From assembly GCF_900108185.1 (NCBI RefSeq), contig NZ_FNVA01000001.1, positions 682,001 to 746,000 of the forward strand: a DNA stretch of 64,000 bases, read 5' to 3'. Below, piece by piece: positions 1-64,000 of the stretch. Below the pieces are notes generated by a model. The model saw only the letters and a program-made list of their open reading frames with translations, was not told the DNA's origin and made no database searches. Within the stretch, counting starts at the first letter, position 1. Each line of letters starts with the position of its first letter. The translations under genes and the position numbers were made by a program. The stretch comes from Bryocella elongata (lineage in GTDB: Bacteria > Acidobacteriota > Terriglobia > Terriglobales > Acidobacteriaceae).

Positions 1-1097
1 GTGTAGTTGTGATGGCCCGCAGGGAGGTGGTGGGTCGTGCGATCCATGCCGCGATACTGTCCGTCCGCATCGTCAAACAACTGCGGCCCGAGCGACATGT
101 GATAGAGCGCGGTGTAGAAGATCTTCTTCTGCTCTGGGTCGTGAATGTCGGCCTTGATACGGCCGATCTGCTCGCTCCACTTGCGCCGCGCTGTCTCGCG
201 GGTGTGGTCGAAGTTCCAGTCCGGCTGCTCGGCTGCGAGATTTCCTGCAGCTCCTGTCGTGCTGACACCCGAGATGCCGGTGCGTACAAGGATCTGCTCG
301 CCAGCATGCGTGCGATAGTGCAGGACGGCCTTCAGGTTGTTCCCGCGCAGCGTTTCAGGATTGGTCACCGGTGTGTCATCGCTATAGAAAGTCACGGTGT
401 CCGGCTTGCGAGAAAACTTCATCGTGAAGAAGCACTCGCGATCGTGGCCCCAGGCGCGGGTCACGTGACCACCGGCGAGTGTGTCGGGGGCTGTCTGAGA
501 TAGATGCGCGTTGTAGACGCTCGAACCACCGTTGGTGAGGTAGCTGTGGTGGAGGTCGACGATGAGCCATGCGTCTTCGCTGGCGGGGAAGGTGTAACGA
601 TGAATGCCCGTGCGTTCGGTGGAGGTAAGCTCCACCTTCACCTTCGGATCTTCGAGGAAGACGCTGTAGTAGCCGGGCTCGGCCACTTCTTTTTCGTGAG
701 AGAAGCGAGAGCGATAGCCCGCTTCGGGGTTGGACTTCGGTCCGGCGGTGAGCTTCACCGGTCCAGTGCCGGCCATGACGAGGAAGTCGAGCAGATCACC
801 GCAACCTGTGCCGCTCAGGTGGGTATGGCTGAAGCCCATGATGGACGTGTCTTCGACGTAGTACCCGCCGCACCAGTCCCAGCCATCATCGCCCGTGTCG
901 GGGCTCAACTGCACGGCGGCGAACGGGACGCTGGAGCCGGGGAAGCAGTGGCCGTGTCCGCCGGTGCCGATGCGCACATCGACCCAGCGCAACGGATCGT
1001 TCGCGTCGGGGCCGACAGGGGCTGACCACAGCGAGCGGGGAAGGGTGGCCGTAGCGCAGACAGCAGCTGACTGCAGAAAATTGCGGCGAGACATCAT
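1..1097 (-). CDS. GH92 family alpha-mannosidase (C-terminus outside window)
   Basis: Partial gene running off the left edge; the N-terminal 365 residues are visible. Translation starts at the first of two adjacent ATGs (1097 or 1094). The N-terminus has a twin-arginine signal (SRRNFLQSAAV), so export by Tat is likely. It is followed by the start typical of glycoside hydrolase family 92: RIGTGGHGHCFPGSSVPF, then GWDWCGGYY and GFSHTHLSGTGCGDLLDF. Near the edge it reads GMDRTTHHLPAGHHNY. GH92 enzymes are calcium-dependent exo-acting alpha-mannosidases, mostly alpha-1,2, that trim mannan or N-glycan mannose; the linkage specificity here cannot be told. The catalytic glutamate and aspartates lie in the missing part. 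A perfect palindrome upstream (1170-1183) suggests LacI-type repression. It is convergent with nothing visible; hrpB lies upstream on the same strand. Confidence 0.9.
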   Translation of the reverse strand, partial: MMSRRNFLQSAAVCATATLPRSLWSAPVGPDANDPLRWVDVRIGTGGHGHCFPGSSVPFAAVQLSPDTGDDGWDWCGGYYVEDTSIMGFSHTHLSGTGCGDLLDFLVMAGTGPVKLTAGPKSNPEAGYRSRFSHEKEVAEPGYYSVFLEDPKVKVELTSTERTGIHRYTFPASEDAWLIVDLHHSYLTNGGSSVYNAHLSQTAPDTLAGGHVTRAWGHDRECFFTMKFSRKPDTVTFYSDDTPVTNPETLRGNNLKAVLHYRTHAGEQILVRTGISGVSTTGAAGNLAAEQPDWNFDHTRETARRKWSEQIGRIKADIHDPEQKKIFYTALYHMSLGPQLFDDADGQYRGMDRTTHHLPAGHHNY

Positions 1098-1169
1098 GCG
1101 AAGCGATCCCCTTATGCCTGTTGCGTCATGAGAGCAAATGCAGGCGTACAGCTCTAAAGTACAGAAAGA

Positions 1170-1183
1170 TGATAGCGCTATCA
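1170..1183. promoter_or_regulatory. Perfect 14-bp LacI-type palindrome upstream of GH92 gene
   Basis: The sequence TGATAGCGCTATCA is its own reverse complement and has the central CG typical of LacI/GalR-family operators. It sits 73 bases upstream of the GH92 start codon, in the 172-base gap between that gene and hrpB. I could not place a convincing -35/-10 pair around it. The nine bases TGATAGCGC recur at 23845-23853 upstream of the lacI-type gene. Confidence 0.6.
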
Positions 1184-1269
1184 GGCCTATCCTTCTGGCC
1201 ACGCGAAGCTACGCGCCATTCTATCCGCACCAGGGACCAGGTGACACCTTCGCGGGTATCTGCCGTCGC

Positions 1270-3594
1270 CTAGCGCGGATCTTCCGGCCACTTGTGCCTC
1301 GGATAGCGGCGCATCAGCTCCCGGCGCACGGCGGGGTACAGTCTCTCCCAGAAGCCTGCGAGGTCGCTGGTGGTCTGCACCGCGCGCATGTTGGGAGCGA
1401 GCAGATGCAGAACCACGGGGACGTGGTCCGGACCGATACGCGGGGTCTCGGCCATGCCGAAGAAGTCCTGCAGCCGCGATGAGATCCATGGGGGCTTTCC
1501 GCGCTCATAATGGACCTTCGCTTGCTTCCCACCCTGAAGCCGAAGTGCTGCAGGCGCGAGCTCGTTCAGCCTGTTTCCAGCGCGCTGTTCCAGCAATGGC
1601 AGAAGGCTTGATGCTGTGAGGTTTCTGAGCTCCGCAAAGCTGCGGAGGTCGTCACAGAGCTCTCGCAGCACGGTTTCGAGGCTGGCGGCTGCAAGTCCTG
1701 CAAATTCTATCCGCGCCATGAGCTGATCCACCGCTTCGGCGTCTGCGAAACGTGCGATACCAGCTTCAAGGGCCTTGTCGGCAAGCAGAGTGGCCGCGGC
1801 TTCGCGGTCGGTCGGAACTCCTCGCGATTCCGAAAGAACGAGCTGGTCGTACCACAAGGCGCTCACTTCTTCGACGCGCTCTCCGGTGCGGTGCCAGGCG
1901 AGTTCCTTCGTTTCGCGCAAGGCATCGGGGAAAAGATCAAGCAGCCACTCGGGTTCGACGCGGCTGAAGATCCGCACCAGCGGAAGGGGTTTGTCCTTGC
2001 GGTCCTCAGCATCCAACGCGAGGAGAAACTCGTACTGCGGAGGTTCGCTCGATAGCTCTGCGGATGTGCCGTTGGCGAGCAGCAGTTGCTTGCCGCTACG
2101 CATGCGCGCGACACGATCCGGGAACCCTGCCAGGAGTGACTGCAGCAGAGCGTCGTCATCATGCTCTGCCACACGCGGAGCCTTGCTGACGCGGAGGAGT
2201 TGTGCGAGCTGCTGCTGAAATCGCGGCTCCGAAGGCGGATGATCCACGGATCGGAGCAGGTCCGATGACTCAGAGCGTGTGCTCAACAGCGCGACCGCAA
2301 CACAAGCATTGTGCGGTACCTTGCGATGCTGGCCTTCGACAAGGACCCGGGCGAGTCGTGGGGGAAGCGGATAGCGTGCGATCTCTGCGGCTTGCTGGCC
2401 GGTCGCTCCCATACGATCCAGCAACGCCGCGGCTGCCTCCATCGCGACTTGCGGTGGATGATCGAGCCATTCAAGCTGCTGCATGTGGGCGATGCCAAGC
2501 ACGCGCAGCGCGAGGGCGAGCTGCGAGAGATCCGCTCGCAGGATCTCAGGCAGGTCGTGTGCGGCGCGTTGGCGAAGGTCTTCTTCGGGATAGAGGCGCA
2601 GCACGACGCCGGGGCCTGTGCGACCGGCGCGGCCCGCGCGTTGTCTTGCAGAGGCCTGGCTGATGCGCGCTACTTCCAACGTGGGCAGTCCTGTCCATGG
2701 AGACACGGTGGCGATCCGGGCCAGCCCTGAGTCGATGACCGTGGTGACGCCGTCGATGGTGATGGAGGACTCGGCCACGTTGGTTGCGAGGATGACCTTG
2801 CGCTTCGTACTTGGCGCGACGGCGCGATCCTGCTCGACAGGCGTGAGGTCTCCGTGCAGTGGCAGAAGTTCGAGGTCGAAGCGGCGCGCGATGGGGTCGC
2901 ACGTGGTGTTTGCACGTCGAATCTCTGCGGCTCCGGGGAGGAAGACGAGGGTGTGCCCGGTCGATGTTCTTGCGGCCTGATCGACGGCGCTGGCGATCTG
3001 TTGTTCGAGTGGCGCGGGTGAGTACGGGAGATGCTCGATGGCAAGTGGGAAGATGCGGCCTTCCGAACGCAGCACGGGAGCATCGCCGAGAAAGTGTGCA
3101 ATCGGTGCTGTGTCCAGCGTCGCGGACATGACGAGCAGCTTCAGATCAGGGCGGGTTGTTTGTTGCAGGCGCCGCAACAGTGCCAAGGCGAGGTCGGTGT
3201 CGAGATGCCGCTCGTGGAATTCGTCGAGGATGACGAGCGAGACGCCGCGAAGCTCGCGATCGGTGAGCAGCCGACGCGTTAGCACACCCTCGGTAAGGAA
3301 GCGCAGCCGCGTGCGTGGGCCGCTTACGTTCTCGAAGCGCACCTGGTAGCCGACGGTTTCGCCGGGCTCTTCGTGGAGTTCATACGCGACGCGGCGGGCG
3401 GCGAGGCGCGCGGCGATGCGGCGCGGTTCGAGCACAAGGATCTCGCCATCGACATGAGGAAGCAGTGCGGGAGGGACACGGGTCGTCTTGCCAGCACCGG
3501 GAGCGGCCTCAAGCACGACGTTCGGAGAACGTGCGATCGCGACGACGATCTCATCGAGCAGCGCGTCGATGGGAAGAGAGGGCCTGCGGCTCAC
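1270..3594 (-). CDS. hrpB: ATP-dependent helicase HrpB
   Basis: DExH-box helicase of the HrpB family. Visible in order: Walker A GAGKTT, the DEFH box in LDEFHERHLDTDLAL, motif III SATLD, motif VI QRAGRAGRTGPG, then helicase-associated domains and the HrpB C-terminal signature (FWERLYPAVRRELMRRYPRH). The length of 774 residues is close to E. coli HrpB. Its in vivo role is poorly known; it is an RNA-helicase-like protein of the cytoplasm. The GTG at 3594 is preferred because the protein then begins SRRPSLPIDALL, as in the family, five bases after the upstream stop. An ATG at 3645, with a GAGGA sequence before it, would overlap the upstream gene by about 47 bases and remains possible. Confidence 0.93.
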   Translation of the reverse strand: MSRRPSLPIDALLDEIVVAIARSPNVVLEAAPGAGKTTRVPPALLPHVDGEILVLEPRRIAARLAARRVAYELHEEPGETVGYQVRFENVSGPRTRLRFLTEGVLTRRLLTDRELRGVSLVILDEFHERHLDTDLALALLRRLQQTTRPDLKLLVMSATLDTAPIAHFLGDAPVLRSEGRIFPLAIEHLPYSPAPLEQQIASAVDQAARTSTGHTLVFLPGAAEIRRANTTCDPIARRFDLELLPLHGDLTPVEQDRAVAPSTKRKVILATNVAESSITIDGVTTVIDSGLARIATVSPWTGLPTLEVARISQASARQRAGRAGRTGPGVVLRLYPEEDLRQRAAHDLPEILRADLSQLALALRVLGIAHMQQLEWLDHPPQVAMEAAAALLDRMGATGQQAAEIARYPLPPRLARVLVEGQHRKVPHNACVAVALLSTRSESSDLLRSVDHPPSEPRFQQQLAQLLRVSKAPRVAEHDDDALLQSLLAGFPDRVARMRSGKQLLLANGTSAELSSEPPQYEFLLALDAEDRKDKPLPLVRIFSRVEPEWLLDLFPDALRETKELAWHRTGERVEEVSALWYDQLVLSESRGVPTDREAAATLLADKALEAGIARFADAEAVDQLMARIEFAGLAAASLETVLRELCDDLRSFAELRNLTASSLLPLLEQRAGNRLNELAPAALRLQGGKQAKVHYERGKPPWISSRLQDFFGMAETPRIGPDHVPVVLHLLAPNMRAVQTTSDLAGFWERLYPAVRRELMRRYPRHKWPEDPR

Positions 3595-3598
3595 GGTC

Positions 3599-4708
3599 TT
3601 ATCCGAGCAGGGCGAGTTGTTCGGCCAGGTCCGCGAGGAGGTCATCAATGTCCTCGATGCCGACGGAGATTCGCAGGAGATCGCGCGGAATCTCTCGCGT
3701 CTTCATCTGCTCGGGAGGGACGCTCGCATGCGACATCGTTGCAGGAAGGCTGATGCCAGAGGTCACGCTGCCGAAGCTTACGGCGATCTTGAACAGCTTG
3801 AGCGCTTCGGCAAATTGCTTGGCACGCTCGAAGCTGCCAAGCCTTGCCGTGACGAGAGCGCCGAAGCCTGGATAGCCGACGCTTGCCACCGCAGGTTGAG
3901 TTCGCAGGTATTCTGCGACGGCGATCGCATTCTTCTGCTGTGCGTCCATGCGCAGCTTCAGCGTCTTGAGGCCGCGGAGCAGGAGGAAGCACTCGAAGGG
4001 CGCGAGCGCATTGCCTTCGGCGTTCTGCAGGAAGTAGATGCGCTTGGCGAGCTCCGCATCCTTGACGACCACAATGCCGGCGGTCACATCGCTGTGGCCG
4101 CTGAGGTACTTGGTCGCCGAGTGAATGACGATGTCCACGCCAAGCTCGAGCGGCCGCTGCAGGTAGGGCGTCATCGCGCTCGAATCAACCGCAACGAGGA
4201 GGCCGCGCTCATGGGCGAGTTGGGCGACGGCACGCAGGTCGAGCACGCGCAGCAGGGGATTGGTCGGCGACTCGATATAGACGAGCTTCGTTGCGGGTGT
4301 GATCGCTGCGCGAAAGCGGTCAAGGTCAAGCGCATCGGAGATGTTGAGACGCACACCGGCGCGATCCAGGACGCGTCCGAAGAGACGTGCCGCCCCACCG
4401 TAGAGGTCCCAATCGGCGAGGATCTCATCTCCTGCACTGAGCAGCCGGCAGACGCAGGTGATGGCCGCCATGCCGCTGGCGAAGGCGAAGCCATGGGTGC
4501 CGCTCTCAAGCGCGGCGATGTGATCCTCAAGCACCTTGCGCGTGGGGTTGCCGCTGCGCGAGTACTCGAAGCGGCCCCCGACATCAACGTGGTCCTGCTC
4601 GAACGTAGCTGTCTGGTAGATTGGCGTGACGTTGGGCTGGTTGGGATCATCCGGCGCAACATCGTAGTGAACCAGATGGGTGCCGAAGCCCATGGAGTTC
4701 GACTTCAC
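3599..4708 (-). CDS. PLP-dependent transsulfuration-family enzyme
   Basis: Cys/Met-metabolism PLP enzyme (cystathionine gamma-synthase, cystathionine beta-lyase or methionine gamma-lyase type), 369 residues. Family marks: YSRSGNPTRKVLE, ASGMAAI, YIESPTNP and the Schiff-base lysine K200 in HSATKYLSGHSDVTAG. The usual DNT/DNS cofactor-site motif reads DSSAMTPYLQ, so the aspartate is kept but the next residue is Ser. It starts at GTG 4708, inside the stop of the upstream paralogue (GTGA overlap), with GGAG six bases upstream, so the two are translationally coupled. The pair probably works in cysteine/methionine interconversion; I cannot decide which enzyme does synthesis and which lysis. Confidence 0.85.
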   Translation of the reverse strand: MKSNSMGFGTHLVHYDVAPDDPNQPNVTPIYQTATFEQDHVDVGGRFEYSRSGNPTRKVLEDHIAALESGTHGFAFASGMAAITCVCRLLSAGDEILADWDLYGGAARLFGRVLDRAGVRLNISDALDLDRFRAAITPATKLVYIESPTNPLLRVLDLRAVAQLAHERGLLVAVDSSAMTPYLQRPLELGVDIVIHSATKYLSGHSDVTAGIVVVKDAELAKRIYFLQNAEGNALAPFECFLLLRGLKTLKLRMDAQQKNAIAVAEYLRTQPAVASVGYPGFGALVTARLGSFERAKQFAEALKLFKIAVSFGSVTSGISLPATMSHASVPPEQMKTREIPRDLLRISVGIEDIDDLLADLAEQLALLG

Positions 4709-5886
4709 TTCGAGCTCCCGATAGTGGCGGCGAAGGCCTGTTCAAAGTCCGCGATGAGGTCCTTCGGCGCTTCGAGACCGACAGAGAGGCGGATGAGGCG
4801 GTCGCTGATACCGAGAGCTTCCCGCTGCTCGCGCGTGAGGTCGCAGTGCGAGGCCGTGGCCGGGTTGGTGGCGAGTGTCTCCACACTGCCAAGGCTTTCG
4901 GCGCAGGTGCAAAGCTTCAGGGCATCCATGAAGTGCAGCGAGTCCTCAGTGCTGGCATCGAGTTCGAAGGAAAGCATGCCGCCGAAGCCAAGCTGCTGCT
5001 TTTCGGCAAGCTTCTTCTGCGGGAACGAGTCGAGGCCGGGGTAGTTCACCTTCACGACGCGTGGATGATCTTCTAGCCACTTGGCTACGATGCCAGCGTG
5101 CTTCTGATGGGCTTCGAGGCGGATCGGCAGGGTCTTCATGCCCTGCAGGGCGAGCCACGAGTCGAACGGTGTCTGGATGCTGCCGATGGTCTTGCGCACC
5201 AGTCGCAGGCGCTCGGTGAGCGTCTCGTCGTGCGTGGCCAGCGAGCCGCCGATGGTGGCGTTGTGGCCATCGATGTACTTGGTGGTCGACATCATCGCAA
5301 CGTCCGCGCCCAGGTCGAGCACGTTCTGCAGCAGCGGCGTCAGGAAGGTGTTGTCCACGGCGACGAGGATGTTGCCCTTGGCCTGGGCGAGCTCGCAGAT
5401 GGCCTTGATGTCGGAGATCTTCAGCGTCGGGTTCGCCGGGGTCTCGAGGAAGATGAGCCGCGTGTTCGGCTTCAGCGCTGCTTCTACGCCTTCCGCACTC
5501 GAGGTGTCGGCGTAGTCATACTCGATGCCGAAGTGGCGAAGCACCTGGTAGAAGAGGCGCATCGTGCCACCGTAGATCACGTCGGAGAGGATGACGTGAT
5601 CGCCGGCGCTGAGCACGGCCATACAGAGGGTGTGGATCGCGCTCATGCCGGAGCGGAAGCACAGCGCGTGCTTGGTGCCCTCGATGGCCGCGATGGCCTG
5701 TTCCAGCGCGTTGACCGTAGGGTTCGCGCCACGCGAATAGCCATAGCCCTTGGTGACGCCGACGCTCTCGTGGATGTAGGTTGCGGTCTGGTGAATCGGG
5801 AAAAGGATCGAGTTCGACTGCTTTTCGTAGCTCCGGTTGGAGTGAATGACGAGCGTCGAAGGGGCGAAATCTGGCCGATCGGACAT
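4705..5886 (-). CDS. PLP-dependent transsulfuration-family enzyme (paralogue)
   Basis: Second Cys/Met-metabolism PLP enzyme, 393 residues, first gene of the pair. Marks: YSRGANPTVNALEQAIAAIE, FRSGMSAIHTL, FLETPANPTLKI, VAVDNTFLTPLLQ and lysine K203 in STTKYIDGHNATIGG. The HNATIGG form rather than HSDVVGG leans toward cystathionine gamma-synthase, O-acetylhomoserine sulfhydrylase or methionine gamma-lyase, but this is weak evidence. The ATG at 5886 has AAGGAG seven bases upstream; an in-frame extension to 6066 has no family similarity and was dropped. No SAM or T-box leader was recognised in the 121 bases upstream. Confidence 0.88.
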   Translation of the reverse strand: MSDRPDFAPSTLVIHSNRSYEKQSNSILFPIHQTATYIHESVGVTKGYGYSRGANPTVNALEQAIAAIEGTKHALCFRSGMSAIHTLCMAVLSAGDHVILSDVIYGGTMRLFYQVLRHFGIEYDYADTSSAEGVEAALKPNTRLIFLETPANPTLKISDIKAICELAQAKGNILVAVDNTFLTPLLQNVLDLGADVAMMSTTKYIDGHNATIGGSLATHDETLTERLRLVRKTIGSIQTPFDSWLALQGMKTLPIRLEAHQKHAGIVAKWLEDHPRVVKVNYPGLDSFPQKKLAEKQQLGFGGMLSFELDASTEDSLHFMDALKLCTCAESLGSVETLATNPATASHCDLTREQREALGISDRLIRLSVGLEAPKDLIADFEQAFAATIGSSK

Positions 5887-6007
5887 CCGGCTCTCCTTGC
5901 AAAAGGGTGACCTGCGGCATACGACGGGGCCGAGGTATCGGCCGTCATCGCGTGCTGCGCTGGGTCTGTCTTGAGGATACTCTCTTGAGGCTGTTCGGGG
6001 CGTATCC

Positions 6008-8689
6008 CTACTTTGCAGGCGCTGCCATGGGTAGTCCGGTCTCGGGCGTGTGCTGTGGGTCGGCATCGAGATTGGGCCGAACCTCGCCAGCGCTGAAGGA
6101 GGTTCGGGGAACGGTCACGTTCCAGCCATCGATCATGTACAGCGGCCTGGTTCCGTGCAACAGGGAGGGATCTGCATCGATGGAGATGGTGCGAGTCTCT
6201 CCCGGCAGGAGTGTGATGTAGTTCTCCGCGGCGAAGGCCGGCAGCACGCGCTTGTTGTCGTCCAGCCTGCGCAGCTGTACATGGACCATCAGGGCGATCC
6301 CGGGGCCGGGGTTGGACAGTGTCAGCCCGAGTTTGCCGCTACGGATCTCCGGAACTGCGGTAAGGCTTGCCTTGGGCATAGAGTTCAGCCCTTCCAGCTC
6401 GTCGGGATTCTTGACGCCCCTCCAGTAGGTGTTCTCGGAGAGTCGCTCTCCTTCGTGCGAGATGAGCTGGAGGCGAAGCACGACTACCGGAGAAGTGGTT
6501 GGTGGCGACTTCAGCTCGCCGAGATCCGCCACGGAAGATCCGTTGGCTGCGACATCGAAGCTGCGCTCGTCGAGCTTCTCCCCGCCGGCGGTGTAGAACG
6601 TGGCGGTTGCTTTGGCATCAGTCAGGAGGGCAGGCAGGTTATTGATGACGGCGAGGTGATCGTTGTCCTCATCCCACTGGATATGTACCGGCTCGGATGC
6701 CTTCTGCACGGCGTAGAGCGATGAGTTGGCCTCGAGGTCGTAGTGATAGAGCTGCCAGACGAAGCTGGGCTGCGCCGGGTTGCTCATCCACGTGATGACG
6801 CCGGTCTCGGGCGCGAACATCTTCGCGTTGCGGCCTTCGTACATCGCGCGATAGGCTTCGTAGTTTGCCAGCTGTCCCTTGCGTACAAAGTCTGCGAGGT
6901 TGCGGATCGGGCCGTAGCGCTTCGCGAGCTCGATGGGGTAGAGGTTGCCACGCTGGGCGCCTCGGGCGAGGTCATGCTCGGCCCAGTCGTCGTTGATGGT
7001 CTCCCAGTCCTTCTCGGGCATCATGCCGTGTACGGACTCGAGCGTAGGGATCGAGACGCTGCCGGTCTCCGTCTTGAAGGCTTCGTTATAGGCGTAGAAG
7101 GCCCTGGGCTCTCTCCAGTAATAGGGGCCGCTGGAGTGCACTCCGCGGCCTTCCGTAGAACTGGGTTGGTAGAGGCGCGTCGGTTCGAGCTCGGTCATGA
7201 GGTTGCGAATTCCGGCGTCGATGGCAGGCGGCGGATAACCTTCGTTGCGTGCGCACCAAAGTGCGATGGACGGATGATTGCGATAACGCAGGATCTTGTC
7301 CCGCACGTTTGCGAGATATGAGTCGACGTCGTCGGGGTTGGGACCATCGCTGGGGTTGGGTTGGAAGAACTCGTCCCACAACAGGATGCCGTACTGGTCG
7401 CATAGCTCGTAGAAATCTTCGCTGGTGCTTTGTCCCACCCAGTTGCGGATCATGTTCATGCGCGCCAGCGCATGCATGTGGATCTTGGCATCAAGCCGGG
7501 TGCGCGTATCGCGCTTCAGTGCTTCGTCGAAGCCCCAGTTTCCGCCGCGGATGAAGACGCGCACACCGTTTACAGCGATCGTCAGGTTGGGCGAATCGGG
7601 CACGCTGTAGGTGATCTTGCGGATACCGAAGGGGACTGTCAGCTGGTCAGAAACCACGCCGTGCGAGCGAAAGACCAGCCGGAGGTGGTACATATTCTGC
7701 GGGCCGTAGCCGTTCGGCCACCACAGCCGTGGGTTGGCGATGTGCAGCGCATCGATCTGTGCGCTCGTGAGCAAGACCGTCTTGCTGGACTCCGCGGCGA
7801 TCTGGACCGGGACGGTGAAGTGCACGCCCTCGAAGCTGCCTTCCAGCACGCCGGATTGCGGTGTTTGCGAGACGTTGTGGAGGGTAGCCTTCACCGCAAC
7901 TTCGGCGGTGTCGGTCCGGGGCAGGGGAAGGTCGGTAGTGACGAGTGGGTCCACTACCTCCACGGGACCGGATGAGGAGAGCGTCACCTTCTGCCAGATG
8001 CCCGTGTCTCGATCGCGAATCCCTGGAATCCAATCCCAACCAATGGTGGCGAGGAACGTCGGGCCATCGCTTGCCGTGATCCCTCCATTCTTGCCGACTC
8101 CGTTTGCGATGGTGTGCTCGATCGGGTCGCCGGGATGCGGTTCAGGAGCGACGAGAATCGCAATGGTTGCGATTGAGCCTGGGGCGACTACATTGGTCAC
8201 GTCGAAGTGACCGCGGCGGAAGGCCCCAAGTGTCGATCCAACCTGCTTGCCATTCACCCAGATGCCCGAGCTGTAGTTGATGCCGTCAAAGTTGAGCCAG
8301 ACATGCCTATGCGCGTAGCTGGCGGGTACGCGGACAGTGGTGCGGTACCACCAGGAAGTGCGAGCCAGCGACTCCGGGATGACGTCGGGCCGGTTGTTCT
8401 CGCCGAACATCGGGTCCGGGTAGACGCCATCGCGGACGAGGTTGGCCAGCACCGTCCCCGGGACGATCGCGGCGTGCCAGGAGCTCGCGTCGAAGCCCGC
8501 CCGTGACACCGCAGCTCCGGTGGCGGTAACCTTCGCTGCATCTTCGAGCTTCCATCCGGCGCTCACTTCCATCGCGCCGGATGTCTGCGCAACGGCATTT
8601 CCAGCAAATCCAAGGGTCAACGAAGCGAAGAGAAGCACGAGGATGCGGCGCGGCGACACGGGGAAGGTCAACATGGCTCTGCGCGCCAT
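6008..8689 (-). CDS. Secreted GH2 family glycosidase (beta-mannosidase / exo-beta-glucosaminidase type)
   Basis: About 893 residues with a signal peptide (RRILVLLFASLTLGFAGNAVAQ). It has the GH2 layout: N-terminal jelly-roll sugar-binding domain (WWYRTTVRVP, GIWVNGKQVG), the segment RDRDTGIWQKV, immunoglobulin-like domain, then a TIM barrel with RNWVGQ, DEFFQPN and the acid/base pair in WCARNEGYPP, and a later TETGSVSIPTLESVHG that probably holds the nucleophile. The long C-terminal beta domains and the GIRDRDTGIW segment favour the exo-beta-glucosaminidase/beta-mannosidase branch over LacZ. Starts at ATG 8689 or 8674 both give a good signal peptide; a GTG at 8779 would add 30 unlikely residues. 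It is divergent from the Gfo/Idh/MocA gene. Confidence 0.85.
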   Translation of the reverse strand: MARRAMLTFPVSPRRILVLLFASLTLGFAGNAVAQTSGAMEVSAGWKLEDAAKVTATGAAVSRAGFDASSWHAAIVPGTVLANLVRDGVYPDPMFGENNRPDVIPESLARTSWWYRTTVRVPASYAHRHVWLNFDGINYSSGIWVNGKQVGSTLGAFRRGHFDVTNVVAPGSIATIAILVAPEPHPGDPIEHTIANGVGKNGGITASDGPTFLATIGWDWIPGIRDRDTGIWQKVTLSSSGPVEVVDPLVTTDLPLPRTDTAEVAVKATLHNVSQTPQSGVLEGSFEGVHFTVPVQIAAESSKTVLLTSAQIDALHIANPRLWWPNGYGPQNMYHLRLVFRSHGVVSDQLTVPFGIRKITYSVPDSPNLTIAVNGVRVFIRGGNWGFDEALKRDTRTRLDAKIHMHALARMNMIRNWVGQSTSEDFYELCDQYGILLWDEFFQPNPSDGPNPDDVDSYLANVRDKILRYRNHPSIALWCARNEGYPPPAIDAGIRNLMTELEPTRLYQPSSTEGRGVHSSGPYYWREPRAFYAYNEAFKTETGSVSIPTLESVHGMMPEKDWETINDDWAEHDLARGAQRGNLYPIELAKRYGPIRNLADFVRKGQLANYEAYRAMYEGRNAKMFAPETGVITWMSNPAQPSFVWQLYHYDLEANSSLYAVQKASEPVHIQWDEDNDHLAVINNLPALLTDAKATATFYTAGGEKLDERSFDVAANGSSVADLGELKSPPTTSPVVVLRLQLISHEGERLSENTYWRGVKNPDELEGLNSMPKASLTAVPEIRSGKLGLTLSNPGPGIALMVHVQLRRLDDNKRVLPAFAAENYITLLPGETRTISIDADPSLLHGTRPLYMIDGWNVTVPRTSFSAGEVRPNLDADPQHTPETGLPMAAPAK

Positions 8690-8855
8690 CCTAGCAGCGT
8701 CTGGGACGATTCGCTCGCGCTTGCTGCATCGGGCTGTGTAGAATGCCGTCGCGGATCGAAGCACGCCAATCTCCCCCACAAGGGTCCAGCGAGACCACCG
8801 GCGCGGGCGATGTGTTGGTGGGATTTAATAGCGAGATGCAACAAAGGAGGCAGTG

Positions 8856-10178
8856 ATGGTGAGTCGGCGGAGTTTTCTGCAGACGATGGCAGCGGGCACG
8901 GCGGGGGCAGCTCTTGGCACCTCAGCCCGCAGCTATGCGCAGATTATGGGAAGTAACGAGCGGGTGAACTTCGCGGTTATCGGCCTCAACAGTCGAGCCT
9001 ACGCGCACCTGTCCTCGCTCAAAGCGAACCAGGCCAACTCGCGTGTGGCCTATGTCTGCGACGTGGAGAGCAACATCCTCGCGAAGTATGCCGGGGCTGC
9101 GGAGAAGAACCTCGGCTATGCTCCGAAGACCGAGAAGGACTTCCGCAAAGTGCTCGCAAGCAAGGACGTAGACGCGATCACCATTGCGACGCCGGATCAC
9201 TGGCACGCACCGATGGCGATCGCCGGGGTGCAGGCAGGCAAGCATGTGTACGTTGAGAAGCCCTGCAGCCATAACCCCGCTGAGGGAGCGATGCTGGTGG
9301 CTGCGCAGAAGAAGACCGGCAAGCTGGTGCAGCAGGGATCGCAGCAACGTTCGTCTCCGCATACCATCGAAATCGTTGAGAAGATTCATGGCGGCTCCAT
9401 CGGCCGCGCGTATTATGCCAAGGCCTGGTACAGCAATGTTCGCAAGTCCATTGGCTACGGCAAGCCTGCTCCCGTCCCGGCGACGCTCGATTGGGACCTT
9501 TGGCAGGGGCCCGCGCCGCGCCAGGAGTACAAGGACAACGTGCAGCCCTATAACTGGCACTGGTTCCGCACCTGGGGCACGGGCGAGACGCTGAACAATG
9601 GCACGCACGAGGTGGATGTCTGCCGCTGGGCGCTTGGGGTGGACTTCCCGAAGAAGGTGACGGCCAACGGCGGCCGCTATCACTTCAAAGACGACTGGCA
9701 GTTCTACGACACCCTCGTAACCAGCTTCGCGTATGACGACAAGATGATCGACTGGGAGTGCAAGTGCTGCCAGGGGATGAAGTTCTACGGCCGCGATCGT
9801 GGCTCGGCCATCATGGGAACGGAGGGGACTGTCGTCGTCGATCGCGATGGTTACGAGATCTACGATCTCAACGGCAGGAAGACCAGTGAGTTCATCGCAA
9901 AGAGGGACAAGACGTCGTCGCAGGACACCATCGGCGCCGACTCGATGACGGACCTGCACTTTGCGAATCTCATCGCGGGCATTCGCACCGGAGAAGCTCT
10001 GCACGCACCGGTGAGCATCGGCTACGTCGCGGTCACCATGCTGCAGCTGTCAAACATCGCGTGGGAGGTGGGACGTGAACTCCACCTCGACTCTACCGAT
10101 GGAAAGATCCTCAATGACTCCGAAGCGATGAAGGGCTGGGGACGCGAGTACGAGAAGGGCTGGGCGCCTCACGTCTAG
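8856..10178 (+). CDS. Tat-exported Gfo/Idh/MocA family oxidoreductase
   Basis: NAD(P)-dependent sugar dehydrogenase-like protein, 440 residues. It opens with a twin-arginine signal (SRRSFLQTMAAGTAGAA) ending at SYAQ, then a Rossmann domain (FAVIGLNSRAY), the TIATPDHWHAPMA segment and the signature EKPCSHNPAEGAML. The C-terminal part (WHWFRTWGTGETLNNGTHEVDVCRWALGV) is typical of the exported Gfo/Idh/MocA subgroup that usually carries its own tightly held cofactor. AAGGAGG at 8844-8850 favours the ATG at 8856 over the GTG three bases earlier. It is followed by a hairpin terminator, then the TonB receptor gene. The substrate is unknown; related periplasmic proteins oxidise sugars or hydrolyse glycosides by an NAD-dependent mechanism. 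Confidence 0.88.
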   Translation: MVSRRSFLQTMAAGTAGAALGTSARSYAQIMGSNERVNFAVIGLNSRAYAHLSSLKANQANSRVAYVCDVESNILAKYAGAAEKNLGYAPKTEKDFRKVLASKDVDAITIATPDHWHAPMAIAGVQAGKHVYVEKPCSHNPAEGAMLVAAQKKTGKLVQQGSQQRSSPHTIEIVEKIHGGSIGRAYYAKAWYSNVRKSIGYGKPAPVPATLDWDLWQGPAPRQEYKDNVQPYNWHWFRTWGTGETLNNGTHEVDVCRWALGVDFPKKVTANGGRYHFKDDWQFYDTLVTSFAYDDKMIDWECKCCQGMKFYGRDRGSAIMGTEGTVVVDRDGYEIYDLNGRKTSEFIAKRDKTSSQDTIGADSMTDLHFANLIAGIRTGEALHAPVSIGYVAVTMLQLSNIAWEVGRELHLDSTDGKILNDSEAMKGWGREYEKGWAPHV

Positions 10179-10205
10179 GCCTGGCTTGCAGAATCATGCA
10201 CTGAG

Positions 10206-10250
10206 AAGGGCATCGGGTGAACTCCGGAAGGAGGGGCTCGATGCCCTTTT
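10206..10250 (+). terminator. Hairpin terminator after Gfo/Idh/MocA gene
   Basis: Arms AAGGGCATCG (10206-10215) and CGATGCCCTT (10239-10248) are perfectly complementary, followed by a short T run. The loop is long (23 bases). Confidence 0.55.
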
Positions 10251-10293
10251 CGTTATCGGTGACGCGACATATTCGGTCTTCCCACTAAATGCC

Positions 10294-10323
10294 TTGACAC
10301 CCATAAATTTGCTTTGCTAGTGT
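10294..10323 (+). promoter_or_regulatory. Candidate promoter of the TonB-dependent receptor gene
   Basis: A perfect TTGACA (10294-10299) is followed, 18 bases on, by TAGTGT (10318-10323), a weak -10 match. It lies in the AT-richest part of the gap and leaves a leader of about 110 bases before the ATG at 10437. Confidence 0.4.
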
Positions 10324-10436
10324 GCTCGCCGATTTCAAAAGGTCTGGAACGATGTCGTGTGTCCAGACCCGTCTGACCGATTTGTTGCAGGTGCAAACGA
10401 AGTCAGGCGTATTGGTTGTCGCTTATCGGAGGCTTC

Positions 10437-13400
10437 ATGCACGTGCTTCGCAAACTGGCAGGCATCGTCCTCGCTATCGTTCTCTTCGCTGTACCGGTAC
10501 AGATTCTGGCGCAGGCCGTCAGCGGCACGATCGTCGGTACCGTTACAGACCCCACGGGCGCAGCTCTCGCCAACGCTCAGATCTCCATCACGCGAGTTGG
10601 TCAGGACACGGTCTACAACACCGTGACCAACGAAAGCGGAAACTTCACCCAGCCGACACTTCCTTCCGGCGTGTACACGGTGACGATCGTCGCCAGCGGC
10701 TTCAAGAAGGAATCGCGTGAGAACATCACCGTCGACACGAACGTGACGACACGCGTCGACGTTGGCATGGTCACCGGCAGTGTGACCGAAACGGTGACTG
10801 TGACGGAAGCACCGCCGCAGCTGCAGACGGACCGCGCGGACATCTCCGCCACCATTGAGGCAAAGCAGATCGCCGACCTGCCGCTTTCGAGCGGTAACAG
10901 CTTCCAGTCGCTCCTGAACACGGTCCCGGGCATGGCCCCGGTCGTGTTCAACAACTCGCAGTTCTTCAACGCGAATAACGATCTGTCGACCAACGCAAAT
11001 GGCCAGTCGTCGTATGTGAACCTGTACCAGATCGAAGGCATCGACGACGATCAGCGCACGGGCATCCACATCATCCTGGTGCCGCCGGCCGCTGCCATCC
11101 AGAACGTCGACATTACGACGAATAACTTTGAAGCCGAGTTTGGCCGCGCTGTCGGTACCGTCGTCAACGTCACATTGAAGTCCGGTACAAATCAGTTCCA
11201 CGGCTCCGTCTTCCAGCAGATGGAGAACAACGGCGTCAATGCCCGCAACTACTTTGCGACGGGCCCCAACGGCCGCCTCGTCTACAACTACACCGGGGCT
11301 TCCTTCGGCGGTCCGATCCTGAAGAACAAGCTGTTCATCTTCGGCGACATCCTCCGTGTCTCCGACCACGAAGAGTCCACCCAGACAGCGACGATTCCGT
11401 ACTACAACGTCGTCAACAACGCGATCGACCTGAGCGCGTATTCGGGGCAGGTGTATGACCCCAATACCGGCGACACGGTCGACTGTTCCGGCAGCGCAAC
11501 GACTAGCGCCTGCGGCACCGGCCGCACCGCATTTACGAACAACCAGATCCCGCTCACGAACTCCGGTATCAGCCAGACGGCGCTGACCGTGTTGAAGGAC
11601 CTCGACACGATCGCACGCAATCCGGCGATGAACCTCGCTTCGTCGAAGTATCTGGCTGCCGCCACGTCAAACAACTTCTCGCAGAACTCACCCTTCCACA
11701 AGGACGTGTGGAGCTACGACATCAAGGCGGACTACAACATCTCCCCGAAGGATCATCTCAGCGGGCGCTTCAGTCACCAGCTGATCAATACCTACCAGGC
11801 GCCTCTGTTCGGCAACTTCCTGGGCGGACCTGCCAGCAGTGGATTTGAAGCGACCGGTACGGCAACGGCATACAGCGCCGGCGGCAACTACGACCACACG
11901 TTCTCGCCGACGCTGCTGACCGAAGTGCGGCTCGGTGTGGCGCACCTCCGCAACTCTGCGACCCAAAGCGACTATGGTGCAAACGATGCGCGGACTCTAG
12001 GAATTCCTGGCAACGGACCGAACGGCACGAATAACACCGCTACTACCAGCGGTCAGGTCGCGTTCTCGGTCAATAACTTTACGTCGCCGCTCATCGGCTA
12101 TTCGGCGTCGCTTCCGTGGCTCCGCGCCGAGTCGAACATCGACCTGGCAAACAACTGGACCAAGATTCTCGGCAACCATACTCTCAAGGCTGGTGTGGAC
12201 GTTCGCCGCGTTCGTGACGATCTCCTGCAGGGCAACAACAATGCGGCTGCGGGCCAGTTCTACTTCAACGAGAATTCGACGTCGGCTCCAAACGCGGCCA
12301 AGTATGGTCCGGCCGGTTCGACCGCAACTGCGACCGGGCAGGCAAACGACGTCGCCAGCGTACTGTTCGACGTGCCGTATCAGGTCGGTCAGGACACCAA
12401 CAGCACCTTCCCCGCTTATCGTCAGACGTGGCTGTTCTTCTTCGTATCAGACAAGTGGCAGGCGACCCCGAAGTTGACCCTCGACTTTGGGCTTCGCTGG
12501 GAGCTCTATCCTCCGGCAACTCCGCGTAAGCCGGGTGGTTTCGTAAACTACAACCCCACGACCAATAATCTTGTTCTCGCCGGGCTGGATGGCAATCCCT
12601 CCAACCTCGGTATGGCCACGGATTACCGTAACTTCGCTCCGCGTGTTGGCGCCTCCTATCGCGTTACCGAGAACACGGTGGTGCGTGCGGGCTACGGCAT
12701 CAGCTATGTGCCGTTCGTCGATAACTCCTACGCGTACAACTATCCGATCAAGACGAGCAGCTACTACAACAATGTCCCGACCTATGGCGCTGCGCTAAAC
12801 CCGACTGGGGGCCTGGTGAACTTTGTGACCGGCATCCCTGCCACCTCAACTGCGCAGTTTGGATCGAATGGCCAGCTCTACGAGACCGCAGCGAATGGCA
12901 CGATCGGCCTCGCAGCGCTTTATATCCCGTTGAACTTCAGGAACGCGTACGTATCGTCGTGGAATGCTGCGGTCCAACAGGCGTTGGGATCGGCTACCTC
13001 GCTGCAAATCGCCTACGTGGCAAATCACGGAACGCGGATTGACGTCGCCCAGAACATCAACCAGCCTCAGATTTACGGACAGAGCGGAGCGTATGACCCC
13101 TCCTTCCTCGCCTTCGGCAAATCAGCTGCGGTAACGCAGTACTTCATGGGCTTCTCGACCAACTATGAGTCGCTTCAGGTGCAGCTGACCCGCCGCTTCA
13201 CGCATGGGCTTTCCTTCAGCTCCGCATTTACGTGGGGCAAAGCCCAGAATTACCAGACTGGAGCTCAGGACGGAAACGTGCTGTTCTGGGCAGGCCCGAT
13301 GCGTCGCAACTACGCGGTCGCGGACTTTGACCGCACAAAGAACTTCGAGCAGACAGTTACCTACGAATTGCCTGCGGGACACGGTCATCGGTTCTTCAAC

Positions 13401-13934
13401 TCTGGGTTCAGCCAGTACGTGCTGGGCGGGTGGCGCACCTCCGCGATCCTCTCGGGATTGTCGGGATTGCCCTTCACAATCTCCACATCCAGCGCGACCC
13501 CAGGCACAACGCAGACGGTGAACCAGATTGCGCCATATCACGTGCTGCACCAGACCACCGGTGGCGTCACGTCATCCTATCCGACATGGTTCGACCCGAC
13601 AGCCTTTGCCGCGCCGGCGACCTGCACCGCCTACTCTTCCACGAACCCGGTAGCCTGCACGGTGGGCAACACGCAGCGTAACCAGTTCCGTGGTCCTGGC
13701 TACTTCTATGACAGCTTGTCGCTCTTCAAGAACTTTCCCTTGTTCCGGGAGTCCGTGCTTGAGGTTCGCGCCGATGCTTTCAATATGACCAATACCCCGG
13801 CCTTTGCAAACCCAAGCGGTTCGCTCGGCTCCAACCTTGGCAAGATTACCAGCACGCTTGGCTCAGGCGTTGGCAACGTCAACGGCGTCGGCGGTCCCCG
13901 TGTACTTCAGGCCGGCGTAAAGCTTACGTTCTAA
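10437..13934 (+). CDS. Oar-like TonB-dependent receptor with carboxypeptidase-regulatory-like domain
   Basis: Large outer-membrane protein, 1165 residues. Signal peptide about residues 1-25 (ends QILAQA), then a carboxypeptidase-regulatory-like beta domain (SGTIVGTVTDPTGAALANAQ, SGNFTQPTLPSGVYTVTI), a plug region (QIADLPLSSGNSFQSLLNTVPG), and a long C-terminal barrel rich in aromatic/Asn strands ending VLQAGVKLTF with a terminal Phe. This architecture is expanded in Acidobacteriota and imports unknown, often glycan-derived, ligands with TonB/ExbBD energy. The ATG at 10437 has GGAGG four bases upstream; a TTG at 10416 is less likely. It is flanked by two Tat-exported sugar-active proteins, so a sugar or glycoside ligand is a reasonable guess. 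A strong hairpin follows. Confidence 0.92.
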   Translation: MHVLRKLAGIVLAIVLFAVPVQILAQAVSGTIVGTVTDPTGAALANAQISITRVGQDTVYNTVTNESGNFTQPTLPSGVYTVTIVASGFKKESRENITVDTNVTTRVDVGMVTGSVTETVTVTEAPPQLQTDRADISATIEAKQIADLPLSSGNSFQSLLNTVPGMAPVVFNNSQFFNANNDLSTNANGQSSYVNLYQIEGIDDDQRTGIHIILVPPAAAIQNVDITTNNFEAEFGRAVGTVVNVTLKSGTNQFHGSVFQQMENNGVNARNYFATGPNGRLVYNYTGASFGGPILKNKLFIFGDILRVSDHEESTQTATIPYYNVVNNAIDLSAYSGQVYDPNTGDTVDCSGSATTSACGTGRTAFTNNQIPLTNSGISQTALTVLKDLDTIARNPAMNLASSKYLAAATSNNFSQNSPFHKDVWSYDIKADYNISPKDHLSGRFSHQLINTYQAPLFGNFLGGPASSGFEATGTATAYSAGGNYDHTFSPTLLTEVRLGVAHLRNSATQSDYGANDARTLGIPGNGPNGTNNTATTSGQVAFSVNNFTSPLIGYSASLPWLRAESNIDLANNWTKILGNHTLKAGVDVRRVRDDLLQGNNNAAAGQFYFNENSTSAPNAAKYGPAGSTATATGQANDVASVLFDVPYQVGQDTNSTFPAYRQTWLFFFVSDKWQATPKLTLDFGLRWELYPPATPRKPGGFVNYNPTTNNLVLAGLDGNPSNLGMATDYRNFAPRVGASYRVTENTVVRAGYGISYVPFVDNSYAYNYPIKTSSYYNNVPTYGAALNPTGGLVNFVTGIPATSTAQFGSNGQLYETAANGTIGLAALYIPLNFRNAYVSSWNAAVQQALGSATSLQIAYVANHGTRIDVAQNINQPQIYGQSGAYDPSFLAFGKSAAVTQYFMGFSTNYESLQVQLTRRFTHGLSFSSAFTWGKAQNYQTGAQDGNVLFWAGPMRRNYAVADFDRTKNFEQTVTYELPAGHGHRFFNSGFSQYVLGGWRTSAILSGLSGLPFTISTSSATPGTTQTVNQIAPYHVLHQTTGGVTSSYPTWFDPTAFAAPATCTAYSSTNPVACTVGNTQRNQFRGPGYFYDSLSLFKNFPLFRESVLEVRADAFNMTNTPAFANPSGSLGSNLGKITSTLGSGVGNVNGVGGPRVLQAGVKLTF

Positions 13935-13952
13935 TCGATTCGATCAAAGGCG

Positions 13953-13980
13953 AGCCCGAGACGTCGATGCGTCTCGGGCT
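13953..13980 (+). terminator. Rho-independent terminator after TonB receptor
   Basis: Perfect 11-bp stem AGCCCGAGACG (13953-13963) and CGTCTCGGGCT (13970-13980) with a 6-base loop, followed by a broken T run. Confidence 0.8.
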
Positions 13981-14017
13981 TTACCTTGTATATAAAGTCA
14001 AAACGGGGGTGGGAGAT

Positions 14018-14983
14018 ATGCATCTGAATCGTCGACAATTTGCGGGATCAATCGTGGGGACTGCTGCAGCTTGGGCCCTGCCAAAATCGGCATGGGCAGC
14101 TGCCGCTCCGTTTCACGTTGGCGTCATCTCCGACGAGATCTCGCAGGACTTCGATCATGCCTGCTACGTGATCTCGAAGCAGTTCGGCCTGCACTTTGTG
14201 GAACTCCGCGAGATGTGGGGCAAGAATCTCCAAACTTCGACTGACGCGGAGATTGCTGAAGCTCGCAAGATCCTCGCGAAGTATGAACTCACCGTGACGG
14301 ATATTGGCAGCCCACTGTACAAGGTGAATTTTCCTGGTGCGCCGCATTCGCAGTATTCGTCCAAGGAGGATCTGCACGGAGCGGATGAAAAGAACTTCAA
14401 GCAGCAGGACGAGGTTCTGGAACGGTCGATCTCACTTGCCAAGCAGTTTGGCACGGACAAGGTCCGCTGCTTCGACTTCTGGCGCCTCGATGATCAGAAA
14501 CCATTTCGTCCGGCGATCAACGATGTGCTGAGGCAGGCTGCGGAGAAGTCCGGCCAGCAGGGGATCACGCTTGTGTTGGAAAACGAGTATGCCTGCAACA
14601 CCGCGACGGGGCGCGAGGCCGCAGCCACACTTGCCGGCGTCCCATCCAAACATCTTGCGCTGAACTGGGATCCGGGCAACGCCGTGATGCGAGGCGAGCT
14701 GGACGCATTCCCAGGGGGCTGGGACGCGATCCCGAAGAACCGCATCCATCACTGCCACGTGAAGAACGCGCAGAAGGATGCCAGCGGCAAGATGCAGTGG
14801 GCACCGGTGGATGTTGGCTATATCGATTGGACGGCGCAGTTCAAAGCGCTCAAGGCGATCGGTTATAAGAATGCGACGAACCTGGAAACGCATTGGAAGG
14901 ACGGCAAGTCGCCAGAGTCATCGACCATCCGCAGCTGGGAAGGTATGAAGAAGTGCCTCGACGCAGCGGGTATCAACGTCTAG
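14018..14983 (+). CDS. Tat-exported xylose-isomerase-like TIM-barrel protein (sugar phosphate isomerase/epimerase family)
   Basis: 321 residues. The N-terminus is a twin-arginine signal (NRRQFAGSIVGTAAAWAL) cleaved near SAWAA. The mature part is an AP-endonuclease-2/xylose-isomerase-like barrel: GVISDEISQDF, FVELREMWGKN, LVLENEYAC, LNWDPGNAV and HCHVKNAQ supply the usual metal-binding Glu, Asp and His residues. Family members isomerise or epimerise free sugars; export argues against a phosphorylated substrate. The ATG at 14018 follows a GGGAGAT stretch; an upstream in-frame ATG at 13967 falls inside the terminator and was rejected. Convergent with iolG across a shared hairpin. The partner function with the TonB receptor and the exported oxidoreductase is an inference. 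Confidence 0.82.
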   Translation: MHLNRRQFAGSIVGTAAAWALPKSAWAAAAPFHVGVISDEISQDFDHACYVISKQFGLHFVELREMWGKNLQTSTDAEIAEARKILAKYELTVTDIGSPLYKVNFPGAPHSQYSSKEDLHGADEKNFKQQDEVLERSISLAKQFGTDKVRCFDFWRLDDQKPFRPAINDVLRQAAEKSGQQGITLVLENEYACNTATGREAAATLAGVPSKHLALNWDPGNAVMRGELDAFPGGWDAIPKNRIHHCHVKNAQKDASGKMQWAPVDVGYIDWTAQFKALKAIGYKNATNLETHWKDGKSPESSTIRSWEGMKKCLDAAGINV

Positions 14984-14990
14984 ATGGAAA

Positions 14991-15023
14991 AGCGGCAGCG
15001 TGATGTAACGCCACGCTGCCGCT
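14991..15023. terminator. Bidirectional terminator between convergent genes
   Basis: Perfect 12-bp stem AGCGGCAGCGTG / CACGCTGCCGCT (14991-15002 and 15012-15023), 9-base loop, with AAAA on the left and TGTTT on the right, so it can serve both the isomerase-like gene and iolG. Confidence 0.8.
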
Positions 15024-15043
15024 TGTTTCCGCCGATGGATCGA

Positions 15044-16069
15044 CTAGACTGCCGCGACCTCTCTCAGCGCTACGGGGCGACGCTCTGCGAGTGAGAGCCG
15101 CGCAGCCATCGCCATGACGACCGGCATGCGACCATCAAGGCCGTTCACGGTCGTGGGGGTATCATCCCGAATGGCCTGCACGAAGCTGCCAAGTTCATTG
15201 GTGAAGCTCGCGGCGTAGCGATCCATGAAGAAGTTCAACGGCAGGTCGCGGTACACGTTGGTGGCGGAGCTTACGACGGCCTGGTTCGGATAGCAGTTCT
15301 CCGCAGAGATCTTACCCGCGGAGCCGAGCACCTCAACGCGCTGGTCGTAGCCGTAAACAGCCTTGCGGCTATTGTCGATGGTGCCGATCACTCCGTTGCG
15401 GAAGTGGAGCACAAGCAACGCTGTGTCGATGTCTCCAGCCTCACCAATGGCGGGATCCACGCGAACGCTACCGGCCGCATAGATGCTCTCCACTTCGTCG
15501 CCGATGAGGAAGCGCGCCATGTCGAAGTCGTGGATGGTCATATCGCGGAACATGCCGCCGGAGACCTTTACGTATTCAATCGGGGGGGGCGCGGGATCGC
15601 GGCTGATGATGTGCATGAGGCTGGGAGTGCCAATCTCTCCATTTGCCACAGCCGCGTGCACGCGCGCAAAGTTCGCATCGAAGCGGCGATTAAAGCCGAT
15701 CTGCAGCTTTACACCGGCCTTCTCAACTGCGCCGAGGGCCCGGTCGATTTCGTTCAGCTCAAGAGCGATTGGCTTCTCGCAGAAGATATGCTTGCCCGCC
15801 AACGCAGCGTCGACGATGAGCTGGGCATGCGTGTCTGTCGAGGAGCAGACGAGGACGGCGTCGATCTCCGGATTGGCGAGCAACTCAGCGCTGGAGGCTG
15901 CCACGGTGGGAATACCGTAGAGTGCAGCGACCTCTTCAGCAGAAGCGCGATTCGCGTCTGTAATGGCCACAGCCCGCGCCTGCGGGAGCCGAAAGGCAAT
16001 GGACTCGGCATGCACGCGGCCAATGCGGCCAGCGCCGATGATTCCGATATGTAGAGGGTCTTGCTTCAA
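15044..16069 (-). CDS. iolG: Inositol 2-dehydrogenase IolG
   Basis: Cytoplasmic Gfo/Idh/MocA dehydrogenase, 341 residues, without signal peptide. It oxidises myo-inositol to 2-keto-myo-inositol (scyllo-inosose) with NAD+, the first step of inositol catabolism. Rossmann motif GIIGAGRIGRVHAES at the N-terminus; the catalytic lysine is K99 in FCEKPIAL; D176 and H180 in GGMFRDMTIHDFDMARFL match the IolG catalytic Asp and His. It is the last gene of the iol run, 38 bases after iolE. scyllo-Inositol or another cyclitol as substrate cannot be excluded, but the context makes myo-inositol the best reading. Confidence 0.9.
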   Translation of the reverse strand: MKQDPLHIGIIGAGRIGRVHAESIAFRLPQARAVAITDANRASAEEVAALYGIPTVAASSAELLANPEIDAVLVCSSTDTHAQLIVDAALAGKHIFCEKPIALELNEIDRALGAVEKAGVKLQIGFNRRFDANFARVHAAVANGEIGTPSLMHIISRDPAPPPIEYVKVSGGMFRDMTIHDFDMARFLIGDEVESIYAAGSVRVDPAIGEAGDIDTALLVLHFRNGVIGTIDNSRKAVYGYDQRVEVLGSAGKISAENCYPNQAVVSSATNVYRDLPLNFFMDRYAASFTNELGSFVQAIRDDTPTTVNGLDGRMPVVMAMAARLSLAERRPVALREVAAV

Positions 16070-16107
16070 AAGGGACCGATGCCTTTCACGTTGTGTTGCC
16101 TCAACAT

Positions 16108-17043
16108 CTATAGAAGCGCGGATTCGACTTCGCGCAGGAAATTCAGGTTGCGAGCTGCACTATCCTTCGGTGCGCCCATGCCAGGCAGCACGTCCTGCTC
16201 CACGACGATGTAGCCGGAATACTCGCGGCTGCGAAGCCACTTGAGCAGTGCGCTGAAATCCACGATGCCTTTGCCGAGCTCGCAGAAGACTCCGTGCTGG
16301 AGGGAAGTAAAGTAGTCCCATTGCTCATTGCGGGAGCGGCTGGCGATAGACGCAGAGCAGTCTTTGGCGTGGACATACCACACGCGATCGGCGAAGCGGT
16401 CGAGGAACGAGATCATGTCCGCACCTTGCTCTCCCGCACCGAAGGCGAAGTGGCCCGTGTCGAAGACGAGGCCAAGCAACGCTGGATCAGCTCGCTCGAG
16501 CAGGCTGGCAATCTCGGCAGGCGTCTCGACGTATCCAGCGCAGTGATGATGGAAGACGGTGCGCAGGCCGGTCTCTTCCAACACAGCTTTCGCGACACGC
16601 TCTGCACCGAGAGCGAAGGTGGCCCACTCGGAGGAAGTGAGTCCCTGCGCTGGTGTGATGCGGCCGGCCAGCTTCGTACGCTCAGGCACACTGCCATTGT
16701 TGTCTGCGAGGACAAGATACGGTGCTGGCGTTGTCGCCACTGCTGCGAGTAACTTCGCGGTCTTCACTGCGTTGTCGATCCCGGACTGGTGCGAACTTTC
16801 GTCCTTCAAGGCAACTGGGACGAAGGCGCCCAGCATGGTGAGTTCACGCTTCACGAGTTCCACGCGAAGGGCGGCCGGATCAGACGGCATAAAGTTCCAG
16901 TCGCCGAGTTCTGTGCCCGTGTATCCGCAGGCCGCGAGTTCGTCGAGCATCTGCTGGTAGCCGATGGGCTTGGCGCTCTTTGCTTCTTGAAACTCCAGCA
17001 TGCCCCACGAGCAGGGGGCATTGCCGATCAGGAACGGCTTCAT
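16108..17043 (-). CDS. iolE: myo-Inosose-2 dehydratase IolE
   Basis: 311 residues, TIM-barrel protein of the AP-endonuclease-2 fold. It dehydrates 2-keto-myo-inositol to 3D-trihydroxycyclohexane-1,2-dione. Visible: the family N-terminus IGNAPCSWGMLEF, GYTGTELGDWNFMP, FHHHCAGYVETPAEI, LVFDTGHFAFG, WYVHAKDC and IVVEQDVLPGMG, which carry the metal-binding Glu, Asp and His residues. The ATG at 17043 is chosen because it starts directly on the family sequence; longer in-frame starts reach into iolD. It lies 25 bases after iolD and before iolG. Confidence 0.93.
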   Translation of the reverse strand: MKPFLIGNAPCSWGMLEFQEAKSAKPIGYQQMLDELAACGYTGTELGDWNFMPSDPAALRVELVKRELTMLGAFVPVALKDESSHQSGIDNAVKTAKLLAAVATTPAPYLVLADNNGSVPERTKLAGRITPAQGLTSSEWATFALGAERVAKAVLEETGLRTVFHHHCAGYVETPAEIASLLERADPALLGLVFDTGHFAFGAGEQGADMISFLDRFADRVWYVHAKDCSASIASRSRNEQWDYFTSLQHGVFCELGKGIVDFSALLKWLRSREYSGYIVVEQDVLPGMGAPKDSAARNLNFLREVESALL

Positions 17044-17068
17044 CGGTTTTCTCTCGCCTCCAGCGGGG

Positions 17069-18943
17069 TTATTTGTTGCTATTGTTGAAGAAGTAGCGCT
17101 CGCGCTTGCGGGCGACTTCGTAGTTTGCGCGGGCTTGCTGCACGCCCGGCATGGTCGAGACTTCAGGTACGGCAACGTCCCACCAGGAGTCGTAGCTTGG
17201 TACGCCTCGTGTGCCTTCGGTCTCGATGACGACCACGCTCGTTCTGGGTGATGCTTTGGCAGCGAGCAATGCGTCTTTGAATTCGGCGATGGTGGCGACC
17301 TTCACGGAGTCGACCCCGAGGCTGCGAGCGTTGGCTGCGTAGTCAACGACAAAGTTGTCACCATCTAGTGCGCCGCTGTCGGTTCGCTTCTTCACGGTGG
17401 TGCCGAAGCCTTCCATACCGAGCGAGCGGCTGAGGCTTCCGATCGAGCCGAAGCCCTTGTTGTCCACGATCACAACGATGATCTTGATGCCTTCCTGTGC
17501 GGCGGTGACCAGCTCACTCGGCATCATCAGGTAGGTGGCATCGCCCACCCAGACGAAGACATCGCGGGTGGGATCAGCGAGCCTCGCGCCCATGCCGCCG
17601 GGAAGCTCATAACCCATGCAGGAGTAGCCGTACTCCATGTGGTAACTGTTGGGCGTGCGCGCGCGCCACAGCTTATGGAGATCGCCGGGCTGGCTGCCTG
17701 CGGCGGAGACGATCATGTCGCGATCTTCGGCAACATCCCATATCGCTCCGATGACCGCGCTCTGGGCTGGCTTGCCGTTGCTCTCGATGTACAGCAGGCG
17801 GGCATCTTCCTTGAGCCACTCCGCGATGAGTGCGGCATACTCTGCGGCGTATGTCGATTCGATCTTGAAGTTGCCGAGCCCTGCCGCGAGGCGCTCCAAC
17901 CCTGCGCGTGCATCTGCAACGAGGGCGAGCGCGGACACTTTGTAGGCGTCGAACTCTGCGACGTTGAGGTTGATGAAGCGGACGTCGGGGTTCTGGAACG
18001 CGGTCATCGACGCGGTGGTGAAGTCCGAGTAGCGCGTGCCGATGCCGAGGATGACATCGGCGTTAGCAGCGACGCGATTGGCGGCGAGCGTTCCTGTCGC
18101 ACCGATGGCGCCGAGGTTCTGCGGATGATCCCACGCTAGCGAACCCTTGCCTGCTTGCGTCTCGCTGACGGGGATTCCGGTCTGCGCAGCAAACTTCGCG
18201 AGCTGCTGCGCCGCCTCGCTCATCAGCACGCCGCCGCCCGCGATGATGAGGGGACGCTTTGCGCTACGCAGGACTTTAACTGCACGCTGCAGCGACACTG
18301 CGTCAGGTTCTGCACGGCGGATGATCCACACGCGGCGTTCGAACATCTCTTCCGGATAGTCGAAGGCTTCGGCTTGCACGTCCTGAGGAAGCGAGAGCGT
18401 GACAGCACCACAGTCCGCGGGCGAAGTCAGCACGCGCATTGCTTCGGGGAGCGCGGTGATGATCTGTTCAGGTCGCGTGATGCGGTCCCAGTAGCGGCTC
18501 ACAGGCTTGAAGCAGTCGTTGACGCTGATGTCCTGCGTGAACGCTGACTCCAGCTGCTGCAGGACGGGCGCGACCTTGCGCGTCGCGAAGATGTCGCCGG
18601 GAAGTAACAGCACAGGCAGACGATTGATCGTCGCGAGCGCTGCGCCGGTGATCATATTCGTCGCGCCGGGGCCAATGGATGAGGTGCACGCGAACGCACG
18701 CATACGATTGCTGGCCTTGGCGAAGCCACTTGCAAGGTGAACGCCGGACTGCTCGTTCCGGATTGGGTAATAGCGGAAGTCCGGATTCTCCTGCAGTGCT
18801 TGTGCGATGCCCGCAACGTTGCCATGCCCGAAGATGCCAAGCATTCCGGCGAAGAATTGGTGTTGCTGGCCATCGCGCTCGACGTACTGGTTCTTCAAAT
18901 AAGTGACCAGGGCCTGCGCCATCGTGAGACGTCGCGTGCTCAT
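17069..18943 (-). CDS. iolD: 3D-(3,5/4)-trihydroxycyclohexane-1,2-dione acylhydrolase IolD
   Basis: Thiamine-diphosphate enzyme, 624 residues, which opens the cyclitol ring to 5-deoxy-D-glucuronate. The N-terminal ThDP-binding domain has the catalytic Glu in IRNEQSGVHLASGFA and the IGPGATNMITG segment. The C-terminal domain has the metal/ThDP motif GDATYLMMPSELV ending in DNKGFGSIGSLSRSLG. Full length for the family. The start at 18943 overlaps the stop of the aldolase gene by four bases (ATGA), so translation is coupled. Confidence 0.95.
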   Translation of the reverse strand: MSTRRLTMAQALVTYLKNQYVERDGQQHQFFAGMLGIFGHGNVAGIAQALQENPDFRYYPIRNEQSGVHLASGFAKASNRMRAFACTSSIGPGATNMITGAALATINRLPVLLLPGDIFATRKVAPVLQQLESAFTQDISVNDCFKPVSRYWDRITRPEQIITALPEAMRVLTSPADCGAVTLSLPQDVQAEAFDYPEEMFERRVWIIRRAEPDAVSLQRAVKVLRSAKRPLIIAGGGVLMSEAAQQLAKFAAQTGIPVSETQAGKGSLAWDHPQNLGAIGATGTLAANRVAANADVILGIGTRYSDFTTASMTAFQNPDVRFINLNVAEFDAYKVSALALVADARAGLERLAAGLGNFKIESTYAAEYAALIAEWLKEDARLLYIESNGKPAQSAVIGAIWDVAEDRDMIVSAAGSQPGDLHKLWRARTPNSYHMEYGYSCMGYELPGGMGARLADPTRDVFVWVGDATYLMMPSELVTAAQEGIKIIVVIVDNKGFGSIGSLSRSLGMEGFGTTVKKRTDSGALDGDNFVVDYAANARSLGVDSVKVATIAEFKDALLAAKASPRTSVVVIETEGTRGVPSYDSWWDVAVPEVSTMPGVQQARANYEVARKRERYFFNNSNK

Positions 18944-19956
18944 CGCGTGCCTCCCGGATAGAGCGTGTCGGGTGCTTCAAGAGGGGATGCGAAACCATCG
19001 AACGCGGCTTGCGCATCGAGCTTGTCATGGATGATGGCACTTGCTGCGCGCGCGATGATGCCGGGATCGCCGTTGCCAGGGAAGAGCACGTTGCGGCCCA
19101 CCATTGCGCCGCGTACGTTATAGCCTGAATCCATCGCGGTGCGGAGCTGCTCGAGGAAGGGCTTGGGATTGCCAGCGGACTCACCGCCAAGCAGCACGAT
19201 GGGCAACGTCGTCGAGCGCGCGACCGTGGCGAAGTCTTCCGTGTACGGAAGTTTCAGCCAGAGGTTGCGGCTTGAGTCTCCGAGTGCGCTGGACACGCCC
19301 GCGAGTCGCGCCACGGCCTCGGCCGTCTTCGTGACCGGATAGCCCTTGTCGGTCTTTGCGACAGGAAGTGGTTCGAGGAACATGGGCAGGTCGAGTGCGT
19401 TGCAGGCGGTGATGGCTTCGGCGCAGGCCATCATGGTCTTCAGTGAGGCGGGCTCGTTGATGTCCACGCGCAGCAGGGTCTTCGCACCGTCGAGGTTCCA
19501 TTGAGCGCAGGTCGCGGGGGACGGGCCAGTCATGGGATCGTCGAGTTCCCATGCTGCGCCTGCGAGGCCTCCGCGATTGAGGCTCGCGATGAGCACCTTG
19601 TTCTCGAGGAGGGGGGTGAGGTCCTGCTCGGCGCGAAGTGCGTCCACCAGCAGCAGGTCTTCGAGAATGTCCATCGACGCCATCACGCCATCGACGCCAT
19701 CGCTGACCAGTACACGAAGAATGCGCGCCAGGTAGTCGCGTCGATCGGCCATGCCCAGAAGGTTGGTTCCCACGTTCGACACAAAGCGTGCAGGGTGATC
19801 CGCAGCGATGATGTTGAGGCGGCCATCAAGGGTAAGCTTGTCGCGCCGCTTGCGGTGTTGCGCTGCATTCAGTGCAAGCGAAGGCCGCTCCACACGAGCA
19901 TCAATGATCGCGTGCAGGAGTGCGTCGGGAAAGAAGGTTGCGCTCGAGAAGCTCAT
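18940..19956 (-). CDS. Cgl0159-type (beta/alpha)8 aldolase, probable DKGP aldolase of inositol pathway
   Basis: 338 residues, resembling the (beta/alpha)8 aldolase-fold proteins found in actinobacterial inositol clusters (Cgl0159 type), not the class II IolJ. Motifs: LNIIAADHPARFV near the N-terminus, DGVMASMDILEDLL, LLRVDINEPAS, MFLEPLPVAKTDKGYPVTKTA, WLKLPYTEDF with a possible Schiff-base lysine, and VLLGGESAGNPKPFL near the phosphate site. Position between iolD and iolC, coupled by ATGA overlaps on both sides, makes cleavage of 2-deoxy-5-keto-gluconate 6-phosphate to DHAP and malonate semialdehyde the likely job. That role is inferred from context. The ATG at 19956 is preferred over a longer in-frame start at 20031. 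Confidence 0.8.
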   Translation of the reverse strand: MSFSSATFFPDALLHAIIDARVERPSLALNAAQHRKRRDKLTLDGRLNIIAADHPARFVSNVGTNLLGMADRRDYLARILRVLVSDGVDGVMASMDILEDLLLVDALRAEQDLTPLLENKVLIASLNRGGLAGAAWELDDPMTGPSPATCAQWNLDGAKTLLRVDINEPASLKTMMACAEAITACNALDLPMFLEPLPVAKTDKGYPVTKTAEAVARLAGVSSALGDSSRNLWLKLPYTEDFATVARSTTLPIVLLGGESAGNPKPFLEQLRTAMDSGYNVRGAMVGRNVLFPGNGDPGIIARAASAIIHDKLDAQAAFDGFASPLEAPDTLYPGGTR

Positions 19957-20906
19957 GCAGGTACGGGGATCGCTTTCTGCTCGCGGATCATCGTCTCGAC
20001 CTCGGCGAGCGTGGGCATGGCTTCGGAACATGGCACGCGGCTGACGACGATGGCTGCCGCGGCGTTGCCGTAGTGCAGGCAGTCGGTCAGCGACTTGCCA
20101 TTGGTGTAGGCATAGAGGAAGCCCGAAGCGAAGCCATCGCCGGCGCCTATGGTGGTCGCCACCTGCACACGATACGGCGGCAGATACGTGGCGCCATCTT
20201 TGGTGAGGATGCGAGTGCCTTCGTCTCCGAGCTTGGAGACGAGGACAGGGACACCGATCTTCTGGATCTTCGCGATAGCCTGATCGAGGTCATCGACGCC
20301 AGCAGAGAGCTTGAGTTCGCCCTGGTTGCCGATGAGGACGTCTACGTAGGGAAGCGCGAGGCGTATCGCGAGTCCGGCCTCTGCGGGACTGCGCCAGGAC
20401 ATGGAGCGGAAGTCGACGTCGAGGACGACGGTGACGCCTGCGGCCTTCGCTGCCTCCATCGCGCGATACGCGCTCTCGCGTGAGGGCGAAGCGCACAACG
20501 CAGTGCCGTTGAAGACGAACATCTTTCCACTGCCTGCGAAGCGAAGGTCATCATCGGTCGCGTCGAGTCGTGTATCGACGGCATCATGACGATAGAAGAC
20601 CTGCGGGAAGCTGTCGGGTGGTGTGACTTCAGTGAGGCAGAGCGACGGCAGATAGCCCGGGGCAGTCTGCACGTGCGAGATGTCCACACCCTCGGCCAAG
20701 AGGAAGTCCTTGAGGAAGCCGCTCAGCGCATCGTTGCCGAGGCAGCTGATCATGCCCACCTTTGCGCCGAGACGTGACAGGCCCACGGCCATGTTCGCGC
20801 TCGAGCCGCCAAGGTAGCGCGAGAACGTACGGACCTGTGGCAGCGGCACGTTGAACTGATCCGAGTACAGGTCATAGCCGATGCGGCCAAGAATGACGAC
20901 GTCCAT
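19953..20906 (-). CDS. iolC: 5-Dehydro-2-deoxygluconokinase IolC
   Basis: PfkB/ribokinase-family sugar kinase, 317 residues. It phosphorylates 2-deoxy-5-keto-D-gluconate with ATP. Visible: the N-terminal GGSSANMAVGLSRLGAKV signature, and TTIGAGDGFASGFLYAY near residue 255, which holds the anion hole and catalytic Asp. AAGGAG seven bases upstream supports the ATG at 20906 over the TTG just before it. The end overlaps the aldolase start by four bases. iolB lies 64 bases upstream. Confidence 0.9.
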   Translation of the reverse strand: MDVVILGRIGYDLYSDQFNVPLPQVRTFSRYLGGSSANMAVGLSRLGAKVGMISCLGNDALSGFLKDFLLAEGVDISHVQTAPGYLPSLCLTEVTPPDSFPQVFYRHDAVDTRLDATDDDLRFAGSGKMFVFNGTALCASPSRESAYRAMEAAKAAGVTVVLDVDFRSMSWRSPAEAGLAIRLALPYVDVLIGNQGELKLSAGVDDLDQAIAKIQKIGVPVLVSKLGDEGTRILTKDGATYLPPYRVQVATTIGAGDGFASGFLYAYTNGKSLTDCLHYGNAAAAIVVSRVPCSEAMPTLAEVETMIREQKAIPVPA

Positions 20907-20969
20907 CAACGGACTCCTTGCTTCGTAGCAGATACTTCGCGGTGCGCGTGATCGTGGAGCATCGATGCC

Positions 20970-21782
20970 CTAGCGGACCAGAGGAACGCGCGGGTCTTTG
21001 TCCGTCCAGTGCTCACGAACCCAGGCGTGATCGGGATCGTCGGAGGCTGCCATGGAGCGCGCCGAACCCGAGAGAACGTTCAGGTAGTACACGTTGTAGC
21101 CGTGGCCTGCGGAGACGGGGTGATATCCCTCGGGGACGATGACCAGTTCGCCATCCCGTACGGTGATGGTCTCGTCGAGCCTGCCGTCCGCGGTGTACAC
21201 GCGCTGGATAGCGAATCCGCCTGGCTTGTCGATCTTGTAGTAGTAGATCTCGTCGAGATCCACTTCGCCCGGAGGGTTGTGAACGTCGTGCTTGTGCGGT
21301 GGGAAGCTGGACCAGTTGCCTGAGGGGGTATAGACCTCGCAGATGAGCAGCCTCTGCGCGCGGAAATGCGGCGGGATGATCGAGTTGATCTGCCGCGTCG
21401 CGTTGCCCCCGCCGCGGATCTCGACCGCGCACTCGTCCGGCGTGATGTGATGTGCGGGAAAGTGCTGCTCCGCTTTGCAGTAGCAGAAGGCGATGTCGCA
21501 ATCGGTGGTGGCTGTAACGGTGTAGTCGGTGTCGAGCGGGAGGTACAGCGCGTGCGGCTTCCCGTCGAAGACCGTGGCACGATCGCCGACCGTCGCGAAG
21601 TCGCCCGCAGAGCTGGTGATTGAGCACGTCCCACCGAGCATCACGATGCAAAGCTCGCGGCCGGTGAGGAGCTCATGAAAGCTGGCTCCGGCCAGGAGAC
21701 GGCGCACCGCGAACGAGATGTGTTCGAAGCCAAAGTCGGCTGCGCGGTCGGTGTAGGCTTCGGGTTTCAGATGGAGATTCAT
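20970..21782 (-). CDS. iolB: 5-Deoxy-glucuronate isomerase IolB
   Basis: 270-residue cupin-fold isomerase that converts 5-deoxy-D-glucuronate to 2-deoxy-5-keto-D-gluconate. The metal-site region SSFPPHKHDVHNPPGEVDLDEIYYY, taken as the HKHD and ExDEIYYY parts, and the later EGYHPVSAGHGYNVYYLNVL are characteristic. It is the first gene of the iol run; its start is 22 bases after the candidate operator. Confidence 0.93.
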   Translation of the reverse strand: MNLHLKPEAYTDRAADFGFEHISFAVRRLLAGASFHELLTGRELCIVMLGGTCSITSSAGDFATVGDRATVFDGKPHALYLPLDTDYTVTATTDCDIAFCYCKAEQHFPAHHITPDECAVEIRGGGNATRQINSIIPPHFRAQRLLICEVYTPSGNWSSFPPHKHDVHNPPGEVDLDEIYYYKIDKPGGFAIQRVYTADGRLDETITVRDGELVIVPEGYHPVSAGHGYNVYYLNVLSGSARSMAASDDPDHAWVREHWTDKDPRVPLVR

Positions 21783-21803
21783 ATTCGCAGGCCCGGGAAA
21801 TTA

Positions 21804-21854
21804 CGTTACCGGTTACGCGAACGACTATAAATGCGCCATACAGAAGACTGTCAA
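21804..21854 (-). promoter_or_regulatory. Candidate iol promoter with LacI-type operator
   Basis: Reading on the minus strand: TTGACA (21849-21854), a 19-base spacer, TATAGT (21824-21829), then six bases downstream the near-palindrome CGTAACCGGTAACG (21804-21817), with one mismatched pair out of seven and a central CG. An operator overlapping the predicted transcription start would let a LacI-family repressor block RNA polymerase. The obvious candidate regulator is the LacI-type gene at 23900. The long spacer lowers confidence in the promoter. Confidence 0.55.
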
Positions 21855-22012
21855 CTCCTGGTATGTGAATTTATCGTCAGCCTCAACCCGTCTTGCGGAG
21901 CGACGTCGGATCCTTCGCCGTCTATGAAGCGTTGGGCTCCAGGGATGGGGAAGAGGCTCGTGCGTATCCCTGCTCAACAGGATGGGCGCGGTACAGGAGA
22001 GTCGACTGAGCC

Positions 22013-22978
22013 TCAGATATCACGCGCGCAGCGAAAGCTGGTGTTGGTTGTCGCACTGTCAGGAGTGTTCGAACTGCGCGCACCAACGCGATAACGGTTG
22101 CAGTAGGACTCGTGGCAGAGATAGGAACCTCCGCGAACGACGCGGCTTCCGCCCTCAAGAGGACCTGTCGGGTTAAGCCTCGTGGCGAGCTCGTGAAATG
22201 TCGGATGGAACCAGTCCGCGCACCACTCCCAGGTGTTGCCGGTGATGGAGAAGACGTCGTAGCCGTTTGCGGCAAAGGCATCGACCGGGCAAGTGTTGGT
22301 AAAGCCATCTTCCGCAGAGTTGAAGTGCGGGAACTCGCCTTGCCAGATGTTGCAGAGATGAATGCCACCGGGTGTGAGATCGTCGCCCCAGGGGTAGAGT
22401 CGCTGAACGAGTCCGCCACGCGCCGTGTACTCCCATTCAGCCTCCGTCGGAAGGCGCTTTCCGGCCCAGGTTGCGTAAGCGGTAGCGTCGTTCCAGCTCA
22501 CATGGACGACCGGCCGGTCCTGCCTGTCATTGATGGCTGACCCTGGGCCTTCCGGCGAGCGCCAGTCGGCCCCCCAGATGCGACGCCACCAGTCCGCCGA
22601 CGGAACACGATCCTCGCTCAGGGCTGCTTCGGCAGTCTCGGGCAGATCGCCTTCGAAGACGAAAGACCACCCGAAGGTCTCGGCTTCGGTACGGTAACCG
22701 GTCGCGTCCACGAAGCGAGCAAACGCGCGGTTGGTCACGGGGTACCGGTCGATCAGAAAGGGATCGATCCGCACCTCGCGGATGGGACCTTCGCCATCGG
22801 CAGGGAAGCCCAGCGGATAGTCCGTGCCCATCAGAAAGGTGCCGCCGGGCAGTTCGACCATGTCGGCAGGGGAGCCGGAGTTGACGCGAACTCGCGCAGC
22901 GGAGGCGTCCCGCGAGATCTGCAGGACGGCTGCACGGCTCTTACTTGGGACACAGCACGGCGGTATGGGTTTGTTCAA
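22013..22978 (-). CDS. Formylglycine-generating enzyme (aerobic FGE, SUMF1 family)
   Basis: 321 residues. FGE oxidises the cysteine of the sulfatase CxPxR motif to formylglycine using O2 and copper. This is a true FGE rather than an EgtB-like relative: the C-terminus has GGSYLCHESYCNRYR with both catalytic cysteines (C288 and C293, five apart as in human and Streptomyces FGE), then RSSNTPDSATTN and FRCA. Other family marks: LPGGTFLMG, VVHVSWNDATAYATWAG, LPTEAEWEYTARGGL and NIWQGEFPHFN. No signal peptide, so cytoplasmic. It starts with TTG at 22978 inside the upstream stop (TTGA), with GGAG seven bases before. The N-terminus contains CCVPSKSR, close to the substrate motif itself. No sulfatase gene is in the window. 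Confidence 0.93.
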   Translation of the reverse strand: MNKPIPPCCVPSKSRAAVLQISRDASAARVRVNSGSPADMVELPGGTFLMGTDYPLGFPADGEGPIREVRIDPFLIDRYPVTNRAFARFVDATGYRTEAETFGWSFVFEGDLPETAEAALSEDRVPSADWWRRIWGADWRSPEGPGSAINDRQDRPVVHVSWNDATAYATWAGKRLPTEAEWEYTARGGLVQRLYPWGDDLTPGGIHLCNIWQGEFPHFNSAEDGFTNTCPVDAFAANGYDVFSITGNTWEWCADWFHPTFHELATRLNPTGPLEGGSRVVRGGSYLCHESYCNRYRVGARSSNTPDSATTNTSFRCARDI

Positions 22979-23811
22979 ACGGAGACTCCTGTCCGGCGAA
23001 TCTCGGACTGCGCTGCGAGGCCGCGCAGGTAGGTGAGTACGGCGGCCTGTTTGCGATCGTCGTGCAGTTCGCGGGCAATCTGGGCTCGCACCTCCGAGAG
23101 ACCCAGCTGACGCGGGGCCCGGCGCGCCAGAACGGTAGCGATGTGAAAGCCGAAGACGGTGCGGAAGGTCTCGCTGACTGTACCGGGCTTCAGCGCGAAG
23201 ACGACGTCATCGAACTCCTCGACCATCTCGCCGCGGGCGATCCAGCCAAGGTCGCCACCCACGCCAGCGCAGTCGGAGAAGCGATCTGCGACCTTGTGGA
23301 ACGCCTCGCCTGCGTCCAGCGCTTCGCGGGCCTCTGTGATGGTCGCGAGCGCGAGTGCTTCGTCGCGAACGCCGTCCACGTTGGCGATGATGTGGCGTAC
23401 CTGCAGCGTCTCGGGCTCACGGAAGCGTTCGCGTTGCGCAATGTACGAGGCTTCTACCTCTTTGGCCGGGGGGCGCGGAACCGTCCTGACGATCTCGTCC
23501 ATGAGGCGCTCAATCTGCAGCGCACGGATGATTGCATCGCGCTCGCTGTGGCTGCAGGTAACACTTTGCGGCGTGCCTCGCCTTCGCGCAAGCTCGGCGG
23601 CAATATCGTCGGGGGAGATGTCCGGGTGGCGTCTCGCCGCTGCCTGCCGTAACAGGACTTGCAGGACGGCATTCTCCTCGGCGATGGCGAAGATGCGTGG
23701 GTCGTCTGCTGCAGAGAGAGACGCCTCTGGAAGCAACGTTTGCTGCAGCAGCCGGAGTTGGTGCGCAATCGCCTCGTCCGACACGGGTTCGCCATTCACG
23801 ATCAGAGGCAT
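22975..23811 (-). CDS. Parvulin-type peptidylprolyl isomerase (NifM/SurA-like)
   Basis: 278 residues with an N-terminal SurA-like helical region and a C-terminal parvulin domain: LQVRHIIANV, AFHKVADRFSDC, GGDLGWIARGEMVEEF, ALKPGTVSETFRTVFGFHIATVL. These are the standard rotamase motifs. There is no signal peptide, so it should act in the cytoplasm, as NifM does. The ATG at 23811 begins MPLIVNGEPVSD, as parvulins often do; in-frame starts further up would run through the divergent promoter region. Its stop overlaps the TTG start of the FGE gene, so the two proteins are probably made together. Confidence 0.85.
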   Translation of the reverse strand: MPLIVNGEPVSDEAIAHQLRLLQQTLLPEASLSAADDPRIFAIAEENAVLQVLLRQAAARRHPDISPDDIAAELARRRGTPQSVTCSHSERDAIIRALQIERLMDEIVRTVPRPPAKEVEASYIAQRERFREPETLQVRHIIANVDGVRDEALALATITEAREALDAGEAFHKVADRFSDCAGVGGDLGWIARGEMVEEFDDVVFALKPGTVSETFRTVFGFHIATVLARRAPRQLGLSEVRAQIARELHDDRKQAAVLTYLRGLAAQSEIRRTGVSV

Positions 23812-23899
23812 AGTCGTTGCAACTCGGGCCCGAGGCCGAGTTGATGATAGCGCGTGATCAATGGGGCTGCCTTGTGGGATGATGTCGTCAGGAAACGAC

Positions 23900-24937
23900 A
23901 TGGCGGTTCGGCTTAAGGATATTGCACGCGACCTCGGTATCTCGACGGTCACAGTCTCAAAGGTACTTCGCGGCAACTCCGACGTTGGCGACAAGACACG
24001 TGCGCGTGTCCTCAAGCGCATGAAGGAGCTGAACTACCAGCCCAACATGCTGGCCCGCGGTCTCGCGAGTGGGAAGACATATACGGTCGGGCTGGTGGTG
24101 CCGGACCTGGTGCACCCGTTCTTCGCGGAGTTCGCGAAGTCGCTTTCCGGCGAGCTGCGCAAGACGCACCGTGCGCTGCTGCTGGCCTCCAGCGAAGAAG
24201 ACCCGGTCATCGAGATGCAGGAGATTCGCACGCTGCTGCAGCGCGGCGTGGATGTCCTGATCATCGCGTCCTGCCAGGCGGTTCTGAAGAACTTCTACGA
24301 ACTGGGCGACAATCGCACGCCCTACCTGCTGTTCGATCGCAACTTCCCGCACCTTGCGGCGAACTTCATTGGCAACGATGATGTGGTGGTCGGCGAGATG
24401 GCGACACGGCACCTTATCGACCTGGGTCGCACGCGGATCGCCCACATTGGAGCGCGCTACAGCAGCCCGGCGTTCGATCGCCTGCGTGGCTACAGGAACG
24501 CCCTGGCCGCCGCAGGTCTCCCCGCTGACGAGGACCTCGTGGTCACGCGTGAGCGCGTCGAAGAGGCTGGTGACCTGGTCGGTAACGCGATGATGCGCGA
24601 TCTGCTCAAGCTCAAGCCCCGGCCGGACGCAGTCTTCTGCTACAACGACACGACCGCAATTGGCGCCATCGAGGCGGTGCTCGAGGCGGGCCTGAGGGTG
24701 CCGGAGGACGTGGCCATCATCGGCTGCGGAAACCTGCGCTACGCCGCGTATCTCAAGGTGCCGCTGAGCGCCATCGACCAGAACACCACCGAGCTGGGGA
24801 AGCGTGCCGCGCAGGTCGCTGTTGAGCTTGCGGAGAAGCCGCAGGCCGAGCTGAAGTGCATCATGATTCCTCCGAAGCTCGTTGCCCGCGAGTCCACGGT
24901 CGGGAAGCGCCGCAAGCGCACTCCGTTGAATGCTTAG
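23900..24937 (+). CDS. LacI/GalR-family transcriptional regulator
   Basis: 345 residues. N-terminal LacI helix-turn-helix (RLKDIARDLGISTVTVSKVL) and hinge helix (YQPNMLARGLASGKT), then a periplasmic-binding-protein-like effector domain (VGLVVPDLVHPFFAEFAK, YLLFDRNFP, PDAVFCYNDTTAIGAIEA). The ATG at 23900 is taken as start because LacI proteins begin just before the KDIA helix; ATGs at 23861, 23879 and 23882 are in frame. It lies beside the iol run and diverges from the parvulin/FGE pair, so it may control inositol genes, its own promoter region or both. A half-palindrome TGATAGCGC at 23845 precedes it. Confidence 0.9.
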   Translation: MAVRLKDIARDLGISTVTVSKVLRGNSDVGDKTRARVLKRMKELNYQPNMLARGLASGKTYTVGLVVPDLVHPFFAEFAKSLSGELRKTHRALLLASSEEDPVIEMQEIRTLLQRGVDVLIIASCQAVLKNFYELGDNRTPYLLFDRNFPHLAANFIGNDDVVVGEMATRHLIDLGRTRIAHIGARYSSPAFDRLRGYRNALAAAGLPADEDLVVTRERVEEAGDLVGNAMMRDLLKLKPRPDAVFCYNDTTAIGAIEAVLEAGLRVPEDVAIIGCGNLRYAAYLKVPLSAIDQNTTELGKRAAQVAVELAEKPQAELKCIMIPPKLVARESTVGKRRKRTPLNA

Positions 24938-24940
24938 GAG

Positions 24941-26053
24941 CTAATCGAGCTCGATGGGGACGCCACCGCGATCACTCGACAGGTATGCCGCCTCCACCAG
25001 CGCCATCGTCTTGTAAGCGGACTCGAAGTGCGTCGGGAGTTCCGTCGCCGAGCCTTCGACGTAAGCCTGTAGCGAACCCATCGACCCGATGAAGGCGTCA
25101 GGAAACCAGCTGCCGCGAACGGGTACTTCGCGCCATGGGTTTCCGGGGCCGCGAAGTGCGAAGCGCAGGCGATCAGGCTGGCCGACAGGGTAGTCCAGGT
25201 TTACTCCCATATCGATCCGGATTGCTCCGTTGGTGCCCTCCCACTGCGCATAACTGTGGTGAGATTCGGCAGGGAAGTCATGCGCATGATTGGTCGCGAT
25301 GAACACGCGCTTGTCGTCGCCATAGTCGAGGATCATCGTTGACTTGGTGGGCGCGAGATGCTCGCACTGAGGGTTCTTCACGGTCTTCGCGTAGATGCTG
25401 CGCGGTTCCCCGAACCATGACCGGACGAGGTCCAGGTAATGGATGGAGTGGTACAGGATTTCGAGCCTGGGCGCCGTCGAGAGGAAGGTCCACAGGTGCC
25501 ACGGAGTGTAGGTGCGGACCTGCACTTCCATGTCATGCAGCCGGCCGAGCACGCCCTGCTGCGCGAGCGCGACGGCGCCGAGGTTGTTCGGCGCGAAGCG
25601 AAGCTGGAAGTTCACCGCAGCGATCAGACCCTTTTCGCGGCAGAGGTCGCGGATCGTGCGTGCCTCGGCGATGGTCTCGCCCATGGGCTTCTGAATCAGC
25701 ACGGCTGAGCCGTCGGGTAACTGCTCCAGGATCGGGATGAGCCGAGAGGCGGGGACGGCGATGTCGAAGACCACATCCTTCGGCGCGAAGCGGATCATGT
25801 CGGAGAGCGCGTCGAAGCTATGGGGGATGCCGAACTTGGCTGCGACCTCAGATGCTTTGCCTGGCTGCTGATCCGCGATGGCGAGTACCGGAAATCCGGC
25901 CTTCGTATAGGCAGGCAAGTGCGCGGACTGGATGATGCCTCCAGCGCCGACAATGCAAATGGGGCGTGGGAAACGCGGCAGCGGAGGGAGGGCGGCAGCG
26001 GCAATCTCTTCCAAATGGCCGGGAGTATTCAGGTGCGTGAGCGTATCGGGCAT
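24941..26053 (-). CDS. Gfo/Idh/MocA family oxidoreductase
   Basis: 370 residues, cytoplasmic. Rossmann segment ICIVGAGGIIQSAHLPAY comes after about 30 extra N-terminal residues; the catalytic-lysine motif reads LIQKPMGET, with Gln in place of the usual Glu of EKP. The C-terminal domain has ILYHSIHYLDLVRSWFG. The substrate is unknown. Convergent with the lacI-type gene: the two stop codons are three bases apart. Starts at 26053 (MPDTLTHLN), 26092 and 26110 are in frame; none has a clear Shine-Dalgarno, so the N-terminus is uncertain. Placement next to iol genes fits a cyclitol or sugar dehydrogenase. Confidence 0.82.
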   Translation of the reverse strand: MPDTLTHLNTPGHLEEIAAAALPPLPRFPRPICIVGAGGIIQSAHLPAYTKAGFPVLAIADQQPGKASEVAAKFGIPHSFDALSDMIRFAPKDVVFDIAVPASRLIPILEQLPDGSAVLIQKPMGETIAEARTIRDLCREKGLIAAVNFQLRFAPNNLGAVALAQQGVLGRLHDMEVQVRTYTPWHLWTFLSTAPRLEILYHSIHYLDLVRSWFGEPRSIYAKTVKNPQCEHLAPTKSTMILDYGDDKRVFIATNHAHDFPAESHHSYAQWEGTNGAIRIDMGVNLDYPVGQPDRLRFALRGPGNPWREVPVRGSWFPDAFIGSMGSLQAYVEGSATELPTHFESAYKTMALVEAAYLSSDRGGVPIELD

Positions 26054-26183
26054 CGTTGGTTTCTCGGGTCGCCGGGGCGACAGCACTCCCATATATACAC
26101 GCGCCTGCATGGAAAACTGAAGCGCTGAAGTAAGCGCACGTCTCCGGCGCGTGCCTGCCCATTTGCGCTAGGATGGCTCCCTC

Positions 26184-28652
26184 ATGGTCATTCGACGTAC
26201 CTTTCGCTCGCTCTCCGCAATCGTTGTCCTGGCTGCCTCCGCTGTGCTGCAGGGCCAGACGGCTCCCTCCGGTATGACCCGGACCTCGGGGGACCTCACC
26301 GTCCGGATCGACGCCCTTCGTGAGGACGTATTGCGGGTGCGCGTATGGCGCAGCAGCAAGCCAGCTGAGGATGCCTCATGGGCGGTCCTTCCGGGGTCCC
26401 GCGTGGCCCGTGTCCCCGTGAGCCTCGATCCCGACGGCTTCCACACACCGAAGCTCCGCGTGGTGGTTGGGGCCGACCTGCGGATCAAGGTCACGGACCT
26501 CAGCGGCAACGTGCTGCATGAGGACGTGCTTCCGCCAGTGATGAGCGACGACGGCATCCGCATCACGCGCGCGCATGACCTGCTCACCCATGAATTCGGA
26601 CTCGGCGACAAGCCCGGCCCGCTGGATCGTGCCGGCGAGACCTTCGTCATGTGGAACACGGACAACTTCGGCTGGCAGGAGTCCAGCGACCCCATCTACA
26701 AATCGATCCCCTTCTTCCTTGAGGAGCGTGGAGGGCGATATGTGGGCTTCTTCCTCGATAACACCTTCCGCACCTCCTTTGACTTTGGCCGCGAGCGCGT
26801 GGAGCGCAATACCATCACCGCGCCCGACGGCCCCATCGACTACTACCTGCTTTACGGACCGGAGCCCAAAGCTGTCCTGGGCGAGTATGCGTGGCTCACC
26901 GGCCCGACGCCTTTGCCGCCGCTCTGGTCGCTGGGGTTTCAGCAGTCGCGTTACAGCTACTCCCCCCAGTCGCAGGTCGAGGACATCGCTGCCCACCTCC
27001 GTCGCGACCACATCCCCGCAGACGTGCTTTGGCTCGACATTGACTACCAGCTCAAGAACCGTCCGTTCACCGTCGATCCGGACCGCTTTCCGGACTTCGC
27101 GGGGATGATCCACAAGCTGGCCGAAGACCACTTCCGCACCGTCATCATCACCGATCTGCACATTGCGCACCTGCCCAATCAGGGCTACGCTCCGTACGAC
27201 TCGGGCGAGGCGGGGGACAACTTCGTGAAGGAGGGCGGCAAGGAGTACGTCGGTCCCGTATGGCCGGGGCCTTCGGTCTTCCCGGACTTCACCCGGAAGT
27301 CCACGCGCGACTGGTGGGGCACACTCTACAAGGACTTTGTGCACATGGGCGTGGCCGGCTTCTGGAACGACATGAACGAGCCCGCCGTCTTTGTCTACCC
27401 GACGAAGACGATGCCGGACGACGTGGAGCACCGCATCGCGGGAGCCGAGTCCGAGGGCTTCGCTCCGCGGACGGCGTTCCATAGCGAGATGCACAACGTC
27501 TACGGCATGGAGAACTCCCGTGCCACGCACGATGGGCAGTTGATGCAGGCTCCGAACCTGCGTCCCTTCGTGATGACCCGCGCATCGTTCGCTGGGGGCC
27601 AGCGCTACGCCGTGACCTGGACCGGAGACAACTCGTCGACGTGGAATCACCTGCGGCAGACGACTCCCCAGCTGCTGAACCTGGGCCTCAGCGGCTTCTC
27701 GATGTCAGGGGCCGACGTGGGAGGCTTCGCCGGCAGTCCCTCGCCCGAGTTGCTGACGCGCTGGCTCATGCTGGCAGCCTTCCAGCCCATCGATCGCGAC
27801 CACGCGGTGAAGGGAAGCCGTCCGCATGAGCCCTGGGCCGATGGCCCGGAGCACGAAGCGATTCGGCGGAGGTTCATCGAGGAGCGCTACAAGCTGATGC
27901 CGTACCTGTACACGGCGGCCGAGGAGACCTCACTTGATGGCGTGCCGATCGTGCGGCCACTCTTCGTGGATTTCCCGCGCGCTGCGGCCGACGGCCATCC
28001 CATGGATCTCGACGGTGGCGGAGAGTTCCTCTTTGGCCCGTCGATTCTGGTGGCGGACAATCCGTCGCCCGAGGAGGTGGCGCCCTATGAGGTCCATCTG
28101 CCGCCGGGAGTCTGGTACGACTACTGGACTGGCGAACGGCTGGACCGGCGTGCCCCGGCGACGGCGCGCGACCTGGAGATCCGCGATGCTGTGCCCTCTC
28201 TGAAGCCTGTGATGGTCGAGCCCAAGCTGGATAAGCTGCCGGTCTACGTCCGCGCGGGTGCGATTGTGCCGCTGCAGCCTCTGGTGCAGTCCACTGCGGA
28301 GAAGCCGGTGGGGTCGCTTACGCTGCGGGTCTACGCTCCGTCTGCCGGTGAGCCCTGCGCTGGTGACCTCTATCAGGATGACGGAGTGAGCTTCAACTTC
28401 GAGAAAGGCGAGTTCCTGCGTCTTCACGTCTCGTGCAATGTGGCGGCTGACGGGGCAGTCATGGTGCAGATTCCGGCGCGTGAAGGCCGCTTCCGGCCAT
28501 GGTGGAGCACGATTCGCCTCGAGATCGTTGGTGCAAGCACGGCTGCGGTGGCAACCGTCAATGGTCACAGCGCGAGCGTGGAGAGAGGAACCGGGGTTCT
28601 GGCCGTATCGCTGGAGGACAAAGGGATGGCGCAGACCGTGGTCATCCGCTAG
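26184..28652 (+). CDS. Secreted GH31 family alpha-glucosidase/alpha-xylosidase-like enzyme
   Basis: 822 residues with a signal peptide (LSAIVVLAASAVLQGQ). GH31 layout: N-terminal beta domain (LGLGDKPGPLDR-like segment reads FGLGDKPGPLDRAGE), the barrel start PPLWSLGFQQSRYSY, nucleophile Asp in GFWNDMNEPAVF (about residue 396), acid/base Asp in WTGDNSSTWNHLRQT (about residue 480), FSMSGADVGGF, then C-terminal beta domains. GH31 contains alpha-glucosidases, alpha-xylosidases and others; the neutral alpha-glucosidase AB/GanC-like motif set is seen, but specificity cannot be fixed. It would act in the periplasm on alpha-linked oligosaccharides. It is monocistronic, 130 bases after the divergent Gfo/Idh/MocA gene. 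Confidence 0.93.
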   Translation: MVIRRTFRSLSAIVVLAASAVLQGQTAPSGMTRTSGDLTVRIDALREDVLRVRVWRSSKPAEDASWAVLPGSRVARVPVSLDPDGFHTPKLRVVVGADLRIKVTDLSGNVLHEDVLPPVMSDDGIRITRAHDLLTHEFGLGDKPGPLDRAGETFVMWNTDNFGWQESSDPIYKSIPFFLEERGGRYVGFFLDNTFRTSFDFGRERVERNTITAPDGPIDYYLLYGPEPKAVLGEYAWLTGPTPLPPLWSLGFQQSRYSYSPQSQVEDIAAHLRRDHIPADVLWLDIDYQLKNRPFTVDPDRFPDFAGMIHKLAEDHFRTVIITDLHIAHLPNQGYAPYDSGEAGDNFVKEGGKEYVGPVWPGPSVFPDFTRKSTRDWWGTLYKDFVHMGVAGFWNDMNEPAVFVYPTKTMPDDVEHRIAGAESEGFAPRTAFHSEMHNVYGMENSRATHDGQLMQAPNLRPFVMTRASFAGGQRYAVTWTGDNSSTWNHLRQTTPQLLNLGLSGFSMSGADVGGFAGSPSPELLTRWLMLAAFQPIDRDHAVKGSRPHEPWADGPEHEAIRRRFIEERYKLMPYLYTAAEETSLDGVPIVRPLFVDFPRAAADGHPMDLDGGGEFLFGPSILVADNPSPEEVAPYEVHLPPGVWYDYWTGERLDRRAPATARDLEIRDAVPSLKPVMVEPKLDKLPVYVRAGAIVPLQPLVQSTAEKPVGSLTLRVYAPSAGEPCAGDLYQDDGVSFNFEKGEFLRLHVSCNVAADGAVMVQIPAREGRFRPWWSTIRLEIVGASTAAVATVNGHSASVERGTGVLAVSLEDKGMAQTVVIR

Positions 28653-28870
28653 TCACGCATCGTGAATGCCGAAGGGAACCATTCCTGGTTCCGATTCAGG
28701 GCTGGGGAGCGTTTGATCGGATGAAGATCGTATGCTGAAACTCGTGCGAGGGTGACGTTCCACGAGTATGGTGGACTCAGTCGTGGACGAGCCTCGGACG
28801 CCTTTGGGCGAGAGCCATGGGATGGGGCAGTGATTTGGGCGGCCATTGAGCCCGGGCCCATCTGTTTGCG

Positions 28871-28879
28871 TGATATTCT
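28871..28879 (+). promoter_or_regulatory. Candidate extended -10 promoter of rpsO
   Basis: TGATATTCT has the TGn extension plus TATTCT, five of six bases of the consensus -10. No clear -35 is seen. It would give a leader of about 55 bases before rpsO. The rest of the 286-base gap after the GH31 gene shows no gene. Confidence 0.4.
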
Positions 28880-28938
28880 TAATCGGACACTGAGAGAAGT
28901 GGACGAGAGCTTACAAGAACTAGGAGCAAGAACCTGCC

Positions 28939-29205
28939 GTGCTGGCACCTGCTAAAAAAACTGACATCATTACGAAGTTTCGCACGCACGATTCGGACAC
29001 TGGAAGTCCGGAAGTGCAGATCGCGATTCTTTCCGAGCGTATCGGCGAGCTGACCGAGCATTTCAAGACCCACAAGAAGGATCATGGCTCGCGCCGCGGC
29101 CTGCTGATGCTGGTCTCCAAGCGCCGTCGCCTGCTGGATTACCTGAAGCGCAACGACCCTGATCGCTATCGTGAAGTGATCGGTAAGCTGGGCATCCGCA
29201 AGTAA
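28939..29205 (+). CDS. rpsO: 30S ribosomal protein S15
   Basis: 88 residues, full length for S15, which binds 16S rRNA early in 30S assembly. Signatures: [52 protein letters not shown] and [12 protein letters not shown]. It starts with GTG at 28939; AGGAG lies 12 bases upstream, a long spacing. In many bacteria S15 represses its own translation through the leader; I could not identify a known S15-binding leader class here. It is followed by a terminator-like hairpin and then pnp, the usual rpsO-pnp order. Confidence 0.98.
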
Positions 29206-29410
29206 GGTCACAAGGCGCTCTACCGGTGATTCCACCGTCCTGAGGAGTACAGCCGAGTTGATTTCATCCACCGTCATGAGTCGGAGGGGTACCCTTATGG
29301 GAGCCCCTGCGCGCTTAGGCACTCGTGTGAGTGCGATGCCGGTGCATGCCCTTTGCTCGCTGATGCCTCGCGGTGGTCGATCCATTGCGCGCGTTACCTT
29401 CCATTCCCCG

Positions 29411-29443
29411 GCCCCGGCTGATCATTAGATCGCCGGGGCTTTT
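29411..29443 (+). terminator. Terminator/attenuator between rpsO and pnp
   Basis: GCCCCGGC (29411-29418) and GCCGGGGC (29432-29439) form a GC-rich stem with a 13-base loop, directly followed by TTTT. It lies about 95 bases before the pnp start and would partly uncouple pnp from rpsO. The gap between the two genes (29206-29536) holds no gene I can support. Confidence 0.75.
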
Positions 29444-29536
29444 GTCGTGAGCGCAACGGAAGCGGAGGTTGTCTCCGCGCGCGACGACACAACCCAAGTT
29501 CCGAATCGACGAAAAAAGAGTAGAGGAATCACTCCG

Positions 29537-31966
29537 ATGAAGCAGGATGTAATCGTAGAGCTTGCCGGCGGCAAGCAGATCAAATTTGAGACGGGTCGCA
29601 TCGCCAAGCAGGCTTCCGGCGCGGCGTACACCACCAGCGGCGACAATGCCGTGCTGGCCACTGCCGTGGCCTCGGCCGACCCCAAGGAAGGCATCGACTT
29701 CTTCCCCCTCACGGTCGAGTACCGCGAGTTCACCTATGCCGGTGGCCGTATCCCCGGCGGCTTCATCAAGCGCGAAGGCCGCCCCAGCGAGAAGGAGATC
29801 CTGACTTCCCGTCAGATCGATCGCCCGATCCGCCCGCTGTTCCCGGAGGCCTTCCGCAACGAGACGCAGGTCGTCGCGTTTGTGTACTCGGCAGACAAGG
29901 AAAATGATCCGGACGTGCTCGGCATCAACGGTGCAAGCTGCGCGCTTGCGCTGTCCGACATCCCGTTCCACGGTCCCGTGGGCGCAGTGCGCATCGGCAT
30001 CGTGAACGATGAGTTCGTGGTCAACCCGACCTACGCCGAGCGTCTCGTTTCCGCACTGAACATCATGGTCGTCGGCACCAAGGACGGCATCACGATGATC
30101 GAGTCGGGCGCCAAGGAGATCACCGAGGACCGCGTCGTCGACGCGATCGAGTTCGCTCACGGTGAGATCAAGAAGATCTGCGCCGGCATCGAAGACCTGG
30201 TCTCCCGCGCTGGTAAGGCGAAGCGTCTGGTTTCGCCCGTTGAGAAGGACGAGATCTACGCCTCGGAGCTTCGCGCCAAGGTTGGCGAGAAGCTGGCCGA
30301 CGCGCTGAACACCAAGAAGTACCCCAAGTTCGACAGCTACGCCAAGGTCAAGGAGATCAAGGACGCCCTCAAGGCTGAACTCCCGGCCGACGACAAGGAT
30401 GCTCCCAAGAAGCTCTCGAAGTACTTTGAGCTGCTTCGCGAGGACATCTTCCGCGAGCAGGTGCTGAACGACCGCATCCGTCCGGATCACCGTGCCTTCG
30501 ACGAGATCCGTCCGATCTCGATCGAGCTGGGCGTTCTGCCCCGTGTGCATGGTTCGGCGCTGTTCACCCGCGGTGAGACGCAGGCGCTGGTTTCGGCCAC
30601 TCTCGGCACCTCGGACGATTCGCAGCGGATGGAGAGCTATGAAGGCGAGCAGAAGCGTTCGTTCATGCTGCACTACAACTTCCCGCCGTTCTCGGTAGGT
30701 GAGGTGGGACGCATGACCGGTGTCGGCCGTCGTGAGATCGGCCATGGAGCCCTCGCATGGCGCGCCATCGAAGCCGTCCTCCCGGCCCCCAGCGAGAACC
30801 CCTATACCCTCCGCGTGGTCTCCGACATCCTCGAGTCGAACGGTTCGTCGTCGATGGCCACGGTCTGCGGCGCTTCGCTGTCGCTGATGCAGGCAGGTAT
30901 CGCGCTCAAGGGTGCGGTGGCCGGTGTGGCGATGGGCCTCGTGAAGGAAGGCGACAAGTACGCCATCCTGACCGACATCGCAGGCGCCGAAGATCACTAC
31001 GGCGACATGGACTTCAAGGTGGCCGGTACACGCAAGGGCATCACCGCTCTGCAGATGGACATCAAGATCATGGGCATCACGCCGCAGATTATGCGGGAGG
31101 CGCTTGCCCAGGCCAAGGAAGGCCGTCTCTTCCTGCTCGACAAGATGGACGCCGAGATCTCGGGTGCAGCGACGGAGACCAGCAAGTACGCTCCGCGCAT
31201 CCACTCCATGCAGATCCCGACCGACAAGATCCGCGACCTGATCGGCCCTGGTGGCAAGGTCATCCGTGGCATCGTGGAGGCCACCGGCGCCAAGATCGAC
31301 GTCGAGGACTCCGGTCGCGTCTCGATCGCGAGCTCGGATCCCGACAACATGGCGAAGGCTATCCAGATGGTCTCCGACATCACGGCGGTGCCCGAAGTCG
31401 GCAAGACCTATCTGGGCAAGGTTGTTCGCCTGGCGGAGTTCGGCGCGTTCGTCGAGATCTTCCCCGGTACCGACGGCCTCCTGCACGTCTCCGAGATCGC
31501 AGAGCATCGTGTGAAGGACGTGAAGGATGAGCTCCGTGAGGGCGATCAGGTTCTCGTCAAGGTGCTCGCCATCGAAGGCAATCGCATCAAGCTCAGCCGC
31601 AAGGCTGTGCTGCGCGAGCAGCGCGCCAAGCTCGGTCTGCCGGAGGTTCCGGAGCAGGCCGGCAACGGCGGCGGTGGCCGTGAGCGTGGAGAGCGCAGCG
31701 AGCGCGCTCCGCGTCCTGAGCGCCCGAAGACCGACGAGACCATCACCATCGAAGGTGGAGATGATTTCGATGACGATGAGGATGATGACGATTTCGAGGG
31801 CGAAGAAGGCGAGACCGAGGGTGATGAGCCCGCAGCGTCCGATGCCAAGCCGGCCGAAGGTGGAAGCGCAGCGGGAGGCGATGCCCAGCGTCGTCGCCGC
31901 CGTCGCGGCCGTCGTTCGGGTCCGGGTGGTGGACGTGGTCCTGCACCCCAGGGTGGAAGCCGCTAA
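29537..31966 (+). CDS. pnp: Polyribonucleotide nucleotidyltransferase (PNPase)
   Basis: 809 residues; trimeric 3'-5' phosphorolytic exoribonuclease of the RNA degradosome. Two RNase PH domains ([20 protein letters not shown] and [13 protein letters not shown] in the first; [20 protein letters not shown] and [16 protein letters not shown] in the second), the alpha linker, a KH domain ([16 protein letters not shown]) and an S1 domain ([28 protein letters not shown]). The ATG at 29537 has GAGGAA eight bases upstream and starts on the family sequence. Residues 710-809 are an extra low-complexity tail: Arg/Glu-rich, then a block of Asp/Glu, then Arg/Gly-rich. Such tails often bind RNA or degradosome partners. 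Confidence 0.97.
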
Positions 31967-32030
31967 TCGCTTCGCATCGAATTACTTTGTCTCGGGTCTA
32001 CTGTTGTAGCGCGTGAGACATCGGAGCACG

Positions 32031-32058
32031 AAAAGCCGCGCCTTCGGGCGCGGCTTTT
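32031..32058 (+). terminator. Rho-independent terminator after pnp
   Basis: AAAAGCCGCGCC and GGCGCGGCTTTT form a perfect 12-bp stem with a TTCG tetraloop; more T residues follow. Confidence 0.92.
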
Positions 32059-32104
32059 CATCTTTTAGGTAGGCTCGATATTGGCGGATTGCGTCCTAAG
32101 AGGC

Positions 32105-33109
32105 ATGGAATCTGCGTCCACGTCGTGGCTTCATGAGAATCGGGAACTGCAGAGCAGGAAGGTGTTGTTGGCGAGCGAGCACGACGAGGAACGCGGTGGG
32201 TGGGTCGCACGGTGGTGGCCCTTCGTGGCGCTGTGCCTTGTTGGGGCGTCGCGTTGGCTTCTGGATGACCGTTGGCCCGATGCAGGCTCCACGCTTGTAT
32301 CGCGTTCTGCGGGGTGCGGCACTGCGGCGCTGCTTACCCTGGCGGCTGCCGCATGGTCTCATCGGAGAGGCAAGTCGGTTGGGCCCGAGGAGTCGGTCTG
32401 GAGAAACGCGTTCGGTGGCCTGCTGATGCTGGGCGGACCGGCGGTGGCGCTGATCCTGCTGCCCCGCGACATCGACTCCGGGGCGTTGATGATCGCTCTT
32501 TCCATCACTCCTGTTGCCGCCGGCGTGGCGTCTGTTGCCCTGGGGGACGCCGGTGAAACCCTCGCCGGATATCTATGGCCCGGGCTTGCGGCGATGGCGG
32601 GCATGTTGCTGATCCTGCCTCAGCCTTCTTTGGCTGATCCGACAGCAGACCTGGCGATGGTTCTCGCTCCGGTGATGACCGGGGTCGGAGCAGCTCTGCT
32701 CGCCCACGAAAGCCGGCGAACGGACGCTTCGGGGCAGGGCTCAGGTGCGGGTTCCGGTGCAGTAGCATCGCTATCCGCGGCTGCGCTGGTCTTCGGCGCT
32801 GCAGCGTTGGCTCGGTATGGCTTTGCTGAGGTCCGAGTCTCGTTCACGGTACCTGCAGCGGTCCTCGACGGGCTGGTGGCGTGGCTGGCTGTTGCCACGG
32901 TCCGCCGCCTGGGAGCGATGCGCTTCTCAGCAAACAGCTCCCTTGTACCGTTTGTGGTCTTGCTTGAGGGCCTTGTGCTCATGCGCCCGACCTTGACCAA
33001 GCGTCTCGAGATCGGACTCATCCTGCTGCTCATCGCCGGGACAACGCTGCTGGTTCGCGGCGGAGACGATCCGGACGATGCCGACCCGTCCATGCTCGAC
33101 CTTGGATAG
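32105..33109 (+). CDS. Multispanning membrane protein, DMT/EamA-like
   Basis: About 334 residues with roughly nine or ten hydrophobic segments and a charged cytoplasmic-looking N-terminus of about 40 residues. The helix pattern and ending (LVLMRPTLTKRLEIGLILLLIAGTTLLVR) look like the drug/metabolite transporter superfamily, but no EamA signature is clear, so transport function is a guess. The C-terminus is acidic (DDPDDADPSM). The ATG at 32105 is used; a TTG at 32081 is also in frame and neither has a good Shine-Dalgarno. It stands alone after the pnp terminator. Confidence 0.6.
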   Translation: MESASTSWLHENRELQSRKVLLASEHDEERGGWVARWWPFVALCLVGASRWLLDDRWPDAGSTLVSRSAGCGTAALLTLAAAAWSHRRGKSVGPEESVWRNAFGGLLMLGGPAVALILLPRDIDSGALMIALSITPVAAGVASVALGDAGETLAGYLWPGLAAMAGMLLILPQPSLADPTADLAMVLAPVMTGVGAALLAHESRRTDASGQGSGAGSGAVASLSAAALVFGAAALARYGFAEVRVSFTVPAAVLDGLVAWLAVATVRRLGAMRFSANSSLVPFVVLLEGLVLMRPTLTKRLEIGLILLLIAGTTLLVRGGDDPDDADPSMLDLG

Positions 33110-33216
33110 GTTGGATCGGCTTCCGTTGCGCGGCCGAACCATAGGGCCTCGGTTGAGTCTCGTTGTAGAAACGGACGATGCAAAACCTGCGGCCGCGCGT
33201 TTACACTGCGGACAGA

Positions 33217-33627
33217 ATGGCAGTGACGATGTACATCGTGGTCGAGGGTGAAGATCCCGGATACAACATCTTCGTGAACGGCCGTGCGATCGCGCGGTAC
33301 GAAGGTGCGTTGGAGCGTCTGGCGCTTAACCTGGGCGTCAAGCCCTTGCTGGAGTTCTTCTCTGCGGATGAAAACTCGATGCAACTACTGCTCGAAGAAG
33401 GCGCCGGCAACGCCGATCTGTTGGAGCGCCTGCCGCCGCCGCAATGGTACCGGGCGGAGGATGGCCTGAGCAGCGTCATCGCGCTCCGTGGCGCACTCGA
33501 AGACGATATGCACCAGCTGGGCAGCGAAGGCCCCGCAGTGCTCGACGAGCTGCTGGAGTACGAAGTTGTTCTGCAGAAGACGGCAGACCGCGGCCTGCGG
33601 TGGCATCTCGCCGTAAGCTGGCGATAA
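33217..33627 (+). CDS. Conserved-looking protein of unknown function
   Basis: 136 residues, soluble, acidic, without signal peptide or membrane segment. The N-terminal third (MYIVVEGEDPGYNIFVNG, then YEGALERLALNLGVKPLLEFF) reads like a folded alpha/beta domain and the composition is that of a real gene. I do not recognise the family. Starts at ATG 33217 or 33229 are both possible; a longer start at 33178 lacks support. It lies between a DMT-like gene and a pectinesterase gene on the same strand with gaps of 107 and 70 bases. Confidence 0.6.
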   Translation: MAVTMYIVVEGEDPGYNIFVNGRAIARYEGALERLALNLGVKPLLEFFSADENSMQLLLEEGAGNADLLERLPPPQWYRAEDGLSSVIALRGALEDDMHQLGSEGPAVLDELLEYEVVLQKTADRGLRWHLAVSWR

Positions 33628-33697
33628 CCGAACCCGGTCAGTGGAGATCATCAACCTGTCTGCGTGGTAGGATCGTCCGGCATTCCAGGAGCCGATC

Positions 33698-34741
33698 ATG
33701 CCTTCTCTCCGCTGCCTCTCGTTCGCGACGTTGTGCCTGTTCGCGTTGCCTGTAGCGGCGTCTGCTGCGACCAAGCCAACCACCGTCGTCGCCGTCGATG
33801 GCTCTGGCCAGTTCAAGACGGTGCAGGCTGCGGTGGACTCGGCCACAGATGCCGGGCTTATCCTGCAGATCGAGCCCGGGACCTACCGCGAGAAGATTCG
33901 TATCGCCAGGAACGGCATTGAGCTGCGTGGCATGGGCAGGAAGCCTGACGACGTCGTGCTCGTGTGGGACGACTCTGCGAAGTCGGCGGGCGGTACGGGC
34001 AAGAGCTACAGCGTGCAGGTGACAGGCGACGATTTTCGCGCTGAGAACCTCACCATCCAGAACGATTGGGAGAAGAAGAACGCCCGCGTTGGGGAAGGCT
34101 CGCAGGCGGTGGCGTTGTCAATCAGCGGTGACCGCGAGGTGCTTGGCCACGTGCGGCTCCTGGGCTACCAGGACACGTTGTACGCGGCGAGCAACAGCTG
34201 CCATGCCGAGGCCGACGCGACAGCAGCTCAAGCGTCAGGCAAACCGTGCCACGCGTCCCGGCAGCTCTTCCAGGATTGCTACATTGAAGGCCACGTCGAC
34301 TTCATCTTCGGTGACGCCAAGGCGGTCTTCGACCACTGCGAGCTGCACGGGATGACCCACACCGTCGTGGCCCTGACGGCCCAGAGCAGGCTTTACCCGC
34401 TGGAAGATTCGGGCTACCTGTTTCTTCACACAAAGGTGACGGCGGACGTGGCGGTCGACAAGCTTTCATTCGGCCGTCCGTGGCGTGCGTATGCCCGGGT
34501 ATACTTCGTCGACACGACGGTGAGCGGAACGGTCATCGAGCCAGAGGGGTGGATTGAGTGGGGAGGGCGGCTTGCGACCAGCGACTACGCCGAGTTCAAC
34601 ACCCGCGACTCCGATGGCACCCCTGCGCGGATCGACAAGCGCCTTGCGCCATCCCGCCAGCTGACCAGGGCTGAAGCTGCGAAGCTGACCGTCAATTCAT
34701 GGCTCGAAGGGCCAGACGGATGGAAGCCGGAGAGCAAGTAA
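33698..34741 (+). CDS. Secreted pectinesterase (carbohydrate esterase family 8)
   Basis: 347 residues with a signal peptide (LCLFALPVAASAA). Pectinesterases remove methyl esters from homogalacturonan. Family motifs along the beta-helix: FKTVQAAVDSA, PGTYREKI, QAVALSISGD, LGYQDTLYAAS with the first catalytic Asp, YIEGHVDFIFGDAKAVFDHC with the second, and FGRPWRAYARVYFVDT with the substrate-binding Arg/Trp. Compared with plant enzymes, a loop after DTLY is longer and has two cysteines (SCHAEADATAAQASGKPC) that could form a disulfide. It is a single-gene unit ended by a strong hairpin; no other pectin gene lies next to it. Confidence 0.92.
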   Translation: MPSLRCLSFATLCLFALPVAASAATKPTTVVAVDGSGQFKTVQAAVDSATDAGLILQIEPGTYREKIRIARNGIELRGMGRKPDDVVLVWDDSAKSAGGTGKSYSVQVTGDDFRAENLTIQNDWEKKNARVGEGSQAVALSISGDREVLGHVRLLGYQDTLYAASNSCHAEADATAAQASGKPCHASRQLFQDCYIEGHVDFIFGDAKAVFDHCELHGMTHTVVALTAQSRLYPLEDSGYLFLHTKVTADVAVDKLSFGRPWRAYARVYFVDTTVSGTVIEPEGWIEWGGRLATSDYAEFNTRDSDGTPARIDKRLAPSRQLTRAEAAKLTVNSWLEGPDGWKPESK

Positions 34742-34773
34742 GAGGTACGTGAAAGCTGTCCTCTGGAAACAGA

Positions 34774-34800
34774 AGAGCCGCACCCAAAGGGTGCGGCTCT
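34774..34800 (+). terminator. Rho-independent terminator after pectinesterase gene
   Basis: AGAGCCGCACCC (34774-34785) and GGGTGCGGCTCT (34789-34800) form a perfect 12-bp stem with a 3-base loop, followed by a T-rich stretch. Confidence 0.85.
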
Positions 34801-34846
34801 TGCGTTTGGTCTGAAAGCTTTACCTATTCCGCGGCAGTCGCCTGAA

Positions 34847-35305
34847 TTACTGAGCAGGCGAGCCGACAGAAGCCGTTTGAGTCGCAGCTTCCGGTTTCGA
34901 GCCAAGGCCAAGTTTGATGAGTGCGCGCGAGTCGGGCATGATCTTGGTCTGCCAGCCGTTATCCGACTGCAGCTTCTGCATGGCCGAGATCGACTCGGCG
35001 TCCCACTTGCCGCTGGGCTCACCCGTCAGGTAGCCATTCTTGATCAGCGCGGTCTGGATCTGCGTCGCACGGTCCGTGTCCATGGAGATCTGCGAGAGAT
35101 GACCGTGGGGATTGGTTGCGGCCTTGCCATGAGTCTTGCTCAGGCTGCTGCGGTGCAGGGAGGCGCCAGAGTGTGCACTCGAGCTGCGGGAGCTCTTGAC
35201 CGCATGGCTGTGAGCCACAGCGTGAGCGTGGGGCTTGACGGCGAGGGCAGGAAGACAAGCGAGCAGGGAGGCAGTGCAGACAACGAGGGGGAGGGAACGA
35301 CGCAT
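34847..35305 (-). CDS. Exported peptidoglycan-binding-domain protein
   Basis: 152 residues. Signal peptide (RRSLPLVVCTASLLACLPALA), then a His/Ser/Ala-rich linker (residues about 24-65) and a C-terminal peptidoglycan-binding-1-like repeat (RATQIQTALIKNGYLTGEPS, WDAESISAMQKLQSDNGW). It probably sits in the periplasm bound to the wall; there is no enzymatic domain. The ATG at 35305 gives the signal peptide directly, with an AAAGG sequence upstream; a start at 35425 would bury it. Convergent with the pectinesterase gene. Confidence 0.75.
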   Translation of the reverse strand: MRRSLPLVVCTASLLACLPALAVKPHAHAVAHSHAVKSSRSSSAHSGASLHRSSLSKTHGKAATNPHGHLSQISMDTDRATQIQTALIKNGYLTGEPSGKWDAESISAMQKLQSDNGWQTKIMPDSRALIKLGLGSKPEAATQTASVGSPAQ

Positions 35306-35515
35306 GTATCTACCTTTGCTGTGGAAGGTGGGTCGTGCCAAAGACGCGTCACTCAGGGGCCCAGGCACGGGCGGAATCACTTCCGCCGTGAACTCAAGGT
35401 TAATAGAACCGCAGTCTCGCGGCAACGGTCAAGCCCGAGTCCGTGGTAGTCCCATCGGCCGTTTGGGCGATCAGAGCAGCCCGTTGGGCTCACATCTTCC
35501 GATGCTGAAGAGAAA

Positions 35516-35546
35516 GCGCCCGCCGATCAGGAAGATCGGCGGGCGC
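35516..35546 (-). terminator. Terminator of the htrA-like gene
   Basis: GCGCCCGCCGATC (35516-35528) and GATCGGCGGGCGC (35534-35546) form a perfect 13-bp stem with a 5-base loop. On the minus strand it is followed by TTTCTCTTC, so it ends the protease transcript. Confidence 0.85.
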
Positions 35547-35582
35547 GATAAGTGATTTGAAGACAATAGTTAGTTCAGATTC

Positions 35583-37271
35583 CTACGGTAGCGTTCCGCC
35601 GACGTATCCGTTCCCCGAAGCCGGGTTGCGGATATCTCGCACCACGAAAACAACATCGTCTCCCGACTTCAGAGAGTTAACCACCGCTCTGTAGCTGGCG
35701 TCGTCGGTCACGGGGTGGCGGTTGATCTCGGTGATGATCTCGCCGCGGCCGAGATTGATCTCGTCCGCGAAGGAACCGGGGCGTACCGTGGTGACCGTTA
35801 CGCCACCCTTCACGCCCAGCTTGGTGGCGATCTGCGGCGTGATGGCCTGGACCTTGATGCCCAGCTTGTTGTCGCCGGCATCGGACTCTGCGGGCGGCGT
35901 GGCCTGATCGCTCGTGCTGGCGAGGTCGGAGTTGAGCTTGGCGCGGTCGATGATTCCGACATCCAGCACCAATTTCTTTCCGTCCCGCTGAATTCCAAGC
36001 TTGACTGTCGTTCCGGGACGACGTGCCGAAACGATTGCCACCAGCTCATCCCCATTCTTCACGGTCTGGCCGTCGACCGAGATGATGACATCCTGAGGCT
36101 GCATCCCCGCCTTGGCTGCGGGCCCGTTTGGCACAATGCTGGAGACGAGCACGCCGCCCGTCGCCGAGCCGTACATGCGGGTGACGGCGGAGGACTGAAC
36201 GCTCTGGAACTGGATGCCGATGGAACCGCGGGTCACCTTGTGATCGGGGCCGATGAGCATGTTGTACACGCCCACGACGATGTTCGAGGGCATGGCGAAG
36301 CCAACGCCCTCCGATCCCATCGACTGGGTGTAGATCGCGGTGTTGACGCCGATCACCTCGCCCGCCATGTTGACCAGCGGACCACCGGAATTGCCTGGGT
36401 TGATGGCTGCATCGGTCTGCACGAACTTCTGGAACTGCGACTGAGAGACACCCGTCTCGCTTGCCTCGTCGATGGACCGGTTCTTGGCCGAGACGATGCC
36501 GGCGCTCACGGTCTGCGAGAGACCGAAGGGGCTGCCGATGGCCAGTACCCAGTCACCCACCTGCGCGGCATCGGAGTTACCGAGTTTGACGGTTGGGAGC
36601 GGCGTCTTTGTGTCGATCTTGATGACTGCGATATCGGTTTCGGGATCCACGCCGACCACCGTAGCGGGGCGGCCGGGATCGCCGGGGATGTCGCTGTCGG
36701 GATCGCTCGCGAGCTTCACATAGATGTGGTCAGCCTTGTCGACGACGTGGTTGTTGGTGATGATGTAGCCGCGCGGGTCGACGATGAAGCCTGAGCCCAG
36801 TGCACGCCGCGGTCCGCTTTCGGGGCTCGCGTCCTCGCCACCATTTCCTCCACCGCCACCGAAGAAGCGGTTGAGGAAGTCCTGCATGTCGTTGCCGTTG
36901 CCGGGCGCGCCGTCGTTGTCGTCGTTATTGTTGTTCTGCTGGCCACGGCGACCGTGTGGGCTGGCCCCGGCCTTCTTCGGCAGCGACTCCGTGTTGATGT
37001 TCACCACCGCCGGGCCGACCTGCTTCACGATCGACGAGAAGCCGTTGGAGAGCTGTACGGGATTCGGTATCGTCAACGGGCGAGCGTCGCTCGAGTCGAC
37101 CTTCTGACCACTCGCACTGACGCGACCCGTCAGGGCTGAGCCGGCAAGGACGCCGATGGTCAGCGCCGACAACAGCGCAAAGGTGGTGGAGAGGCGGCCC
37201 GAACGGATGTGGCCGAGAATTCGGCCGGGCAGGTTCTGCGACGACTGCTGCGATTCCATAGCTTCGTTCAT
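35583..37271 (-). CDS. HtrA/Deg-type periplasmic serine protease
   Basis: 562 residues. One N-terminal membrane anchor (about 29-48), then a chymotrypsin-like protease domain with the full triad: H175 in TNNHVV, D213 in ETDIAVI, S295 in NPGNSGGPL. Two PDZ domains follow (around residues 345-440 and 475-555). Deg proteases degrade or refold damaged envelope proteins. An Asn/Asp/Gly-rich insert (residues about 104-155) separates the anchor region from the active domain, the usual place of the LA loop. Starts at 37271 or the ATG four codons later are both plausible. It is a single-gene unit with its own terminator. Confidence 0.95.
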   Translation of the reverse strand: MNEAMESQQSSQNLPGRILGHIRSGRLSTTFALLSALTIGVLAGSALTGRVSASGQKVDSSDARPLTIPNPVQLSNGFSSIVKQVGPAVVNINTESLPKKAGASPHGRRGQQNNNNDDNDGAPGNGNDMQDFLNRFFGGGGGNGGEDASPESGPRRALGSGFIVDPRGYIITNNHVVDKADHIYVKLASDPDSDIPGDPGRPATVVGVDPETDIAVIKIDTKTPLPTVKLGNSDAAQVGDWVLAIGSPFGLSQTVSAGIVSAKNRSIDEASETGVSQSQFQKFVQTDAAINPGNSGGPLVNMAGEVIGVNTAIYTQSMGSEGVGFAMPSNIVVGVYNMLIGPDHKVTRGSIGIQFQSVQSSAVTRMYGSATGGVLVSSIVPNGPAAKAGMQPQDVIISVDGQTVKNGDELVAIVSARRPGTTVKLGIQRDGKKLVLDVGIIDRAKLNSDLASTSDQATPPAESDAGDNKLGIKVQAITPQIATKLGVKGGVTVTTVRPGSFADEINLGRGEIITEINRHPVTDDASYRAVVNSLKSGDDVVFVVRDIRNPASGNGYVGGTLP

Positions 37272-37499
37272 TCCTCTTGTGCGGGAGCTGACATCGTCAC
37301 CGGACCTTCAAGTCCCGGATGACGGAGGTGACGTTACCTGCCACAAACACTTAGGCTTGCGCTTAGGTAGACGCGTTTGGCGGGGAAAAGATGCGATGAA
37401 ACCGGCCCAAACATACGGACTGAATTCGCTTCCGTCTTGTGGTCCGGTGGGGCATCGCGGCTCCTGGCCCCTCGGAATTAGGATACAAGGGTTTGGATT

Positions 37500-38459
37500 C
37501 TAAGGATTGGCCGCGAAGTTGGCCTGCTCCGGAGGCATCTTTGGTCCGAGCTCCGCGAGCAGGATCCCGGCGAGGATGAGGGCTGCCCCGGCGAGCGAGC
37601 GTCGACCGAGCCTCTCGCCCAGAAACAGGAGAGATGTGAGCCAGGCGAAGACCGGCTCCAGCGTGAGGATCAATGCCGTGTGTGTCGGGGGCAGATGCTG
37701 CTGCGCATAGCTCTGCACGGTAAACGCCACCGCAGTTCCGAGAAGCGCGGTAATCGCGAGTGCTCCTGCCACGATGAGATTCATGTGGAGCGCCGGACGG
37801 CCGCCGAGCGGAAGTGTCACGAGCATCACCAGGGTGCAGAAGCCCACTTGCAGCGTTCCCAGAAGCCGCGCGCCGACGTGAGCGGCGGCCCGTGCCAGCG
37901 TCAGGAGATGCAGGGCGAAGGCAACCGCGCAGCCGAGGGTAAGCCATTCGCCGATGCCCAGACCGCGGAGCACGTCGGCGCCGGAGCCGACTGGTGTCGT
38001 CAGCAACACGAGCCCGGCGAAGCCTAGACCTGCGCCGGCAAAGGCCGCCCAGCCGGGTCTCGGATCACCCGCGTGCGCGATTCCGGGGACAGCGCTCAAC
38101 AGCGGCACCAGCACCACGACGAGCCCGGTGATGAAGCCGGACTTGGACGGCGTCGTGTACTTCAGGCCCACGGTCTGAAGCTGGTAGCCAAGTGCCATGA
38201 AGATGCCCGCGGCGAGTCCGAATGCGAGCGCAGGCCGGCCTTCAACCGTGAACAGGCCACGAAGGCTCTTGTGGTTGAGGGCTGCCAGGACCACGGTTGC
38301 AATCGCCATACGGACGAGGTTGAAGGCGAGTGGCGTCGCATAGGCCAGCGCCGCCTTGACGACCGGGAAGGTGGCACCCCAGACCAGGACGACGCCGATC
38401 AGCATGAGGTGCGCCGAAAGCTGCCCGGAGCGGCTCGATCGAGACGCCCGCACCGTCAA
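37500..38459 (-). CDS. EamA/DMT-superfamily transporter
   Basis: 319 residues, ten predicted membrane helices in two EamA repeats (LIGVVLVWGATFPVVKAAL in the first; LGTAVAFTVQSYAQQHLPP then LEPVFAWLTSLLFLGERLG in the second). DMT proteins export metabolites or amino acids; the substrate is unknown. It starts at TTG 38459 within the stop of the amidohydrolase gene (TTGA), with GAGG seven bases upstream, so the two are translationally coupled. GTG 38453 and ATG 38405 are alternatives. The coupling suggests it may export the product, or import the substrate, of the amidohydrolase. Confidence 0.88.
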   Translation of the reverse strand: MTVRASRSSRSGQLSAHLMLIGVVLVWGATFPVVKAALAYATPLAFNLVRMAIATVVLAALNHKSLRGLFTVEGRPALAFGLAAGIFMALGYQLQTVGLKYTTPSKSGFITGLVVVLVPLLSAVPGIAHAGDPRPGWAAFAGAGLGFAGLVLLTTPVGSGADVLRGLGIGEWLTLGCAVAFALHLLTLARAAAHVGARLLGTLQVGFCTLVMLVTLPLGGRPALHMNLIVAGALAITALLGTAVAFTVQSYAQQHLPPTHTALILTLEPVFAWLTSLLFLGERLGRRSLAGAALILAGILLAELGPKMPPEQANFAANP

Positions 38460-40243
38460 TGCGTTGCCTCGGCCGGCGGTGCGGTATAGACCGTCCTGCC
38501 ACCCACTACCGTCCGCAGCACCTTTGTGTTGAGGATCTCGCGGGGCGAGGCCTTCGTCAGATCGCGATCCAGCACGACGAAGTCGGCCAGGAAGCCGGGC
38601 TCAATGCGACCCTTGCTGGTCTCGCGAAACTCCGCGAACGCCGATGCCTGCGTGTAGGCGTAGAGTGCTTCGCCGATCGAGAGCTTCTCCTGTGGCTCGA
38701 AGGTCTGGGTGCCGGCTTCGTTTTGCCGCGTGATGGCGGAATAGAGCCCACGCATGGGGTTGATCGACTCCACGGGGTAGTCGGTGCCGAAGGCCAGCGT
38801 GACGCCGTGGTCGAGGAAGCTCTTCCAGGCATACGCATACTTCACGCGCTCAGGACCGAGGCGCTGGCCGGCCCAGGCCATGTCCGTAAGCAGGTGCGAA
38901 GGCTGCATCGATGCGATCACGCCGAGGTCATGGAAGCGCTGGAAGGCTTCTGGTAGGACGACCTGCGCGTGCTCGATGCGGAAACGAGCACGCGCGATCA
39001 TTGTGGCTTCGCAGGGGAGAGGCGGGCTGCGGGGAAATGGACCGGTGTGTGCGTCATAGCACGTACCAAGGGCTCGAAAAAACTCGCCCTGATTCATCGC
39101 ATTCAGGGCCATGTCGTTGGCCTGGTCTCCGATGGCGTGGAAGCCAAGTTGGAAGCCTGCGACGGCGCGTTCAGCGGTCATCTCGTCGAGCTTGTCTTGA
39201 TCGTAGCGGGGCAGGCCGCTGTTGGAGGCGTCGTCGGCGTAGGGGGCTGCGAGCAGTGCGGTCCTCGATCCCAACGACCCATCCATAAACGCCTTCAGTT
39301 GCGTGAGGTGCAGCAGCGGATCATTGGCATCGTGACTTGCCCGGCGCTGCTTCAGTACATCGAGTGGGGTGTCGAACGCCATCCATTCGGCGAAGCGCAA
39401 CTGTAGCTTGCCTTCGTGCTCCATCGACTCCAGCACCAGCCAATCGTCCCAATCGGAGAAGTCCTGCACGCTGGTCACGCCGTGCGAGAGTGCATCCTCG
39501 ATCGCCAGTTCCAAGGCTTTGCGGCGGGTGGCATAGTCTGGCGGAGGAATCTTTGCCTGGACGGCCTGCCGTGCGGGGCCTTCGCGCAGGATGCCGGTCG
39601 CGTGGCCGTCCGCGTCGCGATCGATCTTGCCACCCTGGGGATCTGGCGTGGTGTCGTCGATACCCGCGAGCTTGAGGGCTGCGGTGTTCACGACGGCGAT
39701 GTGGCCGTCGGTGCGCTCGAGGTAGGCAGGGTGCCCTCCCGTGACCGCATCGAGATCCTGCCGGGTCGGCAGCGCCTTCGATGCCCACTTGGTGTGATCC
39801 CAACCGCCGCCCAGCACCCAGGTTCCGGGCGCGAGATGCGCTACGTAGGCGCGAATCTTCTCCTGCATCGTCGCCAGCGAGGCCACATTGTCGAGGTCGA
39901 CGGTGAGCTTCTGCTGGCCTGCGCCAGCCATATGCGTGTGGGCGTCGTTGAAGCCTGGCATGGTGAAGGCACCGTGCAGGTCGATCACCTGGGTGTTGGG
40001 TCCCTTGCGCGTCAGCACCTCGTCGTCGTTGCCGACAGCGAGCACGTGGCCTGCAAACACGGCGATGCCGGTGACGCGCGCTGGCGTTGCAGAGCGGTCC
40101 TCCGCGCGAAGATGCACGCCCGTGAGGATGTTGCCGTGCACGAAGATGATGTCGGCCTGCGGAGCAGACTGCGCGCTGCCGCTGGCCGCAAACATCACGG
40201 TCGCAGCCAATGCCAGGAACGTTGGAAGGGAAGATGTCGTCAC
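38456..40243 (-). CDS. Exported amidohydrolase, YtcJ-like (amidohydrolase 3 family)
   Basis: About 595 residues with a probable signal peptide (FLALAATVMFAASGSAQSA). Metal-dependent hydrolase barrel: FNDAHTHMAGAG with the first His pair, GVTSVQDFSDWDDW, LKAFMDGSLGSRTALL, AIGDQANDMALNAM, RIEHAQVV, ASMQPSHLL and GTDYPVESINPMRGL, then a C-terminal beta domain (GFLADFVVLDRDL). The family acts on amide, carbamate or formamide bonds; the substrate is not known. The start is uncertain: GTG 40243 gives the signal peptide but has no Shine-Dalgarno, and longer frames would enter the upstream gene. Coupled to a DMT transporter downstream. Confidence 0.82.
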   Translation of the reverse strand: MTTSSLPTFLALAATVMFAASGSAQSAPQADIIFVHGNILTGVHLRAEDRSATPARVTGIAVFAGHVLAVGNDDEVLTRKGPNTQVIDLHGAFTMPGFNDAHTHMAGAGQQKLTVDLDNVASLATMQEKIRAYVAHLAPGTWVLGGGWDHTKWASKALPTRQDLDAVTGGHPAYLERTDGHIAVVNTAALKLAGIDDTTPDPQGGKIDRDADGHATGILREGPARQAVQAKIPPPDYATRRKALELAIEDALSHGVTSVQDFSDWDDWLVLESMEHEGKLQLRFAEWMAFDTPLDVLKQRRASHDANDPLLHLTQLKAFMDGSLGSRTALLAAPYADDASNSGLPRYDQDKLDEMTAERAVAGFQLGFHAIGDQANDMALNAMNQGEFFRALGTCYDAHTGPFPRSPPLPCEATMIARARFRIEHAQVVLPEAFQRFHDLGVIASMQPSHLLTDMAWAGQRLGPERVKYAYAWKSFLDHGVTLAFGTDYPVESINPMRGLYSAITRQNEAGTQTFEPQEKLSIGEALYAYTQASAFAEFRETSKGRIEPGFLADFVVLDRDLTKASPREILNTKVLRTVVGGRTVYTAPPAEATH

Positions 40244-40302
40244 AGGAAGACCAGTGTACTGCCGCCCACTCGTCCGGGCGGCAGCACACTCGTCGTGATG
40301 CT

Positions 40303-43300
40303 CTATTGCTGCGTCATGTCGGTCTGCTTCGACATCTGCGCCGTGCGTTCGAGCTTGTCCCAGTTGAAGGGCTTGCCGTCGATCGCGCGCTTCATCGTCT
40401 TGAGCAGCACCCACGAGAACAGCTGCCGGTACGTGAAGCGCTGCACCCAGATGTGGACCAGCAGCCACGCGTCGCCGCGGCTTGCGGGATGTTTTCGCTC
40501 GAGTGCAAAAGCCAGAGCTGAGGCTGCGAAGTCGATCAGCATGAAGGCGCCGAAGAAGGTCAGAAGTTTGACGAGGTCGGCGTTCGATGCGGCTTCCGGA
40601 TGGAAGTGTTTGTCGACGAAGTAGTGGATGATGCCCACGACAAACATCAGGTCGATCAGCGGCGACACCAGCGGCAACATGATCTGGAAGACGACGATGT
40701 TGGGCAGAGCGAACAATCCCATCGCCCTACGATTGCGTATCGCCGCACGGTGCTTCCACACCGCCTGCAGAATGCCAAAGGACCAGCGGAATCGCTGCCG
40801 CGCGAGCTGGTCTGCAGTGATCGGCGCCTCGGTGAACGCAAGCGCCTGGTCCTCGTAGATGACGGCGTAGCGCTGCTCGAGCAGGTTCATGGTCAGGTCA
40901 GCGTCCTCGGCCACGGTATCGGGGTGGTAGCAGCCTCCTGCCTTGACGGCAGCGGTGCGCCACGCTCCGATGGCTCCGGGAACGACCATCACCACGTCGA
41001 AGAGGTCCAGCGCACGGCGCTCGAAGTTTTGCGAGGTGATGTATTCGAGGGCCTGCCACCGCGTCCACAGATTCACACGGTTGCCGACCTTGGCATTGCC
41101 TGCGACCGCACCAATGTTGGGGTTTGCGAAGTGGCAGACCAGGCGGCTGATCGCATCGTGCGCGATGACGCCGTCGGCGTCGATGCCGACGTAGATCTCC
41201 TCATCCACAAAGTCCAGAGCATAGTTCAGGGCCTCGGCTTTGCCTCCATTGGGCTTGGTCAGCAGCGTGACCTTGCCTTCTGCGATCTCTTTGGCGTAGG
41301 TGGTGGCCACGATCTCGGAGGTCGCATCCTTGGAGCCGTCGTCGATGACAAGGATGCGGATGTTCTTGTAGTTGGACATCATCACCGAGCGCACGGTGCG
41401 CGCGATGACCTTCTCTTCGTTGTAGGCCGGGATCAGCACGGCGACACGCGGCTGATAGTCCGGGGTGGCGAAGTCCTTCCGCTTGCGGAAGCGATCGATG
41501 ATGGCGCAGAGGCCGATGATCACAAGGCGCATGCTCATCAGCAGGTCGCCGACGAAGAACACGTCGATGACGAAGTGATTGAAGAACCCGATGAAGAAGA
41601 ACGCGACGGAGTCGATCGCCGCCTGGTACCGCTGATGCGGTTTCAGGGGCGGCATCACCTGGTCGCGTGTCTTGCCGATCAGTTCCGAGACGGGGACGAT
41701 CTCATAGCCGTGATCACGGAGTGCCTGGATCAGCACTGGAAGCGCCGCCACCGTGGCAGAGCGATCTCCGCCACCATCATGCATCAGCAGGATGGAGCCG
41801 CGGGTCCAGGGCTTGGCATCGAAGACGCTGATCTGCTGGAAGACGGAATCGACGATCTCCTGCGGGGTCTTCTTCGGGTGCTCGTTCCAGTCCTCAGTGT
41901 CGATCTTGTCGCCGACGATGACGTAGCCGAGCGTGTTCTCGATACGGTCGATCGGCGCGGCCTGGTCGTTGGTGTCGGGCTCCTGATCGATTGAGTACGG
42001 TGGCCGGAAGTAAACCGGATTGACGCCCAGCTTGGCCGCGAAGAGCCGCTCGGTGATGTTGAGCTGCAGATCGACCTGACGCTCGGAGATTTCGCTGATG
42101 TCCGGGTGCGTGAAGGTGTGATTGCCGATCTCGTGGCCCTCACGGTACACGCGCTGCATCACGCCGACGTTGTCTTCCGCCACCTCGCCGATCATGAAGA
42201 ACGTGCCCTTGACGTTGTACTGCTTGAGCACATCGAGGATCTTCGGCGTCCACGTCGGGTCGGGCCCGTCGTCAAAGGTGATTGCGATCTTCTTCGGGTG
42301 GTAGCCGTACTGCGTCAGCGTATACGGCAGCGGGTAGGAGTCCATCTTCTCCGAGATCACGCTGAGATACGGCTGAGGAATCGTCGAGTCGTCGTCGATC
42401 ACGACGGTCCGATGCCCGTTGCGGGGGCGTCCCGTGACACGAATGATGTCACCATCGCCTTCTGTGTCTACGTCGAGACCGGGCGCAATGTCCGCGAGAT
42501 CCTTCACGGGATCAGCCTTCAGAGGCTTGTCCCAGATGTTCCAGAGCGTTGCGTCTTCCGATCCCAGCCGCCACAGCGCGAAGGTCTCGAGGCCGAGCGC
42601 ACGGGCGACACGCATCTGGTTCAGCGCGGTCACCGCGTCGAGAAACCAGACCTCGTGCCGGACGTGCGTGTCCTCATCGTCGTACGCAAAGTGCGGATTG
42701 AGCGAAGCGTCGTCGAGCTCAATCTGTGCCTCGGAGTCCGAGGCCGCCTGCCACGCGTCCTGCGGAGTGAGCATGGAAGCATTGATCGGCGTTGGCTTCT
42801 CGACAGGGGCTGGCTTGCGATTCTTGTGCTTCGGGTCAACCGGGGGCGGAAGGTGAACCTGGCTCGTCCAGTCGTACCCGTAGCTGCCGATAGAGCAGAT
42901 CAGCTTCTCGCGCGGCACAACCTTCATCGCGGCGCGCAGGTTGTTCTCGAACCAGTCCTGCCCGGCAATGGGGCCGGCGTCCGTGCCGTACTGATGCTGG
43001 CCGTAGTTCATCAGCACGACGCCGTCGGCGTTGGTTGCGAGCAGGCCCAGGTTGTAGTCGGCGTCTTCGACCGGCACCGTCACATAGAGGCGGAGGTTAC
43101 GGGTGTGGAAGTCGGCGTAGAGCGCCTGAACGAGGGCATTGAAGCCCGGCTGAGCGCTCGCGGGAATATCCTGGAAGCCCAGCGTGAGCCCGCGATAGAG
43201 CGTGTTCGTCTTCAGGAAGGCGTCGACCTGGCTGATAAAGGTCGCCCGGGCGGTCGGGTCATTGAGGAAGCTGCCCAGCGAGGATTCGAAGTTGCCGGTC

Positions 43301-43860
43301 GAGAAGTTGTAGTTGTTGACCAGCGGGAAGATTTCCGTATCTTCCTTGGCGCCGAGGATGGTCTTGGCGACCTTGTTCTCGCGATCGACGCCATGCACGC
43401 CGGCGGAATCAACTACGGCGAAGGGGACGTTATCGGAGTTGTAGGCGGTCAGGCTGCCGTCGCTGGAGAGGACGTGGAGCCACTCAGGGAAGAGCAGATC
43501 GATCTGCTTGATGTGGCCTTTGAGCGAAGCGTAGCTGGCCGGATCGGCGTCGGTGTAGAACGCGGCGCGCAGGCCTTCGCCGGTGTTCAGGACGACATCC
43601 GAGGGCTTGAGATCGCTCTTCCGGTGAGCGCTGTGGTTCAGCTTCTCGTTGCGCTTCGTCTCGGGCGCGGGTGGCGTGTAGATCGCGCGGTACCGCTTCG
43701 TCGCGGAGCGAAGATCCAGCCCCTGCAACGGTTTGGTGCGCAGAACCCCAATGACGAACAGCACTCCCAGCACTGAAAGGAACAGTGCGAAGGCGTCGAA
43801 CACTTTCCGCAGACGTTTCCACCGCTTGCGCTGCGGATCGTAAAAGACTTGCTTGTTCAT
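40303..43860 (-). CDS. GH18-like / NodB polysaccharide deacetylase / GT2 fusion protein
   Basis: 1185 residues. Order: a membrane helix (about 24-43); a GH18-like barrel (about 95-480); a NodB deacetylase domain (about 530-755) with ITFDDGPDPTWTP, the metal-binding NHTFTHPD and RPPYS; one or two helices (about 770-815); a family-2 glycosyltransferase domain (LIPAYNEEKVIARTV, VIDDGSKDAT, DADGV, EDADL, RQRFRW); then C-terminal helices. Topology puts the first two domains outside the cytoplasmic membrane and GT2 inside. NodB and GT2 motifs are complete; the GH18 motif DxxDxE reads TLGFQD, so hydrolysis is probably lost. GT2 plus deacetylase resembles PgaC plus PgaB of poly-N-acetylglucosamine synthesis, so synthesis and deacetylation of an aminosugar polymer is the likely role. 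Confidence 0.9.
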   Translation of the reverse strand: MNKQVFYDPQRKRWKRLRKVFDAFALFLSVLGVLFVIGVLRTKPLQGLDLRSATKRYRAIYTPPAPETKRNEKLNHSAHRKSDLKPSDVVLNTGEGLRAAFYTDADPASYASLKGHIKQIDLLFPEWLHVLSSDGSLTAYNSDNVPFAVVDSAGVHGVDRENKVAKTILGAKEDTEIFPLVNNYNFSTGNFESSLGSFLNDPTARATFISQVDAFLKTNTLYRGLTLGFQDIPASAQPGFNALVQALYADFHTRNLRLYVTVPVEDADYNLGLLATNADGVVLMNYGQHQYGTDAGPIAGQDWFENNLRAAMKVVPREKLICSIGSYGYDWTSQVHLPPPVDPKHKNRKPAPVEKPTPINASMLTPQDAWQAASDSEAQIELDDASLNPHFAYDDEDTHVRHEVWFLDAVTALNQMRVARALGLETFALWRLGSEDATLWNIWDKPLKADPVKDLADIAPGLDVDTEGDGDIIRVTGRPRNGHRTVVIDDDSTIPQPYLSVISEKMDSYPLPYTLTQYGYHPKKIAITFDDGPDPTWTPKILDVLKQYNVKGTFFMIGEVAEDNVGVMQRVYREGHEIGNHTFTHPDISEISERQVDLQLNITERLFAAKLGVNPVYFRPPYSIDQEPDTNDQAAPIDRIENTLGYVIVGDKIDTEDWNEHPKKTPQEIVDSVFQQISVFDAKPWTRGSILLMHDGGGDRSATVAALPVLIQALRDHGYEIVPVSELIGKTRDQVMPPLKPHQRYQAAIDSVAFFFIGFFNHFVIDVFFVGDLLMSMRLVIIGLCAIIDRFRKRKDFATPDYQPRVAVLIPAYNEEKVIARTVRSVMMSNYKNIRILVIDDGSKDATSEIVATTYAKEIAEGKVTLLTKPNGGKAEALNYALDFVDEEIYVGIDADGVIAHDAISRLVCHFANPNIGAVAGNAKVGNRVNLWTRWQALEYITSQNFERRALDLFDVVMVVPGAIGAWRTAAVKAGGCYHPDTVAEDADLTMNLLEQRYAVIYEDQALAFTEAPITADQLARQRFRWSFGILQAVWKHRAAIRNRRAMGLFALPNIVVFQIMLPLVSPLIDLMFVVGIIHYFVDKHFHPEAASNADLVKLLTFFGAFMLIDFAASALAFALERKHPASRGDAWLLVHIWVQRFTYRQLFSWVLLKTMKRAIDGKPFNWDKLERTAQMSKQTDMTQQ

Positions 43861-43952
43861 TCAGGAGAATTATCTCAGGCTGCGGGTGCGTTTCCCTGGG
43901 TAGTTGATTGCAGCGGAACCGGTTCGACCAACCGCCAGTATGATGCAGTTCA

Positions 43953-45365
43953 GTGAGTCTGGGGTTACAGCGGCGACTTCCGGTGGTCTGGGCCCTGCTG
44001 GCCGGGCTGACAGTCCGTGCCGCGTTCTTGCACGGGCGCCCTGAGGTGAGTGGCGACACGCTGCTGTACGGCGAGATCGCGCAGAACGTCCTGCGGCACC
44101 ACCTCTACGGCCGGACGACGGACTCTCTGCACGCGACCTGGATCCGGCTTCCGGGGTATCCGCTCTTCCTCGCAGCGAGCTTCCTGGTCTTCGGGGCGGG
44201 CAGCTACTACCCGGTGCTTTGGCTGAATGTCGCCCTGGATCTGGCGACCTGTCTGCTGATCGGAGCGATTGCCGCGCGGCTGGGTGGGCGGCGCGTGGGG
44301 CTCATCGCTCTCTGGATCGCGGCGCTTTGCCCATTCACTGCCAACTACTGCGCAGTGGCACTGACGGAGACGCCGAGCCTGCTGTGCGTGGCAGTTGCCT
44401 TCTACGGGCTGCAGCGGATGACGCAGGTCTCAGTTGGAAAGGTCTGCTGGGCCGCTGTTGTGGGGGCAGCGCTGGCTGTCGCCGTGCTACTGCGACCTGA
44501 GCAGGGCCTGCTGAGCGCTGCTGTGGTTCCAGCGGTGCTCTGGGTTGGCTGGCGCTCCCGGTCAAGGCGCGGATCGCGCGGGCTTGCGGAAGCCATTGCC
44601 CCCGCAGCGCTGAGTTGCGCAATCGTCCTGTTGCCTCTGCTCGGTTGGGGCATACGCAACGCCCGCGTGATGGGCCACTTTGAGCCGCTGGCCCCGAAAT
44701 CGGCGACCGATCCGGGGGAGCAGGTGCCGTCTGGCTTCAACCACTGGTACCGGACGTGGGGCATCGACTTCAAATCGACCTACGACGTGTATTGGAACTA
44801 CGACGGCGCAGGGATGGCGCTCACCGACCTGCCGCGCCGTGCGATCGACAACGCGGAGCAGCGTGCTCAGACAGAGAAGGTCTTTGCCGAATACAACGTC
44901 ATGCAGCTGGCCCGCCCGCAGTTCGACATCCAGTTCGAGCGGATCGCTGAGGAGCGAGATCATCTGCACCCACTGCGGTCGCATCTGGTGTTGCCGATTG
45001 CCCGGGTGGTGAATATGTGGCTGCGGCCGCGCACGGAGCTGATGGATCTCCCGCTTGACTGGTGGAACTGGAAGGCGCACGCCAAGGGCTTTAGCATCGC
45101 CGCAGCTCTGGCGCTGCTCAATCTCGGATTCCTGATGGTTGCGGGCGCTGGAGTGTGGAGGCAACGATGCTGCCTCGATGTCGTCCAGATGAGCATGCTG
45201 GGCTTCGTCGTGTTGCGGTCCGCGCTGTTGCTGACGCTGGACAACTCCGAGCCGCGCTACACGCTGGAGTGCCTTCCGGTGCTGATCGTCTTCGCGGCGT
45301 TGGCGTTTCGGAGGGATCTCCGGATGGGCAGGACCCTGCGCCAGGTGGCAACGCCTAGTGGGTGA
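43953..45365 (+). CDS. GT-C fold membrane glycosyltransferase (GT39/ArnT-like)
   Basis: 470 residues with about ten hydrophobic helices. The first loop has an acidic motif (GRPEVSGDTLLYGEIAQNVL) and WIRLPGYPLFLA, as in polyprenyl-phosphate-sugar-dependent GT-C enzymes; the end has DNSEPRYTLECLPVLIV, a common terminal motif of this group. Such enzymes move a sugar from a lipid carrier to a protein, lipid or glycan outside the membrane. The acceptor is unknown. It starts at GTG 43953; the ATGs before it are out of frame. Divergent from the polysaccharide fusion gene, and overlaps the lolA-like gene tail to tail by 11 bases. Confidence 0.8.
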   Translation: MSLGLQRRLPVVWALLAGLTVRAAFLHGRPEVSGDTLLYGEIAQNVLRHHLYGRTTDSLHATWIRLPGYPLFLAASFLVFGAGSYYPVLWLNVALDLATCLLIGAIAARLGGRRVGLIALWIAALCPFTANYCAVALTETPSLLCVAVAFYGLQRMTQVSVGKVCWAAVVGAALAVAVLLRPEQGLLSAAVVPAVLWVGWRSRSRRGSRGLAEAIAPAALSCAIVLLPLLGWGIRNARVMGHFEPLAPKSATDPGEQVPSGFNHWYRTWGIDFKSTYDVYWNYDGAGMALTDLPRRAIDNAEQRAQTEKVFAEYNVMQLARPQFDIQFERIAEERDHLHPLRSHLVLPIARVVNMWLRPRTELMDLPLDWWNWKAHAKGFSIAAALALLNLGFLMVAGAGVWRQRCCLDVVQMSMLGFVVLRSALLLTLDNSEPRYTLECLPVLIVFAALAFRRDLRMGRTLRQVATPSG

Positions 45366-46041
45366 CGATCTTCGTGGCTTTGTCGGGATGCATCGCAAAT
45401 GCCGCGGTATCTACCTTCGCATTCATCTTGATGTTGGAATAGTTTGCGGTGCGGTAGTCACCTTCCGGAGTATGGAATACCTGCCGCAGAGAGATTCCAC
45501 GCGCCGGGTCGATCCAGAGGGTGATCTTGTCGAAGTTGGCCGCGATCTTCGCGTCCTTGGGGGTCAGCTCCAGCTTTTCAGTTTTGACGCCTGCGATGGT
45601 CTCCGAGCCCGCATCCGAGACATTCCAGCTGGCGGCGAGGTCCTTGCCGCTGCCACCGAACCCGAGTGTGAGAAAGCTATCCGCCTGACCCGCCTTGGCC
45701 TTGAAGACGTCAACCTGGTTCAGCGCGGGGCTAAATACCTTCAACACGTTGTCGGAGTACTGGATGACCTGCGGCTTCGCACTGGAGCCGACGTCACTCA
45801 TGACTGCGCCCATACCGGTTTGACCGTTTTTGCGCACAAAGTAAACCGAGCCGTTCTGCACGGTCGAAACGGCGTGAATCACCTTCTCGTAGAACTCCTG
45901 GTGGACGTCCGCACGGGCGCTCTGAAAGCTCGCGCTCGCTTTGTCCATCTCCGCGAGCACGCTTTGCAGCTGGCCTTGAGCGTGAGCGACCGCAGAGAAG
46001 GCGAACGTGGCCAGGGTGAGGAGGATGGGGCGAAGACGCAT
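45355..46041 (-). CDS. LolA-like outer-membrane lipoprotein carrier family protein
   Basis: 228 residues with a signal peptide (LLTLATFAFSAVAHAQ). The mature part has the LolA/LppX fold pattern: an N-terminal helix (LAEMDKASASFQSARADVHQEFY), repeating beta strands (GSVYFVRKNG, KPQVIQYSDNVLKVFSP), and ITLWIDPARGISLRQVFHTPEGD. It may carry lipoproteins across the periplasm, but many Acidobacteriota have several paralogues, so I do not assign it as the single essential LolA. Follows a small membrane protein gene after 114 bases containing a hairpin. Confidence 0.78.
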   Translation of the reverse strand: MRLRPILLTLATFAFSAVAHAQGQLQSVLAEMDKASASFQSARADVHQEFYEKVIHAVSTVQNGSVYFVRKNGQTGMGAVMSDVGSSAKPQVIQYSDNVLKVFSPALNQVDVFKAKAGQADSFLTLGFGGSGKDLAASWNVSDAGSETIAGVKTEKLELTPKDAKIAANFDKITLWIDPARGISLRQVFHTPEGDYRTANYSNIKMNAKVDTAAFAMHPDKATKIVTH

Positions 46042-46083
46042 GATCAGGTGGGCTCCTTGCGCGGCGATTTCTGCCCGCGCCTG

Positions 46084-46110
46084 TCCGGGACTCCTTCTCG
46101 AAGTCCCGGA
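46084..46110. other. Perfect hairpin in lolA-like gene leader
   Basis: TCCGGGACT (46084-46092) and AGTCCCGGA (46102-46110), 9-bp stem, 9-base loop. It lies between the stop of the small membrane protein gene and the lolA-like start. No T run follows on the minus strand, so it may be an RNA-stability or processing element rather than a terminator. Confidence 0.5.
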
Positions 46111-46155
46111 GATTTAGATGGTGTTTTTCTGAAAATGTCGCCCTGCGCCCGCAAT

Positions 46156-46535
46156 CTAGCGCAGAACGGTCGCGTCGTAGGCCACGAGAATGCCGTGCGT
46201 GTTGAGCACCTGCTGGTAGCCGGTGAGGGTAATCGGCGTACCGGCCACGGGCTGGATGACCTGCAGAAGCTCGGTGCGGATTGCAGCGTCGTCCTTGGCT
46301 CCGTGCACGGCTTCCTTGCGCACCTCGTAGACGAACTTTTGCTGGGTGCCTGCCATGCCTGCGGGGCGCACCAGAACTTCGTTGGTGCTGAAGAGGACAT
46401 CAGGTGCGGGCTTGTCTTTGTAATCGACAAACCGGGGCGTGATGAAGATGAACGCCAGGATCAGCGTGACCATCACGTCGTAGTGGAAGCTGCCACGAGG
46501 GTAGGTCCAGAAGATGTACCGCCTGATGAGGCCCA

Positions 46536-46536
<1 letters not shown>
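46156..46536 (-). CDS. Small membrane-anchored protein of unknown function
   Basis: 126 residues. One N-terminal membrane segment (about residues 20-36, DVMVTLILAFIFITPRF) after a basic stretch, then a soluble domain of about 85 residues outside the membrane (TNEVLVRPAGM, FVYEVRKEAVHGAKDD, TLTGYQQVLNTHGILVAYDA). I do not recognise the family. It starts with GTG 46536, overlapping the last base of serS, with GGAGG eight bases upstream, so expression with serS is likely. The downstream lolA-like gene suggests an envelope role, an inference only. Confidence 0.7.
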
Positions 46537-48020
<1,484 letters not shown>

Positions 48021-48052
48021 CTAAATTGCCCCGATTCCCAGGTGACGCTGTA

Positions 48053-48068
48053 TATACTTGATCGTATA
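48053..48068. promoter_or_regulatory. Candidate autoregulatory operator of brnTA
   Basis: TATAC (48053-48057) and GTATA (48064-48068) are inverted arms around TTGATC, within an AT-rich patch 22 bases before the brnT start. BrnA antitoxins repress their own promoter, so this is a reasonable binding site. It is short and unconfirmed. Confidence 0.4.
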
Positions 48069-48089
48069 GACGCCGCTGAGGGGTATCGC

Positions 48090-48374
48090 GTGATCTTTGA
48101 TTGGGACGAAAACAAGAACGCAGCAAATCTGCGAAAACATGGCGTCGCGTTTGAGGATGCCGTCCTCGTCTTCGACGACCCGTTCCATATTTCCTTGCCT
48201 GACAGGATCGTGGAAGGCGAACAACGCTGGCAAATGATCGGCATGGCAGAGGGTGTGTTGGTGTTGCTGCTTGCGCACACTCTTGAGACAAACGATGAAG
48301 ATCAGTATGTGCGCCTGATCTCGGCGCGAAAGGCAGAGCCTCATGAAAGGAGACGGTATGAAGCGGGTGAGTAA
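48090..48374 (+). CDS. brnT: BrnT family toxin
   Basis: 94 residues; ribonuclease toxin of a type II toxin-antitoxin system. Family start IFDWDENKNAANLRKHGV, FEDAVLVFDDP, GEQRWQMIGMAEGVLVLLLAH and the ending VRLISARKAEPHERRRYE. Taking GTG 48090, with GAGGGG six bases upstream, gives exactly the family N-terminus; an earlier in-frame GTG at 48042 would add 16 unmatched residues. It overlaps brnA by 17 bases. It is inserted between the divergent housekeeping genes serS and purH. Confidence 0.93.
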   Translation: MIFDWDENKNAANLRKHGVAFEDAVLVFDDPFHISLPDRIVEGEQRWQMIGMAEGVLVLLLAHTLETNDEDQYVRLISARKAEPHERRRYEAGE

Positions 48375-48672
48375 GTGGGCGCCGGGCACTCCGGCTACGG
48401 CGGACCAGAAGCGGCGACTCGAAGCTCTGGCAAAGATGCCGGACAGCGAGATTGATCTATCCGATGCACCGGCTCTGCCTCCTGAGGCATGGGCGAATGC
48501 TGTTCGCGGCAAGTTCTATCGGCCGGTGAAAAAGGCTGTCAGCCTGCGCCTGGATGCTGATGTCATCGAATGGCTGAAGAAGGATGGGGAGGGATACCAG
48601 ACGCGAGCCAACCAGCTGCTACGCGAGCGGATGCTCGAGGATCTGGGGGTAGCGGAGCCGCGCCAGGGATGA
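48358..48672 (+). CDS. brnA: BrnA family antitoxin
   Basis: 104 residues. BrnA binds and blocks BrnT and represses the operon. The C-terminal ribbon-helix-helix part reads AVSLRLDADVIEWLKKDGEG, then YQTRANQLLRERM. The ATG at 48358 has AAAGGAGA just upstream (48346-48353), inside the end of brnT, so it is translated with the toxin. The N-terminal part (VSKWAPGTPATADQKRRLEA) probably wraps the toxin. Confidence 0.92.
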   Translation: MKRVSKWAPGTPATADQKRRLEALAKMPDSEIDLSDAPALPPEAWANAVRGKFYRPVKKAVSLRLDADVIEWLKKDGEGYQTRANQLLRERMLEDLGVAEPRQG

Positions 48673-48707
48673 ATCCTCATCACATGCCGAATACAATGAG
48701 ACATGTG

Positions 48708-50294
48708 ATGAGCGAATCAAACGACCTGAAAGCAGTGAAGCGCGCCCTCCTCTCCGTTACCGACAAGACCGGCCTTGTGGAGTTCGCCGGGACCCTGGCC
48801 AGGCATGGGGTGGAACTGATCTCCACCGGCGGGACGGCGAAGGTCCTGCGCGAAGCCGGCCTGAGTGTCAAAGATATCTCCGAGCTGACGGGCTTTCCCG
48901 AGATGCTCGACGGCCGCGTAAAGACGCTGCACCCCAAGGTCCATGGTGGCCTTCTGCATCGCCGGAGCGATCCGGCCCACGTCGCCGCTGTGAATGAGCA
49001 CGAAATTCTGCCCATCGACATGGTGGTGGTGAACCTCTACGCCTTTGAGAAGACGGCGGCGAAGCCGGGCGTGCACTTTGAAGAGATCATCGAGAACATC
49101 GACATCGGGGGCCCTTCGATGTTGCGCTCTGCAGCGAAGAACTTCGAGGACGTGGCCGTGGTGCCCGACCCGAAGGACTACGCGGACCTCGCCGCCGAGC
49201 TGGACGCCAACGCAGGCTCTCTTAGCGCAGCAACGCGCTGGAAGCTGGCCCGCAAGGCGTTCGCCACCACTGCGGCGTACGATTCGGCGATCGCCTCCAC
49301 GCTGGACGCGCTGCCTGCCGAGCCCGGTTCGGTCGAGAAGACCACAGAGCTTCCCGTCACGCTGCGTATCGTGGCGCCGCGCAAGACCTCGCTGCGCTAC
49401 GGCGAGAATCCTCACCAGGCGGCTGCTGTCTATACCGACGGCACCGAGCTGGGTATCGCCAACGCGGCGCAGCTGCAGGGCAAGGAACTCAGCTACAACA
49501 ACCTCGTTGATCTGGACGCCTGCTGGGCGCTGGCCTCGGAGTTTGAAGCGACGGTGGTTGCGATCATCAAGCACACCAACCCCTGCGGCGTCGGACAGGG
49601 AACGACGGTGGCCGAAGCGTACGCCCGTGCGCTTGAGGCTGATCCGGTCTCGGCGTTCGGCGGTGTGATCGGTGTAAATCGCGTCGTCGACGGTGTGGCG
49701 GCGGCGGAGATGGCGAAGCTCTTCGTCGAGGCGATCGTCGCTCCGGGCTTCACAGATGAAGCCAAGGCGGCCTTCGCGGCGAAGAAGAATCTCCGGCTGC
49801 TCGAGCTCAAGCCCGCACCGCTGGTCGACCGCATCAAGCAGATCTCCGGCGGTTTCCTGGTCCAGAATGAGGACTTCCACCCGATCACCGCGGCGGATGT
49901 CAAGATCGTGACCGAGCGTCACCCGACCCCGGACGAGATGGAAGCCCTCCTCTTCTCGTGGAAGGTCTGCAAGCACGTCAAGTCGAACGCGATCGTCTAC
50001 GCGCGCCTGAAGGACGGCTTCGGCCAGTCGGTGGGCATTGGCGCGGGGCAGATGAGCCGTGTGGATGCGGCCCGCTTCGGCGCGATGAAGGCGGCGCTGC
50101 CGCTCGAAGGCACCGTCGCGGCATCGGACGCGTTCTTTCCCTTCGCCGACGGCCTCGAGACCGTCGCGAAGGCCGGAGCGACGGCTGTGATCCAGCCGGG
50201 AGGGTCGGTCCGCGATGCTGAGGTGATCGAAGCGGCCAACAAGCTGGGAGTTGCGATGGTGCTCACCGGCGTGCGCCACTTCCGCCACGGCTGA
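48708..50294 (+). CDS. purH: Bifunctional purine synthesis protein PurH (AICAR formyltransferase/IMP cyclohydrolase)
   Basis: 528 residues, catalysing the last two steps to IMP. N-terminal cyclohydrolase domain: [64 protein letters not shown]-terminal formyltransferase: [37 protein letters not shown] (catalytic Lys and His), [13 protein letters not shown] and [12 protein letters not shown]. ATGs at 48696 and 48708 are both in frame without a strong Shine-Dalgarno; 48708 is chosen for length. It follows brnA by 35 bases and may share its transcript. A hairpin lies 45 bases downstream. Confidence 0.97.
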
Positions 50295-50338
50295 TCCCCC
50301 ATCTGCGCCACGACGGCTGGAAAATACCGAATCACGCG

Positions 50339-50366
50339 GCTGGCGGGAGCTTCTTCTCCCGCCAGC
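50339..50366 (+). terminator. Hairpin after purH, possible terminator
   Basis: GCTGGCGGGAG (50339-50349) and CTCCCGCCAGC (50356-50366), 11-bp perfect stem with a 6-base loop. No T tract follows, so termination may be incomplete or Rho-dependent. Confidence 0.55.
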
Positions 50367-50507
50367 ATCCATGTGGGATGGTGTACCGTCTAAAGAACAG
50401 CGAGCGCCGCATGCGAGCCCCTGCCGGCTGGCGGCCCTTCGCCCGGTGCGCCGGAGCGAAGTTTGCCGGTGGCGTATGCGGTTTCCTGGCTGGACAGGAC
50501 CCCCTTA

Positions 50508-52622
50508 ATGACGTTCTCCCTCGTTGTGCCGCGCCCGAAGTTCTCCCTTCTTCAGCCGATGGTTGCAGGCGGTTGCCTGCTGCTTGCCGCGTGTCTCCTG
50601 CCCGTCCATGCGGCGCAGGCTCAGACTCTCAAGACCCGCACGGCCCCTGAAGTTGCGGCCGCAGCACAGGACACTCCGAACCACTCGTCCTCCTATTACC
50701 ACTACGGCCTCGCTCGCATGTATGAGGAGCAGGCTGCTGCAACCGGAAGGCAGGACCTGGCGACGCAGGCCATCGAGCAGTTCAAGCTTGCGCTGGACGC
50801 TGACCCCGACGCACGCACCCTGCAGGACGGTCTCTCCAATCTTTACTTCCGCCTCGGCCGCATCCGTGAGGCTGTGTCTTCGGCGCAGGATCAGGTGAAC
50901 AAGCATCCTGATGACGTCGATGCTCATCAGCTGCTCGGGCGAGTCTTTTTGCGCTCGCTTGGCGATGGTCAAGGTGCGCAGTCGGCGCAGATGCTCGCTG
51001 CCGCGATCAAGGAATACGAGACGATCGCAAAGCTCAAGCCCAAGGATCTCGAGACGCATGTCCTTCTTGGCCAGCTCTACGGTCTGAACCATGACACTCT
51101 GAAGGCTGAAGACGAGTTCAAGGCTGCTCAGCAGATCGACGGAAACAACGAGGACGTGGTCCTCAACCTGGCGCGGCTCTACTCCGAGCAGGGTGAGAAT
51201 GACAAGGCGGCCGAGCTGATCGCCGCGGTGCCGGAAGACGATCGCAGCGTGCGCATGGACTTCGCGCTTGCGGGGCTCTATGACCAGCTGCATCAGTCGA
51301 CGAAGGCCGTGCAGGCCTATAAGGGAGCGCTCGCGCAGGATCCCGATAACACCGATGCCAAGCGCGGTCTGGCGCAGGCTCTGCTGTCGGCAGGGCAGAA
51401 CGATGAGGCTGCGAAGGTCTATGCGGACATCCTGAAGTCGAACCCTGAGGACGCACAGGCACTCATTCGCGAGGCCGATGTGCAGCGCCAGAAGGGGCAC
51501 TACGAACAGGCGCTCAGCACCCTGAAAAAGGCGCAGGCCCTGGCGAGCGACAACCTCGAGCTGAACTACAACCTCGCGCTCGTCTACGACGCGCTTGGCC
51601 GTTATGACGAGGCCAGCTCGACGCTGAAGCAGATGCTCAAAGCGACGGCGACGCCGGATGGCAAGTATGCCGACCAGGACGCGAACAACCGCGGGCTGTT
51701 CCTGGATCGGCTCGGCATCGTGAGCCGCGAGGCAGGCAACGTCGATACAGCAGTGGACACCTATCGCCAGATGGTGGCTCTGGGAGGAGAATACCGCGCT
51801 CGCGGCTATGACGGAATCGTCTCGTCCTACCGTGATGCCCACCAATGGGCCAAGGCGCTGGACGCTGCAGCTGAGGCGGCGAAGGCGCTTCCGGCGAACC
51901 ATGATGTGCAGCTGAACTATGCGAGTCAGCTTGGCGATGCAGGCAAGCTGGACGATGCCCTGAAGCTGGCCAACGCGCAGCTCACCAATACGCCTTCGGA
52001 CCGCGAGGTTTACTTCACGATTGCGGACATCAATGCCCGCGCCCGGCGCTTCAAAGACGCCGAAGCAGCCCTGGCGAAGGTCGAAACCTTGTCCACCAAA
52101 GCCCCAGAGAAGGTCTTCCTCAACGACTACCGGGCCAACCTCGCAGAGAAGCAAAAACTCTACGATCAGGCGGAGATGGACTATCGCAAGGGACTTGCCA
52201 TCGATCCCAGCAACGCCTCGATCGCAAACGACTACGGCTATATGCTTGCGGATCGCGGCAAGCAGCTCGACGAAGCTGTGACGATGCTCAAGAAGGCTGT
52301 CGACTTCGATCCGCAAAACGGAGCCTTCCTGGACTCGCTGGCCTGGGCCTACTTCAAGCAGGGGCAATATGCCCTGGCTGAGGACTGCGAACGCAAGGCC
52401 GTGATGCGAATGGGCACGGATCCCGCGCTGCATGATCATCTGGGTGAGATTTACGCCCATAGTGGCAAACTGCAGCAGGCGATCGCTGAATGGCAGAAGG
52501 CGCTTGACTTCTATGCCACGTCGCTGGCTCCCGACGCTGACCCGTCGGATGTGGCGAAGGTGCAGAAGAAGCTCGAGGGAGCTCGCGTCCGGCTGGCACA
52601 TGGCGGGGCACCGACCAAATAG
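50508..52622 (+). CDS. Exported TPR-repeat protein
   Basis: 704 residues. A signal sequence with a hydrophobic core (MVAGGCLLLAACLLPVHAAQA) about 15 residues in; the LAAC sequence could act as a lipobox. The rest is almost wholly tetratricopeptide repeats, about 14-16 units of 34 residues: for example EAVSSAQDQVNKHPDDVDAH, HYEQALSTLKKAQALASDNL, LYDQAEMDYRKGLAIDPSNA. Catalytic motifs are absent. TPR proteins of this type act as scaffolds for envelope or secretion complexes; the partner is unknown. The ATG at 50508 is chosen; an in-frame start at 50463 is possible. dgt follows after 114 bases containing a hairpin. Confidence 0.85.
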   Translation: MTFSLVVPRPKFSLLQPMVAGGCLLLAACLLPVHAAQAQTLKTRTAPEVAAAAQDTPNHSSSYYHYGLARMYEEQAAATGRQDLATQAIEQFKLALDADPDARTLQDGLSNLYFRLGRIREAVSSAQDQVNKHPDDVDAHQLLGRVFLRSLGDGQGAQSAQMLAAAIKEYETIAKLKPKDLETHVLLGQLYGLNHDTLKAEDEFKAAQQIDGNNEDVVLNLARLYSEQGENDKAAELIAAVPEDDRSVRMDFALAGLYDQLHQSTKAVQAYKGALAQDPDNTDAKRGLAQALLSAGQNDEAAKVYADILKSNPEDAQALIREADVQRQKGHYEQALSTLKKAQALASDNLELNYNLALVYDALGRYDEASSTLKQMLKATATPDGKYADQDANNRGLFLDRLGIVSREAGNVDTAVDTYRQMVALGGEYRARGYDGIVSSYRDAHQWAKALDAAAEAAKALPANHDVQLNYASQLGDAGKLDDALKLANAQLTNTPSDREVYFTIADINARARRFKDAEAALAKVETLSTKAPEKVFLNDYRANLAEKQKLYDQAEMDYRKGLAIDPSNASIANDYGYMLADRGKQLDEAVTMLKKAVDFDPQNGAFLDSLAWAYFKQGQYALAEDCERKAVMRMGTDPALHDHLGEIYAHSGKLQQAIAEWQKALDFYATSLAPDADPSDVAKVQKKLEGARVRLAHGGAPTK

Positions 52623-52642
52623 CGATGGATGGATCAGACCGG

Positions 52643-52666
52643 CAGGGTGGGCTCAGGCCCACCCTG
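52643..52666 (+). terminator. Hairpin between TPR gene and dgt
   Basis: CAGGGTGGGC (52643-52652) and GCCCACCCTG (52657-52666) form a perfect 10-bp stem with a TCAG loop, followed by TCTGCTGTT. A weak terminator or processing site. Confidence 0.55.
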
Positions 52667-52736
52667 TCTGCTGTTCGAACGGAACGTTCTGCATCCCGGG
52701 CCTGCGGGTCGCGGGTCGCATAAACTCAGAGGAAGA

Positions 52737-53891
52737 ATGAGCAAGAACCTGCATTACTGCGGCGTCTTCGACGAAGAGGCCCTTCGGCTCTCGACGCGAG
52801 AGTTTCCAGCGCCAGCGGGTGACGTGCGCTTTGCCTTTGAACGTGATCGCGAACGTGTCGTTCACTCCCGCGCATTTCGACGGCTTGCGGGCAAGACGCA
52901 GGTCTTCACCAGCCGGGCTTCGGATCACTTCCGCAGCCGCCTGACGCACACCATCGAGGTCGCGCAGGTGGCGCGCCGGGTCGCGTCGCCGCTGAAGCTG
53001 AACATGGACCTCACGGAGACGCTGGCGCTGGTCCATGACATCGGGCACCCGCCCTTTGGACATGCCGGTGAGCGGGCTCTCGATCGCTGCCTCCAGAAGC
53101 ACGGCCTTCGCTTCGATCACAACCTTCATGCGCTGCGTATCGTGGAACGTTTCGAGCAGCGCTACGCCGGGCATCGTGGATTGAACCTGACCCTCGGCAC
53201 GCGGGAGGGAATTGTGAAGCACTCTCGCGACTACGCGGCCGCTTCGCACCCGGAGCTCGCGCAGTACTTCCTCGATCAGCGACCGCCACTTGAAGCCCAG
53301 CTGATCGATCTTGCGGATGAGATCGCCTACCTGACCGCGGATCTTGACGATGGCGTGGAGTCTGGTCTACTCGAGATCGGCCACATCCGTGAGCATGTGG
53401 ACATCCTGGGCCGCTCTTACGATGTGGTGAAGGCCGCCCATCCAGGGGCAGAAGACGCCCACATCTTCCACGATGCACTGCAAGCGATGCAGAAGACGCT
53501 GGTCACGGACCTGGTGGAGACGATCGCCTCGAACGTGGAGGCGGCGGGTGCCGAGACGCTCGAAGACATCCGGAACCTTCCGCGACGAGTAGCTGTCTTT
53601 TCGGAGCAGGCGGAGTTTGAGCGCATGCAGGAGAAGCGATATCTCTACAGCACGCTCTACACGTGCGATGCACTCGAGCAGGAGCACTCCAAGGCGGAGC
53701 AGGTGGTGACGGAGTTGTTTGAGTTCTGGACGGCGTATCCGGAGGAGCTACCAGAGAGCTACCTCCCGGACATCGAGAACGAAGGGCTGCCACGCATCGT
53801 TGCGGACTACATCGCCGGGATGACAGACAACTTCATCCTGATGCAGTACGCGAGCGTGCGCAGATTTGTGCGGTCAGGACGGCTGTTCTAA
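52737..53891 (+). CDS. dgt: Deoxyguanosinetriphosphate triphosphohydrolase-like protein
   Basis: 384 residues, HD-domain dNTPase that splits dNTPs into nucleoside and triphosphate. Visible: RVVHSRAFRRLAGKTQVF, RSRLTHTIEVAQVAR with H71, and the HD pair H100-D101 in LVHDIGHPPFGHAGERAL, followed by FDHNLHALRIVE and later DLADEIAYLTADLDDGV. The shorter type (about 380 residues) rather than E. coli Dgt (505). The ATG at 52737 is chosen because the family sequence starts there and GAGGAAG lies just before. Convergent with cheB, 17 bases apart. Confidence 0.93.
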   Translation: MSKNLHYCGVFDEEALRLSTREFPAPAGDVRFAFERDRERVVHSRAFRRLAGKTQVFTSRASDHFRSRLTHTIEVAQVARRVASPLKLNMDLTETLALVHDIGHPPFGHAGERALDRCLQKHGLRFDHNLHALRIVERFEQRYAGHRGLNLTLGTREGIVKHSRDYAAASHPELAQYFLDQRPPLEAQLIDLADEIAYLTADLDDGVESGLLEIGHIREHVDILGRSYDVVKAAHPGAEDAHIFHDALQAMQKTLVTDLVETIASNVEAAGAETLEDIRNLPRRVAVFSEQAEFERMQEKRYLYSTLYTCDALEQEHSKAEQVVTELFEFWTAYPEELPESYLPDIENEGLPRIVADYIAGMTDNFILMQYASVRRFVRSGRLF

Positions 53892-53908
53892 GGCTTTGGA
53901 GCCTGGCT

Positions 53909-54997
53909 TTAGCGAGACTTCGCCATTTGCTTCAGCTTCTCGAGCGCGAACGGTCCGATCTTGTTGAGAGCGAGCACGGATTCGGCGGCACCGATGCGGG
54001 CGGCCTCTTTCGGCATGCCGTAGACGACTGAGCTCGCTTCGTCCTGTGCGATGGTGGCAGCGCCGCTCTGGCGCATCGCGAGCATGCCGCGCGCTCCGTC
54101 GGAGCCCATGCCAGTGAGCAGAATGCCTACGGCGTTTTTCTTCAGAACAGATGCCACCGAGGTGAACAGCACGTCCACGGAGGGACGGCTGAAGCACACA
54201 GGCGGCCCCTGCATGACCCTGACGCGAGGAATGCGCGCGCCAGCCTCCACGATCATGTGGAAGTCCCCGGGGGCGATGAGTGCGCGGCCTGGCAGGAGCT
54301 CATCCCCGTCGGCGGCTTCCTTCACCGGGAAGGCGCATTCGTGGTTCAGGCGCTCGGCAAAGTGCTTGGTGAAGACGGGCGGCATGTGCTGCACGATCAC
54401 GATGGGCGGGATATCCGCCGGGAGTGATCCAAGCAGCTCTGTGAGCGCGGGCGGCCCACCGGTCGAAGCTCCGATGGCGAGCACCATTCCCGGTGCGCAG
54501 GACGTGACAGGCAGCTGATTGGTGGGAGGCGTGGAGCGAACAGGCATCAGGCCAGCCATCGCCGGTCGCGTGTCGTCGCGCCGGGTGCGGATGTGTGCTG
54601 CCGCGGCTGACCTGATCTTGTTCCCGAGAATCAGCTTCAGGTCGCCGACAGAGTTGGGCCCATCGGGCTTGGCGAGAATTTCGACTGCGCCCGCGCGCAG
54701 GGCTTCCAACGTGGTGTTGGAGTTGGTCGCCGCCAGCGAGGTGATCATCACCACGGGCATCGGCCGAAACTGCATGAGCTTCTTGAGGAACGCGAGGCCG
54801 TTCATGCGCGGCATCTCGATGTCGAGAGTAATGACATCGGGGTTGAGCTGCAGAATCTTGTCGCGGGCCACGTACGGGTCGGCCGCTGTGCCCACGACCT
54901 CGATCTGGCTCTCGTCCGCCAGTGCCGCCGTCAACAACTTACGAACAAGCGCAGAGTCGTCGACGATCAACACACGAATTGGGCCCCTCTGATCCAT
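53909..54997 (-). CDS. cheB: Chemotaxis response regulator protein-glutamate methylesterase CheB
   Basis: 362 residues. Receiver domain with VLIVDDSALVRKLL and phosphoacceptor D59 in VITLDIEMPRMNG; linker; methylesterase domain with catalytic Ser in AIGASTGGPPAL, His in VIVQHMPPVFTKHFAERL and Asp in TGMGSDGARGM. It removes methyl groups from receptors for adaptation. The start shares one base with the stop of the cheX gene (TAATG), so it is coupled. Last gene of the che operon. Confidence 0.96.
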   Translation of the reverse strand: MDQRGPIRVLIVDDSALVRKLLTAALADESQIEVVGTAADPYVARDKILQLNPDVITLDIEMPRMNGLAFLKKLMQFRPMPVVMITSLAATNSNTTLEALRAGAVEILAKPDGPNSVGDLKLILGNKIRSAAAAHIRTRRDDTRPAMAGLMPVRSTPPTNQLPVTSCAPGMVLAIGASTGGPPALTELLGSLPADIPPIVIVQHMPPVFTKHFAERLNHECAFPVKEAADGDELLPGRALIAPGDFHMIVEAGARIPRVRVMQGPPVCFSRPSVDVLFTSVASVLKKNAVGILLTGMGSDGARGMLAMRQSGAATIAQDEASSVVYGMPKEAARIGAAESVLALNKIGPFALEKLKQMAKSR

Positions 54998-55446
54998 TAC
55001 ATCCTCAGGCTGCAGGAGGCCGAAAGCAGCCCACCTTCTACTTCCATCAATACCGATGTGGATTCTTCGCCGGACTTACCCAGCGTCTCGTGCTGCTCCA
55101 GGGAGCAGAGCTGCGGCGCGCTGAGTGAGCAGTAGTGCTCTGGCACGAGGTTGCTCAGCGTCGAGCCTGCGATCATGTTGGTGAGTTCGCATGCCAGCTC
55201 CTGCTGAAGCGTGATCGGAGGTGCATCCTCGCCGTAGAAGGAGATGCAGAGCAGGCGCAGTGCTTCGCGATCGACGGCGATGCTGAAGGTTCCTTCAGCG
55301 GCGCCACTGGTGTGCAGCAGGCACACGATCGGGTTGTCGTGCATGCGCCCGGAGGACTGCGCCGGTATCGCCTCGGAGAAGAACATCGTCTCCAGGACGT
55401 TGCAGGCAGAGGCGATCAACACCTCGTCAACATTAGTCTTCGTCAT
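54997..55446 (-). CDS. cheX: CheX-like CheY-P phosphatase
   Basis: 149 residues, CheC/CheX/FliY fold. The family catalytic motif ExxN is present as E87-L-T-N90 in LACELTNMIAGSTLSNL, preceded by VDREALRLLCISFYGED. CheX dephosphorylates CheY-P. A second of two adjacent ATGs (55446) is six bases after GGAGG. It overlaps the cheY gene by 14 bases and cheB by one. The operon has no cheZ, so this is the likely phosphatase for the neighbouring CheY. Confidence 0.8.
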   Translation of the reverse strand: MTKTNVDEVLIASACNVLETMFFSEAIPAQSSGRMHDNPIVCLLHTSGAAEGTFSIAVDREALRLLCISFYGEDAPPITLQQELACELTNMIAGSTLSNLVPEHYCSLSAPQLCSLEQHETLGKSGEESTSVLMEVEGGLLSASCSLRM

Positions 55447-55825
55447 CATCGGCCTCCCACATCAGGCGTGCTACTTCAAGCTCGAGAGCCTCGGGCGAGA
55501 AAGGTTTGGCGATGTATCCCTTGGCTCCCAGGGCCTGCATCTGCGCCTTGCGTTCGGCGCTTGAGTCCGTGGACACGATGATGACGGGGATGTTCCGGCG
55601 GGTGTCCATCTTGGCGAGTTCACCGACGAAGACGGCGCCGTCCATCACCGGCATATTGATGTCGCTGAAGATGACATCGACGGGTTGCTTTTCGAGCTTC
55701 TCGAGAGCGTCCAGGCCGTTTTCGGCCTCGAGGACACTGCCAATGTCCATGCTCGTCATGGCAAGCGCGCGGCGGAGGAAGTTCCGCATCGCCTTGGAAT
55801 CATCAACTATGAGAATGTCACGCAC
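55433..55825 (-). CDS. cheY: CheY-like response regulator
   Basis: 130 residues, a single receiver domain: acidic pair in ILIVDDSKAMR, phosphoacceptor D55 in VIFSDINMPVMDG, Thr/Ser region VIIVSTDS and K107 in GYIAKPFSPE. It carries CheA phosphate to the flagellar motor or serves as a phosphate sink. It starts with GTG 55825, with AAGGAG seven bases upstream, and overlaps the end of cheD by eight bases. Confidence 0.92.
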   Translation of the reverse strand: MRDILIVDDSKAMRNFLRRALAMTSMDIGSVLEAENGLDALEKLEKQPVDVIFSDINMPVMDGAVFVGELAKMDTRRNIPVIIVSTDSSAERKAQMQALGAKGYIAKPFSPEALELEVARLMWEADDDED

Positions 55826-56342
55826 ACTGGGCTCCTTTCTTGGATACGGGATTGGGGGTTGAGCCTAAGACAACTTCGAATCGTCCAGCGGTGCGGAGCA
55901 TAATCTGCCCGGTCGCCAGCTCCATGCGGAGGGTCCGGGAGCTCTCGCCACCGGTCTCTTCGTGGCGAACCAGGACACCGGCGCGCCACAGAACTTTCTT
56001 GGCGACAAGCTGATTGCGCTTGCCGATGTTGAAATACTCGCTCGACATCACCTGCGCTCCTCCGGCAACCGACACAATCAGCCGCTGCTTCTGCGCGCCC
56101 ATGCGGTATGCGCGATGGAAGAGCTCAGGGATGCCGGTATCACCGAACATGAATGGATTCTTCTGGGCTTTCTCGAGATCGATGTTCGAGTCAGGCAGGA
56201 GGTAATGGAGGAGACCTCCGACCTTGGTGACAGGGTCATACACCGCAACCGCGATGCAGGAGCCCAGGGCATAGGTAATGAGCGTGCATTGGGGGTCCGC
56301 ACTTACCTGGCAATCCCCGATCCCGACAACAAGTTGGCTCAC
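55818..56342 (-). CDS. cheD: Chemoreceptor glutamine deamidase CheD
   Basis: 174 residues. CheD deamidates receptor glutamines to glutamates. The catalytic Cys is in TYALGSCIAVAVYDP, the His in GGLLHYLLPDS, and the Thr/Ser region in LIVSVAGGAQVM. The ATG at 56342 overlaps cheR's stop by four bases. Its co-occurrence with CheX matches Bacillus/Thermotoga-type adaptation, where CheD and CheC/CheX proteins interact. Confidence 0.94.
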   Translation of the reverse strand: MSQLVVGIGDCQVSADPQCTLITYALGSCIAVAVYDPVTKVGGLLHYLLPDSNIDLEKAQKNPFMFGDTGIPELFHRAYRMGAQKQRLIVSVAGGAQVMSSEYFNIGKRNQLVAKKVLWRAGVLVRHEETGGESSRTLRMELATGQIMLRTAGRFEVVLGSTPNPVSKKGAQCA

Positions 56343-57223
56343 GCTGCGCTCCTTCTAGGTGGCCCCGCAGGACGGAGCGTGCCCGGTCTGCGGTAAATGG
56401 CCGGACGTACATATTCCAGCGAATGCTTGATACGATTCAGGCTCTCGGAGTGCCCAATGAAGAGATAACCGCCCGGCTCGAGCTGCTGCGCCAGGCGATC
56501 GACGAGCTCCTCCTGCGTCCGAGCGTTGAAGTAGATCATGACGTTTCGGCAGAGGATCAGCGGAAACTGCGTTTGCATGTTCTGCAGCGGCTCACTGAGG
56601 TTGAGACGTCGAAATTGAACGGAGCTGCGGATCTCGGGCTTTACCTTGAAATGGTTCGCCCACTCACCCTGACCACGCAGGAAATACTTCTGCATCGTGG
56701 GCATGGGAATCCCTTTCACGTGGTCCATGGAGTAGGTCGCTTTCTGCGCCTTCTCGAGGATCCGTGTTGAGATATCCGTGGCAAGGATCTTCAGTGCGGG
56801 TCCACCACCGTTGAAGTAGTCGCGGATCGAAAACGCTACGGTGTATGGCTCCTCCCCACTCGAACAGGCTGCGCTCCAGACGTCGATCTGCTGACGATTG
56901 GCCAGTGCCGGCAGGATCGTGGCGTGCAGAAAGTCGAAATGCTGCTGCTCGCGGAAGAAGCTCGTGTGGTTCGTCGTCAGTGAGTCGATCATCGTGATCA
57001 ACGCCTGCTCGCTCTTGTCGCCCGTGACGTGGTCGTAATACTCCGAATACGTCGCGATGTTGAGCTTGCGCATGATCTTGCCAAGGCGCGAAGCAACGAG
57101 TTCCTCTTTGCCTGGTTCAATGTCGAGTCCGCAATAGTCAAACGCGAGCTTGCGGATACGATCGAAGTCGCGAGGCGTCAGTGACGAGCGGGAAGGGAAG
57201 ACGGGGGCGGCGAGAGCGCTCAT
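56339..57223 (-). CDS. cheR: Chemotaxis protein methyltransferase CheR
   Basis: 294 residues. N-terminal helical domain (FDRIRKLAFDYCGLDI, ELVASRLGKIMR), then a SAM-dependent methyltransferase domain (TTNHTSFFRE, VWSAACSSGEEPYTVAFSI, ILATDIS, FPLILCRNVMIYFN, GGYLFIGHSESL). It methylates receptor glutamates with SAM. ATGA overlaps couple it to cheA upstream and cheD downstream. Confidence 0.95.
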   Translation of the reverse strand: MSALAAPVFPSRSSLTPRDFDRIRKLAFDYCGLDIEPGKEELVASRLGKIMRKLNIATYSEYYDHVTGDKSEQALITMIDSLTTNHTSFFREQQHFDFLHATILPALANRQQIDVWSAACSSGEEPYTVAFSIRDYFNGGGPALKILATDISTRILEKAQKATYSMDHVKGIPMPTMQKYFLRGQGEWANHFKVKPEIRSSVQFRRLNLSEPLQNMQTQFPLILCRNVMIYFNARTQEELVDRLAQQLEPGGYLFIGHSESLNRIKHSLEYVRPAIYRRPGTLRPAGPPRRSAA

Positions 57224-59433
57224 GCGGCAAGCCCCTCGAAACCGTTCTGGGAGAAGATGCCGGCGACGTCAAGGATGAGGCCGATGCGGCCGTCTCCAAG
57301 AATTGCAGAACCGGCAAGACCACGGACGCTCTTGAAGGCTTCGTCCAGACTCTTGATGACGACTTCCTGGCGGCCCAGCAGATCGTCGACAAAGAGACAG
57401 AAGCGCTTGCCTGCGAATTCGCAGACCACCAGCAGGCCATCCGTGATGGTCTCGCTCTTCGGCTCGATGTAGAAGCGCCGATGCAAGCGAACCAGCGGCA
57501 GCAACGATCCTCGCATCAGGATCATCTCGTCCTGGCCCTGCACGGTGAATAGCATGTCCTCGGTGGGGCGGCACATCTCTCGCACGCTGAAGAGCGGGAT
57601 GATGTAGCGATGGTCGCCCACGACGATGACCAGGCCTTCGATGATCGCCAGTGTCAACGGCAGGTGGATGTAGAAGGTCGTGCCCTTGCCGAGCTCGGAC
57701 TCGATCAGGATGCGGCCGCGCAGATGCTCGACGTGCTGGCGGACGACGTCCATGCCGACTCCGCGCCCGCTGATGTCGGTAATCTTCTCTGCAGTGGAGA
57801 AGCCGGGTGCGAAGATCAGGTGGAAGATCTCCTGCTCGCTGAGGTGCTGGTTCTCGTCAATCAGTCCGCGCTCGAGAGCCTTGTTCCGGATCTTGTCCGG
57901 GTTGAGACCGCGCCCATCGTCGGAGATCGATACCACGATCTGACCAGCTTCGTGCTCGGCAGAGATCTTCAGTGTTGCCATCTCCGACTTGCCGACCGCG
58001 AGGCGCTCCTGCGGCGGTTCGATGCCGTGATCGAGCGCGTTCCGGATCATGTGAAGCAACGGATCGGCGAGCTCTTCGGCTATGGTCTTGTCGAGTTCAG
58101 TCGATTCGCCTGCCAGTTCCAGGTTTACCTTCTTGCCGTTGCGGCGCGAGAGATCCCGCACCATCTTGGCGTTCTTCTGGAACAGCGGACCGATGGGCAT
58201 CATGCGCATGCTCATCGCACAACGCTGCACTTCGGTGGTGATTCTTGCCAGCTGCGCGAGTTCTCCGGCCATGCGGGTCTCGACGTTGGCGGAAGCGCGT
58301 GACAGGTTCATCAGGATCGACTGCGCGATCACCATCTCGCCCACCATGTCCATCAGGCGATCGAGCTTGGAGGTCTCCACACGGACCGAGGTGCTTGCGA
58401 CTTCGACGCGCATCGGCTCCTGCTGTGATGGAGCAGGTGCAGGAACTGCCTTTGGCGCGGCCACAACGGCGACCGGGGCCGGGGCGGCCTTTACCACTTC
58501 GACGGGCACCGCCGGCTGTGCCGCGATGGCTGTTGCCGCAGCCTGATCCTCTTCCTCCTGATCCAGCGTGAAGGCAACGACTTCCTCCTCTTCATGGAAT
58601 GAGGACTCTGAGACATCCGCTGTTGTCACGGCAGTGTCGACCACGGGTGCAACGGGTTCGGCAACGGGGGCCACGACCGCGACAACTGTTGCTGCCTCTG
58701 CTGCTGCGGCCGTTGCTACTGCTCGCCGGCCCGACTGAACCTCCTCGTTGACACTGCGCACGGAGGCAAGCAGTGACACGTTATTGCGGATGACGGGAGG
58801 AAGCGAACCCGACAGGCGGGCCTGGACGGCCGCGACCTCGTCCTTCAGATATTCGGCCGCCTCGAGCACGAGGTCGACGATCGCCGAATCGACCGAGACG
58901 CGGGCGTTCCGGGCGTGATCCAGCAAGGTCTCGACTTCGTGGGCTACAGCCTGCACGCCATCGAGGCCAAGGAATCCTGCAAGACCCTTGATCGAATGGA
59001 ACGAGCGAAACACCGCGTGGATCGCTTCCGTGAGTGACGGATCCTTTTCGAGCTGAAGGATGCGCTCCTCGATCGATGTCAGGTGCTCTTCCGCCTCGAG
59101 GACGAAGTCGTTGAGCAGCTCCGCGTCCTCTTCAAACGGTACGGGAGCGGCTGGTTCGGGGACGGGGGGCGCCGGTGGCGGAGCGAGAATCGCCTGCAGA
59201 GCCGAAGCGCCATTGCGGGCGTCTTCGTCGGTGAGGGTCTTCGCCTTGGCGAGTTTCACCAGGCGTTCCATCTCGACGACAAAGTCGGCGGGGCTTGTCT
59301 TGCGCGCGACCTCGAGGATCGAGGCCATTGCCTTCGACCGGAAGGCCGCTGCGCCTTTGAGCATGACCTGCAGGGCCAGATCGTCGACGGCCTGCAGCAT
59401 CGCTGCGCTCTCTGGAGTTGCTTGCGTTTCCAT
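57220..59433 (-). CDS. cheA: Chemotaxis histidine kinase CheA
   Basis: 737 residues. Unusual start: about 100 residues precede the phosphotransfer domain, whose His is H146 in FRSFHSIKGLAGFLG. Residues about 235-345 are an Ala/Pro/Val/Glu-rich linker where other CheA proteins carry the CheY-binding P2 domain; none is evident. Then the dimerisation helices (LDRLMDMVGEMVIAQSIL), the ATPase domain (N box NALDHGIEPP, DDGRGLNPDKI, SGRGVGMDVV) and a CheW-like domain at the end. It autophosphorylates and feeds CheY and CheB. Follows cheW after 46 bases and overlaps cheR by four. Confidence 0.96.
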   Translation of the reverse strand: METQATPESAAMLQAVDDLALQVMLKGAAAFRSKAMASILEVARKTSPADFVVEMERLVKLAKAKTLTDEDARNGASALQAILAPPPAPPVPEPAAPVPFEEDAELLNDFVLEAEEHLTSIEERILQLEKDPSLTEAIHAVFRSFHSIKGLAGFLGLDGVQAVAHEVETLLDHARNARVSVDSAIVDLVLEAAEYLKDEVAAVQARLSGSLPPVIRNNVSLLASVRSVNEEVQSGRRAVATAAAAEAATVVAVVAPVAEPVAPVVDTAVTTADVSESSFHEEEEVVAFTLDQEEEDQAAATAIAAQPAVPVEVVKAAPAPVAVVAAPKAVPAPAPSQQEPMRVEVASTSVRVETSKLDRLMDMVGEMVIAQSILMNLSRASANVETRMAGELAQLARITTEVQRCAMSMRMMPIGPLFQKNAKMVRDLSRRNGKKVNLELAGESTELDKTIAEELADPLLHMIRNALDHGIEPPQERLAVGKSEMATLKISAEHEAGQIVVSISDDGRGLNPDKIRNKALERGLIDENQHLSEQEIFHLIFAPGFSTAEKITDISGRGVGMDVVRQHVEHLRGRILIESELGKGTTFYIHLPLTLAIIEGLVIVVGDHRYIIPLFSVREMCRPTEDMLFTVQGQDEMILMRGSLLPLVRLHRRFYIEPKSETITDGLLVVCEFAGKRFCLFVDDLLGRQEVVIKSLDEAFKSVRGLAGSAILGDGRIGLILDVAGIFSQNGFEGLAA

Positions 59434-59479
59434 GATCCTCTGCCTGTTGGTGTGTGTGCTGGGGCCTTGGGGAAGGCTG

Positions 59480-60001
59480 TTAGTTCGAGAAGTTCAGGCC
59501 AACGACGGAGTCCGTACGGAACACCTCGTGGATGTCGAGCAGGAGCTTCACCTTCCCGTGGACCTTGGCGATGCCCTTGAGGTACGGCGTCGGGTTGCCG
59601 TTGCCGAAGTCGGGGCTGTCCTCGATGTCTCCCTGCGCGATCGTGAGAACCTCGCTGACACCGTCGGCGATGGCGCCGATGAGGCGGTCTCCGTTGGCGC
59701 CGCGCGTGCGGACCACGATGATGCAGGTGCGGTAGGTGTACTCCTGCGGCGTCAGCATGAACTTAAGCGATAGGTCGACGACGGGGATGACCTGACCGCG
59801 AAGGTTGATCACTCCCTTGATATGGGAGGGCATCTTCGGAACAGGAGTGACTTCCTGCATGCCGATGATTTCCTTGATGGCCAGCACCTGGATCCCGAAC
59901 TCCTCTTTACCGAGGGAGAAGATCAGGTGCTTGTCGGCGGAGCCTCGATGTGCTGCGGCGGCAGCGTTCGTGCCCGTGGTCTGAATCGATTGAATCTCCA
60001 T
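59480..60001 (-). CDS. cheW: Chemotaxis coupling protein CheW
   Basis: 173 residues. An N-terminal extension of about 25 residues (Gln/Thr/Ala-rich), then the CheW beta-barrel: LIFSLGKEEFGIQVLAIKEI, VINLRGQVIPVVDLSLKF, LIGAIADGVSEVL. It bridges receptors and CheA. The ATG at 60001 is five bases after GAGG; a GTG at 60007 is less likely. First gene of the che operon, with a FliA-type promoter upstream. Confidence 0.95.
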   Translation of the reverse strand: MEIQSIQTTGTNAAAAAHRGSADKHLIFSLGKEEFGIQVLAIKEIIGMQEVTPVPKMPSHIKGVINLRGQVIPVVDLSLKFMLTPQEYTYRTCIIVVRTRGANGDRLIGAIADGVSEVLTIAQGDIEDSPDFGNGNPTPYLKGIAKVHGKVKLLLDIHEVFRTDSVVGLNFSN

Positions 60002-60070
60002 GATCACCTCATTCTGGAGCAGTAAGACTGAACCTTGGTGCCGGTCGAACCTATTTGGTTGGCTGGCTGA

Positions 60071-60098
60071 CTATCGGCTTCCGGGAGGCTTTGCATTA
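60071..60098 (-). promoter_or_regulatory. Sigma-28 (FliA)-type promoter of the che operon
   Basis: On the minus strand, TAATG (60094-60098), 15 bases, then GCCGATAG (60071-60078), seven of eight bases of the FliA -10 consensus GCCGATAA. The cheW start codon lies 70 bases downstream. The same 8-mer recurs before cheY (62145) and motA (63175). Confidence 0.65.
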
Positions 60099-60173
60099 GT
60101 GCAAAACCATCTCCCGAATACGTTTGGGTTCCTGGGTGGGACCGTCCTGCAACAGGTAAGCGATCCCTGTCCC

Positions 60174-61820
60174 CTAGAACTCCTTGAAGTTGGAATCGTC
60201 GTCGTCGAGCGGAAAGACGGACGCGGGCGTGGCGGTCGCGAGTCGTGTGAAGGCCACAGGTTTGCGTTGCGCGACACGCGGCGGGGGCGCAAAGGTTGTC
60301 TTCAGGCTCTGCTTCGGCTTCAGCATCGGCATAGGCTTCGACCTCGACGGCGCAGAGAGCCGGATAGGACCGCGACCTTCGCTGGCGGAGCTTCCAACCA
60401 TGGCTCCGAGTGTGTTCGCGACCGACGTCAGCGCATCAGACTGCGCTGTCAGTTCCTCGGCGGCAGCGGCGCTCTCCTCGGCGTTGGCCGCGCTCTTCTG
60501 TGTGCCTTGCTCCATCTTCTGGATGGCGCTGCGGATCTGGTCGATGCCTCGGCCTTGCTCCTCGCTGGAGGTGCAGATTTCTTCGATGAGATTCTTCATC
60601 TCGCTAAACACCACGTTGACGCGTTCTCCGGCTTCGACCAGCGAGCCGATCTTGGCGCGGCCCATGTCGGAGTTCGCAAGCGAGGCCTCGATGAGTCCGC
60701 TGATCTCCTGGGCTGCAGCAGAGCAACGCTGCGCCAGGTTGCGGACCTCTTCAGCGACCACCGCGAAGCCCATGCCGGCTTCACCAGCGCGTGCCGCTTC
60801 GACTGCGGCGTTGAGTGCGAGGATGTTGGTCTGGAAGGCGATCTTGTCGATGACCTGCAGGGTCTTCGCGATCTGGTTGCTCGATTCGCCGATGGCGTTC
60901 ATCGCTTCGACGCTCTCAGCGACGGCGATTGTGGTCTGCTCGGTGCTCTGTACGGCCTGGGTGACAAGACCGCTGGCGTTGCGGGAGTTGTCGACGTTGC
61001 GGCGCGCCATCGAATTGACCTCTTCGGCGGAGGCTGACGTCTCTTCGATCATGGCTGCCTGCTCGGAGCTCTCACGAGCCAGTGACTGGCTGGAGGATGC
61101 TACCTCAGAGGCCGCCTGTGATACCTGGGCTGCTCCGTCGTTCAGCTCGTTGACCACCTGGCGAAGCTGCGTATCGAGACCGCGTATGACGAAGATGACT
61201 CCAATCCCCACAATGCCGGCAAGAACGAACAGGCCAATCAGGATGGAGTATCCACGCTGGGCACTTGCTGCCGCCGCCGTCGCTTGCTCCGCCATCAAGT
61301 CCTTCTCCCACTGGCAGAGGGCTGTGCCGTCATTGTCGATTTTTTTCAGCGGGGCACGAAGGGCTACGACAGTCTCATGAGCCCCTTTGACATCTCCTGC
61401 TCTGACCTGCGCAATTAGCTTCTCGTGCAGGGAATCTGAGGCGGAGAGGGTAGTGAGGATATCCTCCACAAGGGCTTCGCCACGGCCAACGATGCCGATC
61501 TTCTTCATGTCGGCCAGGCGACTGATCATGTCTTGTTCAGCCTCCTGGTAGCTCTTGATCGAGTCGTCGAGACTGTCGGTGTCGTTCGAGTAGCCGGCGA
61601 TCATGGTCGAACGCGAGTTCGAAAGAAACTCGGCTGAGTCACCGTTGATTAGTCCAGCGTCTGCCGCCTTCTGACCGGTCTTTACGGCAATCTGGTCATT
61701 GGAATCCGCGAGGCTGTGGGTGACGAAGATGGCGGTCAGGCCCAGGGCGAGAGTCAGGGCCACCAGGAGGCCATACGTACCGAAGAGCTTCTGCTTTACG
61801 GTCATCGAGTCGAAATTCAT
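60174..61820 (-). CDS. Methyl-accepting chemotaxis protein
   Basis: 548 residues. Helix 1 about 13-34, periplasmic helical-bundle region about 35-190 (4HB-like), helix 2 about 191-213. Only about 15 residues separate helix 2 from the methyl-accepting domain ([20 protein letters not shown]), so there is no HAMP domain. The signalling tip is intact: [36 protein letters not shown]. After the coiled coil there is a basic/proline-rich tail ending NFKEF, matching the CheR/CheB-docking pentapeptide pattern x-[FWY]-x-x-[FWY]. The ATG at 61820 has AGGTGA six bases upstream. The sensed signal is unknown. Confidence 0.93.
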
Positions 61821-61894
61821 TGAGGGATCACCTGCTGATCGAGTTGCACGCACGGCTGTGTTGAGCTCCGCACCGTTTTCTGCTGCGCAGCTAT

Positions 61895-61922
61895 GTATCG
61901 GTTCTGCACTAAGTTCCGTTGA
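61895..61922 (-). promoter_or_regulatory. Sigma-28 (FliA)-type promoter of the receptor gene
   Basis: On the minus strand, TCAAC (61918-61922), 15 bases, ACCGATAC (61895-61902). The -35 and spacing are identical to the cheY promoter; the -10 differs from GCCGATAA at its two end bases. The start codon lies 75 bases downstream. Confidence 0.5.
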
Positions 61923-62124
61923 AGGGCAGGGGAGCATCTTTCGATGGACCGTGCTCAAGCAGCCGCGCAACCGATGGCTGATGCGTCACTTATCGCCATC
62001 TTCCGAAGAAAGACACGCAGTGTCCGTAAACGGGACGGTCGCGCCTATCGTTCTTCGAGAGAAGGTGCGTGAGGCGACGCATGTTGGTCTGGACTTGGTG
62101 TGCTGCAGACTCGAACGGGAACGC

Positions 62125-62152
62125 TCAACATGCGGCTTCCCTGTGCCGATAG
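62125..62152 (+). promoter_or_regulatory. Sigma-28 (FliA)-type promoter of the cheY/CheX-like pair
   Basis: TCAAC (62125-62129), 15 bases, GCCGATAG (62145-62152). This fits the Pseudomonas-type FliA consensus TCAAG with GCCGATA. It leaves a leader of about 60 bases before the cheY start. Confidence 0.65.
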
Positions 62153-62217
62153 GACGCACATGCGTATTCCGGCCGACGTGACGCAACCGTCTCGCCCCAA
62201 TCCGCAAGAGGCTCTGA

Positions 62218-62586
62218 ATGGACATTCTTCTCGTTGACGACAGCAAGACCATGCGCATGATCGTGCAGCGCGCTATCCGCCAGGCAGGTTTTCGTGGCCT
62301 GGCGATCGTGGAAGCTGAAAACGGTCGTGATGCCCTCAACAAACTCGCAGCCGAAAAGCCGCGACTGATTCTCTCCGACTGGAATATGCCGGAGATGAAT
62401 GGCATCGATTTTCTGATCCAGGTGCGCTCCGCAGTTGGAGCTCTGCCTTTTGGCTTCATAACCTCGGAGAACACTCCAGAGATCCGTGAGCGGGCGATGG
62501 CTTCAGGGGCAAACTTTTTGATTACCAAGCCGTTCAGTCCGGAAGACGTTCAGGACGCGCTGTCTCCGATCCTGGAAGGTGCATAA
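62218..62586 (+). CDS. CheY-like response regulator (second copy)
   Basis: 122 residues, receiver domain only: ILLVDDSKTMR, phosphoacceptor D54 in LILSDWNMPEMNG, T82 in FITSENTPE and K104 in FLITKPFSPED. Closer in style to motor-binding CheY than the copy in the che operon, but this cannot be settled by eye. ATG with GAGG six bases upstream. Two bases separate it from the next gene. Confidence 0.93.
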   Translation: MDILLVDDSKTMRMIVQRAIRQAGFRGLAIVEAENGRDALNKLAAEKPRLILSDWNMPEMNGIDFLIQVRSAVGALPFGFITSENTPEIRERAMASGANFLITKPFSPEDVQDALSPILEGA

Positions 62587-62588
62587 CC

Positions 62589-63068
62589 ATGGCTGATACC
62601 GTTGGCTTTCATCTCTCCAAGCTCCTCACCGACCTGGTCGGCCGCAAGGTGACCTTTGCACCGCTGCCCAACGCCGTCGAGCAGCCAATCAAGCAGGTCT
62701 TTGGCATCTACCAGCTGCTCCCCTGGGACCTCGCTATTGTCGTTCGGCTGGACCTGTCTTTGCTGGGCTCGCTCGCAGGGCTGCTGGTCGGCCTGCCGGA
62801 CAATGCGGTCAAGGACCGCCTCAAGGCCGGAGGCTTCGACGAGCTGCTTCGCGATGCCGCCCACGAGGTACTCAATATCAGCTCGGCGGTCATTACTGCT
62901 GAAGGACGCGCCATCTTTCAGAAGATGGTCTTCGATCGCACCCTGGTTGACGGTCCGGCTGGCGAAGTCTTGAAAAAGCCCTTCCACAAGAGCTTCTACA
63001 ACGTAGTCATCGATGGATACCAAGGGGGCAAATTGGCCGTCCTGGGAGCCCAGATTCCAATCTCATAA
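62589..63068 (+). CDS. CheX/CheC-like protein, putative CheY-P phosphatase
   Basis: 159 residues, soluble. Overall similarity to known families is weak, but E93-V-L-N96 in AAHEVLNISSAVI sits in a helix context like the ExxN catalytic motif of CheC/CheX/FliY, followed by GRAIFQKMVFD, and a similar segment order to the other CheX in the window. GAAGGTG in the end of cheY serves as its Shine-Dalgarno. Being coupled to a cheY under a FliA promoter supports a role in removing CheY phosphate. The function is inferred. Confidence 0.55.
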   Translation: MADTVGFHLSKLLTDLVGRKVTFAPLPNAVEQPIKQVFGIYQLLPWDLAIVVRLDLSLLGSLAGLLVGLPDNAVKDRLKAGGFDELLRDAAHEVLNISSAVITAEGRAIFQKMVFDRTLVDGPAGEVLKKPFHKSFYNVVIDGYQGGKLAVLGAQIPIS

Positions 63069-63154
63069 CGCTCATCAAGGGGCAAGTCCCAGGACGTTAC
63101 GACTCGTCCCACGAACGATCGCCCGGAGCATCCGCGCGATTCACCGCCTGTGGC

Positions 63155-63182
63155 TGGAATCATATCGCTACCCGGCCGATAG
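63155..63182 (+). promoter_or_regulatory. Sigma-28 (FliA)-type promoter of motA
   Basis: GCCGATAG (63175-63182) is the same 8-mer as before cheW and cheY. The -35 (TGGAA, 63155-63159, 15 bases upstream) is a poor match. The motA start lies 74 bases downstream of the -10. Confidence 0.5.
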
Positions 63183-63255
63183 ACCACTGACCAGAAGATC
63201 CTTCCATTGCACCTGCTGACGAAGGAATCTTCGCAACACGACCGTAGGGGCTCGA

Positions 63256-64000
63256 ATGTTCTCCATCATCGGGACAATATTGGTGTTCGGCGCCGTGATC
63301 GGTGGGTTCCTGCTGGAGCACGGCAAGTTGCCCGTGCTCATTCAGCCGAACGAACTGATCATCATTGGCGGCGCGGCCATTGGCACGCTGGTTACCGCCA
63401 ACCCCATGCACATCCTCAAGAGTCTCGTAGGGGCCGTTATTGGTGTGCTCAAGGGATCGCCGTACAGCAAGCAGCGATATACCGAGACGCTCAAGATGCT
63501 CTTCGATCTGCTCACCAAGGCCCGCAAAGAAGGCGCCATCGCGATTGAGGCTGATGTGGAAGAGCCGGACAAGAGCCAGACCTTTTCGAAGTATCCTGCG
63601 TTCCTCAAGGACCACCACGTCCGCGACTTCGTCTGCGACACCTTGCGCATGGCCATTACGGGTGGTGTCAGTGCCTTCGACGTCGACCAGATGATGGAGG
63701 TCGACATGGACACGCATCATCATGAAGCGAGTCAGCCGAGCGTGGCGCTCCAGACCGTGGGTGACGCGCTCCCTGGCCTCGGAATTGTGGCCGCGGTGCT
63801 CGGCATTGTGATCACGATGGGAGCTCTCGGTGGGCCTCCGGAAGAGATCGGCAAGAAGGTCGCCGCAGCTCTCGTCGGAACCTTCCTGGGCATCCTGCTC
63901 TGCTACGGTGTGCTCGCGCCGCTGGCCTCGATCATGGGCAAGAACGTCGATGACGAGCATAGCTACTATCACGTGCTGCGGGTGGTGATGCTTGCCTTCA
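63256..64000 (+). CDS. motA: Flagellar motor stator protein MotA (C-terminus outside window)
   Basis: First 248 residues of an expected 285-290. MotA forms the proton (or sodium) channel of the stator with MotB. Visible: N-terminal helices (MFSIIGTILVFGAVIGGFLL, NELIIIGGAAIGTLV), the cytoplasmic domain (KEGAIAIEADVE, FVCDTLRMAITGGV) and the C-terminal helix pair with the conserved prolines (ALPGLGIVAAVLGIVITMG, VGTFLGILLCYGVLAPLAS). It is cut by the window edge; motB is expected just beyond. A poly-His stretch (DTHHHEASQPS) lies before the third helix. Confidence 0.95.
   Translation, partial: MFSIIGTILVFGAVIGGFLLEHGKLPVLIQPNELIIIGGAAIGTLVTANPMHILKSLVGAVIGVLKGSPYSKQRYTETLKMLFDLLTKARKEGAIAIEADVEEPDKSQTFSKYPAFLKDHHVRDFVCDTLRMAITGGVSAFDVDQMMEVDMDTHHHEASQPSVALQTVGDALPGLGIVAAVLGIVITMGALGGPPEEIGKKVAAALVGTFLGILLCYGVLAPLASIMGKNVDDEHSYYHVLRVVMLAF

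Follow-up and report, generated by a model that had tools for sequence, protein, structure and literature searches.

A parvulin gene overlaps the start of an FGE gene

The window, a 64,000-nucleotide stretch of the Bryocella elongata genome, carries on its minus strand a gene for a parvulin-type prolyl isomerase whose last bases are shared with the start of a gene for a formylglycine-generating enzyme (FGE). The features of the pair are:

22975..23811, minus strand: parvulin (SurA-like, PpiC-type prolyl isomerase, predicted to be cytoplasmic), from the open reading frame, the Pfam Rotamase families and AlphaFold2/Foldseek
22013..22978, minus strand: aerobic FGE, 321 aa, TTG start, from PF03781, identity to solved FGEs and C288/C293
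22975..22978, minus strand: 4-base overlap TTGA, FGE TTG start over parvulin TGA stop, from the sequence
22865..22960, minus strand: N-terminal tail of the FGE (PCCVPSKSRAAVLQISRDASAARVRVNSGSPA, residues 7-38), with a predicted helix at 13-27; kept among the class's paired FGEs but not among the sampled unpaired ones

In the list of open reading frames, the parvulin frame runs from an ATG at 23811 to a TGA stop that ends at 22975 and encodes 278 amino acids. The FGE frame begins with the TTG at 22978, has no start codon further upstream in frame and ends at 22013. The parvulin frame can be extended upstream, with a first possible start at 24021, and the start at 23811 is the one that fits its family, as judged from related frames. 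We set aside a longer, signal-peptide-bearing form that would start upstream, since frames of the family begin near a VNGE-like motif (24/61 loci).

The downstream protein scores 272.5 bits against the FGE-sulfatase domain PF03781 (cut-off 23.3). Its model is 57-59% identical to the solved FGE of Thermomonospora curvata (5nxl and others), and the protein is 54-59% identical to solved enzymes overall. Like the aerobic FGEs of T. curvata and S. coelicolor and human SUMF1, it has the whole catalytic core with the active-site cysteines. We aligned 58 FGEs (alignment A4), namely 46 paired with a parvulin (44 from the window's class, Terriglobia, and two from Hydrogenedentota) and 12 of 20 unpaired loci. 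C288 and C293, which we take to be the two active-site cysteines of the copper/substrate site, are invariant across all of them. The domain score, these cysteines and the identity to solved FGEs mark the window's enzyme as a true aerobic FGE, and the arrangement described in an earlier note, a parvulin gene ending inside the TTG start of such an enzyme, stands as observed.

The parvulin resembles exported chaperones but its family appears to lack a signal peptide

The window's parvulin exceeds the Pfam cut-offs for Rotamase_3, Rotamase and Rotamase_2. Among 66 aligned sequences N6, Q56, C181, M196, F200, F220, G221 and H223 are invariant, and H140 is kept in at least 90%. With a domain over the cut-off and conserved H140, C181, M196, F200 and H223, which presumably correspond to H59, C113, M130, F134 and H157 of Pin1, the protein is a parvulin by its predicted active site. 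Its AlphaFold2 model (pLDDT 94.8; this and the FGE model are single chains) has SurA, PEB4 and PrsA among its best Foldseek matches, with which it shares a predicted layout of an N-terminal helical domain, a single parvulin domain and a C-terminal helix.

SurA, PEB4 and PrsA are exported, whereas no signal peptide is apparent in the window's parvulin family. At 24 of 61 loci (8 of the 61 were unscored) the open frame starts no more than 15 residues from the VNGE-like motif, which leaves no room there for a signal peptide; this exclusion by frame length covers those 24 loci, and the remaining ones are compatible with longer frames.

In NCBIfam, the top match to the window's parvulin is NifM (TIGR02933), which it resembles in its variable N-terminal part, its PpiC domain and its apparent tie to one maturation pathway. 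It differs from NifM in falling far under the cut-off (81.6 against 168.2 bits) and in having sulfatase maturases as partner genes. A family scan of a small number of genes, from the window and from neighbourhoods, found no nif gene.

Relatives of the parvulin (65 sequences, some of them unpaired) are 28-42% identical to it, and those of the FGE (57 sequences, 12 of them unpaired) are 54-68% identical to the window's. That parvulin identity lies so low while FGE holds its range suggests, at the level of sequence, that the linkage is old.

The pair is conserved in Terriglobia but is not universal

We searched 349 genomes of the window's class with the parvulin profile A2 and drew the line for strong parvulins at E ≤7.5e-60, with the next match at 1.7e-44; FGE was called at E ≤1e-90. 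Three loci from the bait scan described below (L111, L112 and L116) appear to be the class-sample loci L244, L243 and L246, and each entered the class counts a single time. Strong parvulins were found at 52 loci in 51 genomes and FGE in 81 genomes. Every parvulin genome had FGE (51/51) and none of the 268 genomes lacking FGE had the parvulin, giving a Fisher p of 2e-40 with kinship ignored.

FGE was the next gene downstream, in the same orientation, at 49 of the 52 parvulin loci. The other three were L223, with FGE 26 kb off on the contig, L239, with FGE on the opposite strand, and L233, a second parvulin copy of genome G403 that has a sulfatase about 1 kb downstream and no FGE within about 6 kb. 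An NTGA overlap (ATGA, GTGA or TTGA, with the start being ATG, GTG or TTG) was present in 34 of the 49 adjacent pairs, and the other 15 had other overlaps or gaps. As a control, we compared distances for strong and lower-scoring parvulin matches: 50 of the 52 strong ones were within 1 kb of FGE (one of the 50 on the opposite strand), compared with 0/33 lower-scoring ones within 5 kb.

Conservation of the pair excludes chance adjacency of parvulin and FGE, and the overlap confirmed in the window is more than a local accident. The proposal that a dedicated parvulin is made with FGE is well supported. Contrary to the genomic half of the refuting condition in the earlier note, the pair extends beyond close relatives: it is found in Hydrogenedentota and in three families of Terriglobia, with parvulin identities of 28-42%.

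Pairing was uneven among FGE genomes, with the parvulin in 8/37 of the window's family (f1), 33/34 of family f2 and 10/10 of family f91. The parvulin is missing in 30 of the 81 FGE genomes (29/37 in the window's family and 1/34 in f2), so FGE as such does not need it, and it is not a general FGE requirement.

In a tree of the FGEs, paired and unpaired enzymes were largely separate, with 3 label changes compared with 17.9 in shuffles (the short row L114 was left out). Ancestry and pairing are partly confounded in these sequences because the unpaired FGEs used come mostly from the window's family.

A broader sample of 297 Acidobacteriota genomes had FGE in 42 at E 1e-50. The parvulin was present in only two (G179 and G225) of the 40 FGE stretches inspected besides the window, and among 29 parvulin loci inspected FGE was nearby only in the same two genomes. 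As this sample held only two genomes from other families of the window's class, it understated conservation, and we used the class sample instead.

Paired FGEs carry a conserved N-terminal tail

Paired FGEs differ from other aerobic FGEs by a conserved N-terminal tail beyond the region that aligns to solved enzymes (alignments start at residue 31 or later). Comparison of the 46 paired with the 12 unpaired FGEs gave seven strongly differing columns, of which five are in the tail (P7, S22, R29, G35 and S36) and two, T266 and D320, in the core. P7 was found in 43/46 paired and 1/12 unpaired enzymes.

Among paired FGEs of the class, tail identity was 38-44% where core identity was 59-73%, compared with 7-9% in unpaired FGEs where core identity was 57-72%. 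Above 80% core identity, tail identity was 65% for paired and 31% for unpaired enzymes. Both paired FGEs of Hydrogenedentota were without the conserved tail. Third codon positions of the tail vary and synonymous change is free, implying that the constraint acts on the protein and ruling out an RNA-level constraint as the source of tail conservation. AlphaFold2 predicts a helix at residues 13-27, with a mean pLDDT of 86 for residues 11-20 and 95 for residues 21-30.

The tail follows the pattern P-C-C-V-P-S-K/R-x-R-A-x-x-L, which is near the sulfatase signature C-x-P-S-R. Exact C-x-P-x-R was present in 9/46 paired tails, C-x-P-x-R/K in 38/46, and C-x-P-x-R in 3/12 unpaired tails. Many paired rows were picked by a CC-x-P near the frame start, so its invariance among paired FGEs is partly selection; L267 was missed this way because its frame extends far upstream. 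From its sequence, the CC-x-P motif looks like FGE's own substrate motif.

N-terminal CC-x-P recurs in true FGEs both with and without the parvulin (L073-L090, L109, L110, L407, L411 and L416). It is also present in three actinobacterial plasmid FGEs, among ten plasmid N-termini of which the pattern failed to read five, while one haloarchaeal and one Paenibacillus FGE have CC without the proline. An N-terminal extension of human FGE that carries Cys50 and Cys52 is discussed in PMC4505483.

Unpaired FGEs more often have a sulfatase gene nearby

Eight PF00884 sulfatase matches occur in the genome of the window, four of them with C-x-P-S-R and all of them outside the window. We located neighbouring sulfatases with BLAST, using five sulfatase queries, a search that distant ones may escape, and found one within 3 kb of 13/49 paired FGEs (L071, L072 and L221-L269) and of 15/20 unpaired FGEs (L073-L090, L109 and L110). 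It is as if paired FGEs were generalists.

The same parvulin family occurs with a second maturase

We used the parvulin alignment A1 as bait against genome contigs, with 80 loci listed. A true FGE was directly downstream in 12 of these, including the first 11 (L111-L121); the twelfth was L128, from Hydrogenedentota. No maturase was nearby at 67 of the 80. L118 and L119, both from one chromosome record of Terriglobus roseus DSM 18391, are two apparent parvulin-FGE-sulfatase regions with identical gene tables. Loci L122 (Phycisphaerae), L123 (Ignavibacteria) and L128 were followed up by sampling the class or phylum of each.

Downstream of the L123 parvulin come the anaerobic sulfatase maturase anSME (TIGR03942, 429.9 bits, cut-off 349.45) and then a sulfatase with CGPSR. 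anSME produces the same formylglycine in sulfatases as FGE. It is an unrelated radical-SAM enzyme and is absent from the window's pair. A strong parvulin was found in 1/149 genomes of this class, L123's own (G614).

L122 has a parvulin whose match (E 5e-43) is as good as some of those at the first 11 loci, and no maturase nearby. Among 198 Phycisphaerae genomes around it, 21 had a strong parvulin, and anSME was present in 20 of these 21 compared with 67/177 others, kinship ignored. Since the strong line (4.4e-75) is partly arbitrary, we also applied a looser one, which gave anSME in 22/27 compared with 65/171. No association was seen for the weaker parvulins, some of which look exported to judge from the N-termini of L306 and L307 (6/15 compared with 81/183). 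FGE was not found at E 1e-60 in any of the 21 strong-parvulin genomes. A sulfatase lay within 1.5 kb of 2/21 strong parvulins and a maturase beside none. We rejected a single anSME clade as the source of the link because parvulin genomes fall in several clades with 7 label changes, according to a rapidly built tree in which some branches are long. The anSME matches in Phycisphaerae are of two kinds, at about 465-530 and about 324-436 bits; the lower-scoring kind is present in each of the 20 parvulin genomes that have anSME, and G873 and G949 carry the higher-scoring one as well.

Among 68 Hydrogenedentota genomes, eight had a strong parvulin, two of them beside FGE. The other six gave no match at E 1e-60 in a search for FGE only.

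Plasmid records held parvulin relatives in 74 cases and FGE relatives in 171. Among the 60 listed of each, two records were common to both, with the genes more than 100 kb apart and no pair. Within 1.5 kb flanks of ten plasmid FGE loci, no annotated parvulin was seen (two of the ten carry no annotated features).

A proposed helper for sulfatase maturation

We consider it about an even bet (a probability of roughly 0.5) that the parvulin is a dedicated cytoplasmic chaperone or prolyl isomerase of formylglycine-dependent sulfatase maturation. This reading is based on the linkage to FGE, the linkage to anSME in one genome and the co-occurrence with it elsewhere, the active-site residues, the SurA/PrsA-like architecture and the tail. 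Because one parvulin family is found with two chemically unrelated maturases, the sulfatase is the shared element, and for this reason we prefer a sulfatase-directed parvulin; the common thread looks like sulfatase maturation rather than FGE alone. The idea in the earlier note that a parvulin could prepare or hold C-x-P-x-R fits the link to the second, unrelated maturase.

In such a scheme, the client would be an unfolded sulfatase before export. The helical domain of the parvulin may hold it, with the parvulin domain binding to prolines or isomerising them. One of these prolines could be that of C-x-P-x-R, and the motif would thereby stay within reach of the maturase until the sulfatase folds or exits the cytoplasm. 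In Terriglobia, recruitment of the parvulin to FGE probably relies on the conserved tail at the FGE N-terminus, and the ratio of the two proteins may be set by coupled translation. Several observations count against this reading. Many FGE genomes, above all in the window's family, lack the parvulin, pairing and FGE ancestry are partly confounded, most listed loci (67 of 80, L122 among them) have no maturase nearby, and anSME adjacency was seen in one genome. Only 2/21 Phycisphaerae copies are near a sulfatase and none is near a maturase, 6/8 Hydrogenedentota parvulins are without FGE and both pairs there are tail-less, and paired FGEs adjoin sulfatases less often than unpaired ones.

By analogy with NifM and NifH, the client could instead be FGE itself, with the parvulin folding or maturing one FGE lineage while self-folding lineages manage without it, an account that we regard as possible if rather unlikely. 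According to PMC12691677, NifM is a two-part parvulin for one maturation pathway on which only some NifH lineages depend. Such a case of a parvulin serving one enzyme lineage only supports this account, as does the rank of NifM as best NCBIfam match. The tight coupling to FGE in the window's class points the same way, as do the separation of paired and unpaired FGEs in the tree and the paired enzymes' own tail with its extra proline P7. The core adds column 229, which is proline-richer in paired FGEs (52% compared with 0/12; Thr in the window), and column 259, with proline in 96% compared with 42%. However, no core proline that is near-universal in paired FGEs is wholly missing from unpaired ones, the 21 Phycisphaerae genomes have a strong parvulin without FGE, and the parvulin of L123 precedes anSME and a sulfatase.

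It is unlikely that the parvulin is a general cytoplasmic holdase or isomerase, adjacent to FGE by an accident of shared regulation that became fixed in one class, and co-occurring with anSME through ancestry or lifestyle. L122 lies beside a thymidylate-synthase-like gene and nrdR, with similar neighbours seen by eye elsewhere in Phycisphaerae, many FGE-bearing relatives are unpaired, and most listed loci have no maturase nearby, all as such a role would have it. Yet the parvulin is fully nested within FGE genomes among the 349, it is found again beside FGE in another phylum and together with anSME in other lineages, and within the Phycisphaerae sample the weaker parvulins show no anSME link. 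We give very little weight to a parvulin that keeps sulfatase precursors unfolded and export-competent with no direct role in formylglycine formation. The predicted SurA/PrsA-like architecture, the second G403 copy near a sulfatase without FGE and the two Phycisphaerae copies beside sulfatases agree with it, but the neighbour that is kept in the window's class is FGE (49/52) and not a sulfatase (13/49 within 3 kb).

A bolder form of the preferred, sulfatase-directed reading, which we offer tentatively and hold to be doubtful as a whole, makes the parvulin a third component of sulfatase maturation: a prolyl isomerase that would act on C-x-P-x-R and serve two chemically unrelated maturases. The tail of paired FGEs would then mimic the sulfatase signature, allowing the parvulin to dock on FGE with the groove that also reads the client, or allowing FGE to modify or inhibit itself by means of the tail.

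To our knowledge, bacterial formylglycine formation has been treated as a one-enzyme step. A literature search, with most subscription journals outside its reach, returned no description of a parvulin or other PPIase partner of FGE or of sulfatase maturation. A conserved helper, if real, would alter the one-enzyme view and explain how the motif is accessed before folding or export. It could raise yields of sulfatases and of FGE-made aldehyde-tagged proteins, and it would be a second natural parvulin, beside NifM, dedicated to one maturation pathway. The tail of its partner enzyme, FGE, can be mutated directly.

The surroundings of the pair in the window offer a further observation. It is flanked on one side by a same-strand myo-inositol catabolism cluster (15044-21782, minus strand) with NCBIfam matches to iolB, iolC, iolD, iolE and iolG, that of iolE being under its cut-off, and on the other by a divergent LacI-family regulator (23861-24937, plus strand). 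Given this position between the two, FGE and the parvulin may be co-expressed with inositol use.
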